Source of the DNA: Oscillospiraceae bacterium
GTDB lineage: Bacteria; Bacillota; Clostridia; Oscillospirales; UBA644
NCBI GenBank assembly: GCA_902783255.1
Contig: CACZQB010000054.1
Location: 100,984-164,983 of the forward strand
Length of the DNA stretch: 64,000 nucleotides
Direction of reading: 5' to 3'
Shown: in pieces, positions 1 through 64,000 of the stretch
Numbering within the stretch: the first letter of the stretch is position 1
How the letters are laid out: every line of letters starts with the position of its first letter
Translations under genes and position numbers: made by a program
The notes under the pieces: generated by a model
Seen by the model: the letters and a program-made list of their open reading frames with translations, nothing else
Databases searched by the model: none
Told to the model about the DNA's origin: nothing

Positions 1-1613
1 CGAAGCTCAACAGCACGCGCCGAATCAAATTCAATGCTTTTTCTTTTGATTTCAAGGTCCGCAAGTATCTGCTCTACTTTTACAGTTTCATTATTCAGCT
101 TTTCATTAGCGGAGGCTATTATAGCATCACTGAGCCCGAGTTTTGAAGCAATTGCAAATGCATTGGATTTGCCCGGCAGGCCGATAATAAGCCGGTATGT
201 AGGCATAAGAGTGGAAACATCAAATTCACATGAAGCATTTTCAACTCCCGAGGTCTGTATCGCATATGTTTTGAGTTCCGCATAATGCGTTGTACACATT
301 AATTGAGCGCCTTTATGTAAAATACATTCTATGATTGCAATTGCAAGCGCAGCTCCTTCAGCAGGATCGGTCCCAGATCCGAGTTCGTCAAGCAATACAA
401 GAGATTCGGAGGTCACCTTATCTAATATTCCGACTATATTACGCATATGGGAGGAAAACGTGGAAAGGCTTTGCTCGATTGACTGCTCATCCCCTATATC
501 CGCATAAATACAATCAAAAAAAGGAATAATAGCTCCTTCTTTTGCTGGAATAAACAAACCTGATTTTGCCATCAGAGAAAGAAGACCTGCAGTTTTCAGT
601 GTAACAGTTTTTCCTCCTGTGTTTGGACCGGTTATAATAAGTGCATTAAAATCTTTACCGAGATTAAATGAAATCGGTACAACTTTATTTGGGTCGATCA
701 AAGGATGTCTTGCTTCAACCAGTTTTATGTAACTATTGCTTTTAATGTTTGGTTTTGAGGCTTTTAAATCATTTGCATATCTCGCTTTTGCAAATGTAAA
801 ATCAAAAAATCGGGATATTTCAAAGTCTTTGATTATCAGATTGCAAAGATTACCTATATCTGATGAAAATTCGAAAAGAATACGCTCAATTTCTTTTGTT
901 TCTTCTGCAGCAAGTATTGAAAGTTCATTATTAGCTGCAACAACCTGGACAGGTTCGATAAACAGAGTTGCTCCTGATGATGAAACATCGTGCACAAGTC
1001 CGTTTATTTCATTTTTGTATTCTGCTTTAACCGGTAAAACAAATCTGTCGTTTCTGATTGTAATCAAAGCATCCTGAAGATGTTTCTGATGCGTTGGAGA
1101 ATGAATCAATCCATCAAGAATACTTCTGATTCTTGATTTGGTATTTGCGATTTTTCTTCTGATTTCTCTAAGAGATATGCTGGCTGTATCAGCGACGTCT
1201 TCCTCAGAAAGAAAAGATGTGGTAATTTTATCTTCAAGATATCTGTTGACATAGATTTCAGAAACTACACATTCAAAAGGTGTGCCTTCATACCTTTGTT
1301 CAAAAAACTCAGCAATACCTCTTGTGCATTTAAGAACAGAACCAACATTAAGTATTTCTTTAATTGATAATACAGATCCGGAAGATGCTCGTTTACATGA
1401 TTGAACAATATCTACTATTCCTTCAAAATTAGGCGCGCCAAATTTTGCTAGAAAAACAAAAGCGGAATCGGTTTCGCTTAATGCTTTTTCCGCATCACTA
1501 ACATCGGTGTAAGGCTGTAAATTATCACATAATTCCTTCCCTGGTAAGGAAATTGCCTTTTGTTTCAGCCTTTCTTTTATTATATCAAATTCAAGAATGG
1601 AAAGATTATTCAT
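1..1613 (-). CDS. mutS2: Endonuclease MutS2 (N-terminal 537 residues; 3' end outside window)
   Basis: MutS2 is a MutS-like ATPase that acts on branched DNA and, in some Firmicutes, on collided ribosomes. The ATG at 1613 opens a frame that runs off the window edge, so about two thirds of a protein of roughly 790 residues is visible. The N-terminus (MNNLSILEFD) is typical of the family. Walker A, GPNTGGKT, begins near residue 329, and Walker B, LVLLDELGSGTDP, follows about 80 residues later. An ABC-type H-loop region (CTTHYAELK) comes next, and then the start of the coiled coil. The C-terminal Smr nuclease domain would lie beyond position 1 and cannot be checked. The gene follows recO by 10 bases on the same strand, with only a weak ribosome site, so translational coupling to recO is plausible. 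The family call is secure. Confidence 0.95.
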   Translation of the reverse strand, partial: MNNLSILEFDIIKERLKQKAISLPGKELCDNLQPYTDVSDAEKALSETDSAFVFLAKFGAPNFEGIVDIVQSCKRASSGSVLSIKEILNVGSVLKCTRGIAEFFEQRYEGTPFECVVSEIYVNRYLEDKITTSFLSEEDVADTASISLREIRRKIANTKSRIRSILDGLIHSPTHQKHLQDALITIRNDRFVLPVKAEYKNEINGLVHDVSSSGATLFIEPVQVVAANNELSILAAEETKEIERILFEFSSDIGNLCNLIIKDFEISRFFDFTFAKARYANDLKASKPNIKSNSYIKLVEARHPLIDPNKVVPISFNLGKDFNALIITGPNTGGKTVTLKTAGLLSLMAKSGLFIPAKEGAIIPFFDCIYADIGDEQSIEQSLSTFSSHMRNIVGILDKVTSESLVLLDELGSGTDPAEGAALAIAIIECILHKGAQLMCTTHYAELKTYAIQTSGVENASCEFDVSTLMPTYRLIIGLPGKSNAFAIASKLGLSDAIIASANEKLNNETVKVEQILADLEIKRKSIEFDSARAVEL

Positions 1614-1623
1614 TATTTTACAC

Positions 1624-2379
1624 TCAGTTAATCAGGCTCTTGTAAACATTTAAAGTTTTTAACTCTGCTTCAAGCCTATATTTCATATATTGTTCGGATA
1701 AATAAATAAGTGATTTAAGGGATTCGCTGTTCATTGTGAAAGAGTATCTTCTAACTCCGTTGACTGTCATGATATGATCAATTGCAGCAAACATATTTTT
1801 ATCTACTTTGTGTATTTCAGATAAATGCAATTTTTCGGCACAGTTTTCACAAAGAAATCCTTCATCGAAATGCCAATAGTCAGGTTTATTACCACATGAT
1901 GAGCATTCTTTGGGATCCGGCATAAGCCCGGATAATTGCAGAAATGCAATTTCAAAAACAAGTTTTATGACTTTGATATCGATATTCTTGCTTTTCCTCC
2001 CTGTCAACAAATAAAGAGAATTCAGTAAAAGGCTAAGATATTCGTTAGGATTATCGATATTTTCAGGAACAAAAGTTGAAACTTCGCAAAAATATTCTCC
2101 AGCAGCCATAGCATATGGGGATTGTCTCAGTTCAGGGAAATATTCAATCATTTGAGAACCTGAATATACCATCATGCCGTGTCCTCTTGAAATCAGTTCA
2201 AATTTTGAATATGCAAAAGGCTGACTGTAAGAATTCGATTTGTTATTTGTTGACGATTTTTTAGCAAATATTATCACTTTTCCTTTTTCAGCAGTAAGAA
2301 GCTGAAGAAGACTATCATTTTCTGCATAAGGAATGATTTTGAGCAGGATACCGTGAAGTTGGACGAATTCTCTGCTCAT
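1624..2379 (-). CDS. recO: DNA repair protein RecO
   Basis: RecO helps load RecA at gaps in the RecFOR pathway. The protein has about 251 residues, a normal length. It has an N-terminal OB-fold region (EFVQLHGILLKIIPYAENDSL is the usual opening) and a zinc-finger pattern CSSCG...CENC in the second half. A TTG six bases further upstream is in frame, but the ATG at 2379 is the better start: a GGGG run lies 8 bases ahead of it, inside the 3' end of era. The era stop (TGA at 2384-2382) sits immediately before this ATG, so the two genes are tightly coupled. It ends with TGA, which shows that TGA is a working stop codon in this genome. Confidence 0.95.
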   Translation of the reverse strand: MSREFVQLHGILLKIIPYAENDSLLQLLTAEKGKVIIFAKKSSTNNKSNSYSQPFAYSKFELISRGHGMMVYSGSQMIEYFPELRQSPYAMAAGEYFCEVSTFVPENIDNPNEYLSLLLNSLYLLTGRKSKNIDIKVIKLVFEIAFLQLSGLMPDPKECSSCGNKPDYWHFDEGFLCENCAEKLHLSEIHKVDKNMFAAIDHIMTVNGVRRYSFTMNSESLKSLIYLSEQYMKYRLEAELKTLNVYKSLIN

Positions 2380-2381
2380 TA

Positions 2382-3266
2382 TCAAAACCCCAGATTTGTT
2401 ATCATGCTTTCATCATCTCGCCATTTTTCACGAACTTTTACAAAACATTCCAAAAAAACTTTTTCTCCGAACATTTCTTCAAGTTCGATACGTGCTTCAG
2501 AAACGCACATTTTGAGCATATTACCATTTTTCCCGATTATAATTGCTTTATGAGCTTTTTTTTCACATATAATGTCCGCGCTGATTTCGCTGATAGGTTC
2601 CCCTTTTGTTGTTTCAGTTGATTTAAACTTCACTATTTCTACTGCAATTCCATGCGGTATCTCATCTCTTAGGTGTATAAGAAATTTTTCTCTGATTATC
2701 TCTGATGCGAGTTCTCTCATTGTCATTGTAGTTGCAATATCATCAGGAAACAAGGGATCTGATTCTGTTCCGTATTCTTTTATTGCTGAAAAAACAATAT
2801 CTACTCCATCTTTGTTTTTTGCTGAAACAGGGATAACGGAATCAAATTTTAAAAGAGGTGAATAAGCCGCGATAACGGATAAAATGCTGTCCTTCGGAAC
2901 AAGATCAATTTTGTTGATAATCAGAAGTGTTGGAATTTTACTTGCCTTCAGTCTCTCACATAGCTTTATTTCAGTTGATCCCGGCATTTTGGGTTCTACA
3001 ACAAGAAGTGCCGCATCAACATCTGTAAGCGTTTCTGTTGCGGCTTTAATCATATGTCCGCCAAGCTTGTTTTTGGGATTATGAATGCCTGGTGTATCGA
3101 AAAAAACGATCTGTCTTTCTGCGTCAGTATAGATACCTGTTATTTTTCCTCGGGTAGTTTGAGGTTTATCTGAAACAATTGCAATTTTCTCACCAACAAG
3201 AGTATTCATTAAAGTACTTTTGCCTACATTTGCTCTACCTATAAGTGCAATGTTTGAAACAATCAT
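2382..3266 (-). CDS. era: GTPase Era
   Basis: Era is a small GTPase that binds the 3' end of 16S rRNA and helps 30S subunit maturation. The product has 294 residues. G1 is GRANVGKST near the N-terminus, G3 is DTPG, G4 is NKID and G5 is SAK. The C-terminal KH domain carries IIGKNGNMLK. All are intact, and the length is usual for the family. The gene directly abuts the kinase gene upstream (stop of that gene at 3267) and is coupled to recO downstream. This order (phoH, ybeY, dgkA, era, recO) is the standard Firmicute housekeeping block. Confidence 0.97.
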   Translation of the reverse strand: MIVSNIALIGRANVGKSTLMNTLVGEKIAIVSDKPQTTRGKITGIYTDAERQIVFFDTPGIHNPKNKLGGHMIKAATETLTDVDAALLVVEPKMPGSTEIKLCERLKASKIPTLLIINKIDLVPKDSILSVIAAYSPLLKFDSVIPVSAKNKDGVDIVFSAIKEYGTESDPLFPDDIATTMTMRELASEIIREKFLIHLRDEIPHGIAVEIVKFKSTETTKGEPISEISADIICEKKAHKAIIIGKNGNMLKMCVSEARIELEEMFGEKVFLECFVKVREKWRDDESMITNLGF

Positions 3267-3761
3267 TTATTTGGTCCCCTTTTTATTTTCGACACGATTA
3301 TGTTTATCCTTGTTGCCGCCTCTAATGAAAATAAATGCAGGAAAAACAGTTACTATAATTATTATTAACCATGGAAGTGTAAATGCAACTTGAATTGCGT
3401 TTAAAAGTTTCTCTTTATCGGAAAATAAACATATAGCAACAATAATCGTAATTATGGAAGAAAACAAAACTGCTGCAGCTGCGAGGTCTTTTGCATTTTT
3501 TGCGTTGGGGTTCTGTTCACGGACTTTAATATCAACAGTATTTTCTATTGCAGTATTAATAATCTCAAGAGAGGGAATTAAACAAAATGTAACCCACAAG
3601 ATTGCCCATTGTGTTTTGTCAAGTCCATAAAATAAAGCAAATAGCGTAACATAAAAAATAGCTACCAACTGAATGCGAAAGCTACGTTCTTCACTTATCA
3701 CCTTAATTAGTCCCCTGAATGCATAATAAAAGCTTTGTATCAAAGACTTTATGAAACGCAT
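3267..3761 (-). CDS. dgkA: Diacylglycerol/undecaprenol kinase family protein
   Basis: A small integral membrane kinase of the DgkA fold; in Gram-positive bacteria it usually phosphorylates undecaprenol to recycle the wall-lipid carrier. Signature residues are visible in the middle: SLEIINTAIENTVD, with the catalytic Glu region followed by NPNAKNAKDLAAAAV. Hydrophobic segments lie at about residues 28-46, 50-68, 92-112 and 126-147. The family is normally 110-140 residues; this one has 164, because a fourth hydrophobic segment and a basic tail (GGNKDKHNRVENKKGTK) are added at the C-terminus. The substrate cannot be decided from sequence. It sits between ybeY and era, a common place for this gene. 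Confidence 0.88.
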   Translation of the reverse strand: MRFIKSLIQSFYYAFRGLIKVISEERSFRIQLVAIFYVTLFALFYGLDKTQWAILWVTFCLIPSLEIINTAIENTVDIKVREQNPNAKNAKDLAAAAVLFSSIITIIVAICLFSDKEKLLNAIQVAFTLPWLIIIIVTVFPAFIFIRGGNKDKHNRVENKKGTK

Positions 3762-3786
3762 AGATACCTCCGGTCCAAATAATTAA

Positions 3787-4257
3787 TTAGTTTGTTTTCC
3801 GCATTTTCAATATTTCATCCTGTTTGAAAAACATATCTTTTTCTTCTTTTTTTGTTCTATGATCAAAGCCTAGAAGATGAAGCATAGAGTGGGCAGTCAA
3901 TAGTTCTAATTCCATTCGAGGAGAATGTCCAACATACGATTGTTTATAGGCGATATCAACGCAAATAGCCATATCTCCAAGAAATACACGAGTATTTTTA
4001 TTAAGTTGAGGTTGTTCTCCATAAGTATATTCTCCTGAAGGAAAAGAAAGAACATCTGTTTGCTCATCAATACCTCTGAAATCTCTGTTTAGTTGACGGA
4101 TTTCATCAGGCGAAACAAGCTTAATACTCACCTCACAAGGAAAATCAATATGCATATATTCAAGAGAATTGAGAACGGTTCTTCGTATTCCTGAAAGAGT
4201 TTTAGCGCTTACAGCACGTTCAGTTTGTGCATTGTCTATGAATGTACGGGTTTTCAC
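3787..4257 (-). CDS. ybeY: Endoribonuclease YbeY (rRNA maturation factor)
   Basis: YbeY is a metal-dependent single-strand endoribonuclease used in 16S rRNA 3' processing and ribosome quality control. The product has 156 residues. The zinc site is seen as HSMLHLLGFDH (three His in H-x3-H-x5-H) near residues 124-134. An upstream strand (DEQTDVLSFPSG) is also typical. The start codon is GTG at 4257, overlapping the phoH stop as GTGA; no ATG fits. This overlap implies coupled translation with phoH. No anomalies were seen. Confidence 0.95.
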   Translation of the reverse strand: MKTRTFIDNAQTERAVSAKTLSGIRRTVLNSLEYMHIDFPCEVSIKLVSPDEIRQLNRDFRGIDEQTDVLSFPSGEYTYGEQPQLNKNTRVFLGDMAICVDIAYKQSYVGHSPRMELELLTAHSMLHLLGFDHRTKKEEKDMFFKQDEILKMRKTN

Positions 4258-5261
4258 TGCTTTTTACCAATCTTTTTTACAATATATTTTTTTCGCATCT
4301 CTGATCTGCCTGATTTTGCATCTGCTGCCTCATACGCTTTGATTATTTGCTGAACAAGACGGTGACGAACGACATCTTTGTATGTTAATGTGCAGATTGC
4401 TATATCGTCAATATTTTTAAGTATGTGTTGCGCTTCTTTCAGTCCACTTTTTTTGTCGGACGGGAGATCTATTTGAGTGATATCTCCTGTAATTATTATT
4501 TTTGAGTTAAATCCAAGCCTTGTGAGAAACATTTTCATTTGTTCTCCGGTAGTGTTTTGGGCTTCGTCAAGAATAATAAAACTGTCATCTAATGTTCTGC
4601 CGCGCATATAGGCAAGCGGTGCAATTTCAATAACATTTTTTTCCATGTATTTCTGAAATGTTTCCATACCAAGCATATCATAAAGAGCATCATAAAGAGG
4701 ACGAAGGTATGGATCTACTTTGGTTTGAAGGTCTCCCGGGAGAAAACCGAGTTTTTCCCCTGCTTCAACTGCGGGACGAGTCAAAATGATCCTGTTTATT
4801 TGTTTATTTCGAAGTGCTGTTACTGCCATAGCAACTGCAAGGTATGTTTTTCCTGTGCCTGCCGGACCAATGCCGAGAGTAATGGTATTTGATGAAATGG
4901 CTGTAACATATTCTTTTTGTCCGACTGTTTTAGGTTTTATCGGTCTTCCTTTTGCGGTAATACATATATTATCACTGCCGATATCCTTAAGTAATTTCTC
5001 ATTTCCTTCATCAACCATTGAAATTGAATAATGAACATGTTGTTCGGTAACAATATCTCCTTTAGCTGCGATTTCGGATAAAGCAGTCAGAACTTTAATT
5101 CCGGACTCAACAGCATCCTGGGGACCGGAAACCTTGATCTCCGCTCCCCTATTTACTATTGAAATTCCGTAATTGTTTTCAATTATTTTAATGTTTGAAT
5201 CAAAACTTCCGAAAACAGACATCACGGTATCTAAATTTTCAACATTAAGTATTTGTTCCAT
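4254..5261 (-). CDS. phoH: PhoH family ATPase
   Basis: A cytoplasmic P-loop ATPase related to the helicase domain of superfamily 1; its exact role is still unclear, though it is linked to RNA metabolism by its constant pairing with ybeY. It has 335 residues. There is a short N-terminal KH-like region, Walker A GPAGTGKTYLA near residue 131, Walker B FIILDEAQN, and an Arg-rich sensor region GRTLDDSF. The C-terminus is basic (MRKKYIVKKIGKK). It ends in TGA overlapping the ybeY GTG start. Upstream, 50 bases separate it from a lipoprotein gene, and a 16-bp palindrome lies in that gap. Confidence 0.95.
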   Translation of the reverse strand: MEQILNVENLDTVMSVFGSFDSNIKIIENNYGISIVNRGAEIKVSGPQDAVESGIKVLTALSEIAAKGDIVTEQHVHYSISMVDEGNEKLLKDIGSDNICITAKGRPIKPKTVGQKEYVTAISSNTITLGIGPAGTGKTYLAVAMAVTALRNKQINRIILTRPAVEAGEKLGFLPGDLQTKVDPYLRPLYDALYDMLGMETFQKYMEKNVIEIAPLAYMRGRTLDDSFIILDEAQNTTGEQMKMFLTRLGFNSKIIITGDITQIDLPSDKKSGLKEAQHILKNIDDIAICTLTYKDVVRHRLVQQIIKAYEAADAKSGRSEMRKKYIVKKIGKKQ

Positions 5262-5289
5262 TAAAAATTCAACTTACTCTTATTTAAAT

Positions 5290-5305
5290 AGTATTTTAAA
5301 ATACT
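5290..5305. repeat. 16-bp perfect palindrome upstream of phoH
   Basis: AGTATTTTAAAATACT is a perfect palindrome in the 50-base gap between the first lipoprotein gene and phoH. It could be a weak terminator for the lipoprotein or an operator for phoH. It is very AT-rich, so chance is not excluded. Confidence 0.4.
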
Positions 5306-5311
5306 TTTTGA

Positions 5312-6697
5312 TTATTCTCCGTAAACAGCAATACGTCCTTGATAATGAGGAATCATATATTCGGTTACAATTTCATCATATCTGGATTCATAAGAGTCAA
5401 GCAGAGCTGCAATTCCTTTCTCTGTTTTAACTGCCTCTTCAATTACACCTCGTGCTCCTTCTCTGAAAAAGCCGTACTCAGTATTTCTTACAACGTTTGC
5501 TATTATCTCTGCATCTTTTCTGTCGTAAAAGATCTGATTTGTCATATAGTCGATAATATCATCTTTTGTTTTATATTCATCGAACGGCTCATACATGGCG
5601 GAAAGAATTACTGCTGAAGCATTCGGATCCTTGGCGTTGAATGGGATAGCTGTAGAATTTCCTAAACCTTCATGATAGGAAAGATAAACTCCCGGTGTCG
5701 CATCGGGACCTTGTGGAAACGGCAAAATACCAATATTATCCATTTGATACATTATCCAGCTTGTTCCGGAAGTCAGCTCGTAGCACCATGAAAGGTACAT
5801 AACAGCTTCGTTGTTGATGAACTGTTCATGCCCTACAGATCCTGTGTCGGGATGAAAGCAATCTTTATGAGTTACATTAAAAATTGTATTTGCTCTTTCC
5901 AAAGCAGCCCTGCCGATATCAGTGTAAACACCACTTACAACGGAACCATCCTGGTATGCAGAAAGTGCTACTCCGCTGGAAAGGAACATATTTATTGAAA
6001 AATACGGCGGATGACTTCTGAGTGCATAAATAGTATTTCCTGCATCCTGATATGTATATGCTTCAAGAACATCTTCGAAGGTATCCCAGTTCCAAACACC
6101 GTCTTCAACATATTCACGCGGATCCGGCTGACCGAGACGTGAAACAAGATTTTCATTTACAGCGAGAACATGCCCTGACTGCCTGTACATTATATCCGGC
6201 CATGCGAAAGGAACAACTCCGAACACATCAGTTTTCCAGATGAGAGATTGAAGCATGTTCGGCGTTCCCCATTTTTCAACATTTTCAATATCAAGAAGTC
6301 CCGACAACCCGGACAGGTTGCCTGCTCTAACATCAACAACCATCGTATAACTATCGCCTTCGACAATATCGAACGGTTGTGCCCCCGACATAACGCCTGC
6401 ACGTAGAAAATCATACATTGATGATGTGTAGTTGGGAGTAATTTTGCAATTCATTGCTTTTTCTACTGCTGCTTTTCTTTCGAGAAGCAGATCGGCATTC
6501 TTTGTGCCTGTTACAAAACCTAATTCCGTTTCTCCTGCTGTGCCTGCATATCCCCAGACACACTGAAAACCTCCAAGATCAGCCGAAGAACCGTCTACAG
6601 TAAATTCTGGAATTATTTCTTCCATTTCTTGAGCACAAGAACAAAGAATGAAAATAAAAACCAACACCAGAGAGATGTTTTTAATAATCTTCGTCAT
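5312..6697 (-). CDS. Solute-binding-like lipoprotein (paralog 1)
   Basis: A predicted lipoprotein of 461 residues: a basic N-terminus, a hydrophobic core, and a lipobox LCSC with the lipidated Cys at residue 21. After the Cys comes the motif EEIIPEF, shared with three other proteins in this window. The body resembles family-1 extracellular sugar-binding proteins: PFDIVEGDSY in the first lobe, WNWDTFEDVLEAYTY in the middle, MDNIGILPFPQGP near residue 335. The C-terminus (HYQGRIAVYGE) is identical to that of the next gene upstream, so the two are a tandem duplication. No permease or ATPase gene lies near. The ligand is unknown. The ATG at 6697 has an AAAGG site about 11 bases upstream. Confidence 0.75.
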   Translation of the reverse strand: MTKIIKNISLVLVFIFILCSCAQEMEEIIPEFTVDGSSADLGGFQCVWGYAGTAGETELGFVTGTKNADLLLERKAAVEKAMNCKITPNYTSSMYDFLRAGVMSGAQPFDIVEGDSYTMVVDVRAGNLSGLSGLLDIENVEKWGTPNMLQSLIWKTDVFGVVPFAWPDIMYRQSGHVLAVNENLVSRLGQPDPREYVEDGVWNWDTFEDVLEAYTYQDAGNTIYALRSHPPYFSINMFLSSGVALSAYQDGSVVSGVYTDIGRAALERANTIFNVTHKDCFHPDTGSVGHEQFINNEAVMYLSWCYELTSGTSWIMYQMDNIGILPFPQGPDATPGVYLSYHEGLGNSTAIPFNAKDPNASAVILSAMYEPFDEYKTKDDIIDYMTNQIFYDRKDAEIIANVVRNTEYGFFREGARGVIEEAVKTEKGIAALLDSYESRYDEIVTEYMIPHYQGRIAVYGE

Positions 6698-6769
6698 GAT
6701 TTTTTAACCTTTCTTAGAAAAATATATGAGTAAATTACAGGTAATACAACAAATCAGTATCAATATTGA

Positions 6770-8179
6770 TTATTCACCGTAAACGGCAATTCTTCCCTGA
6801 TAATGAGGCACAAGATAATCTTCGACAAGTTGATTGTATTTATCACGATTAGATTCGAGCAAAGTTGAAATGGGCGTATCCGCAGAACATGCGCTTTCGA
6901 TTACAGAGCGTCCGCCTTCCCAGAAAAAGCCGTATTCGGTATATTCAATAGAATCAATGAATATTTGTGCATCTCTTATATCAAAAAATATTTGATCAGC
7001 CATATACTGAGCAATATCATCCTTTGTTTCAAGACCTTCAAATGGCTCAAACATTGCATCGAGGACAAGTGCTGCTGCGCCGAAATCAGTTGCATTCACC
7101 GGAATACAAGTTGCATAAGTGATCTGTTCATAATAAGATGGATATATTCCAGGTGTAGCATTCGGACCCTGAGGAAACGGAAGAATCCCAATATTATCCA
7201 TTTTATACATCAAAGATTCTTGAGTACCGATAATTCCGCCGGTTCCTGTAACATACATGACAACGTCACCGTTAACAAGATATGACCCGTCATTGGTATG
7301 AGAGTCCGGATAGATATAGTCTTTACATGTCACTTTGTAAATTTCTCTTGCTCTTTCAAGAGCGACTCTGCCGGGTTCTGTATATGCTCCGCAAACAACT
7401 TCTCCGTCTTCATATGTTGAAAATGCTACACCATTGGATAAAAACATATTCATTGCAAAATACGCATCATGACATTGCATACCGTAAACTGTTCTTCCTG
7501 CATCTTCATGAGTATAAAGCGCTAATACTTCTTCAAGTTTGTCCCAGTTCCATGTTTGCTTTTCAACATACTCCCGCGGGTCTGTTTGCCCAAGCTGAGA
7601 GACGAGATTTTCGTTTACCGCAAACAGGTGCCCGGTTGTTGTGTATAAAAGATCGGGCCATGCAAATGGCACAACACCGTAAAGGTCGTCCTTCCAGAGC
7701 ATAGTTTGAAGCATATTGGGAGTTCCGAATTTATCTGTATTTGATACATTAAGAAGCGAGGAAAGTCCGAAAAGATAACCGTTCCCACGAACAAGGTTTC
7801 TTAAAACGCTTGTGTCGCATGTCGCAAGGTCATATAGTCTTGATCCGGATGCCAGAGAAGCAGTAAGTTTATCTGCAATAACATATGAGCTTGAGTCGTT
7901 GTCAACCGATATTTTGCAATTATAATCGGATTCTATTTGCTTTTTCCGTTCAAGTGCTGTGTCTGCAAAGACAGTTCCGGGAATATATCCGAAGACGTTG
8001 TCAACACCTTCCTGGTATCTGCTCATTGAAAAACCCCAGTTTACGGTCATTCCATCGAGATTAGAGCCACTGATACCATCTATGTATTCCGGAATTATTT
8101 CTTCAGCAGACTCAGAGCATGAACACATAAAAAAAATAAATACTAAAGATAACGATAAATATTTCAGGAATTTTCTCAT
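6770..8179 (-). CDS. Solute-binding-like lipoprotein (paralog 2)
   Basis: 469 residues, with lipobox MCSC (Cys 21) and the post-Cys motif EEIIPEY. It is clearly homologous to the next gene downstream along its whole length: FGTPNMLQTMLWKDDLYGVV against WGTPNMLQSLIWKTDVFGVV, then AVNENLVS.LGQ.DPREYVE, and an identical last 11 residues. Its first lobe is more divergent (SRLYDLATCDTSV). Like its paralog it looks like a periplasmic-binding-protein fold anchored to the membrane. The ribosome site GGAGAAGGA lies just before the ATG. It follows plsY by 24 bases and may be transcribed from the plsY promoter. Two copies in tandem with clear divergence suggest different ligands. Confidence 0.75.
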   Translation of the reverse strand: MRKFLKYLSLSLVFIFFMCSCSESAEEIIPEYIDGISGSNLDGMTVNWGFSMSRYQEGVDNVFGYIPGTVFADTALERKKQIESDYNCKISVDNDSSSYVIADKLTASLASGSRLYDLATCDTSVLRNLVRGNGYLFGLSSLLNVSNTDKFGTPNMLQTMLWKDDLYGVVPFAWPDLLYTTTGHLFAVNENLVSQLGQTDPREYVEKQTWNWDKLEEVLALYTHEDAGRTVYGMQCHDAYFAMNMFLSNGVAFSTYEDGEVVCGAYTEPGRVALERAREIYKVTCKDYIYPDSHTNDGSYLVNGDVVMYVTGTGGIIGTQESLMYKMDNIGILPFPQGPNATPGIYPSYYEQITYATCIPVNATDFGAAALVLDAMFEPFEGLETKDDIAQYMADQIFFDIRDAQIFIDSIEYTEYGFFWEGGRSVIESACSADTPISTLLESNRDKYNQLVEDYLVPHYQGRIAVYGE

Positions 8180-8203
8180 TTTCCTTCTCCATTAAAAAAA
8201 ATG

Positions 8204-8845
8204 TTAATCTTTTTTCCAAAGTTTGAATTTGTTTTCCGTTCCTTTTATGATCCTATTGATGTTTTCCGAATGCCTTAAAATCAAAATTGCAGCCATAAGT
8301 CCAGTAATAATGACCAGAACCCAATAGTAAGGTTGATTATGGTAAACAATCCATACTGAAATCGGCATTCCGAGTGAAGCAATTATTGAACCGAGTGAAA
8401 CCATTCTGCCTATAAAGAATGTTACGAGAAAAACAGAAAGGAGAATAAGAAATACTTTGTAATCCAAAATGACCATGACCGCCGCACATGTTGTCACACC
8501 TTTTCCACCTTTAAATCCGAAAAAGCACGGGAAAATATTGCCTAAAAGTACACCGAATACACATATCGCACCAGAGATCTCAGGCCCTATGACCCCTAGA
8601 AAAAGAGGATCAACCGGAAAAAGATACTTTGCAAAAAGTCCTATCAGAACTCCTTTCAAAATATCAATTATTATAACCGCAATTCCCCATTTAGCACCCA
8701 TTGCACGAGCAACATTCGTTCCACCGGCATTTCCGCTTCCAACAGAACGAATATCTTTTTTGCCTATGAATTTAGTAACAAGTACAGAGATGTTAATGCT
8801 GCCAACGAGATAACCTGCAACAAAAATGACTATATACTGCCACAT
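8204..8845 (-). CDS. plsY: Acyl-phosphate:glycerol-3-phosphate acyltransferase PlsY
   Basis: PlsY transfers acyl groups from acyl-phosphate to glycerol-3-phosphate, the first step of phospholipid synthesis in most Gram-positive bacteria. The product has 213 residues with about five to seven membrane segments. The two cytoplasmic signature loops are present: VGSGNAGGTNVAR near residue 36 and GFKGGKGVTT near residue 110. Length is normal. The C-terminus is basic. Its promoter is divergent from trkA. Confidence 0.96.
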   Translation of the reverse strand: MWQYIVIFVAGYLVGSINISVLVTKFIGKKDIRSVGSGNAGGTNVARAMGAKWGIAVIIIDILKGVLIGLFAKYLFPVDPLFLGVIGPEISGAICVFGVLLGNIFPCFFGFKGGKGVTTCAAVMVILDYKVFLILLSVFLVTFFIGRMVSLGSIIASLGMPISVWIVYHNQPYYWVLVIITGLMAAILILRHSENINRIIKGTENKFKLWKKD

Positions 8846-8875
8846 GACATTTTATTCCCTTTCTTTATTTATATT

Positions 8876-8904
8876 ATTTTAACATATATTATCCTGCTTG
8901 TCAA
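8876..8904 (-). promoter_or_regulatory. Sigma-A promoter for plsY
   Basis: Read on the minus strand: TTGACA (8904-8899), 17-bp spacer, TAAAAT (8881-8876), with a TG one base before the -10 (extended -10). It points at plsY, whose ATG is 31 bases downstream of the -10. Confidence 0.8.
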
Positions 8905-8927
8905 GATTATTCTTCACGATTTTAATG

Positions 8928-8956
8928 TTGACATTGAATTGTTTTTATGATATAAT
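8928..8956 (+). promoter_or_regulatory. Sigma-A promoter for trkA-trkH
   Basis: Perfect TTGACA (8928-8933), exactly 17 bp, perfect TATAAT (8951-8956), with an extended -10 TG at 8948-8949. It lies inside a longer open frame that begins at 8898, which shows that the true trkA start must be downstream. Confidence 0.88.
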
Positions 8957-8978
8957 CACAGCGAATGGAGAGATGCAA

Positions 8979-10334
8979 GTGAATATTGTAATAATCGGTC
9001 AAGGTAAAGTCGGCAGTACGCTGACAGAATACCTTATTAAAGAGTCTCACGATATAACTGTAATAGATATAAATGCAAAAACCATAGAAAACATCACGAA
9101 TTCCTTTGATGTCATGGGATTTGTTGGAAATGGCGCAAGCTATAATGTTCAAACTGAAGCCGGTGTGAATAAGGCAAATCTTGTAATTGCCTCCACTCCT
9201 TCTGACGAAGTAAATATTTTGTGTTGTCTACTTGCAAAAAAAATCGGCGCTAAACATACAATAGCAAGAGTTAGAAATCCTGAATATGCTAATCAGCTAT
9301 ATTTTCTAAGAAGTGATCTCGGATTAAGTATGGTCGTCAATCCTGAACTTGACGCCGCAACTGAAATATTCAAGATTATCAGTTTTCCTTCTGCACTTAA
9401 GCTTGACGCTTTTTCGCGTGGAAGAGTCGAGCTCGCTGAAATTAAAATCGATGCTGAAAGCGAACTTGACGGTCAGGTCCTTTCTCAGCTTTATAAAAAA
9501 TATAATCTGAAGATCCTTGTTTGCGTTGTTGAGCGAGGCGATGATGTGTATATTCCCGGAGGCGACTTTGTTTTGAATTCGGGAGATAAAATATATATAA
9601 CCGCCTCTCACGCCGCCCTTTCTCAATTTTTTAAAACACTTGGAATTTATCAGCACAAATTAAAAAAAGTAATGATTGTTGGCGGGGGACGTATAGGTTA
9701 TTATTTAGGAGGACTGCTTTCGTCATCCGCAATAGATGTAAAAATAATCGAACAGGATGAAAAACGCTGCCTTGAGTTAAGCGAGTTGTTGCCTAAATGC
9801 ACTGTTATATGCGGTGATGGAACGGATCAGATTGTTTTAAATGAAGAAGGTCTGAATGAATCTGATGCAATTGTTTCACTGACCGGCATCGATGAAGAAA
9901 ATATGGTTATTTCAATGTATGCTCAGCATCGTGGTATTAAAAAAGTTATTACTAAAATAAACAGGCAATCGTTTGTTGGTATGCTCAGCACTGTAGGGCT
10001 GGATTCGATTATTTCTCCAAAAATTATTTCAGCCAATAGAGTTCTTGGGTACACCAGAGCAATGGCAAACAGCGAATCGAGCAGTCTCAAAACGATGTAC
10101 AAGCTTGTAGACGGTCGAGTTGAAGCAATTGAATTTGAAATTTCCGAATCCTCTCAAGTCATAGGTATTCCGCTTCGAGATTTACGAATAAAAAAAGGAA
10201 TTCTGATTGGTTGTATTATAAGAAAAGGGCAGATTATTTTTCCGGGCGGCAATGATACGATTGAAAAATACGACAGTGTAATTGTAATTACTAAAAATAA
10301 AGGATTGTCTGAAATAACTGATATTATTTCGTAA
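8979..10334 (+). CDS. trkA: Trk potassium uptake regulatory protein TrkA
   Basis: A cytoplasmic gating ring subunit for the TrkH channel, with two RCK modules in tandem, each with a nucleotide-binding Rossmann half and a C-terminal half. Seen: NIVIIGQGKVGSTL at the N-terminus, the first acidic sensor ITVIDINA, then the second Rossmann motif VMIVGGGRIGYYL near residue 230. The start is GTG at 8979: GGAG lies 8 bases before it, the promoter -10 ends at 8956, and homologs begin with MNIVIIG. The ATG at 8973 is too close to the ribosome site. The protein has 451 residues, a usual length. trkH follows 5 bases later, so the pair forms one unit. Confidence 0.95.
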   Translation: MNIVIIGQGKVGSTLTEYLIKESHDITVIDINAKTIENITNSFDVMGFVGNGASYNVQTEAGVNKANLVIASTPSDEVNILCCLLAKKIGAKHTIARVRNPEYANQLYFLRSDLGLSMVVNPELDAATEIFKIISFPSALKLDAFSRGRVELAEIKIDAESELDGQVLSQLYKKYNLKILVCVVERGDDVYIPGGDFVLNSGDKIYITASHAALSQFFKTLGIYQHKLKKVMIVGGGRIGYYLGGLLSSSAIDVKIIEQDEKRCLELSELLPKCTVICGDGTDQIVLNEEGLNESDAIVSLTGIDEENMVISMYAQHRGIKKVITKINRQSFVGMLSTVGLDSIISPKIISANRVLGYTRAMANSESSSLKTMYKLVDGRVEAIEFEISESSQVIGIPLRDLRIKKGILIGCIIRKGQIIFPGGNDTIEKYDSVIVITKNKGLSEITDIIS

Positions 10335-10339
10335 TTAAT

Positions 10340-11779
10340 ATGAATTATCGTAATGTTTTATCCATTCTTGGAACCGTTCTGTTGGCAGAAGGTATTTTGC
10401 TTATTATTCCCCTGCTGATAAGCTTAGGCACGGGAGACGATTGTTTGATTGCATTTTCCATAACATCTCTTTCGGCAGTAGTTATTGGGTTAAGCCTGTC
10501 TATGTTTATTAAAAAAACAACCGACTTGACTGCAAAAGACGGCTTTATTATCTGTGGCATTTCATGGATACTTTTAAGTTTGTTCGGCGCTTTACCCTTC
10601 TATTTAAGCGGATATATTAAATCTTATATCGATGCTGTTTTCGAAACTGTGTCCGGTTTGACTACGACCGGTGCATCCATATTAACAGACATTGAATTAC
10701 TTCCTAAAAGTCTTCTTTTCTGGCGTTCCTTTACCCACTGGATCGGAGGAATGGGCGTTCTTGTTTTTATTCTTGCTGTTCTTCCACTGTCACAATCAAG
10801 AGCAATGCATCTGATGAAAGCAGAAGTGCCTGGACCTAAAGTGGGAAAGCTTGTTTCGAAAATCAGATTTACGGCTCAAATTTTATATGCGATTTATATA
10901 GCATTAACGATTATCGAAGTAATATTTTTGCTTATAGGCGGAATGCCATTTTTTGATTCAGTTGTCAACTCATTTGCTACTGCAGGAACAGGCGGTTTTG
11001 CAATTAAGAATGCGTCAATTGCAGCTTATGACAGTGCTTTTACGGACGGTGTAATAACCGTATTTATGATTCTTTTCGGAATTAATTTTAATATCTATTA
11101 TCTGATTTTACTCGGAGATATAAAAAGTATTTTGAAGAATCGTGAACTTCATGTTTATATCGGAATAATTGTTTTAGCTACCGTATTGATTGCATTTGAC
11201 ATATATAATTCCTACGGTTCTGTCGGAGAGGCAATAAGATATTCATCATTTCAGGTAGCATCTGTTATTACCACAACCGGATTTGCTACAGCAGATTTTA
11301 ATCTATGGTCTAATTTTTCTAAAACAATTCTTGTTACATTGATGTTTATTGGTTCTTGTGCTGGTTCTACGGGCGGAGGAATAAAAGTTTCTCGAATAAT
11401 GATTTTAATACGCAATTCTATTCGTGAAATAAAACGCATGATAATGCCGAGAGCTGTTATGTCTGTAAAAATTGACGGAAAAGCTGTCGATAATGATACA
11501 ATTGCGGGTGCGCATTCATATTTATGCCTATATGTTTTAATATTTTTTGCGTCTGTTATTGTTCTTTCAATAGATAATTTTGACTTAACAACAAATTTTA
11601 CATCTGTTGCGGCTTGTTTCAATAATATCGGCCCGGGACTTTCAATGGTAGGCCCGAGCGGCAATTATTCAGCATTCAATGTTTTATCCAAAATAGTTCT
11701 CATATTTGATATGCTTGCAGGCAGACTTGAAATATTCCCTGTTCTTATGTTGTTCAACATATCAGCATGGAAAAAATAA
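10340..11779 (+). CDS. trkH: Trk potassium channel subunit TrkH
   Basis: Integral membrane K+ translocating subunit with 479 residues and four pore repeats. The four selectivity-filter segments are recognisable: TTTGAS (first), FATAGTGGFA (second), VITTTGFAT (third) and FNNIGPGLSMVGP (fourth), each with the filter Gly. About ten membrane helices are predicted. There is no clear Shine-Dalgarno before the ATG, so translation is probably coupled to trkA, whose stop is 5 bases upstream. The stop codon lies in a 17-bp tandem repeat, followed by a strong bidirectional terminator. Confidence 0.96.
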   Translation: MNYRNVLSILGTVLLAEGILLIIPLLISLGTGDDCLIAFSITSLSAVVIGLSLSMFIKKTTDLTAKDGFIICGISWILLSLFGALPFYLSGYIKSYIDAVFETVSGLTTTGASILTDIELLPKSLLFWRSFTHWIGGMGVLVFILAVLPLSQSRAMHLMKAEVPGPKVGKLVSKIRFTAQILYAIYIALTIIEVIFLLIGGMPFFDSVVNSFATAGTGGFAIKNASIAAYDSAFTDGVITVFMILFGINFNIYYLILLGDIKSILKNRELHVYIGIIVLATVLIAFDIYNSYGSVGEAIRYSSFQVASVITTTGFATADFNLWSNFSKTILVTLMFIGSCAGSTGGGIKVSRIMILIRNSIREIKRMIMPRAVMSVKIDGKAVDNDTIAGAHSYLCLYVLIFFASVIVLSIDNFDLTTNFTSVAACFNNIGPGLSMVGPSGNYSAFNVLSKIVLIFDMLAGRLEIFPVLMLFNISAWKK

Positions 11780-11799
11780 TATCATGGAAAAAATAATAT
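11766..11799. repeat. Tandem 17-bp repeat over the trkH stop codon
   Basis: CATGGAAAAAATAATAT occurs twice in direct succession. The first copy contains the trkH TAA, so the stop region is duplicated. It looks like replication slippage. Confidence 0.75.
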
Positions 11800-11817
11800 A
11801 TAAATAAAAAATATAAA

Positions 11818-11848
11818 AATCTACCTCTTTATGGAAAAGAGGTAGATT
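11818..11848. terminator. Bidirectional terminator between trkH and the O-methyltransferase gene
   Basis: A 13-bp perfect stem: AATCTACCTCTTT, loop ATGGA, AAAGAGGTAGATT. It is followed by a T-rich run on the plus strand (TTATTTTTTAATT) and flanked by A-rich sequence upstream, which gives a T-rich tail for minus-strand transcripts. It serves convergent genes. Confidence 0.85.
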
Positions 11849-11850
11849 AA

Positions 11851-12498
11851 TTATTTTTTAATTGATAGAGTAACACCGTCACTTATTGGCAATAATACGG
11901 TTTTAAAATCATCATCAGCTTCAAGCATTTTAAGGTATTCGTCCAGACGCATAACTATTGTTTTGTTCCTGTGCCTGTCAGGAGCACCTTTTGCAACAAA
12001 ACCGTTGAACAAAACATTGTCGCTGATAAAAACGCCTTCTGATGAAAGCAATCTTTTAATATCCGGCAGATAAACGGGATATTGTCCTTTAGCAGCATCA
12101 AGAAAAATAAGATCATATTGACCATTTAAATCAGGAAGTATATTTGCGGCATCTCCTTCAAGAAGCTGAATATTACGAGCTTTGTCATACAGTTCAAAAT
12201 TAATCTTTGCCTCTTTTATCATTACCGGATTTCTTTCAATGGTAATAATCGATGCATCGGGCACAGTTTGATTCATCAGTAATGATGAAAAACCAACGCA
12301 GGTGCCAATTTCAAGTATTTTCCCGGGTTTTTTTAGTTTGCAGATTATTTCTAGTAAATCCCCTACTTCTGGTTCTGCAATCGGAAAACCGTTATTTCTC
12401 CAATACAACTCCTTTTCAGCAAGCCACCCGGTTCTTTTTCTTCTGACGTACTGAAGATATTCCGACACATATTCAAAGTTTATTCCTGTTTTACTCAT
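11851..12498 (-). CDS. O-methyltransferase (TrmR/YrrM-like)
   Basis: A class I SAM-dependent methyltransferase of 215 residues. Motif I is LEIGTCVGFSSLLMN near residue 75, the acidic loop is IITIERNP, and the metal-binding/catalytic region is YDLIFLDAAKGQYPVYL. This is the family that includes B. subtilis YrrM/TrmR (a tRNA U34 O-methyltransferase) and catechol-type methyltransferases; in Firmicutes it sits next to mltG, as here, which favours the tRNA role. Its ATG overlaps the mltG stop by 4 bases. The substrate is inferred from context only. Confidence 0.85.
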   Translation of the reverse strand: MSKTGINFEYVSEYLQYVRRKRTGWLAEKELYWRNNGFPIAEPEVGDLLEIICKLKKPGKILEIGTCVGFSSLLMNQTVPDASIITIERNPVMIKEAKINFELYDKARNIQLLEGDAANILPDLNGQYDLIFLDAAKGQYPVYLPDIKRLLSSEGVFISDNVLFNGFVAKGAPDRHRNKTIVMRLDEYLKMLEADDDFKTVLLPISDGVTLSIKK

Positions 12499-13556
12499 TT
12501 ACGTAAATATGTCGCAACATTTTTTTGATGTTCTTCAAGCGTTTCTGCAAATACATGTTCACCAGTTCCGTCGTTGCGAGAGCAAAAATAATAATATGAT
12601 GTTTCTGCGGGATCGATTGCAGCTAAAATAGATCCTACAGTTGGATTAGAAACAGGTGTTGGCGGAAGACCGTAATACATATAAGTATTATATGGACTGT
12701 CGATCGATAAACTTTCAGCAGTTGAGGACCCTCGACGATCTTCTACAGCAAGCAAATAATTGACCGTAGCATCGCTTTGAAGTTTCATTCTGATTTTCAA
12801 CCTGTTGTAAAAGACTGATGCAATCGTAGCTTTTTCAGCGTCAATTTGGCTTTCTTCTTCAATTATCGAAGCCATAATAATTACATCATAAAAATTTCTA
12901 CCGCTGTTTTCAATGAGGTTAAATACATCAGCAGAAGTAATTTTTCTGTTAAAATTGTCAAGAAATCTTTTTATAACGCTTTCTTCAGATTCATCAAGAT
13001 AAAATTCATAAGTGTCAGGATATAGAAAACCTTCTAGCCTGTTTTCAGTACCAGCGGCAGGAAGATATTCGTATCCGAAATCCCAACCTTTTATGACTTG
13101 TTCAAATCTGTCTTTATTACCAATTCCATTTTCGGTAAGAAGATCTATTATCTCAGATACACTTTTACCTTCAATGAATGTAATTCGTACGGTTTGTCTA
13201 TAGTTTTGAGTTGTTTTAAAAACTTCGAATATTTCGTCATAAGACATATCTTTAGAAACAGTAAACGTTCCGATCTGAAGTCGAGTGTCAAGGGAAGCAA
13301 AACGAGCCATCAGCCTGAAAACTTCTTTATATTTGATTACGCCAGCATCCTTTAAAGTTTGTGCGAGTTTTGTTGCTGTATCTCCTTTTTCGATAGTGAT
13401 ATTTATTTCTTCAGTAGATGATTTATCACTTCCGCGAATATCGTTCATTATATCAATCAGGTATAATGCACCAAAAACAACGAAGGCAATAAGAATAAGT
13501 AAAAAAACAAGTTTAACGATCTTTTTGATTATTCTTTTCCTTTTCTTTTTTCCCAT
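12495..13556 (-). CDS. mltG: Endolytic murein transglycosylase MltG
   Basis: MltG cuts nascent glycan strands at the membrane and so sets strand length. It has 353 residues: a basic cytoplasmic N-terminus (GKKKRKRIIKK), one membrane helix at about 12-32, a LysM-like region (TIEKGDTATKLAQTLKDAG), and the YceG catalytic domain. The catalytic Glu is in IMASIIEEESQ near residue 233, and the downstream motif YNTYMYYGLPPTPVSNPT is intact. The start overlaps the end of the upstream CPBP gene by 28 bases, so the genes are co-transcribed. Confidence 0.95.
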   Translation of the reverse strand: MGKKKRKRIIKKIVKLVFLLILIAFVVFGALYLIDIMNDIRGSDKSSTEEINITIEKGDTATKLAQTLKDAGVIKYKEVFRLMARFASLDTRLQIGTFTVSKDMSYDEIFEVFKTTQNYRQTVRITFIEGKSVSEIIDLLTENGIGNKDRFEQVIKGWDFGYEYLPAAGTENRLEGFLYPDTYEFYLDESEESVIKRFLDNFNRKITSADVFNLIENSGRNFYDVIIMASIIEEESQIDAEKATIASVFYNRLKIRMKLQSDATVNYLLAVEDRRGSSTAESLSIDSPYNTYMYYGLPPTPVSNPTVGSILAAIDPAETSYYYFCSRNDGTGEHVFAETLEEHQKNVATYLRK

Positions 13557-14341
13557 ATAAGTTCTCCTTCATTAATTAATGGGCGATCAAGCTTTAATTC
13601 TTCTTTATATTTTTTTGCAATAGCTCCAAGGGTATTATATAGCGCAACAAGGAATATCAAAACGAGGATCCAGACCACAAAATTATCAAATCCCACTGTC
13701 ATTAATCTACTGCTGTAAACAAAAAGTATGTATGAGAGAATATTATTGAATAAATGCGCTGTGATTGAGGCGAAAATAGACCCTGTCAGATAAATCATAA
13801 CAGTAAAAACTATTCCGGCAAAAAAATTACTTAAAAAATAATATAACGATCCATGAACTAGAGAAAAAAACAAAGATGAAACAAAAACAGCCATAATTGT
13901 TTTATCCGAGGAAAGGGACGATAAAACAGCACCTCTGAAAAAGAGCTCTTCAAAAACAGCAGGAATTAAAGCAACGGTAAAAAGTGATATCCATATATTT
14001 GAAGTGTCAAACTGTGAAAAAGCATTTGAAGGAACAGTGTTGCCAAACAATTCTAACAAAGTGATCATTAAGAGGTTAAGAAGAAATCCTCCTGATATGA
14101 CAAGTACAGTCATATGTATAACTAATTTAAAATCGTTATTTTTAATAAACTGGAATTTAAAAAATTTCTTTCTGGACATCTTAGGAGCGATCAATTTAAG
14201 AATAAAACTTCCTGTCAAAAAAAGAAAAATGCTTAAGGCAGTATAAATCAACTCTCTGTTTTCAAAATGAAAAACAGAGACAACGGTTAAAACGGCAACA
14301 ATAAATGTACATACGCCTGCTGTTAATAGAAATCTTCTCAT
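13529..14341 (-). CDS. CPBP family intramembrane glutamic endopeptidase
   Basis: A membrane protein of 270 residues with about eight hydrophobic segments. The Abi/CPBP signature is present: EELFFRGAVLSSL (motif 1, paired Glu and Arg), then SLVHGSLYYF (motif 2 His), then ITAHLFNN (motif 4 His). Family members are CAAX-type proteases; some process bacteriocins or confer immunity, but the substrate here is unknown. The start chosen is the ATG at 14341, which overlaps the upstream stop as ATGA; an in-frame TTG two codons earlier is less likely. Confidence 0.88.
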   Translation of the reverse strand: MRRFLLTAGVCTFIVAVLTVVSVFHFENRELIYTALSIFLFLTGSFILKLIAPKMSRKKFFKFQFIKNNDFKLVIHMTVLVISGGFLLNLLMITLLELFGNTVPSNAFSQFDTSNIWISLFTVALIPAVFEELFFRGAVLSSLSSDKTIMAVFVSSLFFSLVHGSLYYFLSNFFAGIVFTVMIYLTGSIFASITAHLFNNILSYILFVYSSRLMTVGFDNFVVWILVLIFLVALYNTLGAIAKKYKEELKLDRPLINEGELIWEKRKGKE

Positions 14342-14904
14342 AAGCAAATATATTTTTTTTCAGTGATTATTATGTCTACAGACATATCAAACCTTCCTGT
14401 CGGCAAAGAGTCTGAAATAAAATCAAAATAACAGAGTCCGATCTTTGTGCCCATAAATTCCGGAAGAAATCTATCATAAAATCCTTTTCCGTACCCTAAA
14501 CGAAATCCTTTTTTATCATAAGACATTGCAGGAACGATGATTATATCTGAAGGTTTTGGCGTGTAAATATCCGTTTCGTTTTTCGGTGCTTTTATATTAA
14601 AAGAGTCACAAATAAGCTCATCAGGCGAACTTACGCGAAAAAAAATCATTTTTGAGTGATCATAGCACTTAGGAAAAAAACACGGTTTTCCTATTTCAAG
14701 AGAATAACGAAAAATAGAATCGGTAGATATTTCTTCATCAGTTGATGCGTATAATAGTATCTGATTAGAAGATTTAAATACGCTCATACTAATAAGTCTG
14801 TCAGAGATTTTCTTGTCGAGAATACTTTTTTCTGATGATGATAATGCGTTTCGTTTTTTTGCAAAAAAATCTCTTAATTCGTTTTTATATGATCTTATAT
14901 CCAT
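14338..14904 (-). CDS. 5-formyltetrahydrofolate cyclo-ligase
   Basis: Converts 5-formyl-THF to 5,10-methenyl-THF using ATP, returning a storage folate to the one-carbon pool. The product has 188 residues, the normal length. Motifs: a basic N-terminal helix (LRDFFAKKRNALS), the substrate region CFFPKCYDHSKMIFF, and the ATP-binding signature KKGFRLGYGKGFYDRFL near residue 131. It starts two bases after the stop of the DJ-1/PfpI gene and overlaps the CPBP gene by 4 bases. Confidence 0.95.
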   Translation of the reverse strand: MDIRSYKNELRDFFAKKRNALSSSEKSILDKKISDRLISMSVFKSSNQILLYASTDEEISTDSIFRYSLEIGKPCFFPKCYDHSKMIFFRVSSPDELICDSFNIKAPKNETDIYTPKPSDIIIVPAMSYDKKGFRLGYGKGFYDRFLPEFMGTKIGLCYFDFISDSLPTGRFDMSVDIIITEKKYICL

Positions 14905-14906
14905 AA

Positions 14907-15443
14907 TTAATAGATTTTTCTGATAACTTCATTCGCTGTGTGCTCATCCTTAAGATGTGAAGCGAGTGCATGACCGAAGTCATATGCTGCACCGGCACCT
15001 TTTGCAGTAATAATTTTTTGTGCGCATACAACTCGATCTGTTGATATTTCGGAACCAATAAGATGTTTTTCGAATCCCGGATAACATGTCGCTTTCAGTC
15101 CTTTAAGATAGCCTCTTTTACCTAATATCGATGGAGCTGCACAAATTGCACCGATAAGAAGATTACGTTCAGTTGCTTCTTTTAAAATGATATCGGTATA
15201 AGGATTTTTATCGAGATTCTCTGTTCCAACTCCCCCACCCGGGAATACAATGCATTCAGCATCAGATAAATCCATATCTTTAAGCATCATGTCTGCAAGC
15301 ACTCTTATTCCGTGAGACCCCGTAACAAGATTACTTTCTTCAAAAGAGACAAGACAACAGTTAATTTCGCATCGTGTCAGGATATCAAACGGTACAAGAG
15401 CTTCTGCTTCTTCAAAACCGTTTGCAAGCATAAAATAAGTCAT
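14907..15443 (-). CDS. DJ-1/PfpI family protein
   Basis: A class I glutamine-amidotransferase-like protein of 178 residues, close to the YajL/ThiJ branch. Seen: the conserved Glu region NGFEEAEALVPFDILTR, and the nucleophile elbow IGAICAAPSIL with the Cys near residue 99, followed by a GCCYPG-type strand (KATCYPGFE). Proteins of this branch have been described as chaperones or glyoxalase-like enzymes; the sequence does not decide. It is the first gene of a tight run with the folate, CPBP, mltG and methyltransferase genes, and follows the SGNH-like gene by 27 bases. Confidence 0.88.
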   Translation of the reverse strand: MTYFMLANGFEEAEALVPFDILTRCEINCCLVSFEESNLVTGSHGIRVLADMMLKDMDLSDAECIVFPGGGVGTENLDKNPYTDIILKEATERNLLIGAICAAPSILGKRGYLKGLKATCYPGFEKHLIGSEISTDRVVCAQKIITAKGAGAAYDFGHALASHLKDEHTANEVIRKIY

Positions 15444-15470
15444 AATATCACACTTTCAGCTGAATTCAGG

Positions 15471-17471
15471 TTACCCGATAAGATCTGAAAGATATTTTTC
15501 AGATATTTCGAATACAACAGAATCAGGTTTTTCATTAAGTATATCTCTTATTGAAATATCACCGTTTTTAAGAATAAAACTTACATTATTGAATGCATCA
15601 GAAATGAACGGCATCATTGTGATCAACGCCTCATCATGAACAACTACAACATGTCTTTCATTAACAGCATTTTTATTGCTTGTGTTTATATAGTTTTCGG
15701 CTAAATACAGGAGATTCTGGTCTGTCATCCAATCAACAGCTCCCTCACCGAAAAGCTTGTTTGTGTCTTTGTATACTGGTTGAGTTTCCTCGGTGTTTCC
15801 TGAATATGGATTGACGGCAGATGTTGAAACAATGATATTCTGTTTTTTCTTTTTTGTGAAACTGTAGTCATATTCTTTATAGCTATCCCCGTAACCCATC
15901 AGAATAGCGAGAGATTTGAACTTAGTTTCTTGTGGCTCAATTTCAAATGATTCAATATCAAGGTTGTCAACTGATTCATTGTTTGCAGACATTTTCATTA
16001 ACAAAAGATTTGTTGCATTGAAAGCTCCAAAAGAGTTCAAATAGTTATCTGTTTTAAAATACATATCTCTGTCATATGATGCAGAAACTAGCGCATCACG
16101 AAGTTCGACGATATTCATGTCAGAGTATTTCCACAAATAATCGTAAACCTGCTGCAATCTTTCTTCTCTTGACATACGTCTGATCGAAGAAGGCATCATA
16201 TTCTGATAGACAGAGCTCTTGTAAGGCACGATAACAACATAGAAATCAATACCCTGAGCGTTAAATATTTTTTCATAATTCAAAAGAGTATTTCTTATGC
16301 TAACGAGATCTTCCTTTGAATATGAATTCATTCTCTTATATGTTACAAGTTCTTCTGAACTGAAAAGCCAATTGTTTTTACCGATTACAACTTCCTCATA
16401 ACGTGAATCAGAGAATAGAAAAGTTTTCATATCGGAATAAGATGAAGACAGTCCGGAATTGATCGGGTACTGAGTTTGAAAATGTCGAGTTGCTTCTTCA
16501 GGATATTGCAAAAATCTGCCCAGTGTAAAATCAGGAGCAGAATAATCCGACGGGAGCTTAGGAAGGAAGAATATGCCGGTCAAAATCGGAATACTAATAA
16601 TAATACCTAATGAAATTGTTGTGAAAACATCATAAAATTCAGCTTTATTATCAGATTTAACAAAATTGATTATAGAAAAAACAAGACCGACAATAAAAAT
16701 AATAAGGAAAAATATTGTTTTGATAATGTAGTCGGTATTTCCAGATGGAGAAATGAAAATGCCAAAAATAATTATAAGAACAAGAGAAATAATAAACAAA
16801 GAAAAAAGAATAAACTCGGGGGAGCGATACCAACCTATAGCTCCTTCTCTGAACATTCTTATAACAAAAAGAACTCCGGTTATTAATACGAGTGCAATTG
16901 ACATTGAGATTATTGCAAGTGTCGGACGTCCGTTTGTAACCTCAATAGCATTCGAATTACAGAAATAGGCTCCGCCCTTATTGGCTTTTGTATAAACATA
17001 GCCGTCTCTGTTTGAAAAGTTACCCATTTTGGAAACTATATCAAAAACAGAGCTGATTTTATCATAAGTTATATTTTTTTCATGAGAAAATGACTTGATT
17101 TTGATCCCTCTTATTGCAAAAGCGGTCCCGTTTTGAGTTCCCATTGAAAAACGCAGATATGAAATATTCTCAGCAGGAACTTCGAACGAAACGGTTTGAA
17201 AGGATTTCATACCCTTTACATTAACAGAATTTTTATGCTCTTCATCATATCGGCTGTATTCAAGATTATCGTAATAAAGAGTGAGAGTGTCGCTGACATT
17301 GGTTTGCACATCAAGAGTAACCGTGTAAGTTAGTCCTTTCGCGCTGTCGCCTATCAACGGGTTGACAACTAGAAAATAAATGGCTATGGCGCTGACAATA
17401 AATATCCCAAGTATAACCGCGAAGCGAATAAGCTTATTTTTATCGAGTTTAATATCAAGATTATCAAGCAT
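15471..17471 (-). CDS. DltD/AlgX-like SGNH-fold membrane protein (DHHW family), active-site positions substituted
   Basis: A 666-residue membrane protein encoded directly after an MBOAT acyltransferase, the standard place for the SGNH partner that finishes transfer of an acyl group to a surface polymer. The layout is one helix at about 15-36, an extracellular domain of about 140 residues, four helices (about 184-303), then the SGNH-like domain with KNNWLFSSEE near residue 367. The family normally has a TDxHW or DHHW motif; here the aligned stretch near 474 reads TDNYL. The usual GDS nucleophile block reads HDEA near 612, so the Ser and His appear absent. The start is the ATG at 17471 (AAGGAGG, 8 bases before). 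A longer frame from 17510 is less likely. Function is inferred from context. Confidence 0.72.
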   Translation of the reverse strand: MLDNLDIKLDKNKLIRFAVILGIFIVSAIAIYFLVVNPLIGDSAKGLTYTVTLDVQTNVSDTLTLYYDNLEYSRYDEEHKNSVNVKGMKSFQTVSFEVPAENISYLRFSMGTQNGTAFAIRGIKIKSFSHEKNITYDKISSVFDIVSKMGNFSNRDGYVYTKANKGGAYFCNSNAIEVTNGRPTLAIISMSIALVLITGVLFVIRMFREGAIGWYRSPEFILFSLFIISLVLIIIFGIFISPSGNTDYIIKTIFFLIIFIVGLVFSIINFVKSDNKAEFYDVFTTISLGIIISIPILTGIFFLPKLPSDYSAPDFTLGRFLQYPEEATRHFQTQYPINSGLSSSYSDMKTFLFSDSRYEEVVIGKNNWLFSSEELVTYKRMNSYSKEDLVSIRNTLLNYEKIFNAQGIDFYVVIVPYKSSVYQNMMPSSIRRMSREERLQQVYDYLWKYSDMNIVELRDALVSASYDRDMYFKTDNYLNSFGAFNATNLLLMKMSANNESVDNLDIESFEIEPQETKFKSLAILMGYGDSYKEYDYSFTKKKKQNIIVSTSAVNPYSGNTEETQPVYKDTNKLFGEGAVDWMTDQNLLYLAENYINTSNKNAVNERHVVVVHDEALITMMPFISDAFNNVSFILKNGDISIRDILNEKPDSVVFEISEKYLSDLIG

Positions 17472-17484
17472 CTGGCATTCCTCC

Positions 17485-18960
17485 TTAATACCTGAAATAT
17501 TCAAATACACCGTTCTCGCCTGATGAAAGTGTTAAAACAGTAAAGGCAAGAATCAACATTATTACAACAGTGCGAACAGGTTTATAAACCTTTTCAAACC
17601 ATGTGTATTTTGATGAGAGCTTAGTGTATAATTTAACGAGCAGCGGCTTAGTAAACGGAAGAGCAAAAATTAATGCTATAATAGCAATAATAAATGATTC
17701 ATTGTCAAAAAATTCTCTGATGCCCATGCGAGTATTGATATAGCCGAAACCTGCGAGCGCTCTTATAATTGACCATAAATGTGTGGGGGAATCTGCTCTG
17801 AGCATTGTCCAACCAAGCATAACAACTAAAACAGAATATATATTGCCGAGTATTCTTCTTGCTTTTACCGGGATTAAAGATTTTAGTTTTGTCACACGTT
17901 TTGTTTTTTCTATCATAAGGAAAAATCCGAAATATACACCAACAAGAATTACCAACCAGGAAGCTTTGTGCCAAAGTGCACACAGAAAGATGGTAATGCC
18001 CATATTGATATACATCCATTTCCTGCTGTGTTCATTGCCACCTACTTTGCGGTTGCCGCCAAGCGGAATATAAATGTAGTCTTTAAACCATGATGATATG
18101 CTGATTCTCCACCGATTTTTCCAGAAATCTGTGATTGAATGAGCACCATAGGGATTATTGAATTCCTCAGGTAATACAAAACCGAACATTCTTGCAAGCC
18201 CAAGCGCCATATCAACGTAGCCGGTAAAAGCATAATAGACCTGTAAGGCTAAACAAATAACACCTGTCCAAGAAATAACGATTGAAAGGCTTGTTGCAGC
18301 AAGCGAGAAAATGCCATCAACTACTATTTTAAGATTAGAAGAAACAAGAACAATCTTCATTAATCCGATTGCAAATCTGAAGAGACCTTCAGATAGATTC
18401 CTTACGGTCGATTCACGGTTGTCTATCTGAGAAATGATGTTTTTATATTTTATCGCCGGACCTACGATCAGGTTCGGGAAGAAAGCGAGATACAATCCTG
18501 TATCAACAAGACTTTCTCTTCTGGGTGTTCCTCGATAAATATCAATATTATAGGAGATGGACTGAATTGTGTAAAATGCTACGCCAAACGGAAGACCGAA
18601 TTCAACAACGGGAATAAATGATCCGAGTCCCATCCAGAAAAGCGAAATAAACTCCCGCAGAGAAATACACAAAAACTCTGAATACCTGAATACAGCAGCA
18701 ACGAGAAGGTTAAAAACAATTGCAATGACAAGGAACAGTTTTTTGTTACCGCCTTCACTTTCTGCTATATGCTTACCGAGAATATGATTTACAATTATGC
18801 TTATAATAAGCATGAAGCAGAATATCGGTTCTCCCCATGCAAAAAATATTAAACTTGCCGCCAACAGGAACATATTTTTATATTTTTGCGGTAAAGCATA
18901 ATATAAAACAACCATCAGCGGAAGGAACAAAAGCAAAAATAATGGTGAATCAAATTGCAT
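17485..18960 (-). CDS. MBOAT family O-acyltransferase
   Basis: A 491-residue polytopic membrane protein of the AlgI/DltB type, which passes an acyl group across the membrane to a polysaccharide or teichoic acid. It has about 11 hydrophobic segments. The family block is seen as TDFWKNRWRISISSWFKDY followed by IYIPLGGNRKVG near residue 290, and the catalytic His as CALWHKASW near residue 333. The common FWRRWH form is altered here (FWKNRWR), but the main His is kept. A GGAGG site precedes the ATG by 5 bases. The SGNH-like partner starts 14 bases after its stop. Acetylation of a surface glycan is the likeliest job, by family only. Confidence 0.9.
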   Translation of the reverse strand: MQFDSPLFLLLFLPLMVVLYYALPQKYKNMFLLAASLIFFAWGEPIFCFMLIISIIVNHILGKHIAESEGGNKKLFLVIAIVFNLLVAAVFRYSEFLCISLREFISLFWMGLGSFIPVVEFGLPFGVAFYTIQSISYNIDIYRGTPRRESLVDTGLYLAFFPNLIVGPAIKYKNIISQIDNRESTVRNLSEGLFRFAIGLMKIVLVSSNLKIVVDGIFSLAATSLSIVISWTGVICLALQVYYAFTGYVDMALGLARMFGFVLPEEFNNPYGAHSITDFWKNRWRISISSWFKDYIYIPLGGNRKVGGNEHSRKWMYINMGITIFLCALWHKASWLVILVGVYFGFFLMIEKTKRVTKLKSLIPVKARRILGNIYSVLVVMLGWTMLRADSPTHLWSIIRALAGFGYINTRMGIREFFDNESFIIAIIALIFALPFTKPLLVKLYTKLSSKYTWFEKVYKPVRTVVIMLILAFTVLTLSSGENGVFEYFRY

Positions 18961-18996
18961 AAGTACCTCCGAGGAGCATTAACTATAATTATTTAT

Positions 18997-19025
18997 ATTT
19001 TAACATATAATAACTGAATTTTCAA
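18997..19025 (-). promoter_or_regulatory. Sigma-A promoter for the MBOAT operon
   Basis: On the minus strand: TTGAAA (19025-19020), 17-bp spacer, TAAAAT (19002-18997), with an extended -10 TG. It sits about 40 bases upstream of the MBOAT start. The rest of the 288-base gap up to the tRNA terminator is AT-rich, with no gene seen. Confidence 0.7.
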
Positions 19026-19218
19026 TATCATTTAACTAACAATCTATAGTTTTCCCGAAATTGTAAGTTTTAAGACATAACTTTATCATATTTCTTATTT
19101 GCAGTTTTTGTTTAAAAGATATCGAACATACGTCTTTAATTGCATTTATAATATTCATTTCAATAGTATTCACTGGTATTCGCTTGAATCTAATTTGTTT
19201 ATATTAAATAATAAGACA

Positions 19219-19246
19219 AAATCCCCGGATTTTAATCCGAGGATTT
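19219..19246 (-). terminator. Terminator of tRNA-Arg
   Basis: Hairpin AAATCC-C-CGGATT / AATCCG-A-GGATTT with one internal C/A mismatch, starting a few bases after the tRNA CCA. It is followed on the minus strand by a T-rich stretch. Confidence 0.7.
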
Positions 19247-19248
19247 AT

Positions 19249-19325
19249 TGGCGCGCTTTGAGGGACTCGAACCCCCGACCTACGGCTTAGAAGGCAGTTG
19301 CTCTATCCAGCTGAGCTAAAAGCGC
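19249..19325 (-). tRNA. tRNA-Arg (anticodon UCU), CCA encoded
   Basis: A full cloverleaf of 77 bases can be drawn: acceptor GCGCTTT/AAAGCGC, D stem GCTC/GAGC, anticodon loop CTTCTAA (anticodon TCT, reads AGA), T arm GGGGG-TTCGAGT-CCCTC, discriminator G and encoded CCA. The anticodon stem ACTGC/GCCGT has one mismatch, U29 against C41. It reads AGA/AGG codons, common in AT-rich genomes. Confidence 0.95.
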
Positions 19326-19360
19326 ATATATAAGCTGAATTTTTTCAAATCAGCTTGTAT

Positions 19361-19389
19361 ATTATATCATATTAGTTTAAGAAATTCAA
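19361..19389 (-). promoter_or_regulatory. Sigma-A promoter for tRNA-Arg
   Basis: On the minus strand: TTGAAT (19389-19384), 17-bp spacer, TATAAT (19366-19361), with an extended -10 TG. A 7-bp hairpin AAGCTGA/TCAGCTT (19332-19356) lies in the short leader before the tRNA. Confidence 0.7.
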
Positions 19390-19432
19390 TAGCCAAATGT
19401 GAAATATTGACGAAATTTCTTGAAGTAAAATA

Positions 19433-21526
19433 TCAATTATTATAATCAGGCCAGAGATTGAGTTTTTTCTGGAGATATCCGTAATAGTCTTTATCAAGGA
19501 TTTTAGTTGAATATTTAAATTTGTTGGCTACTACCTTATTCATTGCAGATACATATGATGAATCAACTTCAACGCCCTCGTTTGCTGTAAACTCTCTTTT
19601 TTTTGCATTATAAAATCCTGCATCCGAAAGCCAGCTGTAGTTATCAAAGATAACAAGGGACGGTGCGGTCGACATCATATCATAGCCCATAAGAAGTCTT
19701 GAATCATAGTCAAGACCGAACAAATTGTGGATTGTTGGAAGGATATCAAGACTACATGTAAGTTTATCTATTACAGTCGGCTCCATCCCCTGACAGTAAA
19801 TTATGCAAACACTTTCATAGTATTCTGTATTGGGATCAAGATGGCGTCCCGCAAGCTCATCGTATTGTTCATATGTCAGGCCATAAGGAATATGGTCGGG
19901 ACTCATTACTATGACTGTATTCTCTGCAATTCCCAGTTCATTAAGTTTGTCGAGAAGGAATTCACATGCTTTGTCTAACTCCATATTGCAAGCAAGGTAA
20001 CCTTTGACTACTTCGGAATAAGGAAGATCCTGAACCTCGCTTCTGTGCTTGGTAGACATTGCATTATCTCTCCAGGTATACTCCATATGGCCGCTGACGG
20101 TCATATAATAGGCATGGAAAGGCTGATTATACATATAATCGCCATAAGAAAGCTCCATCATTTCAAGATCGCTTTCAGGCCATGTTCCATGAACATTAAG
20201 ACCGTTACCTTTTGCCTTATATATATATCCCATATTGGGATGAGAATAGTTCCGTTTATAATAGTCATATGTATTATTATGATAAGCGAGGGTTCTGTAA
20301 CCGAGCGCTTTAAGAGTGTTACCCATACAAAATGCCATCAGATTCTTTTGAAAACCGGAACGATAAAAACTCCATACACCCTCTTTGGGAATAAGACCTG
20401 TGCATGCTACATATTCACCATCTGATGTGGAAACAGTCCAGCTCGGAGTATAAAAATTAGTAAAATAGAACCCTTCGGTCATCATTTTATATAATGTAGG
20501 AGTTGTATCCGGTCTGATCGCATATTTAGACAGCGCTTCACAAGTCATAAAAATAAGATTTTTTCCCTTGAAAATTCCTGTATATTTATTTGTCTGTGTA
20601 GGTGTCAGACTTGAAAAGTATTTATTCATTGCATCGTAATCGGGATCAGTTTCGCTATTCAGAAGAGTTTCAAAATCAATAATCATCACGTTGTCAACAG
20701 GAACAAATTCTTTTTCCGGCTTAACCTCTTCTTCCGGCGGGACTTCTACCGGATCTTGCGTTGGTTCGGGATTTGTTTCAATATCATTCTGTCCAGGTTC
20801 CTGTTGCTGAACAGGATTTGTAATGATGTCAGGTATTTCAACTATGTCGTTATCTGCTGAAGAATCCGAATAAGTAAAAATCTGATGTTGCAGATCAAGA
20901 CGCGACGAAGTAAGCAGCCCGAATCTTCTGACTGAATGGTCGATAGAGAAAGTATGGAAATATAAATCGTTTGAACTCGGTGCTCCTCCGGAAGAAAGTA
21001 AAATCAGCACTATCGTAAATAAATAAAGAAATACTGAAGTAGAAATAAGAGTTAAAGTTGATTTAGGTTTTGTTTTTCTTGGTTTCAGTTTATTTTTTCT
21101 GAAGAAAAGATAAACGGCGCCCGGAATAAGAAATATTATAATGAATATAAGAGAATCTATTATACCTTTGATGGTGGAATTAGTAAAACCGGCAATAGCT
21201 TCTCCGGCACCGGAAATGGATGATATTATATAAAACTTATTGAATATTTGATGATAAACAAATTGAGATCCATAGACAAGCAGTAAAAAAATAAGTCCGA
21301 TAATAGTAAGAACATTGCCAATTTTAGGCTTGAAAAGCGTGCAGACTGCAGTGATGAGAAGACCTATCGATACAGAGAAAAGAAGTGTATACAACAGCCC
21401 TTCATCAAAAGAAAAACCGAAGATATAGAATTTGAGTATTAACTCATAAAATATAATCGATATGGGAAACAGGAACCAGAAATATCGTTTTGAAAACCTG
21501 TTTTTTGTAATTTTTTCATTAGTCAT
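19433..21526 (-). CDS. LTA synthase family sulfatase (phosphoglycerol transferase)
   Basis: A membrane enzyme of the LtaS type, which moves glycerol-phosphate (or similar) from lipid to a surface polymer. It has 697 residues: five membrane helices in the first 180, a Pro/Glu/Asn-rich linker at about 230-275, and an extracellular alkaline-phosphatase-fold domain. Catalytic positions agree with LtaS: Glu in LIFMTCEAL (about 330), the Thr nucleophile in STSDGEY (about 367), His in TVSGHMEY, and Asp-His in VIVMSPDHIPYG. The linker is longer than in standard LtaS. Thirty bases separate it from manA upstream, so they are likely co-transcribed. Confidence 0.9.
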   Translation of the reverse strand: MTNEKITKNRFSKRYFWFLFPISIIFYELILKFYIFGFSFDEGLLYTLLFSVSIGLLITAVCTLFKPKIGNVLTIIGLIFLLLVYGSQFVYHQIFNKFYIISSISGAGEAIAGFTNSTIKGIIDSLIFIIIFLIPGAVYLFFRKNKLKPRKTKPKSTLTLISTSVFLYLFTIVLILLSSGGAPSSNDLYFHTFSIDHSVRRFGLLTSSRLDLQHQIFTYSDSSADNDIVEIPDIITNPVQQQEPGQNDIETNPEPTQDPVEVPPEEEVKPEKEFVPVDNVMIIDFETLLNSETDPDYDAMNKYFSSLTPTQTNKYTGIFKGKNLIFMTCEALSKYAIRPDTTPTLYKMMTEGFYFTNFYTPSWTVSTSDGEYVACTGLIPKEGVWSFYRSGFQKNLMAFCMGNTLKALGYRTLAYHNNTYDYYKRNYSHPNMGYIYKAKGNGLNVHGTWPESDLEMMELSYGDYMYNQPFHAYYMTVSGHMEYTWRDNAMSTKHRSEVQDLPYSEVVKGYLACNMELDKACEFLLDKLNELGIAENTVIVMSPDHIPYGLTYEQYDELAGRHLDPNTEYYESVCIIYCQGMEPTVIDKLTCSLDILPTIHNLFGLDYDSRLLMGYDMMSTAPSLVIFDNYSWLSDAGFYNAKKREFTANEGVEVDSSYVSAMNKVVANKFKYSTKILDKDYYGYLQKKLNLWPDYNN

Positions 21527-21556
21527 TTTAATCCTCTTCTATTAGATCCTTTATAG

Positions 21557-22501
21557 TTATTTAACATAAGAAGAAAGAGCAGTCATATTACCTTCTATCT
21601 TAACGCAACCTGCATTAGCAGGAATAAAAACGGTCGTTCCTTTGGGAGCTTTTAATGAGCCAACGCTTCCTTCGCCATCTACAACGGTCAGTGAAATAAA
21701 ACTGCCGTCTGGACATAACGAATATTTACCGTTTAAGGAAATCTTATCAACTACAAAGTATTCGCAGGAAGCAAGATTTTCAACGGTAACTTCAGAATTA
21801 CTAAATGTAATTTTACGTTCTGAAATCATAGGTTCCGGAGCAAGCTTGGCAACCTCAATTGCTTTTTCAACATGCAAAGGACGTTTATTTCCGTTTATAT
21901 CAACTCTGTCATAATCATAAACTCTGTAGGTCAAATTACTGTTTTGCTGAATTTCACAAATAAGGAGACCTTTACCTATAGCATGAATAACACCAGACCT
22001 TATGAAAAACACATCGCCTTTTTTTACTGGAACAAAGTTAAGAACACTCATAAGCTCAGGCCCGTTGGCAAGAGCAGCAAACTCATCTTTTGATACTTCC
22101 CTATTCAGTCCATAAACAAGTTTCGCATTCTCTTCAGCGTCAACAACATACCACATTTCAGTTTTTCCGTATTGTCCCTCATTTTTCAACGCATAATCAT
22201 CGGAAGGATGGACTTGAACAGAAAGATCATTACAGGCATCTATCAATTTAATCAGAATAGGAAAGAATTCATAACGAGCTGCTTTTTCTCCGAGCGCATC
22301 GGGATGATCTTGCAAAACTTCAAGAAGAGTCTTTCCTGCATATTCTCCATCAATTATTCTGCACATTCCGTCTTTGTGGCAAGCAAGTTCCCAGCTTTCT
22401 GCTGTGATGCTGAGACCACTGTTTTTACCGTATTCTTCATTTAGTTTATTGCCGCCCCATATGTAATCCTTATATACCGGTTGAAGCCTTGTAATATCCA
22501 A
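21557..22501 (-). CDS. manA: Mannose-6-phosphate isomerase, class I
   Basis: Interconverts mannose-6-phosphate and fructose-6-phosphate; zinc-dependent cupin enzyme, 314 residues, the short bacterial form. Zinc ligands and signature: LSVQVHPSDDYA (Gln, His), GKTEMWYV (Glu), and FFIRSGVIHAIGKG (His). The catalytic Arg block is LTYRVYDYDRVD. The start codon is TTG at 22501 with a very strong AGGAGGGG site 6 bases before it; no ATG fits. It can link mannose released by the window's GH38 enzyme, or mannose for surface polymers, to glycolysis; that link is inference. Confidence 0.95.
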   Translation of the reverse strand: MDITRLQPVYKDYIWGGNKLNEEYGKNSGLSITAESWELACHKDGMCRIIDGEYAGKTLLEVLQDHPDALGEKAARYEFFPILIKLIDACNDLSVQVHPSDDYALKNEGQYGKTEMWYVVDAEENAKLVYGLNREVSKDEFAALANGPELMSVLNFVPVKKGDVFFIRSGVIHAIGKGLLICEIQQNSNLTYRVYDYDRVDINGNKRPLHVEKAIEVAKLAPEPMISERKITFSNSEVTVENLASCEYFVVDKISLNGKYSLCPDGSFISLTVVDGEGSVGSLKAPKGTTVFIPANAGCVKIEGNMTALSSYVK

Positions 22502-22533
22502 TTATATCCCCTCCTAATTTCTAATCTTTTTTA

Positions 22534-22562
22534 ATTATAGTCTTTTTTTTACTATATTTCAA
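22534..22562 (-). promoter_or_regulatory. Sigma-A promoter for manA
   Basis: On the minus strand: TTGAAA (22562-22557), 17-bp spacer, TATAAT (22539-22534). The TTG start of manA is 33 bases downstream of the -10. Confidence 0.78.
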
Positions 22563-22617
22563 GATTGCACAAAAATTTCATATTCGTAATGGTTTTGCCG
22601 AAGTAATTAAACAACTA

Positions 22618-25383
22618 TCAGTCAAAATATTTTTTTAGATACTGTCCTGTAAATGATTTTTCGCATTTTGAAACTTCTCTGGGAGTACCGGTTACAACAA
22701 CAGTGCCTCCCCTGTCGCCTCCTTCGGGGCCGAGATCTATAATATAATCTGCAGACTTAATAACATCAAGATTGTGTTCAATTACGACAACGGTGTTTCC
22801 GGCATCGACAAGTTTTTGCAGCACTTCGATCAGCTTACTGACATCAGCAGTGTGCAGACCTGTCGTTGGTTCGTCGAGAATATATATCGTTTTGCCTGTA
22901 GACCTCTTTGAAAGCTCAGTGGCAAGCTTAACTCTCTGGGCTTCACCACCGGAAAGAGTGGTTGAAGACTGACCTATTTTTATATATCCCAACCCGACAT
23001 CATAAAGTGTTTTAAGTCGTCTTGCTATATTGGGAATATTTTCAAAAAACTTTAGTCCTTCTTCTACAGTCATTTCAAGAACTTCATGAATATTTTTGCC
23101 CTTAAATTTTACTTCAAGGGTCTCTCTGTTATATCTTTGTCCGTTGCAGACATCACAAGGAACATATATATCAGGAAGAAAATGCATTTCGACCTTCACT
23201 ATGCCGTCACCCTGACATGCTTCACAGCGTCCCCCATCTATATTGAAAGAGAAGCGTCCGGATTTGTATCCTCTTGATTTAGAATCCGGAGTTTGGGCAA
23301 AAAGTTCGCGTATATCGTTAAAAATACCAGTATATGTAGCGGGATTTGATCGCGGGGTTCTGCCAATGGGACTTTGGTCGATATTAACGACCTTATCGAT
23401 TTGGTCAAGACCTATAATTTCTTTATAGTTACCGGGTATATGTTTTGATCCGTAAATTTTCACGGATAGCGCCTTATACAAAATTTCATTAATTAGACTT
23501 GATTTTCCTGACCCTGACACGCCTGTCACGCATGTAAAAATAGAAAGAGGAATATCGACATTTATGTTTTTAAGATTGTTTTCGCTTGCCCCGATAATCG
23601 AAATACTTCTGCCGTCCCATTTGCGTACTTTTTTGGGGACAGGAATAGACATTTTTCCGGAGAGATACTGTCCTGTAATGGACTCGCGGCAATCCATAAT
23701 CTCACGTGGCGTACCTTTTGCGACGACATAACCACCGTGGATTCCTGCTCCGGGACCAATATCGACTATATAATCAGCCGCAAGCATAGTTTCTTCATCA
23801 TGCTCAACAACGATGAGCGTATTGCCAAGATCACGAAGATCGATTAATGTTTTGAGCAGTTTTGCGTTATCGCGTTGATGAAGACCAATTGAAGGTTCAT
23901 CGAGGATATAAATGCAGCCCATAAGAGAAGTACCTATTTGCGTAGCAAGTCTTATTCTTTGCGCTTCTCCGCCTGAAAGAGTCCCGGCAGAACGTGAGAG
24001 TGTAAGGTATTCAAGTCCGACAGACTTCAGAAAACCGAGACGTGATTTGATTTCTTTTATAATTTGCTCTGAGATCGTTTCATCTCGTGCTGAAAGCTTT
24101 AAAGAATCAATAAAATCATATGCATCCTTTACAGACAGATCAGATAAATCATTTATGTTTTTATCGCCTACCGTAACCGCAAGAGATAACGGATTCAACC
24201 TTGCTCCGTGACATTCCGGACATGGTATATTCTGCATCAGAGATTCCATTTCCTGCTTTACATAGCTGCTCGTAGTCTGATGATATCTTCTTTCAAGTGT
24301 AGGTATGATACCTTCGTGTAAATCTCCACCGTAGAGAATATCATTAAGAGCTTCTTTTGTATATTTCGATATTGGATCAGTAACGGATAATCCGTATTTT
24401 TTCAAAATATTCGTATACATGCGCAAAGCAATTCCGTTCGATGCAATATTACCGAATCCGCTTGCATTTATTGCGTTGTCAAGGAGGCTGAGGTCTTTAT
24501 TCGGGATAATTAAATCTGGATCGAAAGACATGGTAAAACCTAATCCTGAGCAATGCTTGCACGCACCCATAGGATTATTAAATGAAAACATTCTCGGGGT
24601 TAGCTCTTCAATGCCGATATCATGGTCAGGACAGGAATAACGCTGAGAATACATTTTTTCGTCTCCATCCGGAACTGAAACAACTATCAAACCGTTGGAA
24701 AGTCGAGATGCTGTCTCGCACGAATCAGTAAGACGCTTTCTCACTTCATCCCTTACAACAAGACGGTCAACAACGACCTCGATATTGTGTTTTTTATTTT
24801 TATCAAGAACTATGTTTTCATTTAAATCATATATTATTCCGTCAACTCTAACTCTCACATAACCGCTTCGTTTATACTGTTCAAAAAGATTCTGATATTC
24901 TCCCTTTCTTCCTCTGATAACAGGAGCCAGAATTTGAATTTTAGTTTGTTCAGGCATAGATAATATGTTGTCTATAATTCTGTCAAGCGGTTGCTGCTTG
25001 ATTTCTCTGCCGCATACAGGACAATGCGGAATACCAACTCTTGCATAGAGAAGACGCAAATAATCGTGTATTTCCGTTATTGTTCCGACTGTCGAACGAG
25101 GGTTTTTAGATGTTGTTTTCTGATCGATAGAGATAGCCGGCGATAGTCCGTCTATGTAATCGACATCGGGCTTTTCCATTTGCCCCAAAAACAAGCGTGC
25201 ATAGGAAGAAAGAGACTCAACATAGCGTCTCTGACCTTCTGCATATATGGTGTCAAACGCAAGCGAACTCTTACCTGAGCCCGAAAGACCCGTGAAAACG
25301 ACGAATTTATCTCTCGGTATTTCAAGATCGATATTTTTAAGATTATTTTCTCTTGCGCCTTTAATAAATATACTGTCTCGCAT
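22618..25383 (-). CDS. uvrA: Excinuclease ABC subunit A
   Basis: UvrA is the damage-sensing ATPase of nucleotide excision repair and loads UvrB. It has 921 residues. Two ABC modules are complete: Walker [13 protein letters not shown] and [12 protein letters not shown], and signature [12 protein letters not shown] and [12 protein letters not shown]. Zinc-binding Cys sets are visible: CPVCG near 120, CKHCSGLG near 280, and the pair CEAC...CDVC about 740-770. It lies 44 bases after uvrB on the same strand, the usual uvrB-uvrA order. Confidence 0.98.
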
Positions 25384-25427
25384 TAATATAGTACCTTACA
25401 ATTATTGAAATCTATTATATACATCTG

Positions 25428-27401
25428 TCAACTGTTTTTCAGCTTTTTCAATTCATCTCTCAGTTTTGCAGCATATTCAAATTCAAGTTTCTTTGCTGCG
25501 TCAAGCATCTCATCGGTAAGTTTTTTGATAAGCTTGCTCTTTTCTGTTTTAGACATATTTTTAATCTGTTCTTCGTTTTCCTTATCAAGTTTTTTAACGT
25601 CTTCAACTACATTTGATACTGAAAGTGTATCAGAAACAGCTTTGATAACAGTTTTAGGAATAATTCCGTGAAGTTCATTGTATTCAGTTTGAATTTTGCG
25701 ACGGCGTTCAGTTTCAATTATAGCTTTTTCCATCGCTTCAGTTACGCTGTCCGCATACATAATGACTTTACCGGAAGCATTTCTGGCAGCTCTGCCAATA
25801 ATCTGAATAAGTGATGTTTCGTTCCTCAAGAACCCTTCCTTATCTGCATCCAGAATTGCAATCAAGGATACTTCAGGTAAATCAAGTCCTTCTCTGAGTA
25901 GATTTATACCGACAAGAACGTCAAAATCGCCAATTCTCAGATCATGCAATATTTCGACACGTTCCAATGTATCTATATCATGATGCATATATCTGACACG
26001 TATATCTATCCCTTTCAGGTAATCTGAAAGGGATTCCGCCATTCTTTTTGTCAGGGTAACGACAAGAACTCTTTCTTTTTTTTCAATTCTGTCATTAATC
26101 TCTTTAATAAGATCGTCGATCTGATTTTCCGTAGGTCTGACTGATATTTCGGGATCTACAAGACCGGTCGGCCTGATAATACATTCAGCAATCTGAGAAG
26201 AACGATTTCGTTCATATTCTGCAGGTGTAGCTGAAACATAAATAACCTGGTTTATTTTTTTATTAAATTCATCAAATGTCAAAGGTCTGTTATCATATGC
26301 AGACGGAAGACGAAATCCAAAATCAACAAGATTCTTTTTTCTTGCTTTGTCACCTGCGCTCATTCCTCGGATTTGTGGAACCGTAGCATGGCTTTCATCT
26401 ATTATCATAAGATAATCGTCAGGAAAGAAATCAAGTAAAGTATAAGGCGTGGATCCAGGAGTTCTCCCAGAAAGGACACGTGAGTAATTTTCAACACCTT
26501 TGCAATAACCAAGCTGACGCAAAAACTCAATATCATAAAGAGTTCTTTCTTTGATTCGCTGCGCTTCTATAAGTTTTCGTTGAGCGGTAAAGAAATCAAT
26601 CCTCTCTTCAAGTTCTTCATGAATTTCTGCAATCGCATTTTCCATTCTTTCACTGTCCGTCAAATACTGCATAGCCGGATATATTGAAATATGCTTCAGC
26701 ATTTCAAGTATTTCACCCGTTACGTGATTAACAAGGCATATTCTGTCAATCTCATTGTCAAAAAATTCAATACGGATAAGTTTTTCGAATTCAGACGACG
26801 GAAATACCTCAAGGACATCGCCTCTTGCTCGGAAGGTTCCTCTGACAAGATCATAATCGTTCCTAGTGTATCTTATTTTAACAAGATCATCCATCAGCAT
26901 ATCTCTGTCATATGTTTGCCCAACGCGTACAGAAACAGTCATTTTTTTATAAGTTTCCGGATCGCCAAGAGAGTAAATGCATGAAACACTTGATACTACT
27001 ATAACATCACGACGTTCTAAAAGTGATGAAGTGGCTGAATTGCGCAATCTGTCGATTTCGTCGTTAATACTCATATCTTTTTCGATATAAGTATCCGTAT
27101 GCGGAACATATGCTTCAGGCTGATAATAATCATAATATGAAACAAAATATTCGACTGCATTATGAGGGAACAACTCTTTGAACTCAGTGCAAAGCTGTGC
27201 GGCAAGCGTTTTATTGTGAGCAAGAACAAGAGTTGGTTTATTTACCTTCTCAATTACTTTTGCCATTATATATGTTTTACCGCTCCCTGTAACACCAAGG
27301 AGCGTTTGTTCTTTATAACCTTTTTTTATCCCGTCAGACAGTTTTTCAATTGCACCCGGCTGATCTCCTGAAGGAGAGTATGGTGAAACAACCTCAAACA
27401 T
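25428..27401 (-). CDS. uvrB: Excinuclease ABC subunit B
   Basis: UvrB verifies damage and recruits UvrC. It has 657 residues with a helicase-like fold: Walker [13 protein letters not shown] near residue 38, the beta-hairpin region [27 protein letters not shown]-like MIIDESHAT, motif [12 protein letters not shown], and a C-terminal UVR coiled coil ([20 protein letters not shown]). A GGAG site precedes the ATG. It starts 12 bases after the radC stop, so radC-uvrB-uvrA look co-transcribed. Confidence 0.98.
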
Positions 27402-27413
27402 ATGCTAACTCCT

Positions 27414-28100
27414 TTAGATTTCTTTCATTAAATTGCTTTGGTATAATGATATAAAATCCTTATCGGAAAAAATAAGATGATCAAGTAACACTATATCTTG
27501 TTCTTTTAGAAGACTCTGAAGAGAAAGTGTGGATTCTATATCTTCTCTCGAAGGGATAGCAGTATTACCAGGATGATTATGAGCAAGGATGACATGAGTA
27601 GAATTAAAGCGAAGTGCATTTTGAACAATTTCTTTTGCATCCAATTCAATACGGTCGTATGAGCCTTGAGAAAGCTCAACTCGTGAGATTATATTCAAGG
27701 ATGAATCAAGACAAAGAAGTATGGCTATTTCTTTCTTTGCATTCATGAAAATAGGCTGCATGGCGGATCCGATTTTATTTATTGAATATCGTCCTTCGTG
27801 TTTTTCTCTTTTTTCAAGTAAATAAATACCGAATACTTCACGGAACATTTTCAAATAGAATGCAGTTGCTGCTCCTATTCCTTCAACCTCAGACAGTTCC
27901 TCCTCGCTTGCATCGATAACACCCGAAAAAGAACGGAATTTATCCAGTAAGCGAATAGCTATCGGTTTGGTATCTTTTCTTGGAATCGAGTAAAAAAGAA
28001 TAAACTCAAGAATCTGCTCCTGACTCATTTCCGAAAAACCGCTTTTTCGGAACAGTTCTCTCATCCTGTCTCTGTGATTGTTATGAGTATTATCCGACAT
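27414..28100 (-). CDS. radC: RadC family JAMM/MPN protein
   Basis: 228 residues with the usual RadC layout: an N-terminal helix-hairpin-helix region (SEVEGIGAATAFYLK near residue 68) and a C-terminal JAB1/MPN metalloprotease-like domain with HVILAHNHPGN and SREDIEST, giving the H-x-H-x10-D zinc set. The family was named for DNA repair but its real function is unsettled. It lies between nrdR and uvrB on the same strand. Confidence 0.93.
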   Translation of the reverse strand: MSDNTHNNHRDRMRELFRKSGFSEMSQEQILEFILFYSIPRKDTKPIAIRLLDKFRSFSGVIDASEEELSEVEGIGAATAFYLKMFREVFGIYLLEKREKHEGRYSINKIGSAMQPIFMNAKKEIAILLCLDSSLNIISRVELSQGSYDRIELDAKEIVQNALRFNSTHVILAHNHPGNTAIPSREDIESTLSLQSLLKEQDIVLLDHLIFSDKDFISLYQSNLMKEI

Positions 28101-28120
28101 ATCATATTTACCTGCAGACC

Positions 28121-28570
28121 TTACTTTTTCTTGGTAATGTTTGCAAGCTCCAGTTTAAATGTATCTATATCTTTAAAATCTTTATATACAGATGCGAATC
28201 TTACATATGCTACATCATCAATTTCAACAAGTTTCTGCATTGCAAGCTCGCCTATCTTATAGGAAGGGATTTCTCTGTCTCCCTCAAAAAGCAGATCCTG
28301 TTCGATATCTGCAACCGTTTTTTCGAGTACAGAATACGGAATATCCCTTTTTACGCAAGCCCGGCGAAATGATGTCAGCAATTTTTCCCTGTTAAATTCT
28401 TCTCTTGTTTTATCCCTTTTTATAACAATAAGTGGTGCATGCTCCACTTCCTCATATGTTGTAAAGCGTCTCTGGCAACTCAGGCACTCGCGTCTTCGAC
28501 GTATCTTATCTTCAAGAGGACGTGAATCAAGGACTTTACTGTTTTCGAATCCGCAATAAGGACATTTCAT
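28121..28570 (-). CDS. nrdR: Transcriptional repressor NrdR
   Basis: NrdR senses ATP/dATP and represses ribonucleotide reductase genes. It has 149 residues: an N-terminal zinc ribbon (MKCPYCG at the start, [13 protein letters not shown] 30 residues on) and an ATP-cone ([18 protein letters not shown]). The start at 28570 is set by AAAGGGG 8 bases before it and by family N-termini (MKCP); an in-frame ATG 9 bases upstream is less likely. It overlaps the preceding isomerase stop as ATGA. Confidence 0.96.
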
Positions 28571-29364
28571 TGTATGCACCCCTTTAAAACACTATAAGAA
28601 TGTTTTACCGAATCAATAATTTCGGATTCATCTGAATATGCATTCGAGTAAACTTCAATAATATAATTTCCGGAATAACAGGCAGAATTCATATTGGAAA
28701 ACAATTGTTTTATATTAAATTTGCCTTTTCCGGGCAACAAGCAAGGACTGTCAGAATTAAAATCGTTTAAATGGATCAGTACCGTTTTGTCGGAAACTGC
28801 TTTTACAAAAAGTAACGGGTCATAACCAGACATATATGCTTGTTTAATATCAAAAGTAAAAGAAACATTATTGCCGAGATAGTCGGAAAATCGCTTTATA
28901 TAATCTAAATTCCCGCAAACATGTTTACGGACATTCTCCTGAGAAAGAATAATTCCTTCTTTTTTTGCTCTTTCATATAAAATACCGTAAACATCACAAT
29001 ATTTTTCAAAAGAGACGAATTTTTCGCTTTTTAAACCGTGGAAATTCAATATTTTTGCTCACAAAAAAGAGCATATTTCAAAATATCTGTCGTATATACA
29101 GATACCGTCTTCGAATCTCCTGGAATAATCCGAAAAAAAGAGATATGTTTCTGCAAAAGAAGTAAACGGGTGAACAGAGTTAATATGAATTCCGTAATAA
29201 TCGGTAATATTTCTAATTGTTTTAATATAATCAGGAAGCATTTCGGAATGCGTATTTATAAAGAATTCCATTTCCGAAACAGCAGCATCAGCTATGTTTT
29301 TTATTATATTTTCAGTTAATTTCGGATAATAGCATCCTGAGGAAATACCTATTTTATTATTCAT
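28567..29364 (-). pseudogene. Xylose-isomerase-like TIM-barrel protein, interrupted by one in-frame TGA
   Basis: Two segments in the same frame encode one protein of about 265 residues of the sugar phosphate isomerase/epimerase (AP endonuclease 2-like) fold. The first part begins MNNKIGISSGCYYP (ATG at 29364, overlapping the end of the maturase gene) and runs to SFL; then TGA at 29061-29059; then AKILNFHGLKSE continues without a frame change. In this fold the strand normally reads LGAKILNFHG, so the TGA most simply replaces a Gly codon (GGA to TGA). No second start with a good ribosome site follows. The second half keeps FTFDIKQAY and VLIHLNDFN metal/substrate strands. TGA is a normal stop in neighbours, so this is probably a recent nonsense change or a sequencing error. 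Confidence 0.7.
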
Positions 29365-30772
29365 CCAGTGCTTCAAGTGCCTTTAAGTAAACGGCACATT
29401 CAATTCGTTTTCTTTCCATTTCACAGGAGATTTCATGTGGTTTAAGAATATCGCCGTGACAGTTGAAATTGTTTGCGGCGCATCCGCCTGAACAATAATA
29501 TTTTGCCCAGCATTTTTCGCAGACAGGTTTATTCAAGACTGTTGATTTTTTGAAATAATCGACCAGTTCTTTTTTGGTTTCAAAGCTTTCAAGAACATTA
29601 CCAAGTTTGAAATCGTCCATTCCAGCAAAGCGATGACATGGGAAAATATCGCCATCAGGTGTAATTGCGACATATTCTGTTCCGCAACCGCAACCTTTAA
29701 CACGTTTAATAACACATGGTCCCTGTTCAAGATCTATCATAAAATGAAAAAAATTAAAACCGTTACCGTTTTTTCGATGCGTTTCCATTTTATCTGTGAG
29801 TAAATCATATTCCTCAAAAATGCGGTCAAGATGCTCCTCTTTGATGGCAAGAGGATCATTACTGTCAAGAACAACGGGTTCGACGGAAATCTGATCAAAT
29901 CCAAGGGAATGAATATGTTCGACATCAGAAGAAAAATCTAGGTTAAGAGGAGTAAAAGTTCCTCTTACATAATAATCTTTTCCGTTTCTTTCAGATACGA
30001 GTTTTTTGAATTTAGGAACGATTCTGTCGTAAGAACCGTTGCCTGCAACATCATATCTGACTTGATCGTTTACGGATTTTCTTCCGTCAAGAGATAAAAC
30101 AACATTGGACATTTCACGATTTATATAATCGGATATTTCATCATTAAGAAGAATACCGTTTGTAGTTATTGTAAATCTGAAATTCTTATTATATTGTTTT
30201 TCAAGGGAGCGAGCATATGCAACGGTTTTTTTGACTACATCGAAATTGATGAGCGGCTCTCCGCCGAAAAAGTCAATTTCAAGGTTATGTCTCGTTCCGG
30301 AACGATTAATAACAAAATCAATCGCCTTTTTGGCTACCTCAAAAGGCATATTTTTTCTGCCATGTCCGAAGTCTCCGCCTTCTGCAAAACAATACTTACA
30401 TCTGAGATTACAGTCATGTGAAATGTGCAGGCAAAGCGCTTTAATAGGATAATCATCAGGAAGATTGATTTCGTAATCACGTTTTGTAAATAACAGCTCT
30501 TCATTGTAAAGAGCCTTGATCTCAGAAAATGCTTCTTCGATTTCATCTGGTTCAAAACAGAATAAAGAAATCAGATCGTCTTTAATTTTCTGAGGGCATG
30601 ACTGCATATCAAAAATGGACTCAGGTGTACTTGTCAACTTTTCGTTGTCGCCATTAAACGCTTCATTGATAAGTCTGCAGAGTTCATAAGCGGTTGGTTC
30701 AAAAACATGAACCGAACCGCTTTCAACGTCCAAAACGATATTTATGCCGTTCTTTGAGAAAAAATGAAGCAT
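29357..30772 (-). CDS. scfB: Radical SAM SCIFF peptide maturase
   Basis: Puts thioether cross-links into the SCIFF peptide (ranthipeptide class) using a radical SAM mechanism. It has 471 residues: an N-terminal peptide-recognition (RRE-like) region of about 95 residues, the 4Fe-4S SAM motif CNLRCKYC at 121-128, and a SPASM C-terminus with auxiliary-cluster Cys in GCGCGTEYVAITPDG, FPCHRF, CEKCWAKYYCSGGC and a final Cys near 456. All cluster ligands look intact. It starts at the base next to the stop of the peptide gene (zero spacing), so precursor and enzyme are made together. Confidence 0.95.
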   Translation of the reverse strand: MLHFFSKNGINIVLDVESGSVHVFEPTAYELCRLINEAFNGDNEKLTSTPESIFDMQSCPQKIKDDLISLFCFEPDEIEEAFSEIKALYNEELLFTKRDYEINLPDDYPIKALCLHISHDCNLRCKYCFAEGGDFGHGRKNMPFEVAKKAIDFVINRSGTRHNLEIDFFGGEPLINFDVVKKTVAYARSLEKQYNKNFRFTITTNGILLNDEISDYINREMSNVVLSLDGRKSVNDQVRYDVAGNGSYDRIVPKFKKLVSERNGKDYYVRGTFTPLNLDFSSDVEHIHSLGFDQISVEPVVLDSNDPLAIKEEHLDRIFEEYDLLTDKMETHRKNGNGFNFFHFMIDLEQGPCVIKRVKGCGCGTEYVAITPDGDIFPCHRFAGMDDFKLGNVLESFETKKELVDYFKKSTVLNKPVCEKCWAKYYCSGGCAANNFNCHGDILKPHEISCEMERKRIECAVYLKALEALDE

Positions 30773-30922
30773 TTATTTACGAGCTTCGTTTTCACATTTC
30801 TGATTGGCGACAGTACAAGAGGTTTTGCAGGCGCTCTGACATGAAGTCTGGCATTCGCCACATCCGCCCTTGCATGCAGACTTTTTAAGAGTTTTTTTAA
30901 CAAGAGTTTTGATCTGTTTCAT
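30773..30922 (-). CDS. scfA: SCIFF ribosomal peptide precursor
   Basis: A 49-residue peptide. It has a basic leader (MKQIKTLVKKTLKKSA) and then a Cys-rich core: CKGGCGECQTSCQSACKTSC, then TVANQKCENEARK. Cys are at 17, 21, 24, 28, 32, 36 and 43, seven in all. In characterised SCIFF peptides a thioether joins Cys32 to Thr37; both residues are present at those positions here. A strong GAAGGAGA site lies 6 bases before the ATG. The maturase gene follows directly and yajC precedes, the common clostridial arrangement. SCIFF is nearly universal in Clostridia but its biological role is still unknown; quorum-related effects have been reported. Confidence 0.95.
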   Translation of the reverse strand: MKQIKTLVKKTLKKSACKGGCGECQTSCQSACKTSCTVANQKCENEARK

Positions 30923-30971
30923 TTTATATCTCCTTCAAAAATTGAATACTATTGAAATACTTTAAAGAATA

Positions 30972-31364
30972 TCAGGAATCTGAAATTGTGTCTTTGGACT
31001 GTATTGCCCATTTTTTTATTGAAATGCGGTTTTTATCAGCGCCGGTTTCGATTATGTAAGTATCATCATCTTTTATCTGACGAACGATACCTGTGATTCC
31101 GCCTATTGTGGTGATCTGATCACCTATTCCTATACTGTTACGCATTTTCTGAGTTTCTTTTTCCTGCTTACGTTGAGGTCTTATGAGAAAGAAATAAAAA
31201 GCAACAATTACAAGGACAAACGGAAGAAAGCTTAAAAGCGTTGTCCATATATTTGCCGTGGGTTGAGCTGCAACAGCTTCAGCAGTATCGGAAGCAGTGC
31301 CCGTTACGACATCGTCAACGGCATCAAGGAAAATCGTAAGTGCTGTAAAAAATCTTGTTAACAA
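30972..31364 (-). CDS. yajC: Preprotein translocase subunit YajC
   Basis: An accessory subunit of the Sec/SecDF translocase. It has 130 residues: a longer than usual N-terminus (about 40 residues, Ala/Thr-rich), one membrane helix (LLSFLPFVLVIVAFYFFLI), the signature RPQRKQEKE, and the KOW-like domain IGIGDQITTIGGITGIV. The start is TTG at 31364 with GGAGG 9 bases before; no in-frame ATG precedes the helix. It is encoded 49 bases upstream of the SCIFF gene. SCIFF clusters near yajC and secDF are a known clostridial pattern, which hints at Sec export of the peptide. Confidence 0.92.
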   Translation of the reverse strand: MLTRFFTALTIFLDAVDDVVTGTASDTAEAVAAQPTANIWTTLLSFLPFVLVIVAFYFFLIRPQRKQEKETQKMRNSIGIGDQITTIGGITGIVRQIKDDDTYIIETGADKNRISIKKWAIQSKDTISDS

Positions 31365-31397
31365 AGTGGTAAACCTCCGCTAAAATAATATATTTTA

Positions 31398-31426
31398 ATT
31401 ATACTATACACCGAAGAAAATTTCAA
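31398..31426 (-). promoter_or_regulatory. Sigma-A promoter for yajC-SCIFF
   Basis: On the minus strand: TTGAAA (31426-31421), 17-bp spacer, TATAAT (31403-31398). No other good promoter was found before the SCIFF gene, so yajC, scfA and scfB probably share this one. Confidence 0.75.
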
Positions 31427-31508
31427 GTATTTTCAGCAAAGAATATTTTGACATTTTTCTGATAAATCATAATAGACGCATAATCGGTCCAAAATTTTCA
31501 GCAATCAA

Positions 31509-32477
31509 TCAGTGATTGCTATCTGCGTTAGTGTTTTGAGAAAAGTCTTGATTTATATTCTCTGTATCTGAAGAACTTCCTTCTGTACTCATATCATTTG
31601 ATATCAAATGATCAAGAACGGGTCCATTATGCAAATTTATTGTATTTTTCTCTGATTTATCTTGTTTTTTTGATACAATAAGTATAAACCTTAAAATTAC
31701 AGCTGATACAAGGAAATCGGCGATATATGCAAATATACTGTCAACAGGAATATTATATGGGTTCCCGGGAAAGAAATACATCACAAACTCTGCAAGATGC
31801 AATATTGCAAGAAATACGGTGGAAAGTCCAAATGCAACAAAGTATTTTTTTGAACGAAGACCTGCCAGTATTTTAGAGAAATTCAGCTGGGACAAAACAA
31901 TAAAACCTATGAGAAGTATCGTATGTGTGCTGTATGCCTTAGAAAGGATTTCGTTCATGTCAAGAAATCTTGTAAAAAGACGTAAAACATAATAAAAAGT
32001 AAGCGACAATGAAAGAATAGACATGAAAGAGCTTGAAGAATATCTTTTCGGATCTGATGCGAAAAAAACAATAAACACACATGAAAGTGCAGCCAGTATT
32101 AAGATATAGATTTTAGAATCGGTGAATAATTCTTTGATACTGTCATAAGAAAAGTTGATTTGATACTCGACAAGTAAATCATGAAGAGCGCTTCCGAGAA
32201 TAAATACAGCAGAAGCAATCATGATTACTTTGTCTGCAATATTAACAGCCGAGAGGCGTTTTCTTATCGATTTTGACTCGGTTTTAGTAAGAAATATTCC
32301 TGAAATAAAAAATGCAATAACAAGAAAAATATAAATATTACAAAGTAGTGGAATAAAACTGTCGAGATAATAAAAACCGCTTGATGGCTCAATTGCAAAC
32401 AATATTTCGAGAATACGGAAAATGAGTCCAAAAAAACTCAAGGGAAAAAGCATTTTGATGTATATCTTCGTTTTCAT
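31509..32477 (-). CDS. Hypothetical polytopic membrane protein
   Basis: Not recognised. 322 residues with about eight to nine hydrophobic segments and a hydrophilic C-terminal tail of about 45 residues rich in Asn, Ser and Asp (HNGPVLDHLISNDMS, DTENINQDFSQNTNADSNH). No catalytic motif is visible. An ATG at 32516 is in frame but lies at the transcription start predicted from the promoter, so the ATG at 32477, with AAAGGAT upstream, is preferred. The gene is alone in its unit, between DegV and yajC. Confidence 0.65.
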   Translation of the reverse strand: MKTKIYIKMLFPLSFFGLIFRILEILFAIEPSSGFYYLDSFIPLLCNIYIFLVIAFFISGIFLTKTESKSIRKRLSAVNIADKVIMIASAVFILGSALHDLLVEYQINFSYDSIKELFTDSKIYILILAALSCVFIVFFASDPKRYSSSSFMSILSLSLTFYYVLRLFTRFLDMNEILSKAYSTHTILLIGFIVLSQLNFSKILAGLRSKKYFVAFGLSTVFLAILHLAEFVMYFFPGNPYNIPVDSIFAYIADFLVSAVILRFILIVSKKQDKSEKNTINLHNGPVLDHLISNDMSTEGSSSDTENINQDFSQNTNADSNH

Positions 32478-32521
32478 TGCAGAAATATATCCTTTTATAA
32501 ATTTATATACAACCATTTATT

Positions 32522-32550
32522 ATTATAACCTATTTTAACTGAAATGTCAA
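32522..32550 (-). promoter_or_regulatory. Consensus promoter for the hypothetical membrane protein
   Basis: On the minus strand: TTGACA (32550-32545), 17-bp spacer, TATAAT (32527-32522); all 12 positions match. The -10 ends only 5 bases before the in-frame ATG at 32516, which rules that ATG out as a normal start unless the message is leaderless. Confidence 0.82.
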
Positions 32551-32597
32551 GCATTTTGATAATTAAAGCAAGTTCGTTTAAAATATAATTAAGGATT

Positions 32598-32623
32598 CAA
32601 GCCGCCCGGAATCGAGCGGCTTG
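32598..32623 (-). terminator. Terminator downstream of degV
   Basis: 8-bp GC-rich stem CAAGCCGC / GCGGCTTG with a 10-base loop, 13 bases past the DegV stop. The T tail on the minus strand is weak (AATCCTTAATTATATTT). Confidence 0.6.
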
Positions 32624-32635
32624 GAACAGTATTCA

Positions 32636-33487
32636 TTAGATTGTTTCAAAAAGAATCCCAAGGGTGTTTGGACCGCAATGCGATGCAATTGTTGATCCTG
32701 CATATGTATCGTAAACAGTGTCAAAAATCCCGGTTGCTTTTGTTGCTTCAACGCATGCCTGAACATACTCAGGATGTTCAAGACATGTATGAGTGACAAA
32801 AACACGTTTTTTTGCAAATTGTAAACCTTCTGCAGACAGTCTGTCATTGATATATTTGACGAGAATATCTTTCATGTTTCCTCTGTATTTTTTTCCAACA
32901 CCCAGTTTCCCACCGGTTACTTCAATACATGGATGAAGTTTCAGCAGATTCGCGCCGAATGCGGAAACTGCAGAACAACGACCGCCTTTATAAAGATAAT
33001 CAAGTCTGTCAATAATAAAGCTTACATTCATATTCTTTGTTTCCGCTGATACCTTTTTAATGATTTCTTCGGCTGATAATCCATCGTCTCTTAAATCACA
33101 TGCTTTCAACAAACTGAGTGCAATGCCTGTGGAAAGATTTTCCGAATCCGCGACATAAACATGTCCGACTTCTTTACCCGCAAGAACTGCATTTTGCATT
33201 GTTGAAGACAACTCATTACCGATTCCGACAAAAACGACATCATATTCGTTATCTACGAAAGGTTTGAAAAAGTTGATGAAATCGCCTATGCTCCTGGCAG
33301 ATGTTTTAGGTAATATTCCTGTTTTATCGACATAGCTGAAGATATCTTTAGGAAAAATATTCTCGCCGTCCAGATAATCATTATCTCCTAAAACCACATT
33401 AAGAGGTAATAATTTAATATCAAACTTTTCAATTATTTCTTTTGAAAGGTCACAGCAACTATCAGTTGTGATTACTACTTTACGCAA
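32636..33487 (-). CDS. DegV family fatty-acid-binding protein
   Basis: 283 residues of the DegV/FakB fold. FakB proteins bind a fatty acid and present it to the kinase FakA for incorporation into lipids; not all DegV proteins do this. Seen: ITTDSCCDLSKEI at the N-terminus, KTSARSIGDF (the loop that is TSQPS in many members), and GIGNELSSTMQNA. The start is TTG at 33487, set by an AGGGAGGTG site 5 bases before it. The gene follows the mannosidase by 12 bases and is probably co-transcribed with it. No fakA gene is in the window. Confidence 0.9.
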   Translation of the reverse strand: MRKVVITTDSCCDLSKEIIEKFDIKLLPLNVVLGDNDYLDGENIFPKDIFSYVDKTGILPKTSARSIGDFINFFKPFVDNEYDVVFVGIGNELSSTMQNAVLAGKEVGHVYVADSENLSTGIALSLLKACDLRDDGLSAEEIIKKVSAETKNMNVSFIIDRLDYLYKGGRCSAVSAFGANLLKLHPCIEVTGGKLGVGKKYRGNMKDILVKYINDRLSAEGLQFAKKRVFVTHTCLEHPEYVQACVEATKATGIFDTVYDTYAGSTIASHCGPNTLGILFETI

Positions 33488-33499
33488 AAAGACACCTCC

Positions 33500-36400
33500 C
33501 TATAATTCTACGCAGATGGTCTTGATTTCAAAGGGTTTGACATATATTTCGAATTCGGAACTGGTTGATATGACTGATTTTTCTTCTTCAAGCATATTTG
33601 TTTCAACGATACGTTTAACATCACTTATTCCGACACATGCCTTTACGGTCTTACCTGTTCCGAGTGCATCATAAAATCTGAAAACAATTGCATTGCTGTT
33701 TTCGGCTTTCTTAACAGCCTCCACAATTATGTTGGACGAATCAAATTTAATGAGTGAGTCCGATATGTCGCATCGTCCTGCGACTGTTGTGACATTAACG
33801 TTAAGTTCGTATGCAGGTCTGACGACATTCTCAACAGAAAAAGCGTCGTGAGGCAACAGCGAATATGTAAAGGTGTGAACACCGTTATCTCCGCGAGGAT
33901 CAGGATGTGTGCTACTCTTTAAAAGTGTAGGACGAACATCGCTGCCAAGAACTGAAATACCATATTTGCAGTCGTTCAATATTGCTACTCCGAATTCCAT
34001 TTCAGAAATATCTGTCCATTTATGATTACATACTTCAAAACGGGCTCTATCCTGAGAAAGATTTCTATGAGTGGGACGTTCAGCATAACCATACTGAATT
34101 TCATGTCTTGCTGTTCCTGAGAAAACGTTAAGCTCAAATCCTGCTTTGAGAAGTTTGTGCTTTTCTTTCCAGTCAACTTTTGTTTCAAAATCGATCTTTT
34201 TGCTGTCAGAATAAAGAACCATATCCTGAGTGAAGAGGGACGCCTCACCTATTTTCCAAACGCTTCTTATACGTAGCTGAAGTTCTCCCTGATCGATAAG
34301 CTCACGTGAAACAAGGTTCGACTGAAGCTGCATTTTAAGATACTGATCCGGATTAATATCCCAGTTATCCCAATAATTCGGAAGGTCTTCTCCAAGCCAG
34401 ATCGAGTTGAGAGCTCCGCCATCCTTTACAAGTTCTCGACCGGTTGATTTATCGATAAAACTTGATATTCTGCCTATTTTATCAAATTTGATCTCAGCAT
34501 ACGGAGTAACAACTTTTGAAAGTGATGAGTTTACTCTGAATGGGCTCTTTCCTGAATTGTTTATATTATCGAGGGTATATACTGATGATCCAAGCGAAGG
34601 GATATCCGCGCCTGAGACATAGACCTTTTTAGTTCCTTCAAGATCAGTATAAGCCTGTGCTTTAAGCCCTTTCGGAGCCTTATCTGTATTTTCGAGAACA
34701 AACGATTTTCTATTCCAGCTTAAATCGTTGAAAACAGTTATTTCTTTTTCATTGATATCGGTGATCTCAAGAGCCTTTTCGGCTGTTAGTATTTGTGCGG
34801 CGGATATGCCTTCTTTAAATGCCGCTATTGCTTCGTCATTAACCCTTGCAATGGAAGAACCCGGAAGAATATCGTGGAACTGATGCATCAAGAGATGTTT
34901 CCAAAGTTTATCAAATTGTTCGGTTGGATACTCTTTTCCTCTGAGAAATGCGATCGTTGAAACGAATTCAGCAGCTCTCATTGCAAATTCGAGTTTTCTG
35001 TTTCCTTTTTTAACTTCGGCAACGGATGTGAGTGTGCCTCTGTGGAGCTCAAGATAAAGCTCGCCAAACCACTTTGGAAGATCTGTTGATGTTTCCTCAA
35101 GTTTGTGCATGAATTTTGAAACTGTTGTCATTTCACCTTTCGGACAACCTTCAAGATCACGAACTCGTTTAGCGTATTCGGATAATTCGTATGTTGGTCC
35201 TCCTCCGCCATCCCCATGACCAAGTGCGGCCAGACGCATTTCCTGAACATCTTTATGCTGAACATCATTCCACATCGAAATGAGTGTTTCGGGTGTCGGG
35301 TTCGCAGGAATTGTATTAAAGTGCGCAAGAACAGATGATCCGTCAATTCCTTCCCAGACGAACGTGTCGTAAGGGAAGCGGTTTGTATCGTTCCATGATA
35401 GTTTAGTGGTGCAGAAATAGTTTATACCGCATCCCTTTAAAATCTGAGGCAATGCAGCAGAATAGCCAAAAACATCAGGTTCCCAAAGGACATCGGATGA
35501 ATAACCGTAGTATTTTCTTGTGAAAGACTGACCTACAAGCAGTTGACGGACAAAACTTTCACCTGATGTTATATTACAGTCGGGTTCTACCCACATTCCT
35601 CCGTTTGGTTCCCATCTGCCCTCTTTAACGCGTTCCTGAATACGAGCAAAAAGTTCCGGATAATCCTGACGAACAAAATCAGCATGACAAGGAGCGCTCT
35701 GGATAAAAATAAAGTCTTCGTTTTGTTCCATTAAATTCAGAACGGATGAAAAAGTTCTGCCGCATTTTCTTCTTGTTTCGCTTATAGGCCAAAGCCAGGC
35801 CGTGTCGATATGAGAATGTCCTACCAGTCCGATCGTGGGAGCGGTTTTTGAATTCTTAGATGAAAGGAACGGCTTCATTGCGGCACAAGCATCTTTAAGT
35901 TTGGGACGCCATTCGCTTTCAGGTGTTTCATCCGGATCCCCATTGATTATGGAAAAAACATTTTCAAGCACTTTCATTGCTTTTGCGGTTCTAAGACTGT
36001 TCTTATCATTTTTTGTCGCATTTACAAATGAAAGCACTGTTGCAAGGTCGAAAATGAAATCACGGACATCCTCACGTTCCATTGCAATGAAGATACCGCC
36101 GAAAGTTTTACATCCTTTTACGATTTTAGGATTTTCTTCGCCTATTCCGCATCCCGGGAACCAATGTCCGCTGTAGGATTCAAATGCAAAATGATATTTA
36201 TCGCCCTTTTTTGCTGATTTCACGAGATGAACATATGGGTGATTGTTGTCAAAAACGCCCTTTAGTATATCATTTGCAAACCAAAGTGTTTCGCCGTTTG
36301 TTTTTGCGCCGACAAACAATTTTTTACCGTCCATTGAAGAAGGAATTTTATAATCGCAGCGAAACCACGCAGTAATACCTTCATCACCCCAGGAAGATCC

Positions 36401-36562
36401 TTTTTCAATTGGTGTACCATCCTCCTTCGGTTCATGCTGAAGTCTTTCAGGGGTTTCATAAATCGTTACTCCTTTAACTTCTGCAATGTCCTCAAAACGA
36501 TAGTGTTCATACTTTTTCAATGCTCTGTGAAGTTTTTCTGTTAAGGTGTTGACAACAAGCAT
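33500..36562 (-). CDS. Alpha-mannosidase, GH38
   Basis: A 1020-residue retaining alpha-mannosidase, zinc-dependent, without a signal peptide and so probably cytoplasmic. GH38 motifs: VGHSHIDTAWLWP at about 247-259 (zinc His and Asp), and the nucleophile Asp in LWEPDVFGYS (about 363), with ALGHGDGGGGPT further on. An N-terminal beta domain (about 1-220) precedes the catalytic barrel, and a large C-terminal beta-sandwich region follows, as usual. It would trim mannose from imported glycans, and manA in this window could process the product after phosphorylation. It lies between a repeat-module surface protein (34 bases upstream) and degV. Confidence 0.93.
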   Translation of the reverse strand: MLVVNTLTEKLHRALKKYEHYRFEDIAEVKGVTIYETPERLQHEPKEDGTPIEKGSSWGDEGITAWFRCDYKIPSSMDGKKLFVGAKTNGETLWFANDILKGVFDNNHPYVHLVKSAKKGDKYHFAFESYSGHWFPGCGIGEENPKIVKGCKTFGGIFIAMEREDVRDFIFDLATVLSFVNATKNDKNSLRTAKAMKVLENVFSIINGDPDETPESEWRPKLKDACAAMKPFLSSKNSKTAPTIGLVGHSHIDTAWLWPISETRRKCGRTFSSVLNLMEQNEDFIFIQSAPCHADFVRQDYPELFARIQERVKEGRWEPNGGMWVEPDCNITSGESFVRQLLVGQSFTRKYYGYSSDVLWEPDVFGYSAALPQILKGCGINYFCTTKLSWNDTNRFPYDTFVWEGIDGSSVLAHFNTIPANPTPETLISMWNDVQHKDVQEMRLAALGHGDGGGGPTYELSEYAKRVRDLEGCPKGEMTTVSKFMHKLEETSTDLPKWFGELYLELHRGTLTSVAEVKKGNRKLEFAMRAAEFVSTIAFLRGKEYPTEQFDKLWKHLLMHQFHDILPGSSIARVNDEAIAAFKEGISAAQILTAEKALEITDINEKEITVFNDLSWNRKSFVLENTDKAPKGLKAQAYTDLEGTKKVYVSGADIPSLGSSVYTLDNINNSGKSPFRVNSSLSKVVTPYAEIKFDKIGRISSFIDKSTGRELVKDGGALNSIWLGEDLPNYWDNWDINPDQYLKMQLQSNLVSRELIDQGELQLRIRSVWKIGEASLFTQDMVLYSDSKKIDFETKVDWKEKHKLLKAGFELNVFSGTARHEIQYGYAERPTHRNLSQDRARFEVCNHKWTDISEMEFGVAILNDCKYGISVLGSDVRPTLLKSSTHPDPRGDNGVHTFTYSLLPHDAFSVENVVRPAYELNVNVTTVAGRCDISDSLIKFDSSNIIVEAVKKAENSNAIVFRFYDALGTGKTVKACVGISDVKRIVETNMLEEEKSVISTSSEFEIYVKPFEIKTICVEL

Positions 36563-36596
36563 ATTGTTTCTCCTTTTAAAAATGAATTTGAATTAT

Positions 36597-39500
36597 TTAC
36601 TGTACAGCAAGAAGTCCTTCTCCGGAAGGCTTTTCAGCTATTATTCGCCAATCTGAATCTTCGGTTGCTTTAATCATATATATTTCGACAGACGCAAAAT
36701 CTTTTGTATATATGAGCCATTTATCCGATATGCAATCCACATCAACTTCAGCCACGACACATGAATAAGCAAATGGGGATCTGTACCACGGTTCATACCA
36801 ATCAAAATCGGGTGATATTTCGGCGCATGATTTAACAGAAATTTTGTTCAATTCGTCAAATAAATACTCTTCGTCGTTTTTTGCATATGTCTCATAAAGA
36901 AGACTATTCGATTTTTCAACATTTTTCTCATTTAAATACTCAAAATATTTGAACATTGTTTCTGTTGGAGTAAGTCCTGATGGCGGGATAAAGACATCAT
37001 TATCGTTGTTTTCACTGTTTTCGGAGGGCTCTTCATTATCAGCAGAATCATTTTTAGCGGATTCTTCCGATGTATCTGAAGAGGCATCAGAGGATTCGCT
37101 ATCCTGTGAATTCTCAAGGTTCTCTTTATCCGGCTCGGTGCTATTACTGCTCACTGCAGATAAAATGGCAAATGTGCCGTCTTCATTTTTTGACAACGTA
37201 TAATCTACGACATCTGTGCAATATAGACATAACGGATCGGCATACCATTTGTATTTAACTATGACTGTCGTGTCTTCGAACGACAATTGCGAAACATGTT
37301 TAAATCGTGAAGGCGCACTGATTCCCTCATAATAATACATTCCGGTTTCGGCGTTGAATGAACGAATATCAAAAGCCTCAAAATTGACTTGACCGAAATA
37401 TTTTTTTGCGGCAGAGCTCATTTCATCCTTTGTAATCATCAGAAGAGATGGATTATCCGGAGAAATCGTTCCAAGGTCATCTCTTTTACATAGCATCATA
37501 AGGTAATCAGCGATTGATGATTTGTTTTCAAAATCTGAGATTGATTCAAATGAAATACCTGCGGCGTCAACCCATGATGTAAATCTGTCAACAGCCAAAA
37601 CAGCAGGATCGGAAAGTTTAATTGTGTTGTATTCATCCTCTGGAATAAACGAAATAACGGAAAGCGCGCCTCCAGATGATCCTACAGTTAATATGTAATC
37701 TTTTATACCTTTTTCAAAAGGAGAATCAACAGGATCTTCCACATTAAGCTGAACCACATAAATACCGTGGTCATCAGAACTCAATATCGTAAGATCATTC
37801 AGCATAAGAGTTTTTATCGCGCTGTAATCAAATGATGAATTGCCTATAAGTCTGTATAAGGATTCAGTATCTCCATTTCTGAGTGCTTCACAAAAGAGCG
37901 CAGCGGCGGTATCTAAAGATTTTTGATTGATCTCCATCAATGAATTTATAATACTATTATATGAGGATGAGCATATAAACCATCTGTCTATATATCTGCC
38001 TCTGGAATAAAATGTTCCGGTAACATTCACAAACGCAGTATCTTCCGATGCAGGAAAAATAGTCATTAAAAATTTTTCAGGACCTTTGAAGAGAATCTCA
38101 GTTTTTTCTACTGAAGAAAGCTCTGGAACGATTTCTAACGGCAAAAGATCGATAGCAGCCAGAACAGAAAGAGCATCATCTGTATTTTCACCGTATTTTT
38201 CTCTGAACGAATTTTGGTCTGTTACTGTTACTTCGACGCTGTCTGCATTTTTTTGTAGAGCACCAAGTTCTGTAGCGGAAACACTCCAGGCTTCAGTATA
38301 CAAGTTTTCCTGAACATAATTAATCAGTGATTCTGAAATTGACGACGACACCCTGAATACCTGCTTTTCATTTCCGTTTATCACTAAAACGGAATACTTG
38401 GATGTGTAAAAGCAAAGGGTTAAATCTGGCAGTTTGCTTATATCAAATACAAGATCGGGATCGCCTATAAGTTCAAGAACAGGACTTTCAGTCCATGATG
38501 AAATATTGAGTGCAGAAAGAAAATCAGGTTGAACGGAAACAGTATATCCGCTTCCCTTATACTGAACTGAGATATGTTTTTTATCTGAAATGGCATTTGA
38601 GACAGTTGTTTTTAAATTTGATACGGTTTCCGGTTTATCCAGGTTACTTTTAAGATATTCGCTGATCGAGGAAAAAACAGCGGAAGGCACATTATAATAA
38701 GTGTTTTCGTATTCAGCAACTGAATATACAGAGTAAAGATTAACAGTTAAGGATTTGCCTCCATTTATTACTATATCTGCATTTTCCGGTAAACCTGCAG
38801 GAGCTGTGAATCTGCGCTGCCATCTGGGGACATCAAGAAGTAGATCAAGAGACGTATCAGGTGAGATATTATACTCTTTCCCACCCTTTTTTACGGTAAT
38901 CTGATCAACATCACTTGTTATACCATCAAAAAGTGCTGATACATCGTTAAAATATGATTTTGCAACAAGTTCAGAACTTGCTACGGAAAGTTCGTTGACA
39001 GAATAAACGGTTGAAGTGCCCAAATAATCGATCACACCGATATTGATTGATTTATATATGCTTATTTTGAGTCCTGACTTTGTGTCAACAACGACAGTAG
39101 GTTCAAAATCCGGATTCACAGTGTTTGTTTCGGTCCACGCTGCAATATTCATGGCAGTTGCAAGCTGATCTCCCGAATCAATTGTTTTCGATGAACCCAA
39201 AACAGATACCGTTATGTTTTCAGCGCCGGAAAGAAACGCAGAAGCATCTTTAACGGAAATAAAAGAATTATCATATATAAACGCGCTGATAGATGAGAGA
39301 ATTTCAGATGGAACTGAATAATATCTTGATTTATCATTGTAAGATATTTCAGCGACGCTGTCATCATTAAAAGCGAGGTGATAGTTTTCTCCAATTTCAA
39401 ATATAAGAGACCCGTTAAACTCTCTGTTAAAATCCGGAAGGTAACGCCATTTGTCACTCTTAAGCATTTCAAAAATCATATCTTTTGAAGATATTATAAT

Positions 39501-39701
39501 GCTCTTGCCGTTGAAGGAACCTGTTAGAGGATCATTTTCGCGCAGAGAACTGAGTGCAATGTCTTTATTTAGCGCACTGCGATCATCGTTGTTTTTTAAA
39601 TTCAGATAAATTGTAAGTGATACAATCGCCGCAATTAAAATGACAGCAACAAGTATTACAAATAATATCTGACCTATTGATACTGATTTGCTTGTTTTCA
39701 T
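36597..39701 (-). CDS. Large membrane-anchored protein with repeated modules, function unknown
   Basis: Not recognised. 1034 residues, with an N-terminal membrane helix (about 11-31) and an extracellular body. About residues 40-490 hold at least three divergent copies of a module of roughly 130-150 residues: a turn such as AAWTE or ISSWTES, a PDF or PDLVFDI strand, FY or IYK, and then a YYNVPSAVFSSISEYL-type helix. A second region (600-840) resembles small alpha+beta domains. A Ser/Glu/Asp/Asn-rich linker spans about 850-909. The last 125 residues resemble an NTF2-like fold (TETMFKYFEYLNEKNVEKSN). No catalytic motif is visible. It follows a smaller surface protein by 16 bases and precedes the mannosidase by 34. 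Confidence 0.65.
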   Translation of the reverse strand: MKTSKSVSIGQILFVILVAVILIAAIVSLTIYLNLKNNDDRSALNKDIALSSLRENDPLTGSFNGKSIIISSKDMIFEMLKSDKWRYLPDFNREFNGSLIFEIGENYHLAFNDDSVAEISYNDKSRYYSVPSEILSSISAFIYDNSFISVKDASAFLSGAENITVSVLGSSKTIDSGDQLATAMNIAAWTETNTVNPDFEPTVVVDTKSGLKISIYKSINIGVIDYLGTSTVYSVNELSVASSELVAKSYFNDVSALFDGITSDVDQITVKKGGKEYNISPDTSLDLLLDVPRWQRRFTAPAGLPENADIVINGGKSLTVNLYSVYSVAEYENTYYNVPSAVFSSISEYLKSNLDKPETVSNLKTTVSNAISDKKHISVQYKGSGYTVSVQPDFLSALNISSWTESPVLELIGDPDLVFDISKLPDLTLCFYTSKYSVLVINGNEKQVFRVSSSISESLINYVQENLYTEAWSVSATELGALQKNADSVEVTVTDQNSFREKYGENTDDALSVLAAIDLLPLEIVPELSSVEKTEILFKGPEKFLMTIFPASEDTAFVNVTGTFYSRGRYIDRWFICSSSYNSIINSLMEINQKSLDTAAALFCEALRNGDTESLYRLIGNSSFDYSAIKTLMLNDLTILSSDDHGIYVVQLNVEDPVDSPFEKGIKDYILTVGSSGGALSVISFIPEDEYNTIKLSDPAVLAVDRFTSWVDAAGISFESISDFENKSSIADYLMMLCKRDDLGTISPDNPSLLMITKDEMSSAAKKYFGQVNFEAFDIRSFNAETGMYYYEGISAPSRFKHVSQLSFEDTTVIVKYKWYADPLCLYCTDVVDYTLSKNEDGTFAILSAVSSNSTEPDKENLENSQDSESSDASSDTSEESAKNDSADNEEPSENSENNDNDVFIPPSGLTPTETMFKYFEYLNEKNVEKSNSLLYETYAKNDEEYLFDELNKISVKSCAEISPDFDWYEPWYRSPFAYSCVVAEVDVDCISDKWLIYTKDFASVEIYMIKATEDSDWRIIAEKPSGEGLLAVQ

Positions 39702-39717
39702 ATATTTCTCCGAATAA

Positions 39718-40437
39718 TTATCCGAACATTGTTTTTATCTCTGAATAATCCGGTGATTTCCAGTAAATGACGTCTCCGTAAACAATATCTCGAGAAACAA
39801 CAGCCATTATTTTATCGCCGTCATAAAATGAAGCACTGTATCTGAACACGCCCCCGCCTTCTTCATTAAGATACGTGATTGTGGAGATAAATTCTGAAAC
39901 AGCTGAAGAAAGATTGTCCGGAGCAGCGCTTATTTCAAGATAAAGCGCAGGTTGTTCCATGCCATAAGTTGAATAAAAACCTATATATCGACAGTCAAAC
40001 CCTTTTTTCCTAAGATCATATTTAATAAAAAACCTTTTCATGACCTCATCACGTTCGCCACCCATATACTGTACGACAACCTGCTCCGATGAAGTGTAAA
40101 TATTATAAAAAAGAGTAGAATAAACAGTTTTTCCCGATGGTGATATGAGCGAAACATTATATATATTCTGTTCAAACTCAGCGCATCTGAGCGCATTCAG
40201 GAGTTTTCGAATATTCATTATATCATTCGCAGTCACCTGCTCATCGTCCGAATCCACAGTCAGGTAAACCGTATTGCGAGCATAAGACGTATCGCGAACG
40301 GTAATACCGTATTCTGATAATTTCCCTCGAACATAAGTATCTCTTTTTTCAATTTCGGTTTCGCAAAAAGTAAACGCAAGCCAGCATGAAACGGAAACAA
40401 TAATAATCAGATATAGGAAGGCTTTTATAAATCTCAC
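39718..40437 (-). CDS. Hypothetical single-pass membrane protein
   Basis: Not recognised. About 239 residues: one N-terminal membrane helix (LYLIIIVSVSCWLAFTF) and an extracellular domain with mixed strands and helices. The likely start is GTG at 40437, with GGGGTGA just upstream. In-frame TTG at 40488 and ATG at 40452 are both excluded or weakened because the promoter overlaps them: the TTG is itself the -35 element and the ATG lies at the expected transcript start. It is the first gene of a unit with the repeat-module protein, the mannosidase and degV. Confidence 0.6.
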   Translation of the reverse strand: MRFIKAFLYLIIIVSVSCWLAFTFCETEIEKRDTYVRGKLSEYGITVRDTSYARNTVYLTVDSDDEQVTANDIMNIRKLLNALRCAEFEQNIYNVSLISPSGKTVYSTLFYNIYTSSEQVVVQYMGGERDEVMKRFFIKYDLRKKGFDCRYIGFYSTYGMEQPALYLEISAAPDNLSSAVSEFISTITYLNEEGGGVFRYSASFYDGDKIMAVVSRDIVYGDVIYWKSPDYSEIKTMFG

Positions 40438-40459
40438 AACGTCACCCCGCATCTGATTA

Positions 40460-40488
40460 ATTTTATCATAATTATGCTGTTTAGTCAA
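40460..40488 (-). promoter_or_regulatory. Promoter for the surface protein/mannosidase/degV unit
   Basis: On the minus strand: TTGACT (40488-40483), 17-bp spacer, TAAAAT (40465-40460), with an extended -10 TG. It decides the start of the downstream gene. Confidence 0.75.
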
Positions 40489-40566
40489 TACTTTTATAAA
40501 AAAAACAGTAAATAGTTGCTATTTTGATTGAATCAATTAAGCAGATTATTCGAAAAACATCTGATA

Positions 40567-40595
40567 TTGACAAAAATGATTTAAAATAGTATAAT
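40567..40595 (+). promoter_or_regulatory. Consensus promoter for the M28 peptidase, with a long leader
   Basis: TTGACA (40567-40572), 17 bp, TATAAT (40590-40595); all 12 positions match. The leader to the ATG is about 100 bases and holds three copies of TCAAATT (40634, 40643, 40668) and an AATTCAAA/TTTGAATT inverted pair. Confidence 0.85.
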
Positions 40596-40705
40596 TGCAC
40601 TTGGAATAATCTTTAGAATTCAAAAATACTATTTCAAATTAGTCAAATTCGAATAGAAATACACAGCTCAAATTTGAATTATTCACATTAAAGGAATACA
40701 CGAAA

Positions 40706-41932
40706 ATGAAAGATTTCAATCAAATGTCATTTATTAAAAAAATCTATTTTCCTCGTTTTGCAGGAACAAGCGGAGAAAAAACTGCAGCAGAAACTATTAT
40801 TGATACCGTCCGGTCTCTTGGAGGAAACGCTTTTTACGAACCATTTGAATATGATTCTTTTGAGATTGAACAAGCTTCACTGACAGTTTATTCAAAAGAA
40901 AAAACTTTTGCCCCGGAAGTGACCGGTTACGGAAGAACGGGATCGACCGAAAGTAAAGGAATATCTGCGCCGTTTCAATATGCTGGGATGGGAAACGAGC
41001 TTGATCTTGACGAATGTAGCGGTAAAATTGTTTTTGTAAATAATATGCATCATGATTTATACAGACGACTGATCGAGAAAAAAGCGCTTGGTTTCATCAC
41101 ATTCGACGGAAATATTTTTGATGAAAGATCAAAAACAGATCTGAATATCCGTTCAATAAAAGAAAAAACGTCTAAACTCGGAAGCTTACCCGGAGTTACA
41201 ATGAGAGCTGCAGATGCAATCAAACTTATAAAAAGCAATCCAAAAATTGTTTGTATCAATCTAAAACAAAAAGAAGTCAGAATAAAATCCGGAAATGTTA
41301 TTGCTGACATAACAGGAAAAAATGACAATGAGAAAATGATCTTTACTGCTCATTACGACAGCACAAGATTTTCAAAAGGAGCATGGGACAATGCATCCGG
41401 GTGTGCAAATCTTATGTCGCTTTTTTCATACTACATAAAAAACAAGCCTAAAAGAAGTGTAAGGTTCGTTTGGTGCGGAGCCGAGGAGCACGGGCTGAAA
41501 GGCAGTCTTGCATATGTTGAAGCGCACAAAAATGAGCTGAATAAATTTATGTTGGGCATAAATATTGATATGACCGGAACAATTATTGGTAATGATATTG
41601 CCTGTGTTTCAGGAGATGACAGTTTAAAATCGTATTTACAGTATTGTGCAAATGAAACAGCCTTTTCCGTATCTGTTTCTTCAGGGATATTCCCGAGTGA
41701 TTCTTCATCCTTTGCAAAAGCCGGGGTTCCTTTTATTGTATTTCAAAGAGGTGGTCAAGGGGGTATGCACTCTCGAAACGACATAATTGATGTGCTATCT
41801 GAAGAATCATTGAAAAAAACAACAGAATTTATACGATTTACATCTGAAAGGCTTTTGAATTCAGTTAAATTCCCTGTTCCGAGAATTATTCCTGAAGGGA
41901 TCAAAGACGAACTTGATAATTATTTCAGATAA
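40706..41932 (+). CDS. M28 family zinc aminopeptidase
   Basis: A 408-residue peptidase without a signal peptide. Co-catalytic zinc ligands of the M28 fold are all present: His 216 in FTAHYDS, Asp 228 in AWDNASGC, the Glu pair at 260-261 in WCGAEEHGLKGS, Asp 288 in NIDMTG, and His 355 in GMHSRND. A PA-like insertion lies at about 85-190. The AAAGGA site precedes the ATG by about 8 bases. It stands alone between a consensus promoter and a strong terminator. Substrate preference cannot be read. Confidence 0.9.
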   Translation: MKDFNQMSFIKKIYFPRFAGTSGEKTAAETIIDTVRSLGGNAFYEPFEYDSFEIEQASLTVYSKEKTFAPEVTGYGRTGSTESKGISAPFQYAGMGNELDLDECSGKIVFVNNMHHDLYRRLIEKKALGFITFDGNIFDERSKTDLNIRSIKEKTSKLGSLPGVTMRAADAIKLIKSNPKIVCINLKQKEVRIKSGNVIADITGKNDNEKMIFTAHYDSTRFSKGAWDNASGCANLMSLFSYYIKNKPKRSVRFVWCGAEEHGLKGSLAYVEAHKNELNKFMLGINIDMTGTIIGNDIACVSGDDSLKSYLQYCANETAFSVSVSSGIFPSDSSSFAKAGVPFIVFQRGGQGGMHSRNDIIDVLSEESLKKTTEFIRFTSERLLNSVKFPVPRIIPEGIKDELDNYFR

Positions 41933-41950
41933 TAATACTCATGTTATGAA

Positions 41951-41981
41951 ATAACGTGAACACATTACGTGTTCACGTTAT
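41951..41981. terminator. Bidirectional terminator between the M28 peptidase and Nudix genes
   Basis: 13-bp perfect inverted repeat ATAACGTGAACAC / GTGTTCACGTTAT with a 5-base loop (ATTAC), lying between convergent genes. T-rich flanks are modest. Confidence 0.75.
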
Positions 41982-41985
41982 AATA

Positions 41986-42435
41986 TTACTGAATAAAAGG
42001 TGCAGTTCCGAAATCGTCAGTCCATTCTCCGAAAAGTTCAATTGGTTTTTCTGAAAAGAATGCTTGAAGATATAAATCAAAATTCCGAGAAAGATTCATT
42101 TGTTTAAGGCCATCTTTTTTTACCCAGCATACCTTCCCCTCTTCTGTTCCGTTGCTCAAAGCCCCGCTAAATTCGGTTGTTTTAAAGAGGTACTCAACAT
42201 ATCGATCATCGGATCCTTTTTTAGCCCAGTTAACAATACCGCACAATACTATATTCTTAACTTTGAGCCCTGTTTCCTCATAAGCTTCTCTTATAGCACC
42301 ATGAGTAAAACTTTCACCACGCTCGACATGTCCACCGGGAAAGCAAATACCCGGATATTTTTTTATCCTATTGATAACAACAACCTCGCCTGATGTTGAG
42401 TTTTCTATCATTATCATTGTTGTAATCTCATTCAT
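41986..42435 (-). CDS. Nudix hydrolase
   Basis: 149 residues with a complete Nudix box: GGHVERGESF, then THGAIREAYEETGLKV (G-x5-E-x7-REUxEExGU). The overall sequence resembles MutT/YtkD-like 8-oxo-dGTP or nucleoside-triphosphate hydrolases, but Nudix substrates are hard to call. Its ATG is the base next to the stop of the carboxypeptidase gene, so translation is coupled. Confidence 0.9.
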   Translation of the reverse strand: MNEITTMIMIENSTSGEVVVINRIKKYPGICFPGGHVERGESFTHGAIREAYEETGLKVKNIVLCGIVNWAKKGSDDRYVEYLFKTTEFSGALSNGTEEGKVCWVKKDGLKQMNLSRNFDLYLQAFFSEKPIELFGEWTDDFGTAPFIQ

Positions 42436-43536
42436 TTACTGCTTTGTTTCTCCGTAAAGCTCTATAAATTCTTCAAAACATATGTCTTGAGACATTATAA
42501 ACGATGCGTATTCGATGCCGACATATCGATAATGCCACGGTTCAAAGATAATTTTTGTGATCTCTGTTTTGTCTTCAGGATAACGCAAAATAAATCCGTA
42601 TTTTGCTGCGTTAGCTTTCAGCCACTTTGCAGCATCTGTTTTGGCATAACCGGAATTAAGGCGCTGGTATGACGGAGTAACTATATCCATAGCCAGTCCC
42701 GTATGGTGTTCACTTGTTCCGGGAACGGCTACGATAGTTGCAGCTACGCGCTCTGCCTCTTCTTTCGAATAACCTTCGTTGATAAGATCGTTTATTTTGT
42801 TGTTAAAAAGTCTTGTCTGAAGATCTATATCACGAATTGACGAACAAATCTGAAGCTCGATTCCTTCTTTTTTTGCATCTGAAATCATCTGAACAGCCAA
42901 CGGAGCAACGCGACTGTCAAGATAATAGTTCCCCTGAACCTGAGCCTTATCTATTGTAAAGTTTTCCGGAAGATAATTATCAGGATTTACAAGGATAAGA
43001 TTCCATAAAGATGTATCCACCTTTGTTGTGCCATCGAAAAAGACTGTCAGATCTTTAGGCTCATCTTCGGTCACGACATCTGTTTCGCTGTTGTGTTCTT
43101 CCTGAGTTACTTCATTTACAGCAGTATTTTCATCTTCTGTTGATTCAGCAAAAGATGTTTCATCTGAATTATTATCTTGAACAGATACTTCGGAATCGGA
43201 GCTCTCGATAACTGTATTATTGGTAGAAGCCGGATCCGACTGCGTATCGGAGGATTCTGAGATTACAGTTTCATCAGAGCTGTGCATTTCATCTTTAATT
43301 TCAGGTTCTTCTGCGACAGTTTCGGAAGTATAATGTTTATTTTGATCTTCTGTTTGCTGCAGAGTTTTATCATTTGTGTTTTCGGAAGATTCTGAAGAAA
43401 CAGTGAATTCTGTTTTGTAGTGTTCAATTTCATCAATGGATGTATTTGCGGATGTTCCAATTACAAATATCAGCAAGGATACACCCAGCACAATACAAAG
43501 CATTCCAGTGACCGGAATCAATATACTATTCTTCAT
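42436..43536 (-). CDS. VanY-like D-alanyl-D-alanine carboxypeptidase (M15B)
   Basis: Trims the terminal D-Ala of peptidoglycan stem peptides; zinc-dependent. It has 366 residues: an N-terminal membrane anchor (about 8-27), a long acidic, Ser/Glu/Thr-rich spacer at about 30-165, and the catalytic domain. The zinc motif is SEHHTGLAMDI (S-x-H-x3-G-x-A-x-D), and the second part is FEPWHYRYVG. The spacer is well over 100 residues, long for the family, and would hold the enzyme away from the membrane. It lies 23 bases after a lipoprotein gene. Confidence 0.92.
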   Translation of the reverse strand: MKNSILIPVTGMLCIVLGVSLLIFVIGTSANTSIDEIEHYKTEFTVSSESSENTNDKTLQQTEDQNKHYTSETVAEEPEIKDEMHSSDETVISESSDTQSDPASTNNTVIESSDSEVSVQDNNSDETSFAESTEDENTAVNEVTQEEHNSETDVVTEDEPKDLTVFFDGTTKVDTSLWNLILVNPDNYLPENFTIDKAQVQGNYYLDSRVAPLAVQMISDAKKEGIELQICSSIRDIDLQTRLFNNKINDLINEGYSKEEAERVAATIVAVPGTSEHHTGLAMDIVTPSYQRLNSGYAKTDAAKWLKANAAKYGFILRYPEDKTEITKIIFEPWHYRYVGIEYASFIMSQDICFEEFIELYGETKQ

Positions 43537-43559
43537 ATTTTTTGTTAACTCAGCTCTCT

Positions 43560-44987
43560 TTATTCGTGAAAATATGCCTCATATTCACGAAGAGTATTGT
43601 ATTCCGGAATAACATATTTATCAACAATTGTATACATACGATTTTCATAGGATTCAACGCATTTTGCGATTGAAACATTATTGGCAAGCTGAGTGAACAT
43701 TTCTGTCATACCGTGCATATGATCATGATAATAATTATGTCCGAGTTTCGTTATATCCATAAAGAGACGGGCATCACGCTCATCTTCAAAATAATTTCTG
43801 ATAATGTAATCGGTAATCTTCTCTTCAGTTTCATAGCCTTCAAACGGTTCATAGAGAGCATCGAGTACCAGCGCAGAAATCTCCGGATCCTTAGCGGTAA
43901 TCGGAATAGCGAGAGTAAAATCCGCAGATTCGTATGATGTAGTATAATCATACGGTGATTTAGATCCGGGGCCACACGGGAAGGGAACTATTCCGAAATT
44001 ATCCATTCTGTATGCAATTGATTCTGAAGATGAAAGAATCTGATATGCATCGATAAGCGTCATTACGGATTGTCCGTCTATAAATTGATCCAAACCAAAA
44101 GTCTCATTATTTATATTGCCGGCAGTTGCCCCGAACAGCCACTCGGCGACCTGATTATAGGCATCCATGGCATTTTGAGTGAAGTAACCAAGCTGATAAG
44201 TATCGTTATCATTCATAGTTATAAAGTCGCAACCGTTGCACATCGGCATGATCATGAACATTCTGCCGTAACCGAAGCATGAACCTAACGAATAAACAAA
44301 TTCATTGGTGGTTGAGCTGGTATGAGCATATGATTCAATTGCATTTCCGAATGTATCCCAGTTCCACTCACCGTTTTCAAAATAGTCTCTTGGATCAGTT
44401 GTAACAAGATCTGAAATATACTTTTCATTGATTGCGATAAGATTTGAAGGAGAGTTTGAAAGACGCAATGGGTGCTGCGCAGGGAGAAGTCCGTAAATTG
44501 CGCCGTCATACATTGTAGACATACGTAAATACCTGTTGCCCCATTTAGTTTCATCGAAAACATCAAGATTATCAACACCTACAAGATTTACAAACGTTCC
44601 TGATGGAAGATAATTAAGAAGCCAGTACGATTCTTCCTGCAACATATCAAAGATATAAGAACCTGATGCAACACTGAAATATGCAGTTTCCCCGGATCTG
44701 TTGACATAGTCAAAATTGATCTTACAATTGTATTTTGTTTCAACATCCTTAATACGTTTAGCTGCAAGATCTCCAAATTCGGTATTGCTGATAAATGTAA
44801 GAGTAGAATCGGAACCTTCGAAGAAATAGTCCTTCACCATACCCATTACAAGAGTTTGACCTCTAAGGTCTATAGCAGAAGAATCAATATCATTGTCATA
44901 TTCAGGGACTATTTCGTCGGCTGCAGAACATGAGACAATCAAACAAATAAAAATAGAGGCAAACAAAAGCGAAAAAACTCTTTTCAT
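43560..44987 (-). CDS. Solute-binding-like lipoprotein (paralog 3)
   Basis: 475 residues from the ATG at 44987 (GGGCGGTG ahead; an upstream in-frame TTG is rejected). Lipobox IVSC with Cys 20, then DEIVPEY, matching the shared motif of the family. It shares the WNWDTFGNAIESY block, MDNFGIVPFPCGP and ALYEPFEGYETEEKITDY with the others, but differs widely in the first lobe. It has its own consensus promoter and is divergent from the DtxR-family regulator. The downstream vanY and Nudix genes are probably in the same unit. Confidence 0.75.
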   Translation of the reverse strand: MKRVFSLLFASIFICLIVSCSAADEIVPEYDNDIDSSAIDLRGQTLVMGMVKDYFFEGSDSTLTFISNTEFGDLAAKRIKDVETKYNCKINFDYVNRSGETAYFSVASGSYIFDMLQEESYWLLNYLPSGTFVNLVGVDNLDVFDETKWGNRYLRMSTMYDGAIYGLLPAQHPLRLSNSPSNLIAINEKYISDLVTTDPRDYFENGEWNWDTFGNAIESYAHTSSTTNEFVYSLGSCFGYGRMFMIMPMCNGCDFITMNDNDTYQLGYFTQNAMDAYNQVAEWLFGATAGNINNETFGLDQFIDGQSVMTLIDAYQILSSSESIAYRMDNFGIVPFPCGPGSKSPYDYTTSYESADFTLAIPITAKDPEISALVLDALYEPFEGYETEEKITDYIIRNYFEDERDARLFMDITKLGHNYYHDHMHGMTEMFTQLANNVSIAKCVESYENRMYTIVDKYVIPEYNTLREYEAYFHE

Positions 44988-45025
44988 AGTTACACCGCCC
45001 AAAAGAATTATTATTATATATTCGG

Positions 45026-45054
45026 ATTATATCACAATTCTGTATTTTTGTCAA
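45026..45054 (-). promoter_or_regulatory. Consensus promoter for lipoprotein 3-vanY-nudix
   Basis: On the minus strand: TTGACA (45054-45049), 17-bp spacer, TATAAT (45031-45026), with an extended -10 TG. It is 45 bases from the -35 of the divergent regulator promoter. Confidence 0.82.
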
Positions 45055-45098
45055 TAATTTTTATAGACGAAAACATTTCCGTTACTTTATTCCGATAC

Positions 45099-45127
45099 TT
45101 GACAATTTGCTATTCTTATGCTATAAT
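45099..45127 (+). promoter_or_regulatory. Consensus promoter for the DtxR-family regulator
   Basis: TTGACA (45099-45104), 17 bp, TATAAT (45122-45127), with an extended -10 TG. The regulator ATG lies 32 bases downstream of the -10. Confidence 0.85.
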
Positions 45128-45158
45128 CTTATTACAAATTGAAAATCGGAGAATCACC

Positions 45159-45542
45159 ATGATAAAAATACAGGAATCCGGAGAAATGTATCTTGAAAAT
45201 ATCCTGATACTTGGCAGAGAACAAAATCATATCAGAGCGATCGATATAGTTAACAGAACAGGATATTCAAAGCCCAGCATCAGCAGAGCTCTGAAACTAT
45301 TAAAAGAAGACGGATATATCAATATTGATAAATCCGGATATATTGTGCTTACCGAAGACGGACGTAAGACTGCAGAAAAAATATATGAAAGGCATAAGAT
45401 ACTATCCGATATTTTCATTAAAATCGGAATCTCAGAAGAAAACGCAGTTGCCGATGCATGCAAAATTGAACACGATATAAGTGATGAAACATTTGAAAAA
45501 ATAAAAAATTATTTCAACCAAAGCAAAAAAGACACCCAATAA
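45159..45542 (+). CDS. DtxR/MntR family metal-dependent transcriptional regulator
   Basis: 127 residues: a winged helix (AIDIVNRTGYSKPSISRALKL is the recognition region) followed by a dimerisation/metal domain with EKIYERHKIL and DACKIEHDISDE, which holds the usual Glu, Cys and His ligands of the iron or manganese sites. The SH3-like third domain is absent, as in MntR. The start is the ATG at 45159, with GGAG ahead; a longer frame from 45048 is excluded because the promoter lies inside it. It is divergent from the third lipoprotein, which it may control. The stop codon lies in the terminator loop. Confidence 0.9.
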   Translation: MIKIQESGEMYLENILILGREQNHIRAIDIVNRTGYSKPSISRALKLLKEDGYINIDKSGYIVLTEDGRKTAEKIYERHKILSDIFIKIGISEENAVADACKIEHDISDETFEKIKNYFNQSKKDTQ

Positions 45543-45554
45543 GGTGTCTTTTTT
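45525..45554. terminator. Terminator overlapping the regulator stop codon
   Basis: AAAAAAGACACC, loop, GGTGTCTTTTTT: a 12-bp perfect stem with a T run, the TAA of the regulator lying in the loop. It also faces the convergent acetyltransferase gene and can act in both directions. Confidence 0.9.
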
Positions 45555-45556
45555 GT

Positions 45557-46189
45557 TTAAACATAATTATCTGCTATAATATCAGGTTTAAATGCCATAC
45601 TGTCTGTTTCCGTAATTCCTCGAATTACACGGCATGGAACGCCTGCTGCAAATGAATTAGGAGGAATATCACGAGTCACAACACTGCCGGCACCGATCAC
45701 ACACCCATCCCCTATTGTTACGCCCGGGCATACGGTTACATTTGCACCGAACCAGCAATCTGACCCGATTGATACTGGTTTTGCGTAACAAAATCGTTTT
45801 TCGTTTCCGTTTTTATCGTGCATTATTTTCCTTTCACTTGCAATCATAGGATGCAGAGGCGTAACGATAGTTACATTCGGTCCGAAATTACAGTCATTAC
45901 CTATTGTTACAAGCGCATCATCCTGAACGGTAAAATTATAGTTTATAAATACTCTGTCACCGATCATGGTGTGCTTACCGTAATGGAAGAATATCGGACC
46001 TTGCATAAAACTGCCTTCGCCGAATTTTGCAAGAATTTCCTTAGCAAGTTTTGAACGCTTTTCTGTTTCATCCTCACGGGTTTCGCTGTATTCTTTACTC
46101 AGATTATGCGATCTGAGCTTGATAGCACGTAGTTGCGCATCACCGGGGCAAAAAAGAATTCCTTTAAATATTTTTTCTTCTTCTGTCAT
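45557..46189 (-). CDS. Sugar O-acetyltransferase (maltose/galactoside acetyltransferase type)
   Basis: 210 residues with a left-handed parallel beta-helix of hexapeptide repeats (VTIGNDCNFGPNVTIVTPLHPM, then IGSDCWFGANVTVCPGVTIGDG) and an N-terminal Mac-type helical cap. The catalytic His is in TPLHPM. Uses acetyl-CoA to acetylate sugars at the 6-position. It follows the fourth lipoprotein by 3 bases, so the two are co-transcribed, which hints that the lipoprotein ligand or a modified sugar is the shared theme. The acceptor is unknown. Confidence 0.9.
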   Translation of the reverse strand: MTEEEKIFKGILFCPGDAQLRAIKLRSHNLSKEYSETREDETEKRSKLAKEILAKFGEGSFMQGPIFFHYGKHTMIGDRVFINYNFTVQDDALVTIGNDCNFGPNVTIVTPLHPMIASERKIMHDKNGNEKRFCYAKPVSIGSDCWFGANVTVCPGVTIGDGCVIGAGSVVTRDIPPNSFAAGVPCRVIRGITETDSMAFKPDIIADNYV

Positions 46190-46192
46190 AGT

Positions 46193-47569
46193 TCACTGAT
46201 TCTCCCACGAAATAAGTTTAACATCTTTTTCAGCGACATATTCATTGATAGCAGATTCAATGGACTGCATAGCTGACACAGCGGTTTCTCTTCCGCTGAG
46301 GACACTCATTACTGCAGTTCTGAAATTATCGTAATTGTCTCCAAGCTGTATCTGATAATTATAACTCGGTTTTTCGATAGCATCGATATAAAAATCTATG
46401 TCCTGATCATGATGGAAAATATATCTTGCTCTTTCTTTCCAACCACCGGAATTATCGAGAGGTTCAAACATAAAATCAATTATTTTACCAATGCTTTCAA
46501 TATCGTTTTTAGTCATTTTAACAATATAAAGCAGTCTGTCATAAGCTACATATGTTCCGGTTTCTCCCTTATTGTCGGGTCCTTTCGGAAAACGAATCAT
46601 TCCGTAGTCATCCAATTTATAACCGATCGCACCCTCTTCAATAGATGTTGCTTCATAACTTCTTGTAAAATAATAAGGTCCTTCTTCATTAACAAAATTG
46701 TCAACTTCTTTGTCCTTGCAAAGTTTTTTCTGATAGAGATTACTAAGGTAATCAAAAGCTTTTATTGCTTGAGGAGATGTCATGCCAAAAACGATTTTTC
46801 CGTTATTATCTACCAGCATTTGTGCTCCATTAGAAAAGGCTGCGGATTGAGCCATATCAGCCGGAGTTGTTCCTCCTGATTTTACAAGCATACCTGTATA
46901 TGTTACATCGCCGTCCGTATAAGTTGCAAGATCAAGCTGCTCTTCCATGGTATCCCATGTCCATGTATCATTTTCTATAAAATCATAGGGACTGGTAAGC
47001 CCCATTTTTCGTATTAAATTATTATTTGTCAGTATTACCCCGTGTATTTCAGGCATCCATTCCCATTCATATGGACAAAAGCCATAAACTTCATTATTAA
47101 AAATACTTTGAGCTCGGAAGTAAAGAGGACCGTATTTATCATCACTTGCATTTACAGTAGATATTTCGTTCATGGAAGCAAGGAAATTTGCCTTATACAA
47201 TGAATATGCTACACCGACTTCTCTGTCTATGATGTCAGGAACCGTAAGACCCGCAATGTAACGGGTTGTAATTGCAGATGCATCATATGCCTCAGAATCC
47301 ATATTTAAATATGTAAATGTGCAATTGAACTTTTTTTCAGTCTCTGAATATCTTTTAAGCATCTTGTCGCCTGCATCGGTATCTCCTGACTGAGGAAAAT
47401 ACATGGAAACTCTCCATGGCGCAAAATAAAAAACTGCACCGTTAAAATCTTCTGTGTTCTTGTCGATTTCAAAGTAATCAGGGATTATTTCTTCATTGTG
47501 AGCCGAACATGAAGCCATAAAGACAGATAGCATAATTAATATAAAATATTTAATAAACTGATTTTTCAT
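46193..47569 (-). CDS. Solute-binding-like lipoprotein (paralog 4)
   Basis: 458 residues from the ATG at 47569 (TAGGAGCAAAA ahead; an upstream in-frame start is not supported). Lipobox MASC with Cys 21, then EEIIPDY. It is the most divergent of the four but keeps WTWDTMEEQLDLATYT, LDDYGMIRFPKGPDN and IDFMFEPLDN. It is followed at once by the sugar acetyltransferase. No strong promoter was found; read-through past the hairpin of the preceding gene is possible. Confidence 0.72.
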   Translation of the reverse strand: MKNQFIKYFILIMLSVFMASCSAHNEEIIPDYFEIDKNTEDFNGAVFYFAPWRVSMYFPQSGDTDAGDKMLKRYSETEKKFNCTFTYLNMDSEAYDASAITTRYIAGLTVPDIIDREVGVAYSLYKANFLASMNEISTVNASDDKYGPLYFRAQSIFNNEVYGFCPYEWEWMPEIHGVILTNNNLIRKMGLTSPYDFIENDTWTWDTMEEQLDLATYTDGDVTYTGMLVKSGGTTPADMAQSAAFSNGAQMLVDNNGKIVFGMTSPQAIKAFDYLSNLYQKKLCKDKEVDNFVNEEGPYYFTRSYEATSIEEGAIGYKLDDYGMIRFPKGPDNKGETGTYVAYDRLLYIVKMTKNDIESIGKIIDFMFEPLDNSGGWKERARYIFHHDQDIDFYIDAIEKPSYNYQIQLGDNYDNFRTAVMSVLSGRETAVSAMQSIESAINEYVAEKDVKLISWENQ

Positions 47570-47596
47570 TTTTGCTCCTAAATATAATAAAAGATA

Positions 47597-47629
47597 AAAG
47601 CACCGCATACATATTGTATACGGTGCTTT
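47597..47629 (-). terminator. Terminator of the Cys-rich membrane protein gene
   Basis: Stem AAAGCACCG / CGGTGCTTT with an inner ATAC/GTAT pairing, and a T-rich stretch after it on the minus strand (TATCTTTTATTATATTT). It is 10 bases past the stop. Confidence 0.85.
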
Positions 47630-47638
47630 AATTGAATG

Positions 47639-47974
47639 TTATTCAGCGTCTGCAGAGCTATCAGACTGTTCATCATATGAGGAATCAACTGAATCTTCGT
47701 CACAAGAACAATCTTCATTTTTTAAATGATCTACAGATATATAGTTTTCATCGTTGCAATCTTCGCAGTCGCATTTTTCATCTGCGCAATCGCATTTATC
47801 GTCGATACGATCGCAATCTTCGTTGTTGCAGCAATCGCAGCAATCGTCATCATTCCATTCATCGTTTTCTTTTGATTTTTTTATGGCTTTGATTGTATTA
47901 TAAGCAGAAAAAGCTGCAACTGCAGCAACCGCACCGATTGCAAGACCGATAAAAAACTTTGTGGAATTCTTCAT
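47639..47974 (-). CDS. Small membrane protein with acidic Cys-rich tail
   Basis: Not recognised as a known family. 111 residues from the ATG at 47974 (AGG site ahead; an upstream in-frame start has no ribosome site). An N-terminal membrane segment (FFIGLAIGAVAAVAAFSAY, YtxH-like) is followed by a soluble tail of about 80 residues with twelve Cys and many Asp/Glu (CCDCC, CDCADEKCDCEDC, CSCDED). Such spacing fits metal binding, and the acidic surround is odd for zinc fingers. It has a consensus promoter of its own and a strong terminator, so it is a real transcript. Confidence 0.7.
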   Translation of the reverse strand: MKNSTKFFIGLAIGAVAAVAAFSAYNTIKAIKKSKENDEWNDDDCCDCCNNEDCDRIDDKCDCADEKCDCEDCNDENYISVDHLKNEDCSCDEDSVDSSYDEQSDSSADAE

Positions 47975-48011
47975 TGCACAACCTACTTTCATTTGAATAT
48001 ATATTTATTAT

Positions 48012-48040
48012 ATTATATATCATTTCGGCTTTCTTGTCAA
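48012..48040 (-). promoter_or_regulatory. Consensus promoter for the Cys-rich membrane protein
   Basis: On the minus strand: TTGACA (48040-48035), 17-bp spacer, TATAAT (48017-48012). It lies just after the MATE stop. Confidence 0.82.
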
Positions 48041-48057
48041 TGCTAAAAGTGTGTATT

Positions 48058-49416
48058 TTATGTGGAAATTTTTTTGTTCAGCCATTTTCCGTGCAAGAAT
48101 CGTGTGTATACGATAACAGCGCGACATGTTTGATCAAGAACGATTGTAACCCATGCGCCGATAATGCCCCAGTGAAATACATTAAGAAATATATTGCAAA
48201 CAATTACCCTGAAAATCCACACACTGATAAGATTTGCAAGTAAAGGAATTTTAGTATCTTTTGCTCCTCTGAGAGCTGCAGCAACGGGAATCTGTGTTCC
48301 TATGCCAGGCATACCGAGAGCAATTATTTTTAATACCTGAGATGCGGCGTCAATTACAGAAGGTTCGTTTGTATAAATCATAACTATGTATTTAGAGAAC
48401 AAAACGAACATAACACCTATAAATACAGCTACACATAGAGACATTAAATGAATAACATTTGCGTATGATTTTGCTTTATCCTTATCTCCCCTGCCAACGC
48501 ATTGTCCAACGAGAGACGTGGACGCAACGCCGAAAGCCTGTGAAGGCACCCATGCAAGACCGTTGATATTGAGTGAAATATGATGTGCAGAAAAAATATG
48601 AGTAGGAAGAACGGAAACTGTTTTTGTAAAAAATACAAAGCCTGTCTGCATAATCAGTTGTTCAAGCGCAGCAGTAATTCCCACTTCTGCTATTCGCTTA
48701 ACGGTGCTTTTGTGAATAAAAAAGTTTTCACTTAATTTAACACGTATATCCGTCTTTACACAAAATAACATTAATAGCGCAAGGATAAATGCAATCACTT
48801 TTGATACAGATGTTGCAATAGCAGCTCCGTAAATTCCAAGTTTGGGAAAAAATAAAACACCAAAAATAAGAAAATAATTCAGAAGAACGTTCGCTGCATT
48901 TGCAATAATGTTATACATCATGGGAAGAAAAGTCTTTCCTGCCCCACGCGCGGAAGCGGTAATAGCGAGTGTGGCGATCTGGAAAGGAAAACCGAGCGCT
49001 ATAATCTTTAAGTAACCTTCAGCATAATTAAATGTATCTTCTTTAGCCCCCATAAAAGCAACAAGAGATCCTGCAGCAAAAAAAACTGCGGTCCCTGCGG
49101 CAATTCCGATCAAAAGTGAAAGTGTCAATGTTTCTCTAGCGACTGTTTTGGCATTCTCCTTCTTTCCCGCGCCGATAGACCATGCTACAGCAACTGTGAT
49201 CCCGATACAAAAAGCTTGACTTACTCCGATTATCATGTTAATAGGATTCATTGTAAGTCCTACCGCTGATATTGCAACTGATGAGATATCTGTATGCCCA
49301 AGCATAGCAATATCAACCATACTGAACAAATGTGATAATACCAGTTCAACAAATGCAGGCAGGATTATGACTGCAATAACTTTCATATCCTGCCTTGTAA
49401 TATTTTGATATTTCAT
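48058..49416 (-). CDS. MATE family efflux transporter
   Basis: 452 residues with 12 hydrophobic segments, a Na+- or H+-coupled multidrug and toxin exporter by family. Typical segments: FSMVDIAMLGHTD (helix 1 with the conserved Asp), GAGKKENAKTVARETL between helices, and WVPSQAFGVASTSLVGQCVGRGD in the second half. The gene starts two bases after the guaB stop and has a weak ribosome site, so coupling to guaB is likely. The substrate is unknown. Confidence 0.9.
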   Translation of the reverse strand: MKYQNITRQDMKVIAVIILPAFVELVLSHLFSMVDIAMLGHTDISSVAISAVGLTMNPINMIIGVSQAFCIGITVAVAWSIGAGKKENAKTVARETLTLSLLIGIAAGTAVFFAAGSLVAFMGAKEDTFNYAEGYLKIIALGFPFQIATLAITASARGAGKTFLPMMYNIIANAANVLLNYFLIFGVLFFPKLGIYGAAIATSVSKVIAFILALLMLFCVKTDIRVKLSENFFIHKSTVKRIAEVGITAALEQLIMQTGFVFFTKTVSVLPTHIFSAHHISLNINGLAWVPSQAFGVASTSLVGQCVGRGDKDKAKSYANVIHLMSLCVAVFIGVMFVLFSKYIVMIYTNEPSVIDAASQVLKIIALGMPGIGTQIPVAAALRGAKDTKIPLLANLISVWIFRVIVCNIFLNVFHWGIIGAWVTIVLDQTCRAVIVYTRFLHGKWLNKKIST

Positions 49417-49418
49417 AT

Positions 49419-50918
<1,500 letters not shown>

Positions 50919-51440
50919 TTATATTTCGTTGATTTTATTCTCAAATTTTTCACGCTCTGCGCGAAGCTTTCTTTCAAATGAAAAATCCATCGTAAGACCG
51001 TCGTTTTCAGCTATCAGACCACCCAACATAATACGAAGATCCTGTTTGACTTCAATATCGGAAAAAATAACGCGCATAACATCACGGTCAGTTCTTGAAA
51101 CATATATTCTTGTTAATCCGCCAAGTTTTTCGCTTGCTTTTTCAACGCATTTTTTCAAGTATTCTATATATGCATCTGTTTTTTTAAAATTTAACAGTTG
51201 TTTTTTAACAGCAGCCATGACAGCATCTATATAATGCTCTTTTTCGGCGTATACTTCTTTTTTGCCCTCTATTTTATGCATAGAAAGCTCACGGGCCATT
51301 TCGCTCTGTATATCAAAAACGCCCTGTTGAATCATGTCGTATGCTTCGGTAAGGAGTTTATCTTCAACAGAATCTTTAATATTGTTTTTTTGTGTTTCAG
51401 GATTTACGGGGTTATTTGTTTTCTCATCATTCTGAGTCAT
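50919..51440 (-). CDS. V/A-type ATPase subunit E-like protein
   Basis: 173 residues. The C-terminal half fits the E (peripheral stalk) subunit: VSRTDRDVMRVIF, then LRIMLGGLIAENDGLTMDFS and FERKLRAEREKF, which correspond to the family pattern of a GG turn, an acidic strand and a final coiled-coil helix. The N-terminal part is a charged coiled coil (SEMARELSMHKIEGKKEVYAEKEH). Family members are about 190-210 residues, so this one is a little short. No A, B, C, D, F, I or K subunit lies in the window. The call rests on pattern memory and needs a profile search. Confidence 0.5.
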   Translation of the reverse strand: MTQNDEKTNNPVNPETQKNNIKDSVEDKLLTEAYDMIQQGVFDIQSEMARELSMHKIEGKKEVYAEKEHYIDAVMAAVKKQLLNFKKTDAYIEYLKKCVEKASEKLGGLTRIYVSRTDRDVMRVIFSDIEVKQDLRIMLGGLIAENDGLTMDFSFERKLRAEREKFENKINEI

Positions 51441-51472
51441 TTTTACACTCTTTTCAGATATCGTTATTTTGA

Positions 51473-51784
51473 TTAATCGGGAGTAATAATATTTTTAAAA
51501 ATCTCATCGACCCATGCCATGCTATTATTGTCGTATGCGAATTTTATACGTCTGAGCTTGTCTGCTCGTTGTTCATCCATTTCGCGGATAACAGTTTCAA
51601 GATGTTCCTGTTCATTTTCTCGATATAAATCGATTCTTCTCTGTGCACGTTCAATATATTCGCGCCTGAGCTGTTCAATTTCAGCAGTTGCAGCAACTCC
51701 ATACCTGCCCTGAGTACTTTGTGCCTGGTTCACCATTTCTTTTGCCTGATCAAAAGAAGCTGCGTAAGGATCTTTATTTTCCAC
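51473..51784 (-). CDS. Coiled-coil protein, possibly V/A-type ATPase subunit G/H-like
   Basis: 103 residues, nearly all charged helix: IEQLRREYIERAQRRIDLYR, then EHLETVIREMDEQRADKLRR, ending WVDEIFKNIITPD. A long charged helix with a short hydrophobic C-terminus is like the G/H stalk subunit that pairs with E. The start is GTG at 51784 with a GGAGGCG site; no ATG fits. It lies 32 bases upstream of the E-like gene on the same strand. Coiled coils look alike, so this is weaker than the E-like call. Confidence 0.45.
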   Translation of the reverse strand: MENKDPYAASFDQAKEMVNQAQSTQGRYGVAATAEIEQLRREYIERAQRRIDLYRENEQEHLETVIREMDEQRADKLRRIKFAYDNNSMAWVDEIFKNIITPD

Positions 51785-51835
51785 GCTTTACGCCTCCGTA
51801 ACGAATATGTATTTTTGTAGATTTACATTTTTATT

Positions 51836-51864
51836 ATAATACTACATTAGTTATTATTTTTCAA
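51836..51864 (-). promoter_or_regulatory. Promoter for the stalk-like pair and guaB
   Basis: On the minus strand: TTGAAA (51864-51859), 17-bp spacer, TATTAT (51841-51836). A TATAAT overlapping three bases further would need a 20-bp spacer. The remainder of the 217-base gap holds the GH2 terminator and nothing else seen. Confidence 0.6.
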
Positions 51865-51956
51865 GTAGAATAAAAATTTTTTCGGTTTTTTTTCATAAAT
51901 TAATCATCACGAATGATGACAAAGTACATTATTTAATCAAATAGATTTAACGGAAA

Positions 51957-51983
51957 AGGACGGCAGAATCTATCTGCCGTCCT
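51957..51983 (-). terminator. Terminator of the GH2-like lipoprotein gene
   Basis: 11-bp perfect stem AGGACGGCAGA / TCTGCCGTCCT with a 5-base loop, 19 bases past the stop, followed by TTTTCCGTTAAAT on the minus strand. Confidence 0.85.
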
Positions 51984-52001
51984 CATAATAGGTATCAGAT
52001 T

Positions 52002-55000
52002 TTATTCTTCATCGGATGGTACATAATACCAGTCTTCACCTGCTTCGACGATAATCCTCTGATCCTCGTCTGTATTAAGTGACCACATCTGTGTAGCAAG
52101 ACCGTGATATTCGCTTGCAACGAGATAACTTGTTTCGTAATACTTGTCATCTTCTGTTCTGATGTAAGTATTTGCAAGATATTCGTCATCATGCATAACA
52201 CGTTTAACTGCTATTCCGAGAGCATAACCGTTACTCTTGTTTGTGATCGAGAACAATCCATCATGCTCGGTTACAAGCCAGGTCTGATTATCCGCATTCT
52301 TATTTGCGGTTTCACTGACAACATCTCCATCAAGAGTAAGAGCAAGGCCGGAGTCAACATTGGTTATGGTGTAGTAATCACCGCCGACGTTTGTAAAGGT
52401 CCAATGCTGAGTTGTTCCGGGGAGAAGTTCCCACTGAGTGATATACTTATCGGAATATGCCCAGTTAGGATCGATATAATCAGGAGCATATGGTTCTCTT
52501 TCAAGATCCTGAAGACTGTTCCATTTGATTGCAGGATCATAATTTCTGATTCTGTCATTCTGGATCTGACCGAGAATAGTTCTGAATGACATCTCGTCGA
52601 TTACAGACATATAATACCCTGTACCTGTATTTTTAAGACGTACAATTGAGTTTTCTTCGTCAACATACTCTATTGTCCATGCAGAATTAAGATCTGTTTC
52701 CTTAGGCTGTCTTAACAATGCGACTCGGCATCCCATAGTCGGAGCAAGAGGCTGGAATGACCAGTTGACGCCAACAGAGAAGATATTTGAGTTAAGAGCA
52801 CTATGACCAAGGTTAGTCCAGTAATGTCCGTCTACTTCATAATCGTAATCAACAAGTCCGGCATCAATGCTCGTCATATTACCGTTGATATTCAGCTGGC
52901 TGAGATATTTGCCGTATTCAAGGCTCTTAAGTCTGAATGTAGTGGTTTGTCCGGTATCATTGTCTTTTTCATAAATCCAGAGCTGATTTGTGCTTCCTGT
53001 ACCCGGAGCAATTTCAAGACCGGATGTAAGATATGAACCGGCTTTTGTTGAAGAAAGAATAGAGTATTTTCCGCCGCTGATGATCGATCTGTCTTTAACA
53101 TGAGGCATATCAACAGGATTGGATGTTACAGCAACCGCAGCGGGATTCTGTTTTTCATCAAGAGGAATAATTCTGTAAGAGAATTCAGTTATTTCTCCTG
53201 GAATTATAATAGAAGGATCAACATAGTATTCAGAATCTGTAAGATTGCCTGCAGAAGCACCTCTCTGCTTTGCAATAATACGGACACTTGTATTTCCAGA
53301 GCTTGAGAGAGCATTGAAAGCGAAGTTTGACGTATCACTGGTGAATAGCAACTTCATTCCTGTTTCGGAATCTTCAAGAGCGACCCATCTTGCTTCAGAT
53401 TTATCGCCTACATTATTTTTGATATAGTAATTTGCATTTGTAAGAGCAACAACGGACTGTTCGTATACACCGATCTGAGTATCTGCAAGCTTGTCGGGAT
53501 AACTTGCCCCCGGACCTCTGCCGTACCATGTGTATTCAGAGAATGTCTGAGGAAGATCCGCAATTGTGGAGATATTCATCGGAATTCCGACATAAATCGA
53601 CGGATCATATGCGTAGCTTACAACAATTTCGCCGTCTCCGTAAATATCGTAATACATTGTAAGATCAGCACTGCTTGTTTCACTGCTGTACAGAGCGTAA
53701 TCATTTGATACGCATGCAAGATCAAGACCGAGACGGTAATGATTATCTGCAACTTTTTCTATATTAATATAATCGCGAAGGTACTGGTTATTTGTTACTC
53801 TGCTGATTACATTGTAATTTGATCCTGTGACCTCTGAGTAAGAGTCGCCGCCTGTAGGAGTTCTTGTTATGCTGAATCTCGGAGCATTCTTAAGAATAAG
53901 ATTGTCGTTATAATATACGGACATTATACGACCGTTTTCTGCATTTACTTCCACAGAAACGAGATCATTTTCAATAAGAATATATGGCGTATAATCGTCA
54001 AATTCTTCTTCCCATTCTTCTTCATATTCGAATTCAGGCTCGATATCAGGATAATTATACATCGGGTTACCGTTTTCATCCTTCATCTGATTACCCTCTT
54101 CGTCAAGAATCGGAGTCGGAGTTCTTGCAGGATCGACTTCGAACGGAAGTTCCTGACCAAAGTATGCAGCGTCAAATACCCATTTAAGCTGGTAACCTGC
54201 GGGTATATCACCAAGATCAATTTTCTGAGTAAATGTGATAGTCAGAGCATAGTTACCGTTGTTTACAGCTTTTTGAGGAGTATTGTAATCGATATGTAGT
54301 TTAACGTTCTTCGTATAAGCAGGAACATCAAGATCTATCGTTCCTTCTGAAATCGAAACAGGACGCGGATTAGTCCAGTAATTATTGACTTCGGTGAGAA
54401 CATATTTGCAATCATAAATTTCGCTGAGTTTTCTTTCAGCATTGTTTGTTACATAGAAGTCGCCTGATACGATATCGAGAAGTGTTGCATCAATTGAAGG
54501 CTTCTGAATAATTGTAAGAGAAAGCGCGTCACCGTTTGCATTCTTTACAGCGCCTGTCTTGGGTAAAGTGGCAAAACCGGTAAGATCATACTGTTTAAAG
54601 TAAACATTTCCGGAAAGCGCGTCTGTCCAATCCTCTTTATTCTTGGACTCCACAAAAATATTGAGGAAATATTCTGTATTTGCCTTGAATGAACCGTAAT
54701 TGACGGTAAATTCCTTTGATTCACGAGGTGCAAGTGTCAATCCGGAAACTTCACCCGAGGAAACTACTTCTCCGTCTGCAATTATTTCATACTTGATTGA
54801 ATAATTGTCTTCAAAATTGATAAAATAATTTTTGTTTTCCGCAGTGAATGAACCGGAGGAAAGATCATTGGGAGTAATTTTAATCGGGGAATAAGCGTTT
54901 TTGAGTTCATATCCGTCTGACTGAACTGTTCTGTCGGCATTTAAAACGCCAGAAAGAGCGATCGTTCCGTCTGAAACGCTTTCGCCCCATGTTCCCGGCC

Positions 55001-56930
55001 AAGAAAGAGTATAAAGTTCGGGGTATTTGGAGTAAGGTGTTTCGGAAAGAATAACACTTGAATTTGCTGAGTCTGTGGGCCAGAAGAGAGCTCTGTCTAC
55101 CCAGTAATTGAAGAAACCGCCGAGTATTCTTGAATTCTTGTCGATATAATCAACATAAGTATTGATGTTACCTGTACTTTCAAGATAACTCATAGTATAA
55201 GATTGAAGAATGACAGGTTTTTTAATGGAAGGATCGTTTATGTTTTCTTCGATCTTCGAAAAATCCCAATCGATAGCAACAACGATATCGCTGTATGATG
55301 AATCTCCATCATAAAGAATCATCCTGTTGTCTTCGCCCTGAAGGAAGTCACGAAGATTTTTGAAGTTAGATCCTTTACCGCTTTCGTTACCGAGCGCCCA
55401 CATAATAACGCTGGGGTTGTTTTTATCTCTTTCAATAACATTTACGAGGCGGTCAACAAGAGAGCTCTGCCAGATCGACTGATCGCCGGGAATTGTTGCT
55501 TCGCCGTTATTGGAATACGGCGTTGATTGTAAGTTCATATCTGAAACGATATAGAGACCGTATTTATTACATAGAGAAATAAAGTCATTAGAGAACGGGA
55601 TACCGGGAGAACGAACAGCGTTGATGTTCATTGCCTTCATTCTTAAAACATCCTGCTCTTTGATTTCATAAGAAACGGCATTACCTGTTTCAGAGCTGAA
55701 TTCGTTGTATACAACACCGTAAAGCGTTATAGGCTCGCCGTTTACGACAAAGGTCTGATTTCCGTCATCATCATATGTAAAGCCTGTGGAAATGTAACCA
55801 TACTGTGTGCTGACAATATCAACGACTTCGCCTTTTGCATCTTTAAGCGTAAATACCGCAGTATAAAGATTCGGGGTTTCTGCAGTCCATTTTTCAGGAG
55901 CGGAAACAGGGAGACGACCGCCGCAAGCTGCAACATATGAGTTGCCTACTTTGCTGACACCGAACTGTATTTCTGAGCCCAGCTGTCTGTTGGCGACATA
56001 TACATTGCCGTCTTTATCGTAAAGAGCTACTTCGAGGGTGTAGCCTGAGGGAGCAGGATCAAATGTTGCGACATCGACTTCTATCTGCATCAATGCGTTT
56101 TCAAGCTGATTGTCCAGTCCAGGATCGATGGAGATGTCTCTGATGTAAACATTTGGTGTTGAATAGAGATAAACATCTCCGAATATACCACCGAGTTTTA
56201 CGGAGTCATGAGCTTCAAGCCATGAAGAATAGCAATATTTATATACTTTAACAGCAATTGTGTTTTCGCCTTTTTCAAGATAGTCGGTAATCCAGAATGA
56301 TTTGTTTGTAAACGCATCCTCACCGTAACCTACCATATATCCATTTACATATACATAGCACGCAGATGCAACGCCTTCAAATGTGATAAAAACTTCGCGT
56401 CCGTCCCAGTCTTCGGGGATCGTGACTTTTGTTCTGTAAAGGCCGATTTCATTATTGGTTTCAGGAACATTGTTTGGTCTTAGGGAAGTTCCCCATGCAT
56501 ATTTTGAATCGGTATATACAGGGGTGCCATATCCTGAGAGTTCCCAGTTTGATGGAACATCAATAGTGTCCCAGTAAAGAATCTGAGTATTGCTAGCAGT
56601 AAGAACTTCTTCGTTGGGATCAGGATAAACAAAATTTGTCTTCATAAAATCTGCGGGAACATAAGAATTATTTGTTGTAAATGTAAAATCCCATGTTCCA
56701 TTAAGAGAGAGATAATAAGAAGACTCCTTAATGTCCGCATTTTTTGCACTGTCTGCATCGGGATATGAAACAAGCGTTGTAGTAGGGTTGAGTTTATTTC
56801 TCGACACCGTATCGCTCTTCCATTCGCCGTTTTCCGTGAATACGGTTACGCTTTTGCCGCAGCCTACTATGAGGGTGAGCATAAGAACAACCGCCAAGCA
56901 CTGAAACAGACGGTTTAGTGATTTTTTCAT
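52002..56930 (-). CDS. GH2 beta-galactosidase-like lipoprotein with ricin-type C-terminus; active site degenerate
   Basis: A 1642-residue lipoprotein: lipobox LIVGC near residue 24, a LacZ-type sugar-binding domain (about 65-260), an Ig-like domain, a TIM barrel (about 390-640), further beta domains, the Bgal small-chain domain (about 985-1260), and ricin-like trefoils with QLW, QHW, QTW and QMW motifs (1285-1640). The acid/base Glu is kept in ALGNESGKG (516). The nucleophile block CEYAHAMGNS of LacZ reads QSYTMSYLEST, so Glu becomes Ser (577). The metal/sugar block ANIETH reads MNLQST (468-470), and RCSHYP reads RSPGIP. The start is the second of two near ATGs, 9 bases after GGAGG. It may bind, not cut, its glycan. 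Confidence 0.85.
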   Translation of the reverse strand: MKKSLNRLFQCLAVVLMLTLIVGCGKSVTVFTENGEWKSDTVSRNKLNPTTTLVSYPDADSAKNADIKESSYYLSLNGTWDFTFTTNNSYVPADFMKTNFVYPDPNEEVLTASNTQILYWDTIDVPSNWELSGYGTPVYTDSKYAWGTSLRPNNVPETNNEIGLYRTKVTIPEDWDGREVFITFEGVASACYVYVNGYMVGYGEDAFTNKSFWITDYLEKGENTIAVKVYKYCYSSWLEAHDSVKLGGIFGDVYLYSTPNVYIRDISIDPGLDNQLENALMQIEVDVATFDPAPSGYTLEVALYDKDGNVYVANRQLGSEIQFGVSKVGNSYVAACGGRLPVSAPEKWTAETPNLYTAVFTLKDAKGEVVDIVSTQYGYISTGFTYDDDGNQTFVVNGEPITLYGVVYNEFSSETGNAVSYEIKEQDVLRMKAMNINAVRSPGIPFSNDFISLCNKYGLYIVSDMNLQSTPYSNNGEATIPGDQSIWQSSLVDRLVNVIERDKNNPSVIMWALGNESGKGSNFKNLRDFLQGEDNRMILYDGDSSYSDIVVAIDWDFSKIEENINDPSIKKPVILQSYTMSYLESTGNINTYVDYIDKNSRILGGFFNYWVDRALFWPTDSANSSVILSETPYSKYPELYTLSWPGTWGESVSDGTIALSGVLNADRTVQSDGYELKNAYSPIKITPNDLSSGSFTAENKNYFINFEDNYSIKYEIIADGEVVSSGEVSGLTLAPRESKEFTVNYGSFKANTEYFLNIFVESKNKEDWTDALSGNVYFKQYDLTGFATLPKTGAVKNANGDALSLTIIQKPSIDATLLDIVSGDFYVTNNAERKLSEIYDCKYVLTEVNNYWTNPRPVSISEGTIDLDVPAYTKNVKLHIDYNTPQKAVNNGNYALTITFTQKIDLGDIPAGYQLKWVFDAAYFGQELPFEVDPARTPTPILDEEGNQMKDENGNPMYNYPDIEPEFEYEEEWEEEFDDYTPYILIENDLVSVEVNAENGRIMSVYYNDNLILKNAPRFSITRTPTGGDSYSEVTGSNYNVISRVTNNQYLRDYINIEKVADNHYRLGLDLACVSNDYALYSSETSSADLTMYYDIYGDGEIVVSYAYDPSIYVGIPMNISTIADLPQTFSEYTWYGRGPGASYPDKLADTQIGVYEQSVVALTNANYYIKNNVGDKSEARWVALEDSETGMKLLFTSDTSNFAFNALSSSGNTSVRIIAKQRGASAGNLTDSEYYVDPSIIIPGEITEFSYRIIPLDEKQNPAAVAVTSNPVDMPHVKDRSIISGGKYSILSSTKAGSYLTSGLEIAPGTGSTNQLWIYEKDNDTGQTTTFRLKSLEYGKYLSQLNINGNMTSIDAGLVDYDYEVDGHYWTNLGHSALNSNIFSVGVNWSFQPLAPTMGCRVALLRQPKETDLNSAWTIEYVDEENSIVRLKNTGTGYYMSVIDEMSFRTILGQIQNDRIRNYDPAIKWNSLQDLEREPYAPDYIDPNWAYSDKYITQWELLPGTTQHWTFTNVGGDYYTITNVDSGLALTLDGDVVSETANKNADNQTWLVTEHDGLFSITNKSNGYALGIAVKRVMHDDEYLANTYIRTEDDKYYETSYLVASEYHGLATQMWSLNTDEDQRIIVEAGEDWYYVPSDEE

Positions 56931-56969
56931 TTGCATTAACCTCCAAACAGGTTATTTTTGTTTATAATT

Positions 56970-56998
56970 AGTATATCAAATATTATGAATTTTTGCAA
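56970..56998 (-). promoter_or_regulatory. Promoter for the GH2-like lipoprotein gene
   Basis: On the minus strand: TTGCAA (56998-56993), 17-bp spacer, TATACT (56975-56970). Less perfect than its neighbours, which fits a regulated gene. Confidence 0.6.
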
Positions 56999-57052
56999 TA
57001 AATAATTTATGCAAAATTACGACAAGTTTACAAACATTTTATGATACAGTTG

Positions 57053-57081
57053 TTGACAATTTGGAATTTATGATGTATAAT
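57053..57081 (+). promoter_or_regulatory. Consensus promoter for proS
   Basis: TTGACA (57053-57058), 17 bp, TATAAT (57076-57081); all 12 positions match. The start of proS is 54 bases downstream of the -10. Confidence 0.85.
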
Positions 57082-57135
57082 ACTGAAAAACAAAGAGAAA
57101 TACATTTTTAATTCAACTAAAGGATATGTTAAAAA

Positions 57136-58569
57136 ATGGCGGACAAACTTGTAAAAGAAATAACATCAATGGATGATGATTTCGCAAAATGGTATACGGA
57201 TATAGTTACCAAAGCTAACCTTATTGATTATTCGTCAGTAAAAGGCTGCATAATTCTTCAGCCCTACAGCTATGCTATCTGGGAGAATATTCAAAAAATC
57301 CTTGACGGTATGTTCAAAGCGACAGGACATTCAAATGTATATATGCCGATGTTTATCCCCGAAAGTCTGCTTCAGAAGGAAAAGGACCATGTCGAAGGAT
57401 TTGCTCCCGAAGTTGCATGGGTCACAATGGGAGGAAACGAACCTCTTGCAGAAAGACTTTGCGTAAGACCGACATCAGAAACACTTTTCTGTGAATACTA
57501 TGCTCATACGGTCCATTCACACAGAGATCTTCCCAGGCTTTGCAATCAGTGGTGCTCGGTAGTTCGCTGGGAAAAAACTACCCGTCCGTTTTTGAGATCA
57601 CGTGAATTTCTCTGGCAGGAGGGTCATACAGCGCATGCTACAGCAAAAGAGGCGATAGAAGAAACAGAACGTATGCTAAATGTTTACGCAGATTTTTGCG
57701 AAAAATGTCTTGCTATCCCTGTTATCAAAGGCAGAAAAACCGAAAGCGATAAATTTGCCGGAGCAGAGGCAACATACGCAATCGAGGCGCTGATGCATGA
57801 CGGAGTTTGTCTTCAGGCAGGAACGTCGCATTATTTCGGAGACGGATTTGCAAAAGCCTTCAATATTCAGTATGCCGACAAAAACAACACTCTCCAATAT
57901 GTATATCAGACATCATGGGGAGTTACAACTCGTCTTATCGGCGCAATAATTATGGTACACGGCGACAACAGCGGACTTGTTCTTCCTCCGAGAATAGCTC
58001 CTATCCAAGCAGTAATCATACCTGTTGCAATGCATAAGCCCGGAGTTATTGATAAAGCAAAAGAAATATATTCAGAGCTTGAAAAAGCAGGTATCAGAGT
58101 CAAACTCGACGACAGCGACAACTCTCCGGGATGGAAGTATTCCGAATATGAGATGAAAGGTGTTCCCCTTAGGATAGAAATAGGTCCGAGAGATATTGAA
58201 AACAATGTAGCGGTAGTCGCACGCAGAGATAACGGAGAAAAAACAACGCTTTCTCTTGACAACCTCTCCTCCTCAGTTTCCGATATGCTTGACGATATCA
58301 TGAAGGGACTTTACAACAAGGCAAAAACACGCAGAGACAGTATGACTTATATCGCACATACTGCAGATGAACTGAAAGAAATCACATCACAAAAGAACGG
58401 ATTTATTAAAATGATGTGGTGCGGCGATGAAGTATGTGAAAAAGCAGTCAAAGATACTTACGGAGTAGGATCAAGATGTATTCCATTTGAACAGGAACAC
58501 ATAGGAGATGTCTGCCCTATCTGCGGCCGTCCTGCTAAACATATGGTAGTCTGGGGAAAGGCATATTAA
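57136..58569 (+). CDS. proS: Prolyl-tRNA synthetase, archaeal/eukaryotic type
   Basis: Charges tRNA-Pro. It has 477 residues, the short type 3 form without the bacterial editing insertion. Class II motifs: motif 2 in [23 protein letters not shown] and the Pro-binding [13 protein letters not shown]; an anticodon-binding domain follows, then a C-terminal zinc-like domain with [10 protein letters not shown] and CPICGRPAK and the conserved final Tyr. Common in Clostridia as the main ProS. AAAGGAT precedes the ATG by about 10 bases. Confidence 0.97.
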
Positions 58570-58612
58570 TTTTATTAAGCGATTACAACACAATAATAAC
58601 GGAGAATAATAA

Positions 58613-59746
58613 ATGGAATCTGAATTTTCTCGTCCCAAAAAAGGAAAAACGAAGAAAAAGCTCAAATTGTTTCGAACATTGACCTTTGTTTTTGCATTAT
58701 TGTTGATTTTCGCAGTTGGATTTGTGCTCTTCACTTCTATATCGTCCTCTCAAGAAATCAATCTGCTGAAAAAACAGATTGACGATCTGCGTAATAATCT
58801 CACAGAAATGACTAATGAGAGAATTTCATTTCAGTCAGAAATAACCGCGCTCACATCGGAGAATGAGACTCTGAGAACAGACTATGAGAAACTCAATGCA
58901 GATACTCAGGAATATCAGACGACTGTTACATCGCTCCAATCACAGATCGAACAGCTCACAAAAGATAAAAGCGATTTGAGTGCAGAAATTGCCGAAATCT
59001 CCAAAGATCTTGAAACTGTTCGGAATACGAATAAATCTCTCAGTGAAAGAAATGCAGAACTGTCACGTCAGATTGCGTCGCAGAAGCAAAGCAGTTCGTC
59101 CTCTGATAGTAAAAAAGTAGCATATCTTACTTTTGATGACGGCGTTTCCAAATATACGAATGAAATACTTGACATACTTGCACGTTACAATGTTAAAGCT
59201 ACATTTTTCCCGAACTGGAAAGGCAACAGCGATGAAAAGTACAAACGGATCTACGATGAAGGACATGCTATTGGAAACCATACATATTCGCATGAATACG
59301 CTGATGTATACACTTCACGTGACGGTTTTATTTCCGAAGTGACCAGGCTCAATGAAAAAATCAGGCAGGCAACGGGTTACACCCCTGTTATTTTCCGTTT
59401 TCCCGGAGGATCGAACAACACTGTTCATAGAAATTATAATAAAGATATAATGCAGCAGGCTATAAGCGTCCTCTCTGATCTCGGAATGCAGTATTATGAC
59501 TGGAATGTTAACAGCGGAGATGCTGACAGTTCAAAAGGCGCATCAAAAGAGACAATACTGTCAAATGTGCTTGCTCGTACAACAATGGACAGAGCTGTCA
59601 TACTTATGCATGATACAAACACAAAAGGGACAACTGTTGCCGCATTACCTGAAATAATTGAAGGATTGATATCGAAGGGATATTCTTTCGGCACACTACT
59701 TGATCCTGACGCTCCCGTTATACAGTCATTAAAACCGGCAAATTAA
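58613..59746 (+). CDS. Polysaccharide deacetylase with long coiled coil (NodB domain)
   Basis: 377 residues: a basic cytoplasmic N-terminus, one membrane helix (about 22-42), a coiled coil of about 110 residues (47-160), and an extracellular NodB deacetylase domain. Catalytic motifs are complete: TFDDG (173-177), HTYSH (223-227), RFPGGSN, DWNVNSGD and LMHDTN. Such enzymes remove N-acetyl groups from peptidoglycan GlcNAc or similar glycans, often to resist lysozyme. The coiled coil would hold the enzyme off the membrane. It follows proS by 43 bases and ends at a hairpin. Confidence 0.93.
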   Translation: MESEFSRPKKGKTKKKLKLFRTLTFVFALLLIFAVGFVLFTSISSSQEINLLKKQIDDLRNNLTEMTNERISFQSEITALTSENETLRTDYEKLNADTQEYQTTVTSLQSQIEQLTKDKSDLSAEIAEISKDLETVRNTNKSLSERNAELSRQIASQKQSSSSSDSKKVAYLTFDDGVSKYTNEILDILARYNVKATFFPNWKGNSDEKYKRIYDEGHAIGNHTYSHEYADVYTSRDGFISEVTRLNEKIRQATGYTPVIFRFPGGSNNTVHRNYNKDIMQQAISVLSDLGMQYYDWNVNSGDADSSKGASKETILSNVLARTTMDRAVILMHDTNTKGTTVAALPEIIEGLISKGYSFGTLLDPDAPVIQSLKPAN

Positions 59747-59763
59747 ATATTTTACAACAAAAC

Positions 59764-59783
59764 GCGGCGGTTCATATCGCCGC
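59764..59783 (+). terminator. Hairpin after the deacetylase gene
   Basis: 6-bp GC stem GCGGCG / CGCCGC with an 8-base loop, 18 bases past the stop, with a short T-rich tail (ATTCTTG). A second, AT-rich inverted pair TTGTAAA/TTTACAA follows at 59788-59811. Confidence 0.6.
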
Positions 59784-59832
59784 ATTCTTGTAAATAAAAA
59801 GTTTTTTACAAAGAAATGATCGGAGAATCATT

Positions 59833-61257
59833 ATGACACTTGATGAAAGGCTTATAAAAACAGTTCCTACCCCAAGGCAGGTTGAACATCAGCAAACTGA
59901 ATTTTACGGTTTCATCCATTTTACAGTAAACACTTTTACTGACAGAGAATGGGGAGACGGAACAGAAGATCCCGTAATTTTTAATCCAGTAAAGCTCGAT
60001 ACTGATCAATGGGCAAAATCATTCAAAGCTGCCGAAATGAAAGGAATGATCCTTACCTGCAAGCACCATGACGGATTTTGCTTATGGCCAAGTAGATTTA
60101 CCGAACACTCAGTAAAGAATTCACCATATAAAAACGGCAACGGAGATATCGTTAAAGAGGCAGCTGATTCCTGCAGGAAACACGGTCTTAAGTTCGGAAT
60201 ATACCTTTCTCCATGGGACAGGCACTGCCCCCTATACGGTAAAGGAAAAGAATATGACGATTATTTTGTTTCGCAGCTGACAGAACTACTTACCCAATAC
60301 GGAGAATTATTTACCGTATGGTTTGACGGTGCGTGCGGAGAAGGTCCAAATGGGAAAAAGCAGGTGTACGATTGGCAGAGATATTACGATGTTATCAGAA
60401 AAATACAACCGAATGCCTGCATTGCAGTTTGCGGACCAGATGTAAGATGGTGCGGGAATGAAGCAGGACATACGCGGCCTTCAGAATGGAGCGTTGTACC
60501 AAGTAGATTGGTAGATGCTGAAAAAACAGCCGAAAATAGTCAAAAAGAAGATGACGCGGAGTTCAGGACAAGAATTATCAAATCAAGCGATATAGACCTT
60601 GGCAGCAGAGAAGTCATGGCGGGTGAAGATAATTTTGTTTGGTACCCGGCGGAAGTAAACACGTCGATTCGACCCGGTTGGTTCTGGCATAAAAGTGAAA
60701 GCGATAAAGTACGTCCGCTTGATGACTTGATCAAAATATACTATAATTCTGTCGGCGGGAATGCAACATTTCTTTTGAATGTTCCACCAACAAATGAAGG
60801 AATTTTACATGAAAATGATGTTAAAAGACTTGAAGAAATCGGCGATTATCTTAAAAAATCTTTTAGTAATAATCTTTTGAAATCAGCAGTAATTACTGCA
60901 GACAGCGAATCACCTGATCATCCGATCAGCAGTGTTCTAACAGACAATTACGATATTTTTTATTCTCCCAAAGAAGGTATCGTAAATCCTGTAATAACTA
61001 TTAAATTTGATAGTCCCATTTATTTGGGCAATATAGTGCTGAAAGAAAACATACTTTACAGTCAGAGAATTGAAAGTTTTTCAATCGATATCAACGAAAG
61101 CGGTATTTTAAAAAACTGCTATAACGGAACAGTTGTTGGTTATAAGCGCATTGTAAAAATGAATGGAGTAAAGACCGATTGTATAAGGATAAGAATCACG
61201 GATTCCAGGAAAGAACCCACCTTGGCGTTTATTGGCATATACGGCGAAAATGAATAA
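59833..61257 (+). CDS. Alpha-L-fucosidase, GH29
   Basis: 474 residues, no signal peptide. GH29 layout: YGFIHFTVNTFTDREWGDG at the start of the barrel, CKHHDGFCLWPS, LKFGIYLSPWDRH, and the nucleophile Asp 165 in VWFDGA. A C-terminal F5/8C-like beta domain of about 110 residues follows. The start has a GGAGA site. Removes terminal alpha-L-fucose; the branch (GH29-A or B) cannot be told. It is co-transcribed with the GH51 gene 23 bases downstream. Confidence 0.92.
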   Translation: MTLDERLIKTVPTPRQVEHQQTEFYGFIHFTVNTFTDREWGDGTEDPVIFNPVKLDTDQWAKSFKAAEMKGMILTCKHHDGFCLWPSRFTEHSVKNSPYKNGNGDIVKEAADSCRKHGLKFGIYLSPWDRHCPLYGKGKEYDDYFVSQLTELLTQYGELFTVWFDGACGEGPNGKKQVYDWQRYYDVIRKIQPNACIAVCGPDVRWCGNEAGHTRPSEWSVVPSRLVDAEKTAENSQKEDDAEFRTRIIKSSDIDLGSREVMAGEDNFVWYPAEVNTSIRPGWFWHKSESDKVRPLDDLIKIYYNSVGGNATFLLNVPPTNEGILHENDVKRLEEIGDYLKKSFSNNLLKSAVITADSESPDHPISSVLTDNYDIFYSPKEGIVNPVITIKFDSPIYLGNIVLKENILYSQRIESFSIDINESGILKNCYNGTVVGYKRIVKMNGVKTDCIRIRITDSRKEPTLAFIGIYGENE

Positions 61258-61280
61258 TTACATTATTAAGGAGAGATATT

Positions 61281-62804
61281 ATGAAAGTGATAATCGATAA
61301 AAGACAATCTGCGGGTAAAGCAAATCCAATGATTTACGGTCATTTTCTTGAACATTTTCATCGACAGATTTACGGAGGTATATTTGATCCTAAATCTCAA
61401 TTCGCAGATGAAGACGGATTTCGCGAAGATGTAATTGATGCTTTGAAAGCAATCAAAACACCTGTAATCCGCTGGCCGGGCGGATGTTTTGTGTCGGATT
61501 ACAAGTGGAAATTCGGCGTAGGAAAAAGCAGAATTCCGTCATATGATAAGGCATGGCTTGTTGAAGAATCAAACCAGTTCGGAACAGATGAATTTATTAA
61601 ACTTTGCCGTAAAATCGGATGTGAACCGTATATCTGCACCAATGCCGGAACCGGAACTGCTGAGGAAATGAGTGACTGGGTAGAATACTGTAACATTAAA
61701 GAAATGGGACGTTTTGCGAAACAACGTATTGCAAACGGTAATAATGAGCCATTTAATGTAAAATACTGGAGCATAGGAAACGAAAACTATGGCGGATGGG
61801 AAATCGGAGCCAAAGAATCGGAAGAATGGGGACGACTTGTTGCTGAATCAGCAAAAATGATGCTTCGTGCTGACCCGACGATCCAACTTTCAGCCGCCTC
61901 CATAAACAACCTTGACTGGAATATAAACCTGTTAAGAAAAGCCGGTCAGTATCTTGACTGGATTTCGATACACAGTTATTTTGAAGGTTCAACGAACGGT
62001 TTAAAGAATAATGACTACAATACATTGATGCTCAGAACAGGCAAAGACATAAATGACAATATCGACAGGGCACGTGCTTTTCTTTCAGCACTTGGTTTTG
62101 GAAACAGAATAAAGATTGCATATGATGAGTGGAATTTAAGGGGATGGTATCACCCAAACACAATGAATATCCGTTCACTTGATGAAAAAGAAAAAATCAT
62201 CTCAAACCGTGATGATTATTATAATAATGAAATTCTAGGTCAAAGAGAGAATAACGATGTAAACTCGACTTACAACATAGCCGATGCAGTTTTTTCAGCA
62301 GCCTTTCTAAATACCTGTCTAAGGAATTGTGATATTGTCGGAATGGCATGTTTCTCGCCAGTTGTTAACACAAGAGGCGCAATATTTACACACAAAGACG
62401 GAATAGTATTAAGACCTCAGTATTTTGTTTTTCAACTATATGCAAATTTGATGAAAAATAATATTCTTGATGTATGGAAAAACGATGTTCCCACTTTATC
62501 AGGAAAAGATGGAAGTATTTCAAAAACAGTTGATACCATTGATATTGTAGTATCCTATGACAATGGAGAGTATGCCGTAGCAGCAATAAATAAGGATCCC
62601 GTCCATACACAGTCATTCGACCTTTCATTCCTTGATGACAAAGTAAATATCATGGATATTTATACTGTTAACGGTGATAACGTTGATTCGTATAATGATA
62701 TCGGAAAAACAGATGTTGGTATCAAAACAATAAAAAATATGGCGTTTACGGGACACATTGCAATTGAACCGCATTCGGTAAACATAATATTGCTGAAACA
62801 ATAA
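61281..62804 (+). CDS. Alpha-L-arabinofuranosidase, GH51
   Basis: 507 residues, cytoplasmic. Conserved blocks: GHFLEHFHRQIYGGI, RWPGGCFVSDYKWK, the acid/base Glu 168 in WSIGNENYGG, and the nucleophile Glu 283 in AYDEWNLRGWY. Releases arabinose from arabinan or arabinoxylan oligosaccharides taken up by the cell. The strong AAGGAGAG site lies before its ATG. It is paired with GH29 and ended by a long perfect hairpin, so the two form a unit for plant- or host-derived glycans. Sugar importers are not in the window. Confidence 0.94.
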   Translation: MKVIIDKRQSAGKANPMIYGHFLEHFHRQIYGGIFDPKSQFADEDGFREDVIDALKAIKTPVIRWPGGCFVSDYKWKFGVGKSRIPSYDKAWLVEESNQFGTDEFIKLCRKIGCEPYICTNAGTGTAEEMSDWVEYCNIKEMGRFAKQRIANGNNEPFNVKYWSIGNENYGGWEIGAKESEEWGRLVAESAKMMLRADPTIQLSAASINNLDWNINLLRKAGQYLDWISIHSYFEGSTNGLKNNDYNTLMLRTGKDINDNIDRARAFLSALGFGNRIKIAYDEWNLRGWYHPNTMNIRSLDEKEKIISNRDDYYNNEILGQRENNDVNSTYNIADAVFSAAFLNTCLRNCDIVGMACFSPVVNTRGAIFTHKDGIVLRPQYFVFQLYANLMKNNILDVWKNDVPTLSGKDGSISKTVDTIDIVVSYDNGEYAVAAINKDPVHTQSFDLSFLDDKVNIMDIYTVNGDNVDSYNDIGKTDVGIKTIKNMAFTGHIAIEPHSVNIILLKQ

Positions 62805-62850
62805 TAGTAATACAGGCATCATCCGAAAAGGATGATGCCTGTATTACTAT
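62804..62850. terminator. 21-bp perfect inverted repeat, bidirectional terminator
   Basis: Left arm 62804-62824 and right arm 62830-62850 are exact inverted copies (core TACAGGCATCATCC / GGATGATGCCTGTA) around the loop GAAAA. The left arm begins at the stop codon of the GH51 gene, and the right arm ends 3 bases before the stop of the convergent oxidoreductase gene. Confidence 0.88.
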
Positions 62851-62853
62851 GAA

Positions 62854-64000
62854 TTAAAAATTTGTTATATCAGATAAATGAAGCTTGACTCCCCTGCCCG
62901 TTAAAATATTCTGAATACCTTTTAAATCAGCAATTTTAAAATCTGAAGATACTGCCGCAAGAACACCCGCTGCTTCTCCGCTTACAGCACAGACGGGAAT
63001 TACTCGTGTTATATCCCACATATCATCTCCTTCTACCGAAATGCTTCTTCCGGCAGTGCACAGATTTTTAATCGACGAACAATACAAAGATTCTATCGGT
63101 AATTCAAATACCGGTCCCTTTTCAAGCCAGCTTGAAAACATTCCTACGCTGGACTGAACATACTTTTTATCATCATTTTTATTTATTCGGCACACACCTT
63201 TTATCATTCTTGACATTCGTATCTGAGGTATAGTAGGAAGTGTTGCTATTGCATGATTCTGAGAGACTTTTCCGTTCTTAAGAAAATCATCAATTATTCT
63301 TGCATGTGAAGAAATAACTTCGAGCGTATTTTCTTCACTGTCAAGCCCTGAAATACCATGATATTCTGACGTTGAATAGATATACGAGCAATTGCCGATT
63401 TGTTTAAGTTTAAATTCTCCTTCTTTAACCTCGTAATACCATGCAGCATCAGCATTTTTATGTTCCGGTAAGACCGTTTCTGCTCCGAAAAGATAAAAAA
63501 CAGAGGCATCTCCGGTGCAGTCGATAAAAGAATCGGCAATTATCTCATATGCATCGGTATTTGTAAGCAATGAAACAGATAACACAGTATCACGATCTGA
63601 ATTCTTTTTTAATTCAGATATTTTTGCTCCGAAAATGATCTCTACACCGTTTTCAAGAAGCAGTTTTTCACAAAGAATTGCAAATACATGCGGATTGAAT
63701 CGAGTTAAATATCTACTGTTTTTTCTAACTGAAACGTTGCATTCATCGCTATTCAGCCATGCAGAAGGATAATCCCCTTCCGATCCATAACTTATACTGA
63801 GTTTAAGCAATTCTTCAGCTATTCCGAATGAAACCTGGCGACCTAGTCCGTCGCATAGTGGAAGATAAATAGTTACAAGACCGCTTGTTGCAAGTCCGCC
63901 TAAGATATAGGAACTTTCTGCCAATACTACTTTTTTCCCAAGTCTGGCTGCAGACAATGCTGCAGAAATACCTGCAATGCCCCCGCCTATAACTGCTATA
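62854..64000 (-). CDS. FAD-dependent oxidoreductase (5' end outside window)
   Basis: Frame open to the window edge; about 381 residues visible. The Rossmann FAD motif is seen at the edge as AVIGGGIAGISAALSAARLG, then VVLAESSYILGGLATSG. Later parts carry DSFIDCTGDASVFYLFGAE and the C-terminal FAD segment KNLCTAGRSISVEGDD. The pattern matches the FAD_oxidored family, found in many sugar-degrading bacteria and often of unknown substrate. Its neighbour genes (GH29, GH51) suggest a sugar-related role, but that is inference. The start codon is not visible. Confidence 0.85.
   Translation of the reverse strand, partial: IAVIGGGIAGISAALSAARLGKKVVLAESSYILGGLATSGLVTIYLPLCDGLGRQVSFGIAEELLKLSISYGSEGDYPSAWLNSDECNVSVRKNSRYLTRFNPHVFAILCEKLLLENGVEIIFGAKISELKKNSDRDTVLSVSLLTNTDAYEIIADSFIDCTGDASVFYLFGAETVLPEHKNADAAWYYEVKEGEFKLKQIGNCSYIYSTSEYHGISGLDSEENTLEVISSHARIIDDFLKNGKVSQNHAIATLPTIPQIRMSRMIKGVCRINKNDDKKYVQSSVGMFSSWLEKGPVFELPIESLYCSSIKNLCTAGRSISVEGDDMWDITRVIPVCAVSGEAAGVLAAVSSDFKIADLKGIQNILTGRGVKLHLSDITNF

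Follow-up and report, generated by a model that had tools for sequence, protein, structure and literature searches.

Fixed loss of the catalytic serine and histidine in an SGNH-type partner of an MBOAT protein from uncultured Clostridia

An MBOAT-SGNH gene pair on the minus strand

The window, a stretch of 64,000 nucleotides, comes from a Clostridia MAG (G000; 61 contigs, 94% complete). The genus carrying the gene pair described here consists of uncultured Clostridia, for which an association with the rumen is suggested by the RUG isolate name of a congener MAG. Gene pairs of this kind ordinarily transfer acyl groups onto polymers of the cell surface. Two genes separated by 13 bases are encoded on the minus strand: an MBOAT acyltransferase gene (17485..18960, minus strand; 491 aa), assigned by Pfam PF03062 (E 1.7e-22, 80.6 bits against a cut-off of 27) and by its genus orthologs, and the gene of a pseudo-SGNH partner (15471..17471, minus strand; 666 aa), which matched PF16822 (ALGX, E 1.1e-15). 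The open frame of the partner spans 15471-17510 (minus strand) and opens with a GTG at 17510; a ribosome binding site (AAGGAGG) precedes the ATG at 17471, and the same start is found in four of the five orthologs, so that this ATG, giving 666 aa, is the likely start as judged from the sequences.

Upstream of the pair lies the gene of an LtaS-like sulfatase-fold membrane protein (PF00884; 19433-21526, minus strand), which scored far under the LtaS equivalog cut-off, and a tRNA-Arg gene (19249-19325) and a terminator-like stem stand between this gene and the pair. The LtaS-like gene is a conserved neighbour of the pair within the genus, and the order is kept in L022. No dltA, dltC or dltX gene was adjacent to the pair in the annotated neighbourhood, no alginate genes were found at the window pair, and the plasmid, PHROGs and PADLOC comparisons gave no match.

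Substitution of the catalytic motifs in the partner

The partner is an SGNH protein of the PF16822/PatB1/DHHW type. The HMM comparison with the AlgX and DHHW families that had been suggested with the original prediction placed it above the gathering score of PF16822 (58.5 bits against 26.5; residues 374-541 of the open frame, covering only profile positions 1-165 of 268), and phmmer against solved structures returned weak matches to PatB1 (E 4e-4) and AlgJ (E 0.01). The PF14286 (DHHW) profile gave no row at E<=1 for the partner, although the DHHW fold 4nzk matches its structural model.

The original prediction had pointed to TDNYL in the place of TDxHW and HDEA in the place of GDS. Both are present, and their alignment to TDxHW and [RKG]DS[FY] is exact, anchored by the flanking invariant residues P416, K418, G482 and P621. 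KTDNYLN (16035..16055, minus strand) replaces K-TDxHW, with Asp475 kept, His changed to Tyr477 and Trp to Leu478, and HDEA (15627..15638, minus strand) replaces [RKG]DS[FY], with Asp613 kept and Ser changed to Glu614. The triad has thus lost its His and Ser and retains the Asp of TDxHW, so that it would be too strong to call all three residues missing; the AlgJ signature network is preserved at Asp475, Lys418 and Pro416. Substitution of the His or Trp of TDxHW in AlgJ (H195A, W196F) abolishes alginate acetylation in each case (PMC4148444), and in PatB1 homologs the triad is supplied by KDS and TDHHW (PMC9487903).

All of the genus members with the pair (n = 6/6; the window and orthologs in G001, G004, G006, G008 and G009) carry the substitutions; the five orthologs share 61-78% identity with the window partner and all read KTDNY(L/M)N and HDEA, which rules out a sequencing error. 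That the partner is an ordinary active enzyme which only looks substituted, owing to a wrong alignment or to faults in sequencing or assembly, is very improbable, since six genomes agree, the alignment is unambiguous at the four anchoring residues and the fold match spans the domain. The alignment revealed no true triad elsewhere in the protein; a replacement triad at MGYGDSY (residues 525-531) was considered and rejected, as the GDS look-alike reads ADS in L008 and its column is unconserved in active relatives. The aligned sequences give good support to the view that this MBOAT partner has lost Ser and His as a fixed trait, and a literature search found no description of this partner variant lacking both residues.

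Partners of other MBOAT proteins were surveyed at 80 loci in other genomes belonging to the order and class, half of them nearest to the window MBOAT by sequence and half the best PF03062 matches. A PF16822/DHHW-like SGNH partner lay directly downstream of the MBOAT gene at 54 of these loci, and the remaining ones had ordinary-order SGNH proteins or unrelated genes next to it. The Asp, His, Asp and Ser were all kept in the 51 partners with readable positions (47 DHW, 2 DHQ, 1 DHF and 1 DHY), a count to be read with the survey profile in mind, which was built from rows partly picked by the DxHW motif, so that strongly degenerate partners could escape.

Fold and conservation of the SGNH domain

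The SGNH domain (residues 361-666; 15474..16391, minus strand) was modelled with 74 aligned relatives (pLDDT 79, pTM 0.76). The model matched PatB1 (Z 23.4), DHHW 4nzk (22.6), AlgJ (19.3) and AlgX (16.4; the structure comparison originally suggested) far above all others, indicating that the circularly permuted SGNH fold is retained in the substituted domain.

Within this domain pN was about 0.11-0.22 and pS about 0.63-0.71 (window and cross-clade pairs), and nonsynonymous differences were far fewer than synonymous ones in both partner halves and in the MBOAT, with synonymous sites near saturation. Pocket positions, which were picked post hoc, were invariant in the genus in 20 of 23 cases, whereas the share of invariant positions was 53% over the domain (p 0.0005). 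The domain looks to be under purifying selection; the low pN and the invariant pocket indicate that it is not decaying and that the pocket is maintained in an altered form.

The original prediction had left a choice between an inactive partner and one that uses other residues. In the latter case the SGNH domain would still be an acyltransferase, acting through Tyr477, Glu614, His612, Asp475 or Ser530 of a conserved DSY, for example, and perhaps with another donor or acceptor. The KTDNY and HDEA loops and the surrounding pocket are invariant, as in a working site, and the kept residues of the AlgJ signature network would also fit; however, the Ser position has no nucleophile and the His position no general base, Ser530 belongs to the rejected GDS look-alike, and binding would equally explain the conservation. 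We consider this alternative unlikely. Since Ser is changed to Glu and His to Tyr in every ortholog, an inactive partner is the leading reading, and the protein is probably, on sequence grounds, a conserved non-enzyme acting as a scaffold or binding protein.

A genus-specific N-terminal half

A full-length model of the partner with six orthologs reached a pLDDT of 38, and the topology was read from hydrophobic stretches together with this low-confidence model. The predicted features are a first TM helix (residues 11-40; 17352..17441, minus strand), an extracellular beta-domain (residues 48-172; 16956..17330, minus strand), the strands of which appear in the low-confidence model and which had no Pfam match, and a four-TM bundle (residues 182-301; 16569..16928, minus strand). 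Nothing comparable to residues 1-305, which comprise these three elements, was present in 59 relatives from beyond the genus, and full-length matches to the partner were confined to the genus in a search of 394 genomes of the order and 398 of the phylum. The N-terminal half is therefore an addition that was encountered in this genus alone; the scaffold, which had been taken as the usual one throughout, is usual in KNNWLF and the SGNH core, but not in the first TM helix, the beta-domain and the four-TM bundle.

Kept and altered residues of the MBOAT

The MBOAT had been regarded as normal because it keeps the His of ALWHKASW. That residue is indeed kept (His331 in WHKAS, 17959..17973, minus strand; His in 71 of 71 other MBOATs), but the description as normal did not hold. 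The glycine of WHG, present in all canonical sequences (n = 72/72), is Lys in the genus, and in FWKNRWRIS (18100..18126, minus strand) the second active-site His, found as FWRRWH in DltB and canonically His in 71 of 72 and Asn in 1 of 72, is Arg285, as it is in all five genus members with readable MBOAT sequence. This residue corresponds to His289 of DltB, which forms part of the active site together with His336 and is Asn or Asp in other MBOATs (PMC11035591). The comparison with 72 other MBOATs revealed further changes: besides H285R and G332K, the window protein differs by N266E, D244A/E, K203I and W340V and at Ser128, Phe132 and the last Phe, the Asp244, Asn266 and Lys203 columns being invariant in the 72 others. 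It scored 101.5 bits with TIGR04091, the DltB equivalog, well under the cut-off of 375.

Trp330, His331, Asp250 and Tyr488 are kept in the same comparison, and His331 and Tyr488 in all genus members with readable MBOAT sequence. Tyr488 lies in FEYFRY (17488..17505, minus strand), a C-terminal acyl-shuttle hexapeptide that compares with FxYxxF, the C-terminal motif of PatA and DltX; the first Phe and the Tyr of the motif are kept, and the last Phe is Tyr. PatA depends for its auto-acetylation on the His of WHG together with the C-terminal Tyr (PMC12148441). The loss of the second active-site His and of other invariant residues makes acyl loading by the window MBOAT doubtful; from its sequence, loading is possible but not assured.

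Degenerate pairs in another family of the order

About seven genera of f20, a different family within the order, contain MBOAT-SGNH pairs in which the MBOAT has neither its catalytic His nor its shuttle Tyr and the SGNH protein has lost the triad. Fully degenerate pairs were located at L096:5099-8806, L261:998-4681, L262:1380-5142, L263:1337-5120, L266:2810-5413, L267:1528-4078, L271:2718-5186 and L272:1784-4392. The f20 MBOAT-like genes score above the PF03062 cut-off; their products have Leu, Phe, Val, Tyr, Ile or Gly at the position of the catalytic His and no longer carry the C-terminal Tyr motif. Their SGNH partners are single or tandem; the first domain reads NNTENSLN and LLLEFSDEWDK at the two catalytic motifs, both conserved, and the second ranges from intact (L054, L268, L269) to degenerate (L096, L261-L263). 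Tandem two-SGNH proteins with a degenerate first domain were also observed apart from any adjacent MBOAT (L097:7444-9786, L098:6705-9020 and L268:1287-5718), the second domain being intact in L098 and L268 and half lost in L097 (TDTLW, RDAF).

The f20 pairs resemble the window pair in their gene order, with the MBOAT first and a triad-less SGNH domain after it, and in a similar T[DE]Nx[LI]N at the position of TDxHW; they differ in that their MBOAT is also without the His and the shuttle Tyr, and in that their SGNH proteins, single or tandem, have one TM helix. On their sequences they are possibly fully non-catalytic complexes. A single origin of the window and f20 pseudo-SGNH domains, suggested at 96/90, was lost when more f20 rows were included and motif columns removed; the trees place the window and f20 proteins close to one another, but on long branches.

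These pairs bear on an explanation of the window pair in which the whole complex no longer acylates and both proteins are pseudoenzymes put to a different use, for example in sensing or as a scaffold for polymer binding or transport. The six substitutions at conserved MBOAT columns (positions 285, 266, 244, 203, 332 and 340) speak for it, as does the persistence of the f20 pairs with conserved replacement motifs, and the MBOAT tree has a 97/93 branch with the window and f20 proteins on the same side. This grouping rests on long branches, however, and the window MBOAT keeps precisely the two residues needed for PatA auto-acetylation, both of which f20 has lost; we regard the explanation as possible, if doubtful. 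It is tentatively proposed that MBOAT-SGNH pairs may have lost their acyl-transfer chemistry more than once and persisted in the envelope as complexes without enzymatic function, with the window pair standing half-way (SGNH dead, MBOAT half-altered) and f20 representing the end state.

Unpaired SGNH proteins and distribution of the pair

SGNH proteins with an intact triad and outside the pair were found in the genus. One of them, orphan B (TDHHW/KDSY; L103, L214-L221), is present in all six genomes with the pair; another, the lipoprotein-like orphan A (LDTHW/RDSF; L017-L021), is present in five of the six. Orphan A of the window genome lies at L019:1477-2832 (G000:C3), with orthologs in L009, L017, L018, L020 and L021; it has long acidic Glu-Pro repeats, adjoins proC-like genes and is limited to the subclade with the pseudo-SGNH pair, G004 excepted. 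In G004 the pair is present together with orphan B, and the orphan A ortholog is absent. In G002 and G007 the locus is syntenic without the pair, thymidylate kinase and other genes standing there instead, and orphan A is absent. G005 has orphan A and lacks the flanking gene of the pair, so that the pair locus is probably missing from its assembly.

Two deeper congeners (L285:1888-8322 and L286:3064-9537) have the downstream block of DJ-1, FTHF cyclo-ligase, CPBP protease, MltG and methyltransferase genes without the MBOAT pair, which indicates that the pair was gained or lost at this locus. A canonical MBOAT beside radA, with no adjoining SGNH partner, was observed in most congeners (L229, L238, L240, L241, L242 and L232), and a family search did not find it in G000; this unpaired protein may be the MBOAT of orphan B. 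Orphan A as the working mate of the pseudo-SGNH protein is a lead that is weakened by G004, and a sister relation of the two, as expected if one ancestral gene had divided its functions neatly between them, was unsupported by the trees.

A possible docking role for the partner

The reading that we favour, at a probability of roughly 0.4, is that of a diverged MBOAT-SGNH module in which the SGNH domain is a pseudoenzyme with a docking or presenting role, the last transfer taking place elsewhere. His331 of the MBOAT would take the acyl group from the cytoplasmic side and load it onto Tyr488 of its own C-terminal tail; the SGNH domain would no longer form an acyl-Ser and would instead bind the loaded tail, the extracellular polymer or both, so that the partner, fixed in the membrane by its five TM helices, would offer a platform for docking. 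A second SGNH protein, for which orphan A is the candidate, would carry out the final transfer in trans, or the acyl group would pass directly from the tyrosyl ester.

This docking role is favoured because the triad is lost in 6/6 partners of the genus against 0/51 elsewhere while the fold is kept and the pocket conserved, because His331 and Tyr488 are kept, because orphan A accompanies the pair in five of six genomes and is absent from G002 and G007, and because there is a precedent in AlgF, a non-enzymatic adaptor in an MBOAT-SGNH acetylation chain (PMC10641220). Against it stand the loss of the second active-site His and of other invariant residues in the MBOAT, which makes acyl loading doubtful, G004, which has no orphan A, the possibility that orphan B serves the radA-linked MBOAT, and the unsupported sister relation of orphan A.

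Every mechanistic model for PatAB, DltBXD and AlgIJFX has a last step that depends on the SGNH Ser-His-Asp triad. A conserved partner that lacks both Ser and His, next to an MBOAT with its His and shuttle Tyr, is a natural test of the steps that depend on the SGNH site and of partner docking; a complex that had ceased to acylate would represent a second, non-enzymatic use of this membrane machine. Automatic annotation will label both genes as acyltransferases.

Comparison with known acylation systems

With DltB/DltX/DltD the window pair shares the combination of an MBOAT and an SGNH partner and the Tyr of the acyl shuttle, and its MBOAT is a weak match to TIGR04091; it differs in the Arg that takes the place of DltB His289. 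The likeness of AlgF to the window partner would be one of functional analogy only, as AlgF consists of two beta-sandwiches and not of an SGNH fold.

The closest likeness by fold is to PatB1/PatA1 of Bacillus cereus (DHHW, PF14286; PDB 5v8d/5v8e), with which the modelled domain shares the circularly permuted SGNH fold, and in which the SGNH gene likewise follows an MBOAT gene. The MBOAT there carries WH and a C-terminal FxYxxF-type motif, with which FEYFRY of the window MBOAT agrees in the first Phe and the Tyr. PatB1, however, has TDHHW/KDS with a functional triad and is anchored only once, at its N-terminus, whereas the window partner has TDNYL/HDEA, five predicted TM helices and an extra beta-domain, and its Pfam match is PF16822 rather than PF14286. 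It is ALGX that gives the best Pfam match, which relates the partner to AlgI/AlgJ/AlgX, in line with the matches of its model to the AlgJ and AlgX folds. Both AlgJ and AlgX need their own Asp-His-Ser, of which the window partner lacks the His and Ser; by analogy, the division of labour between these two SGNH proteins could serve as a model for a handoff in trans.
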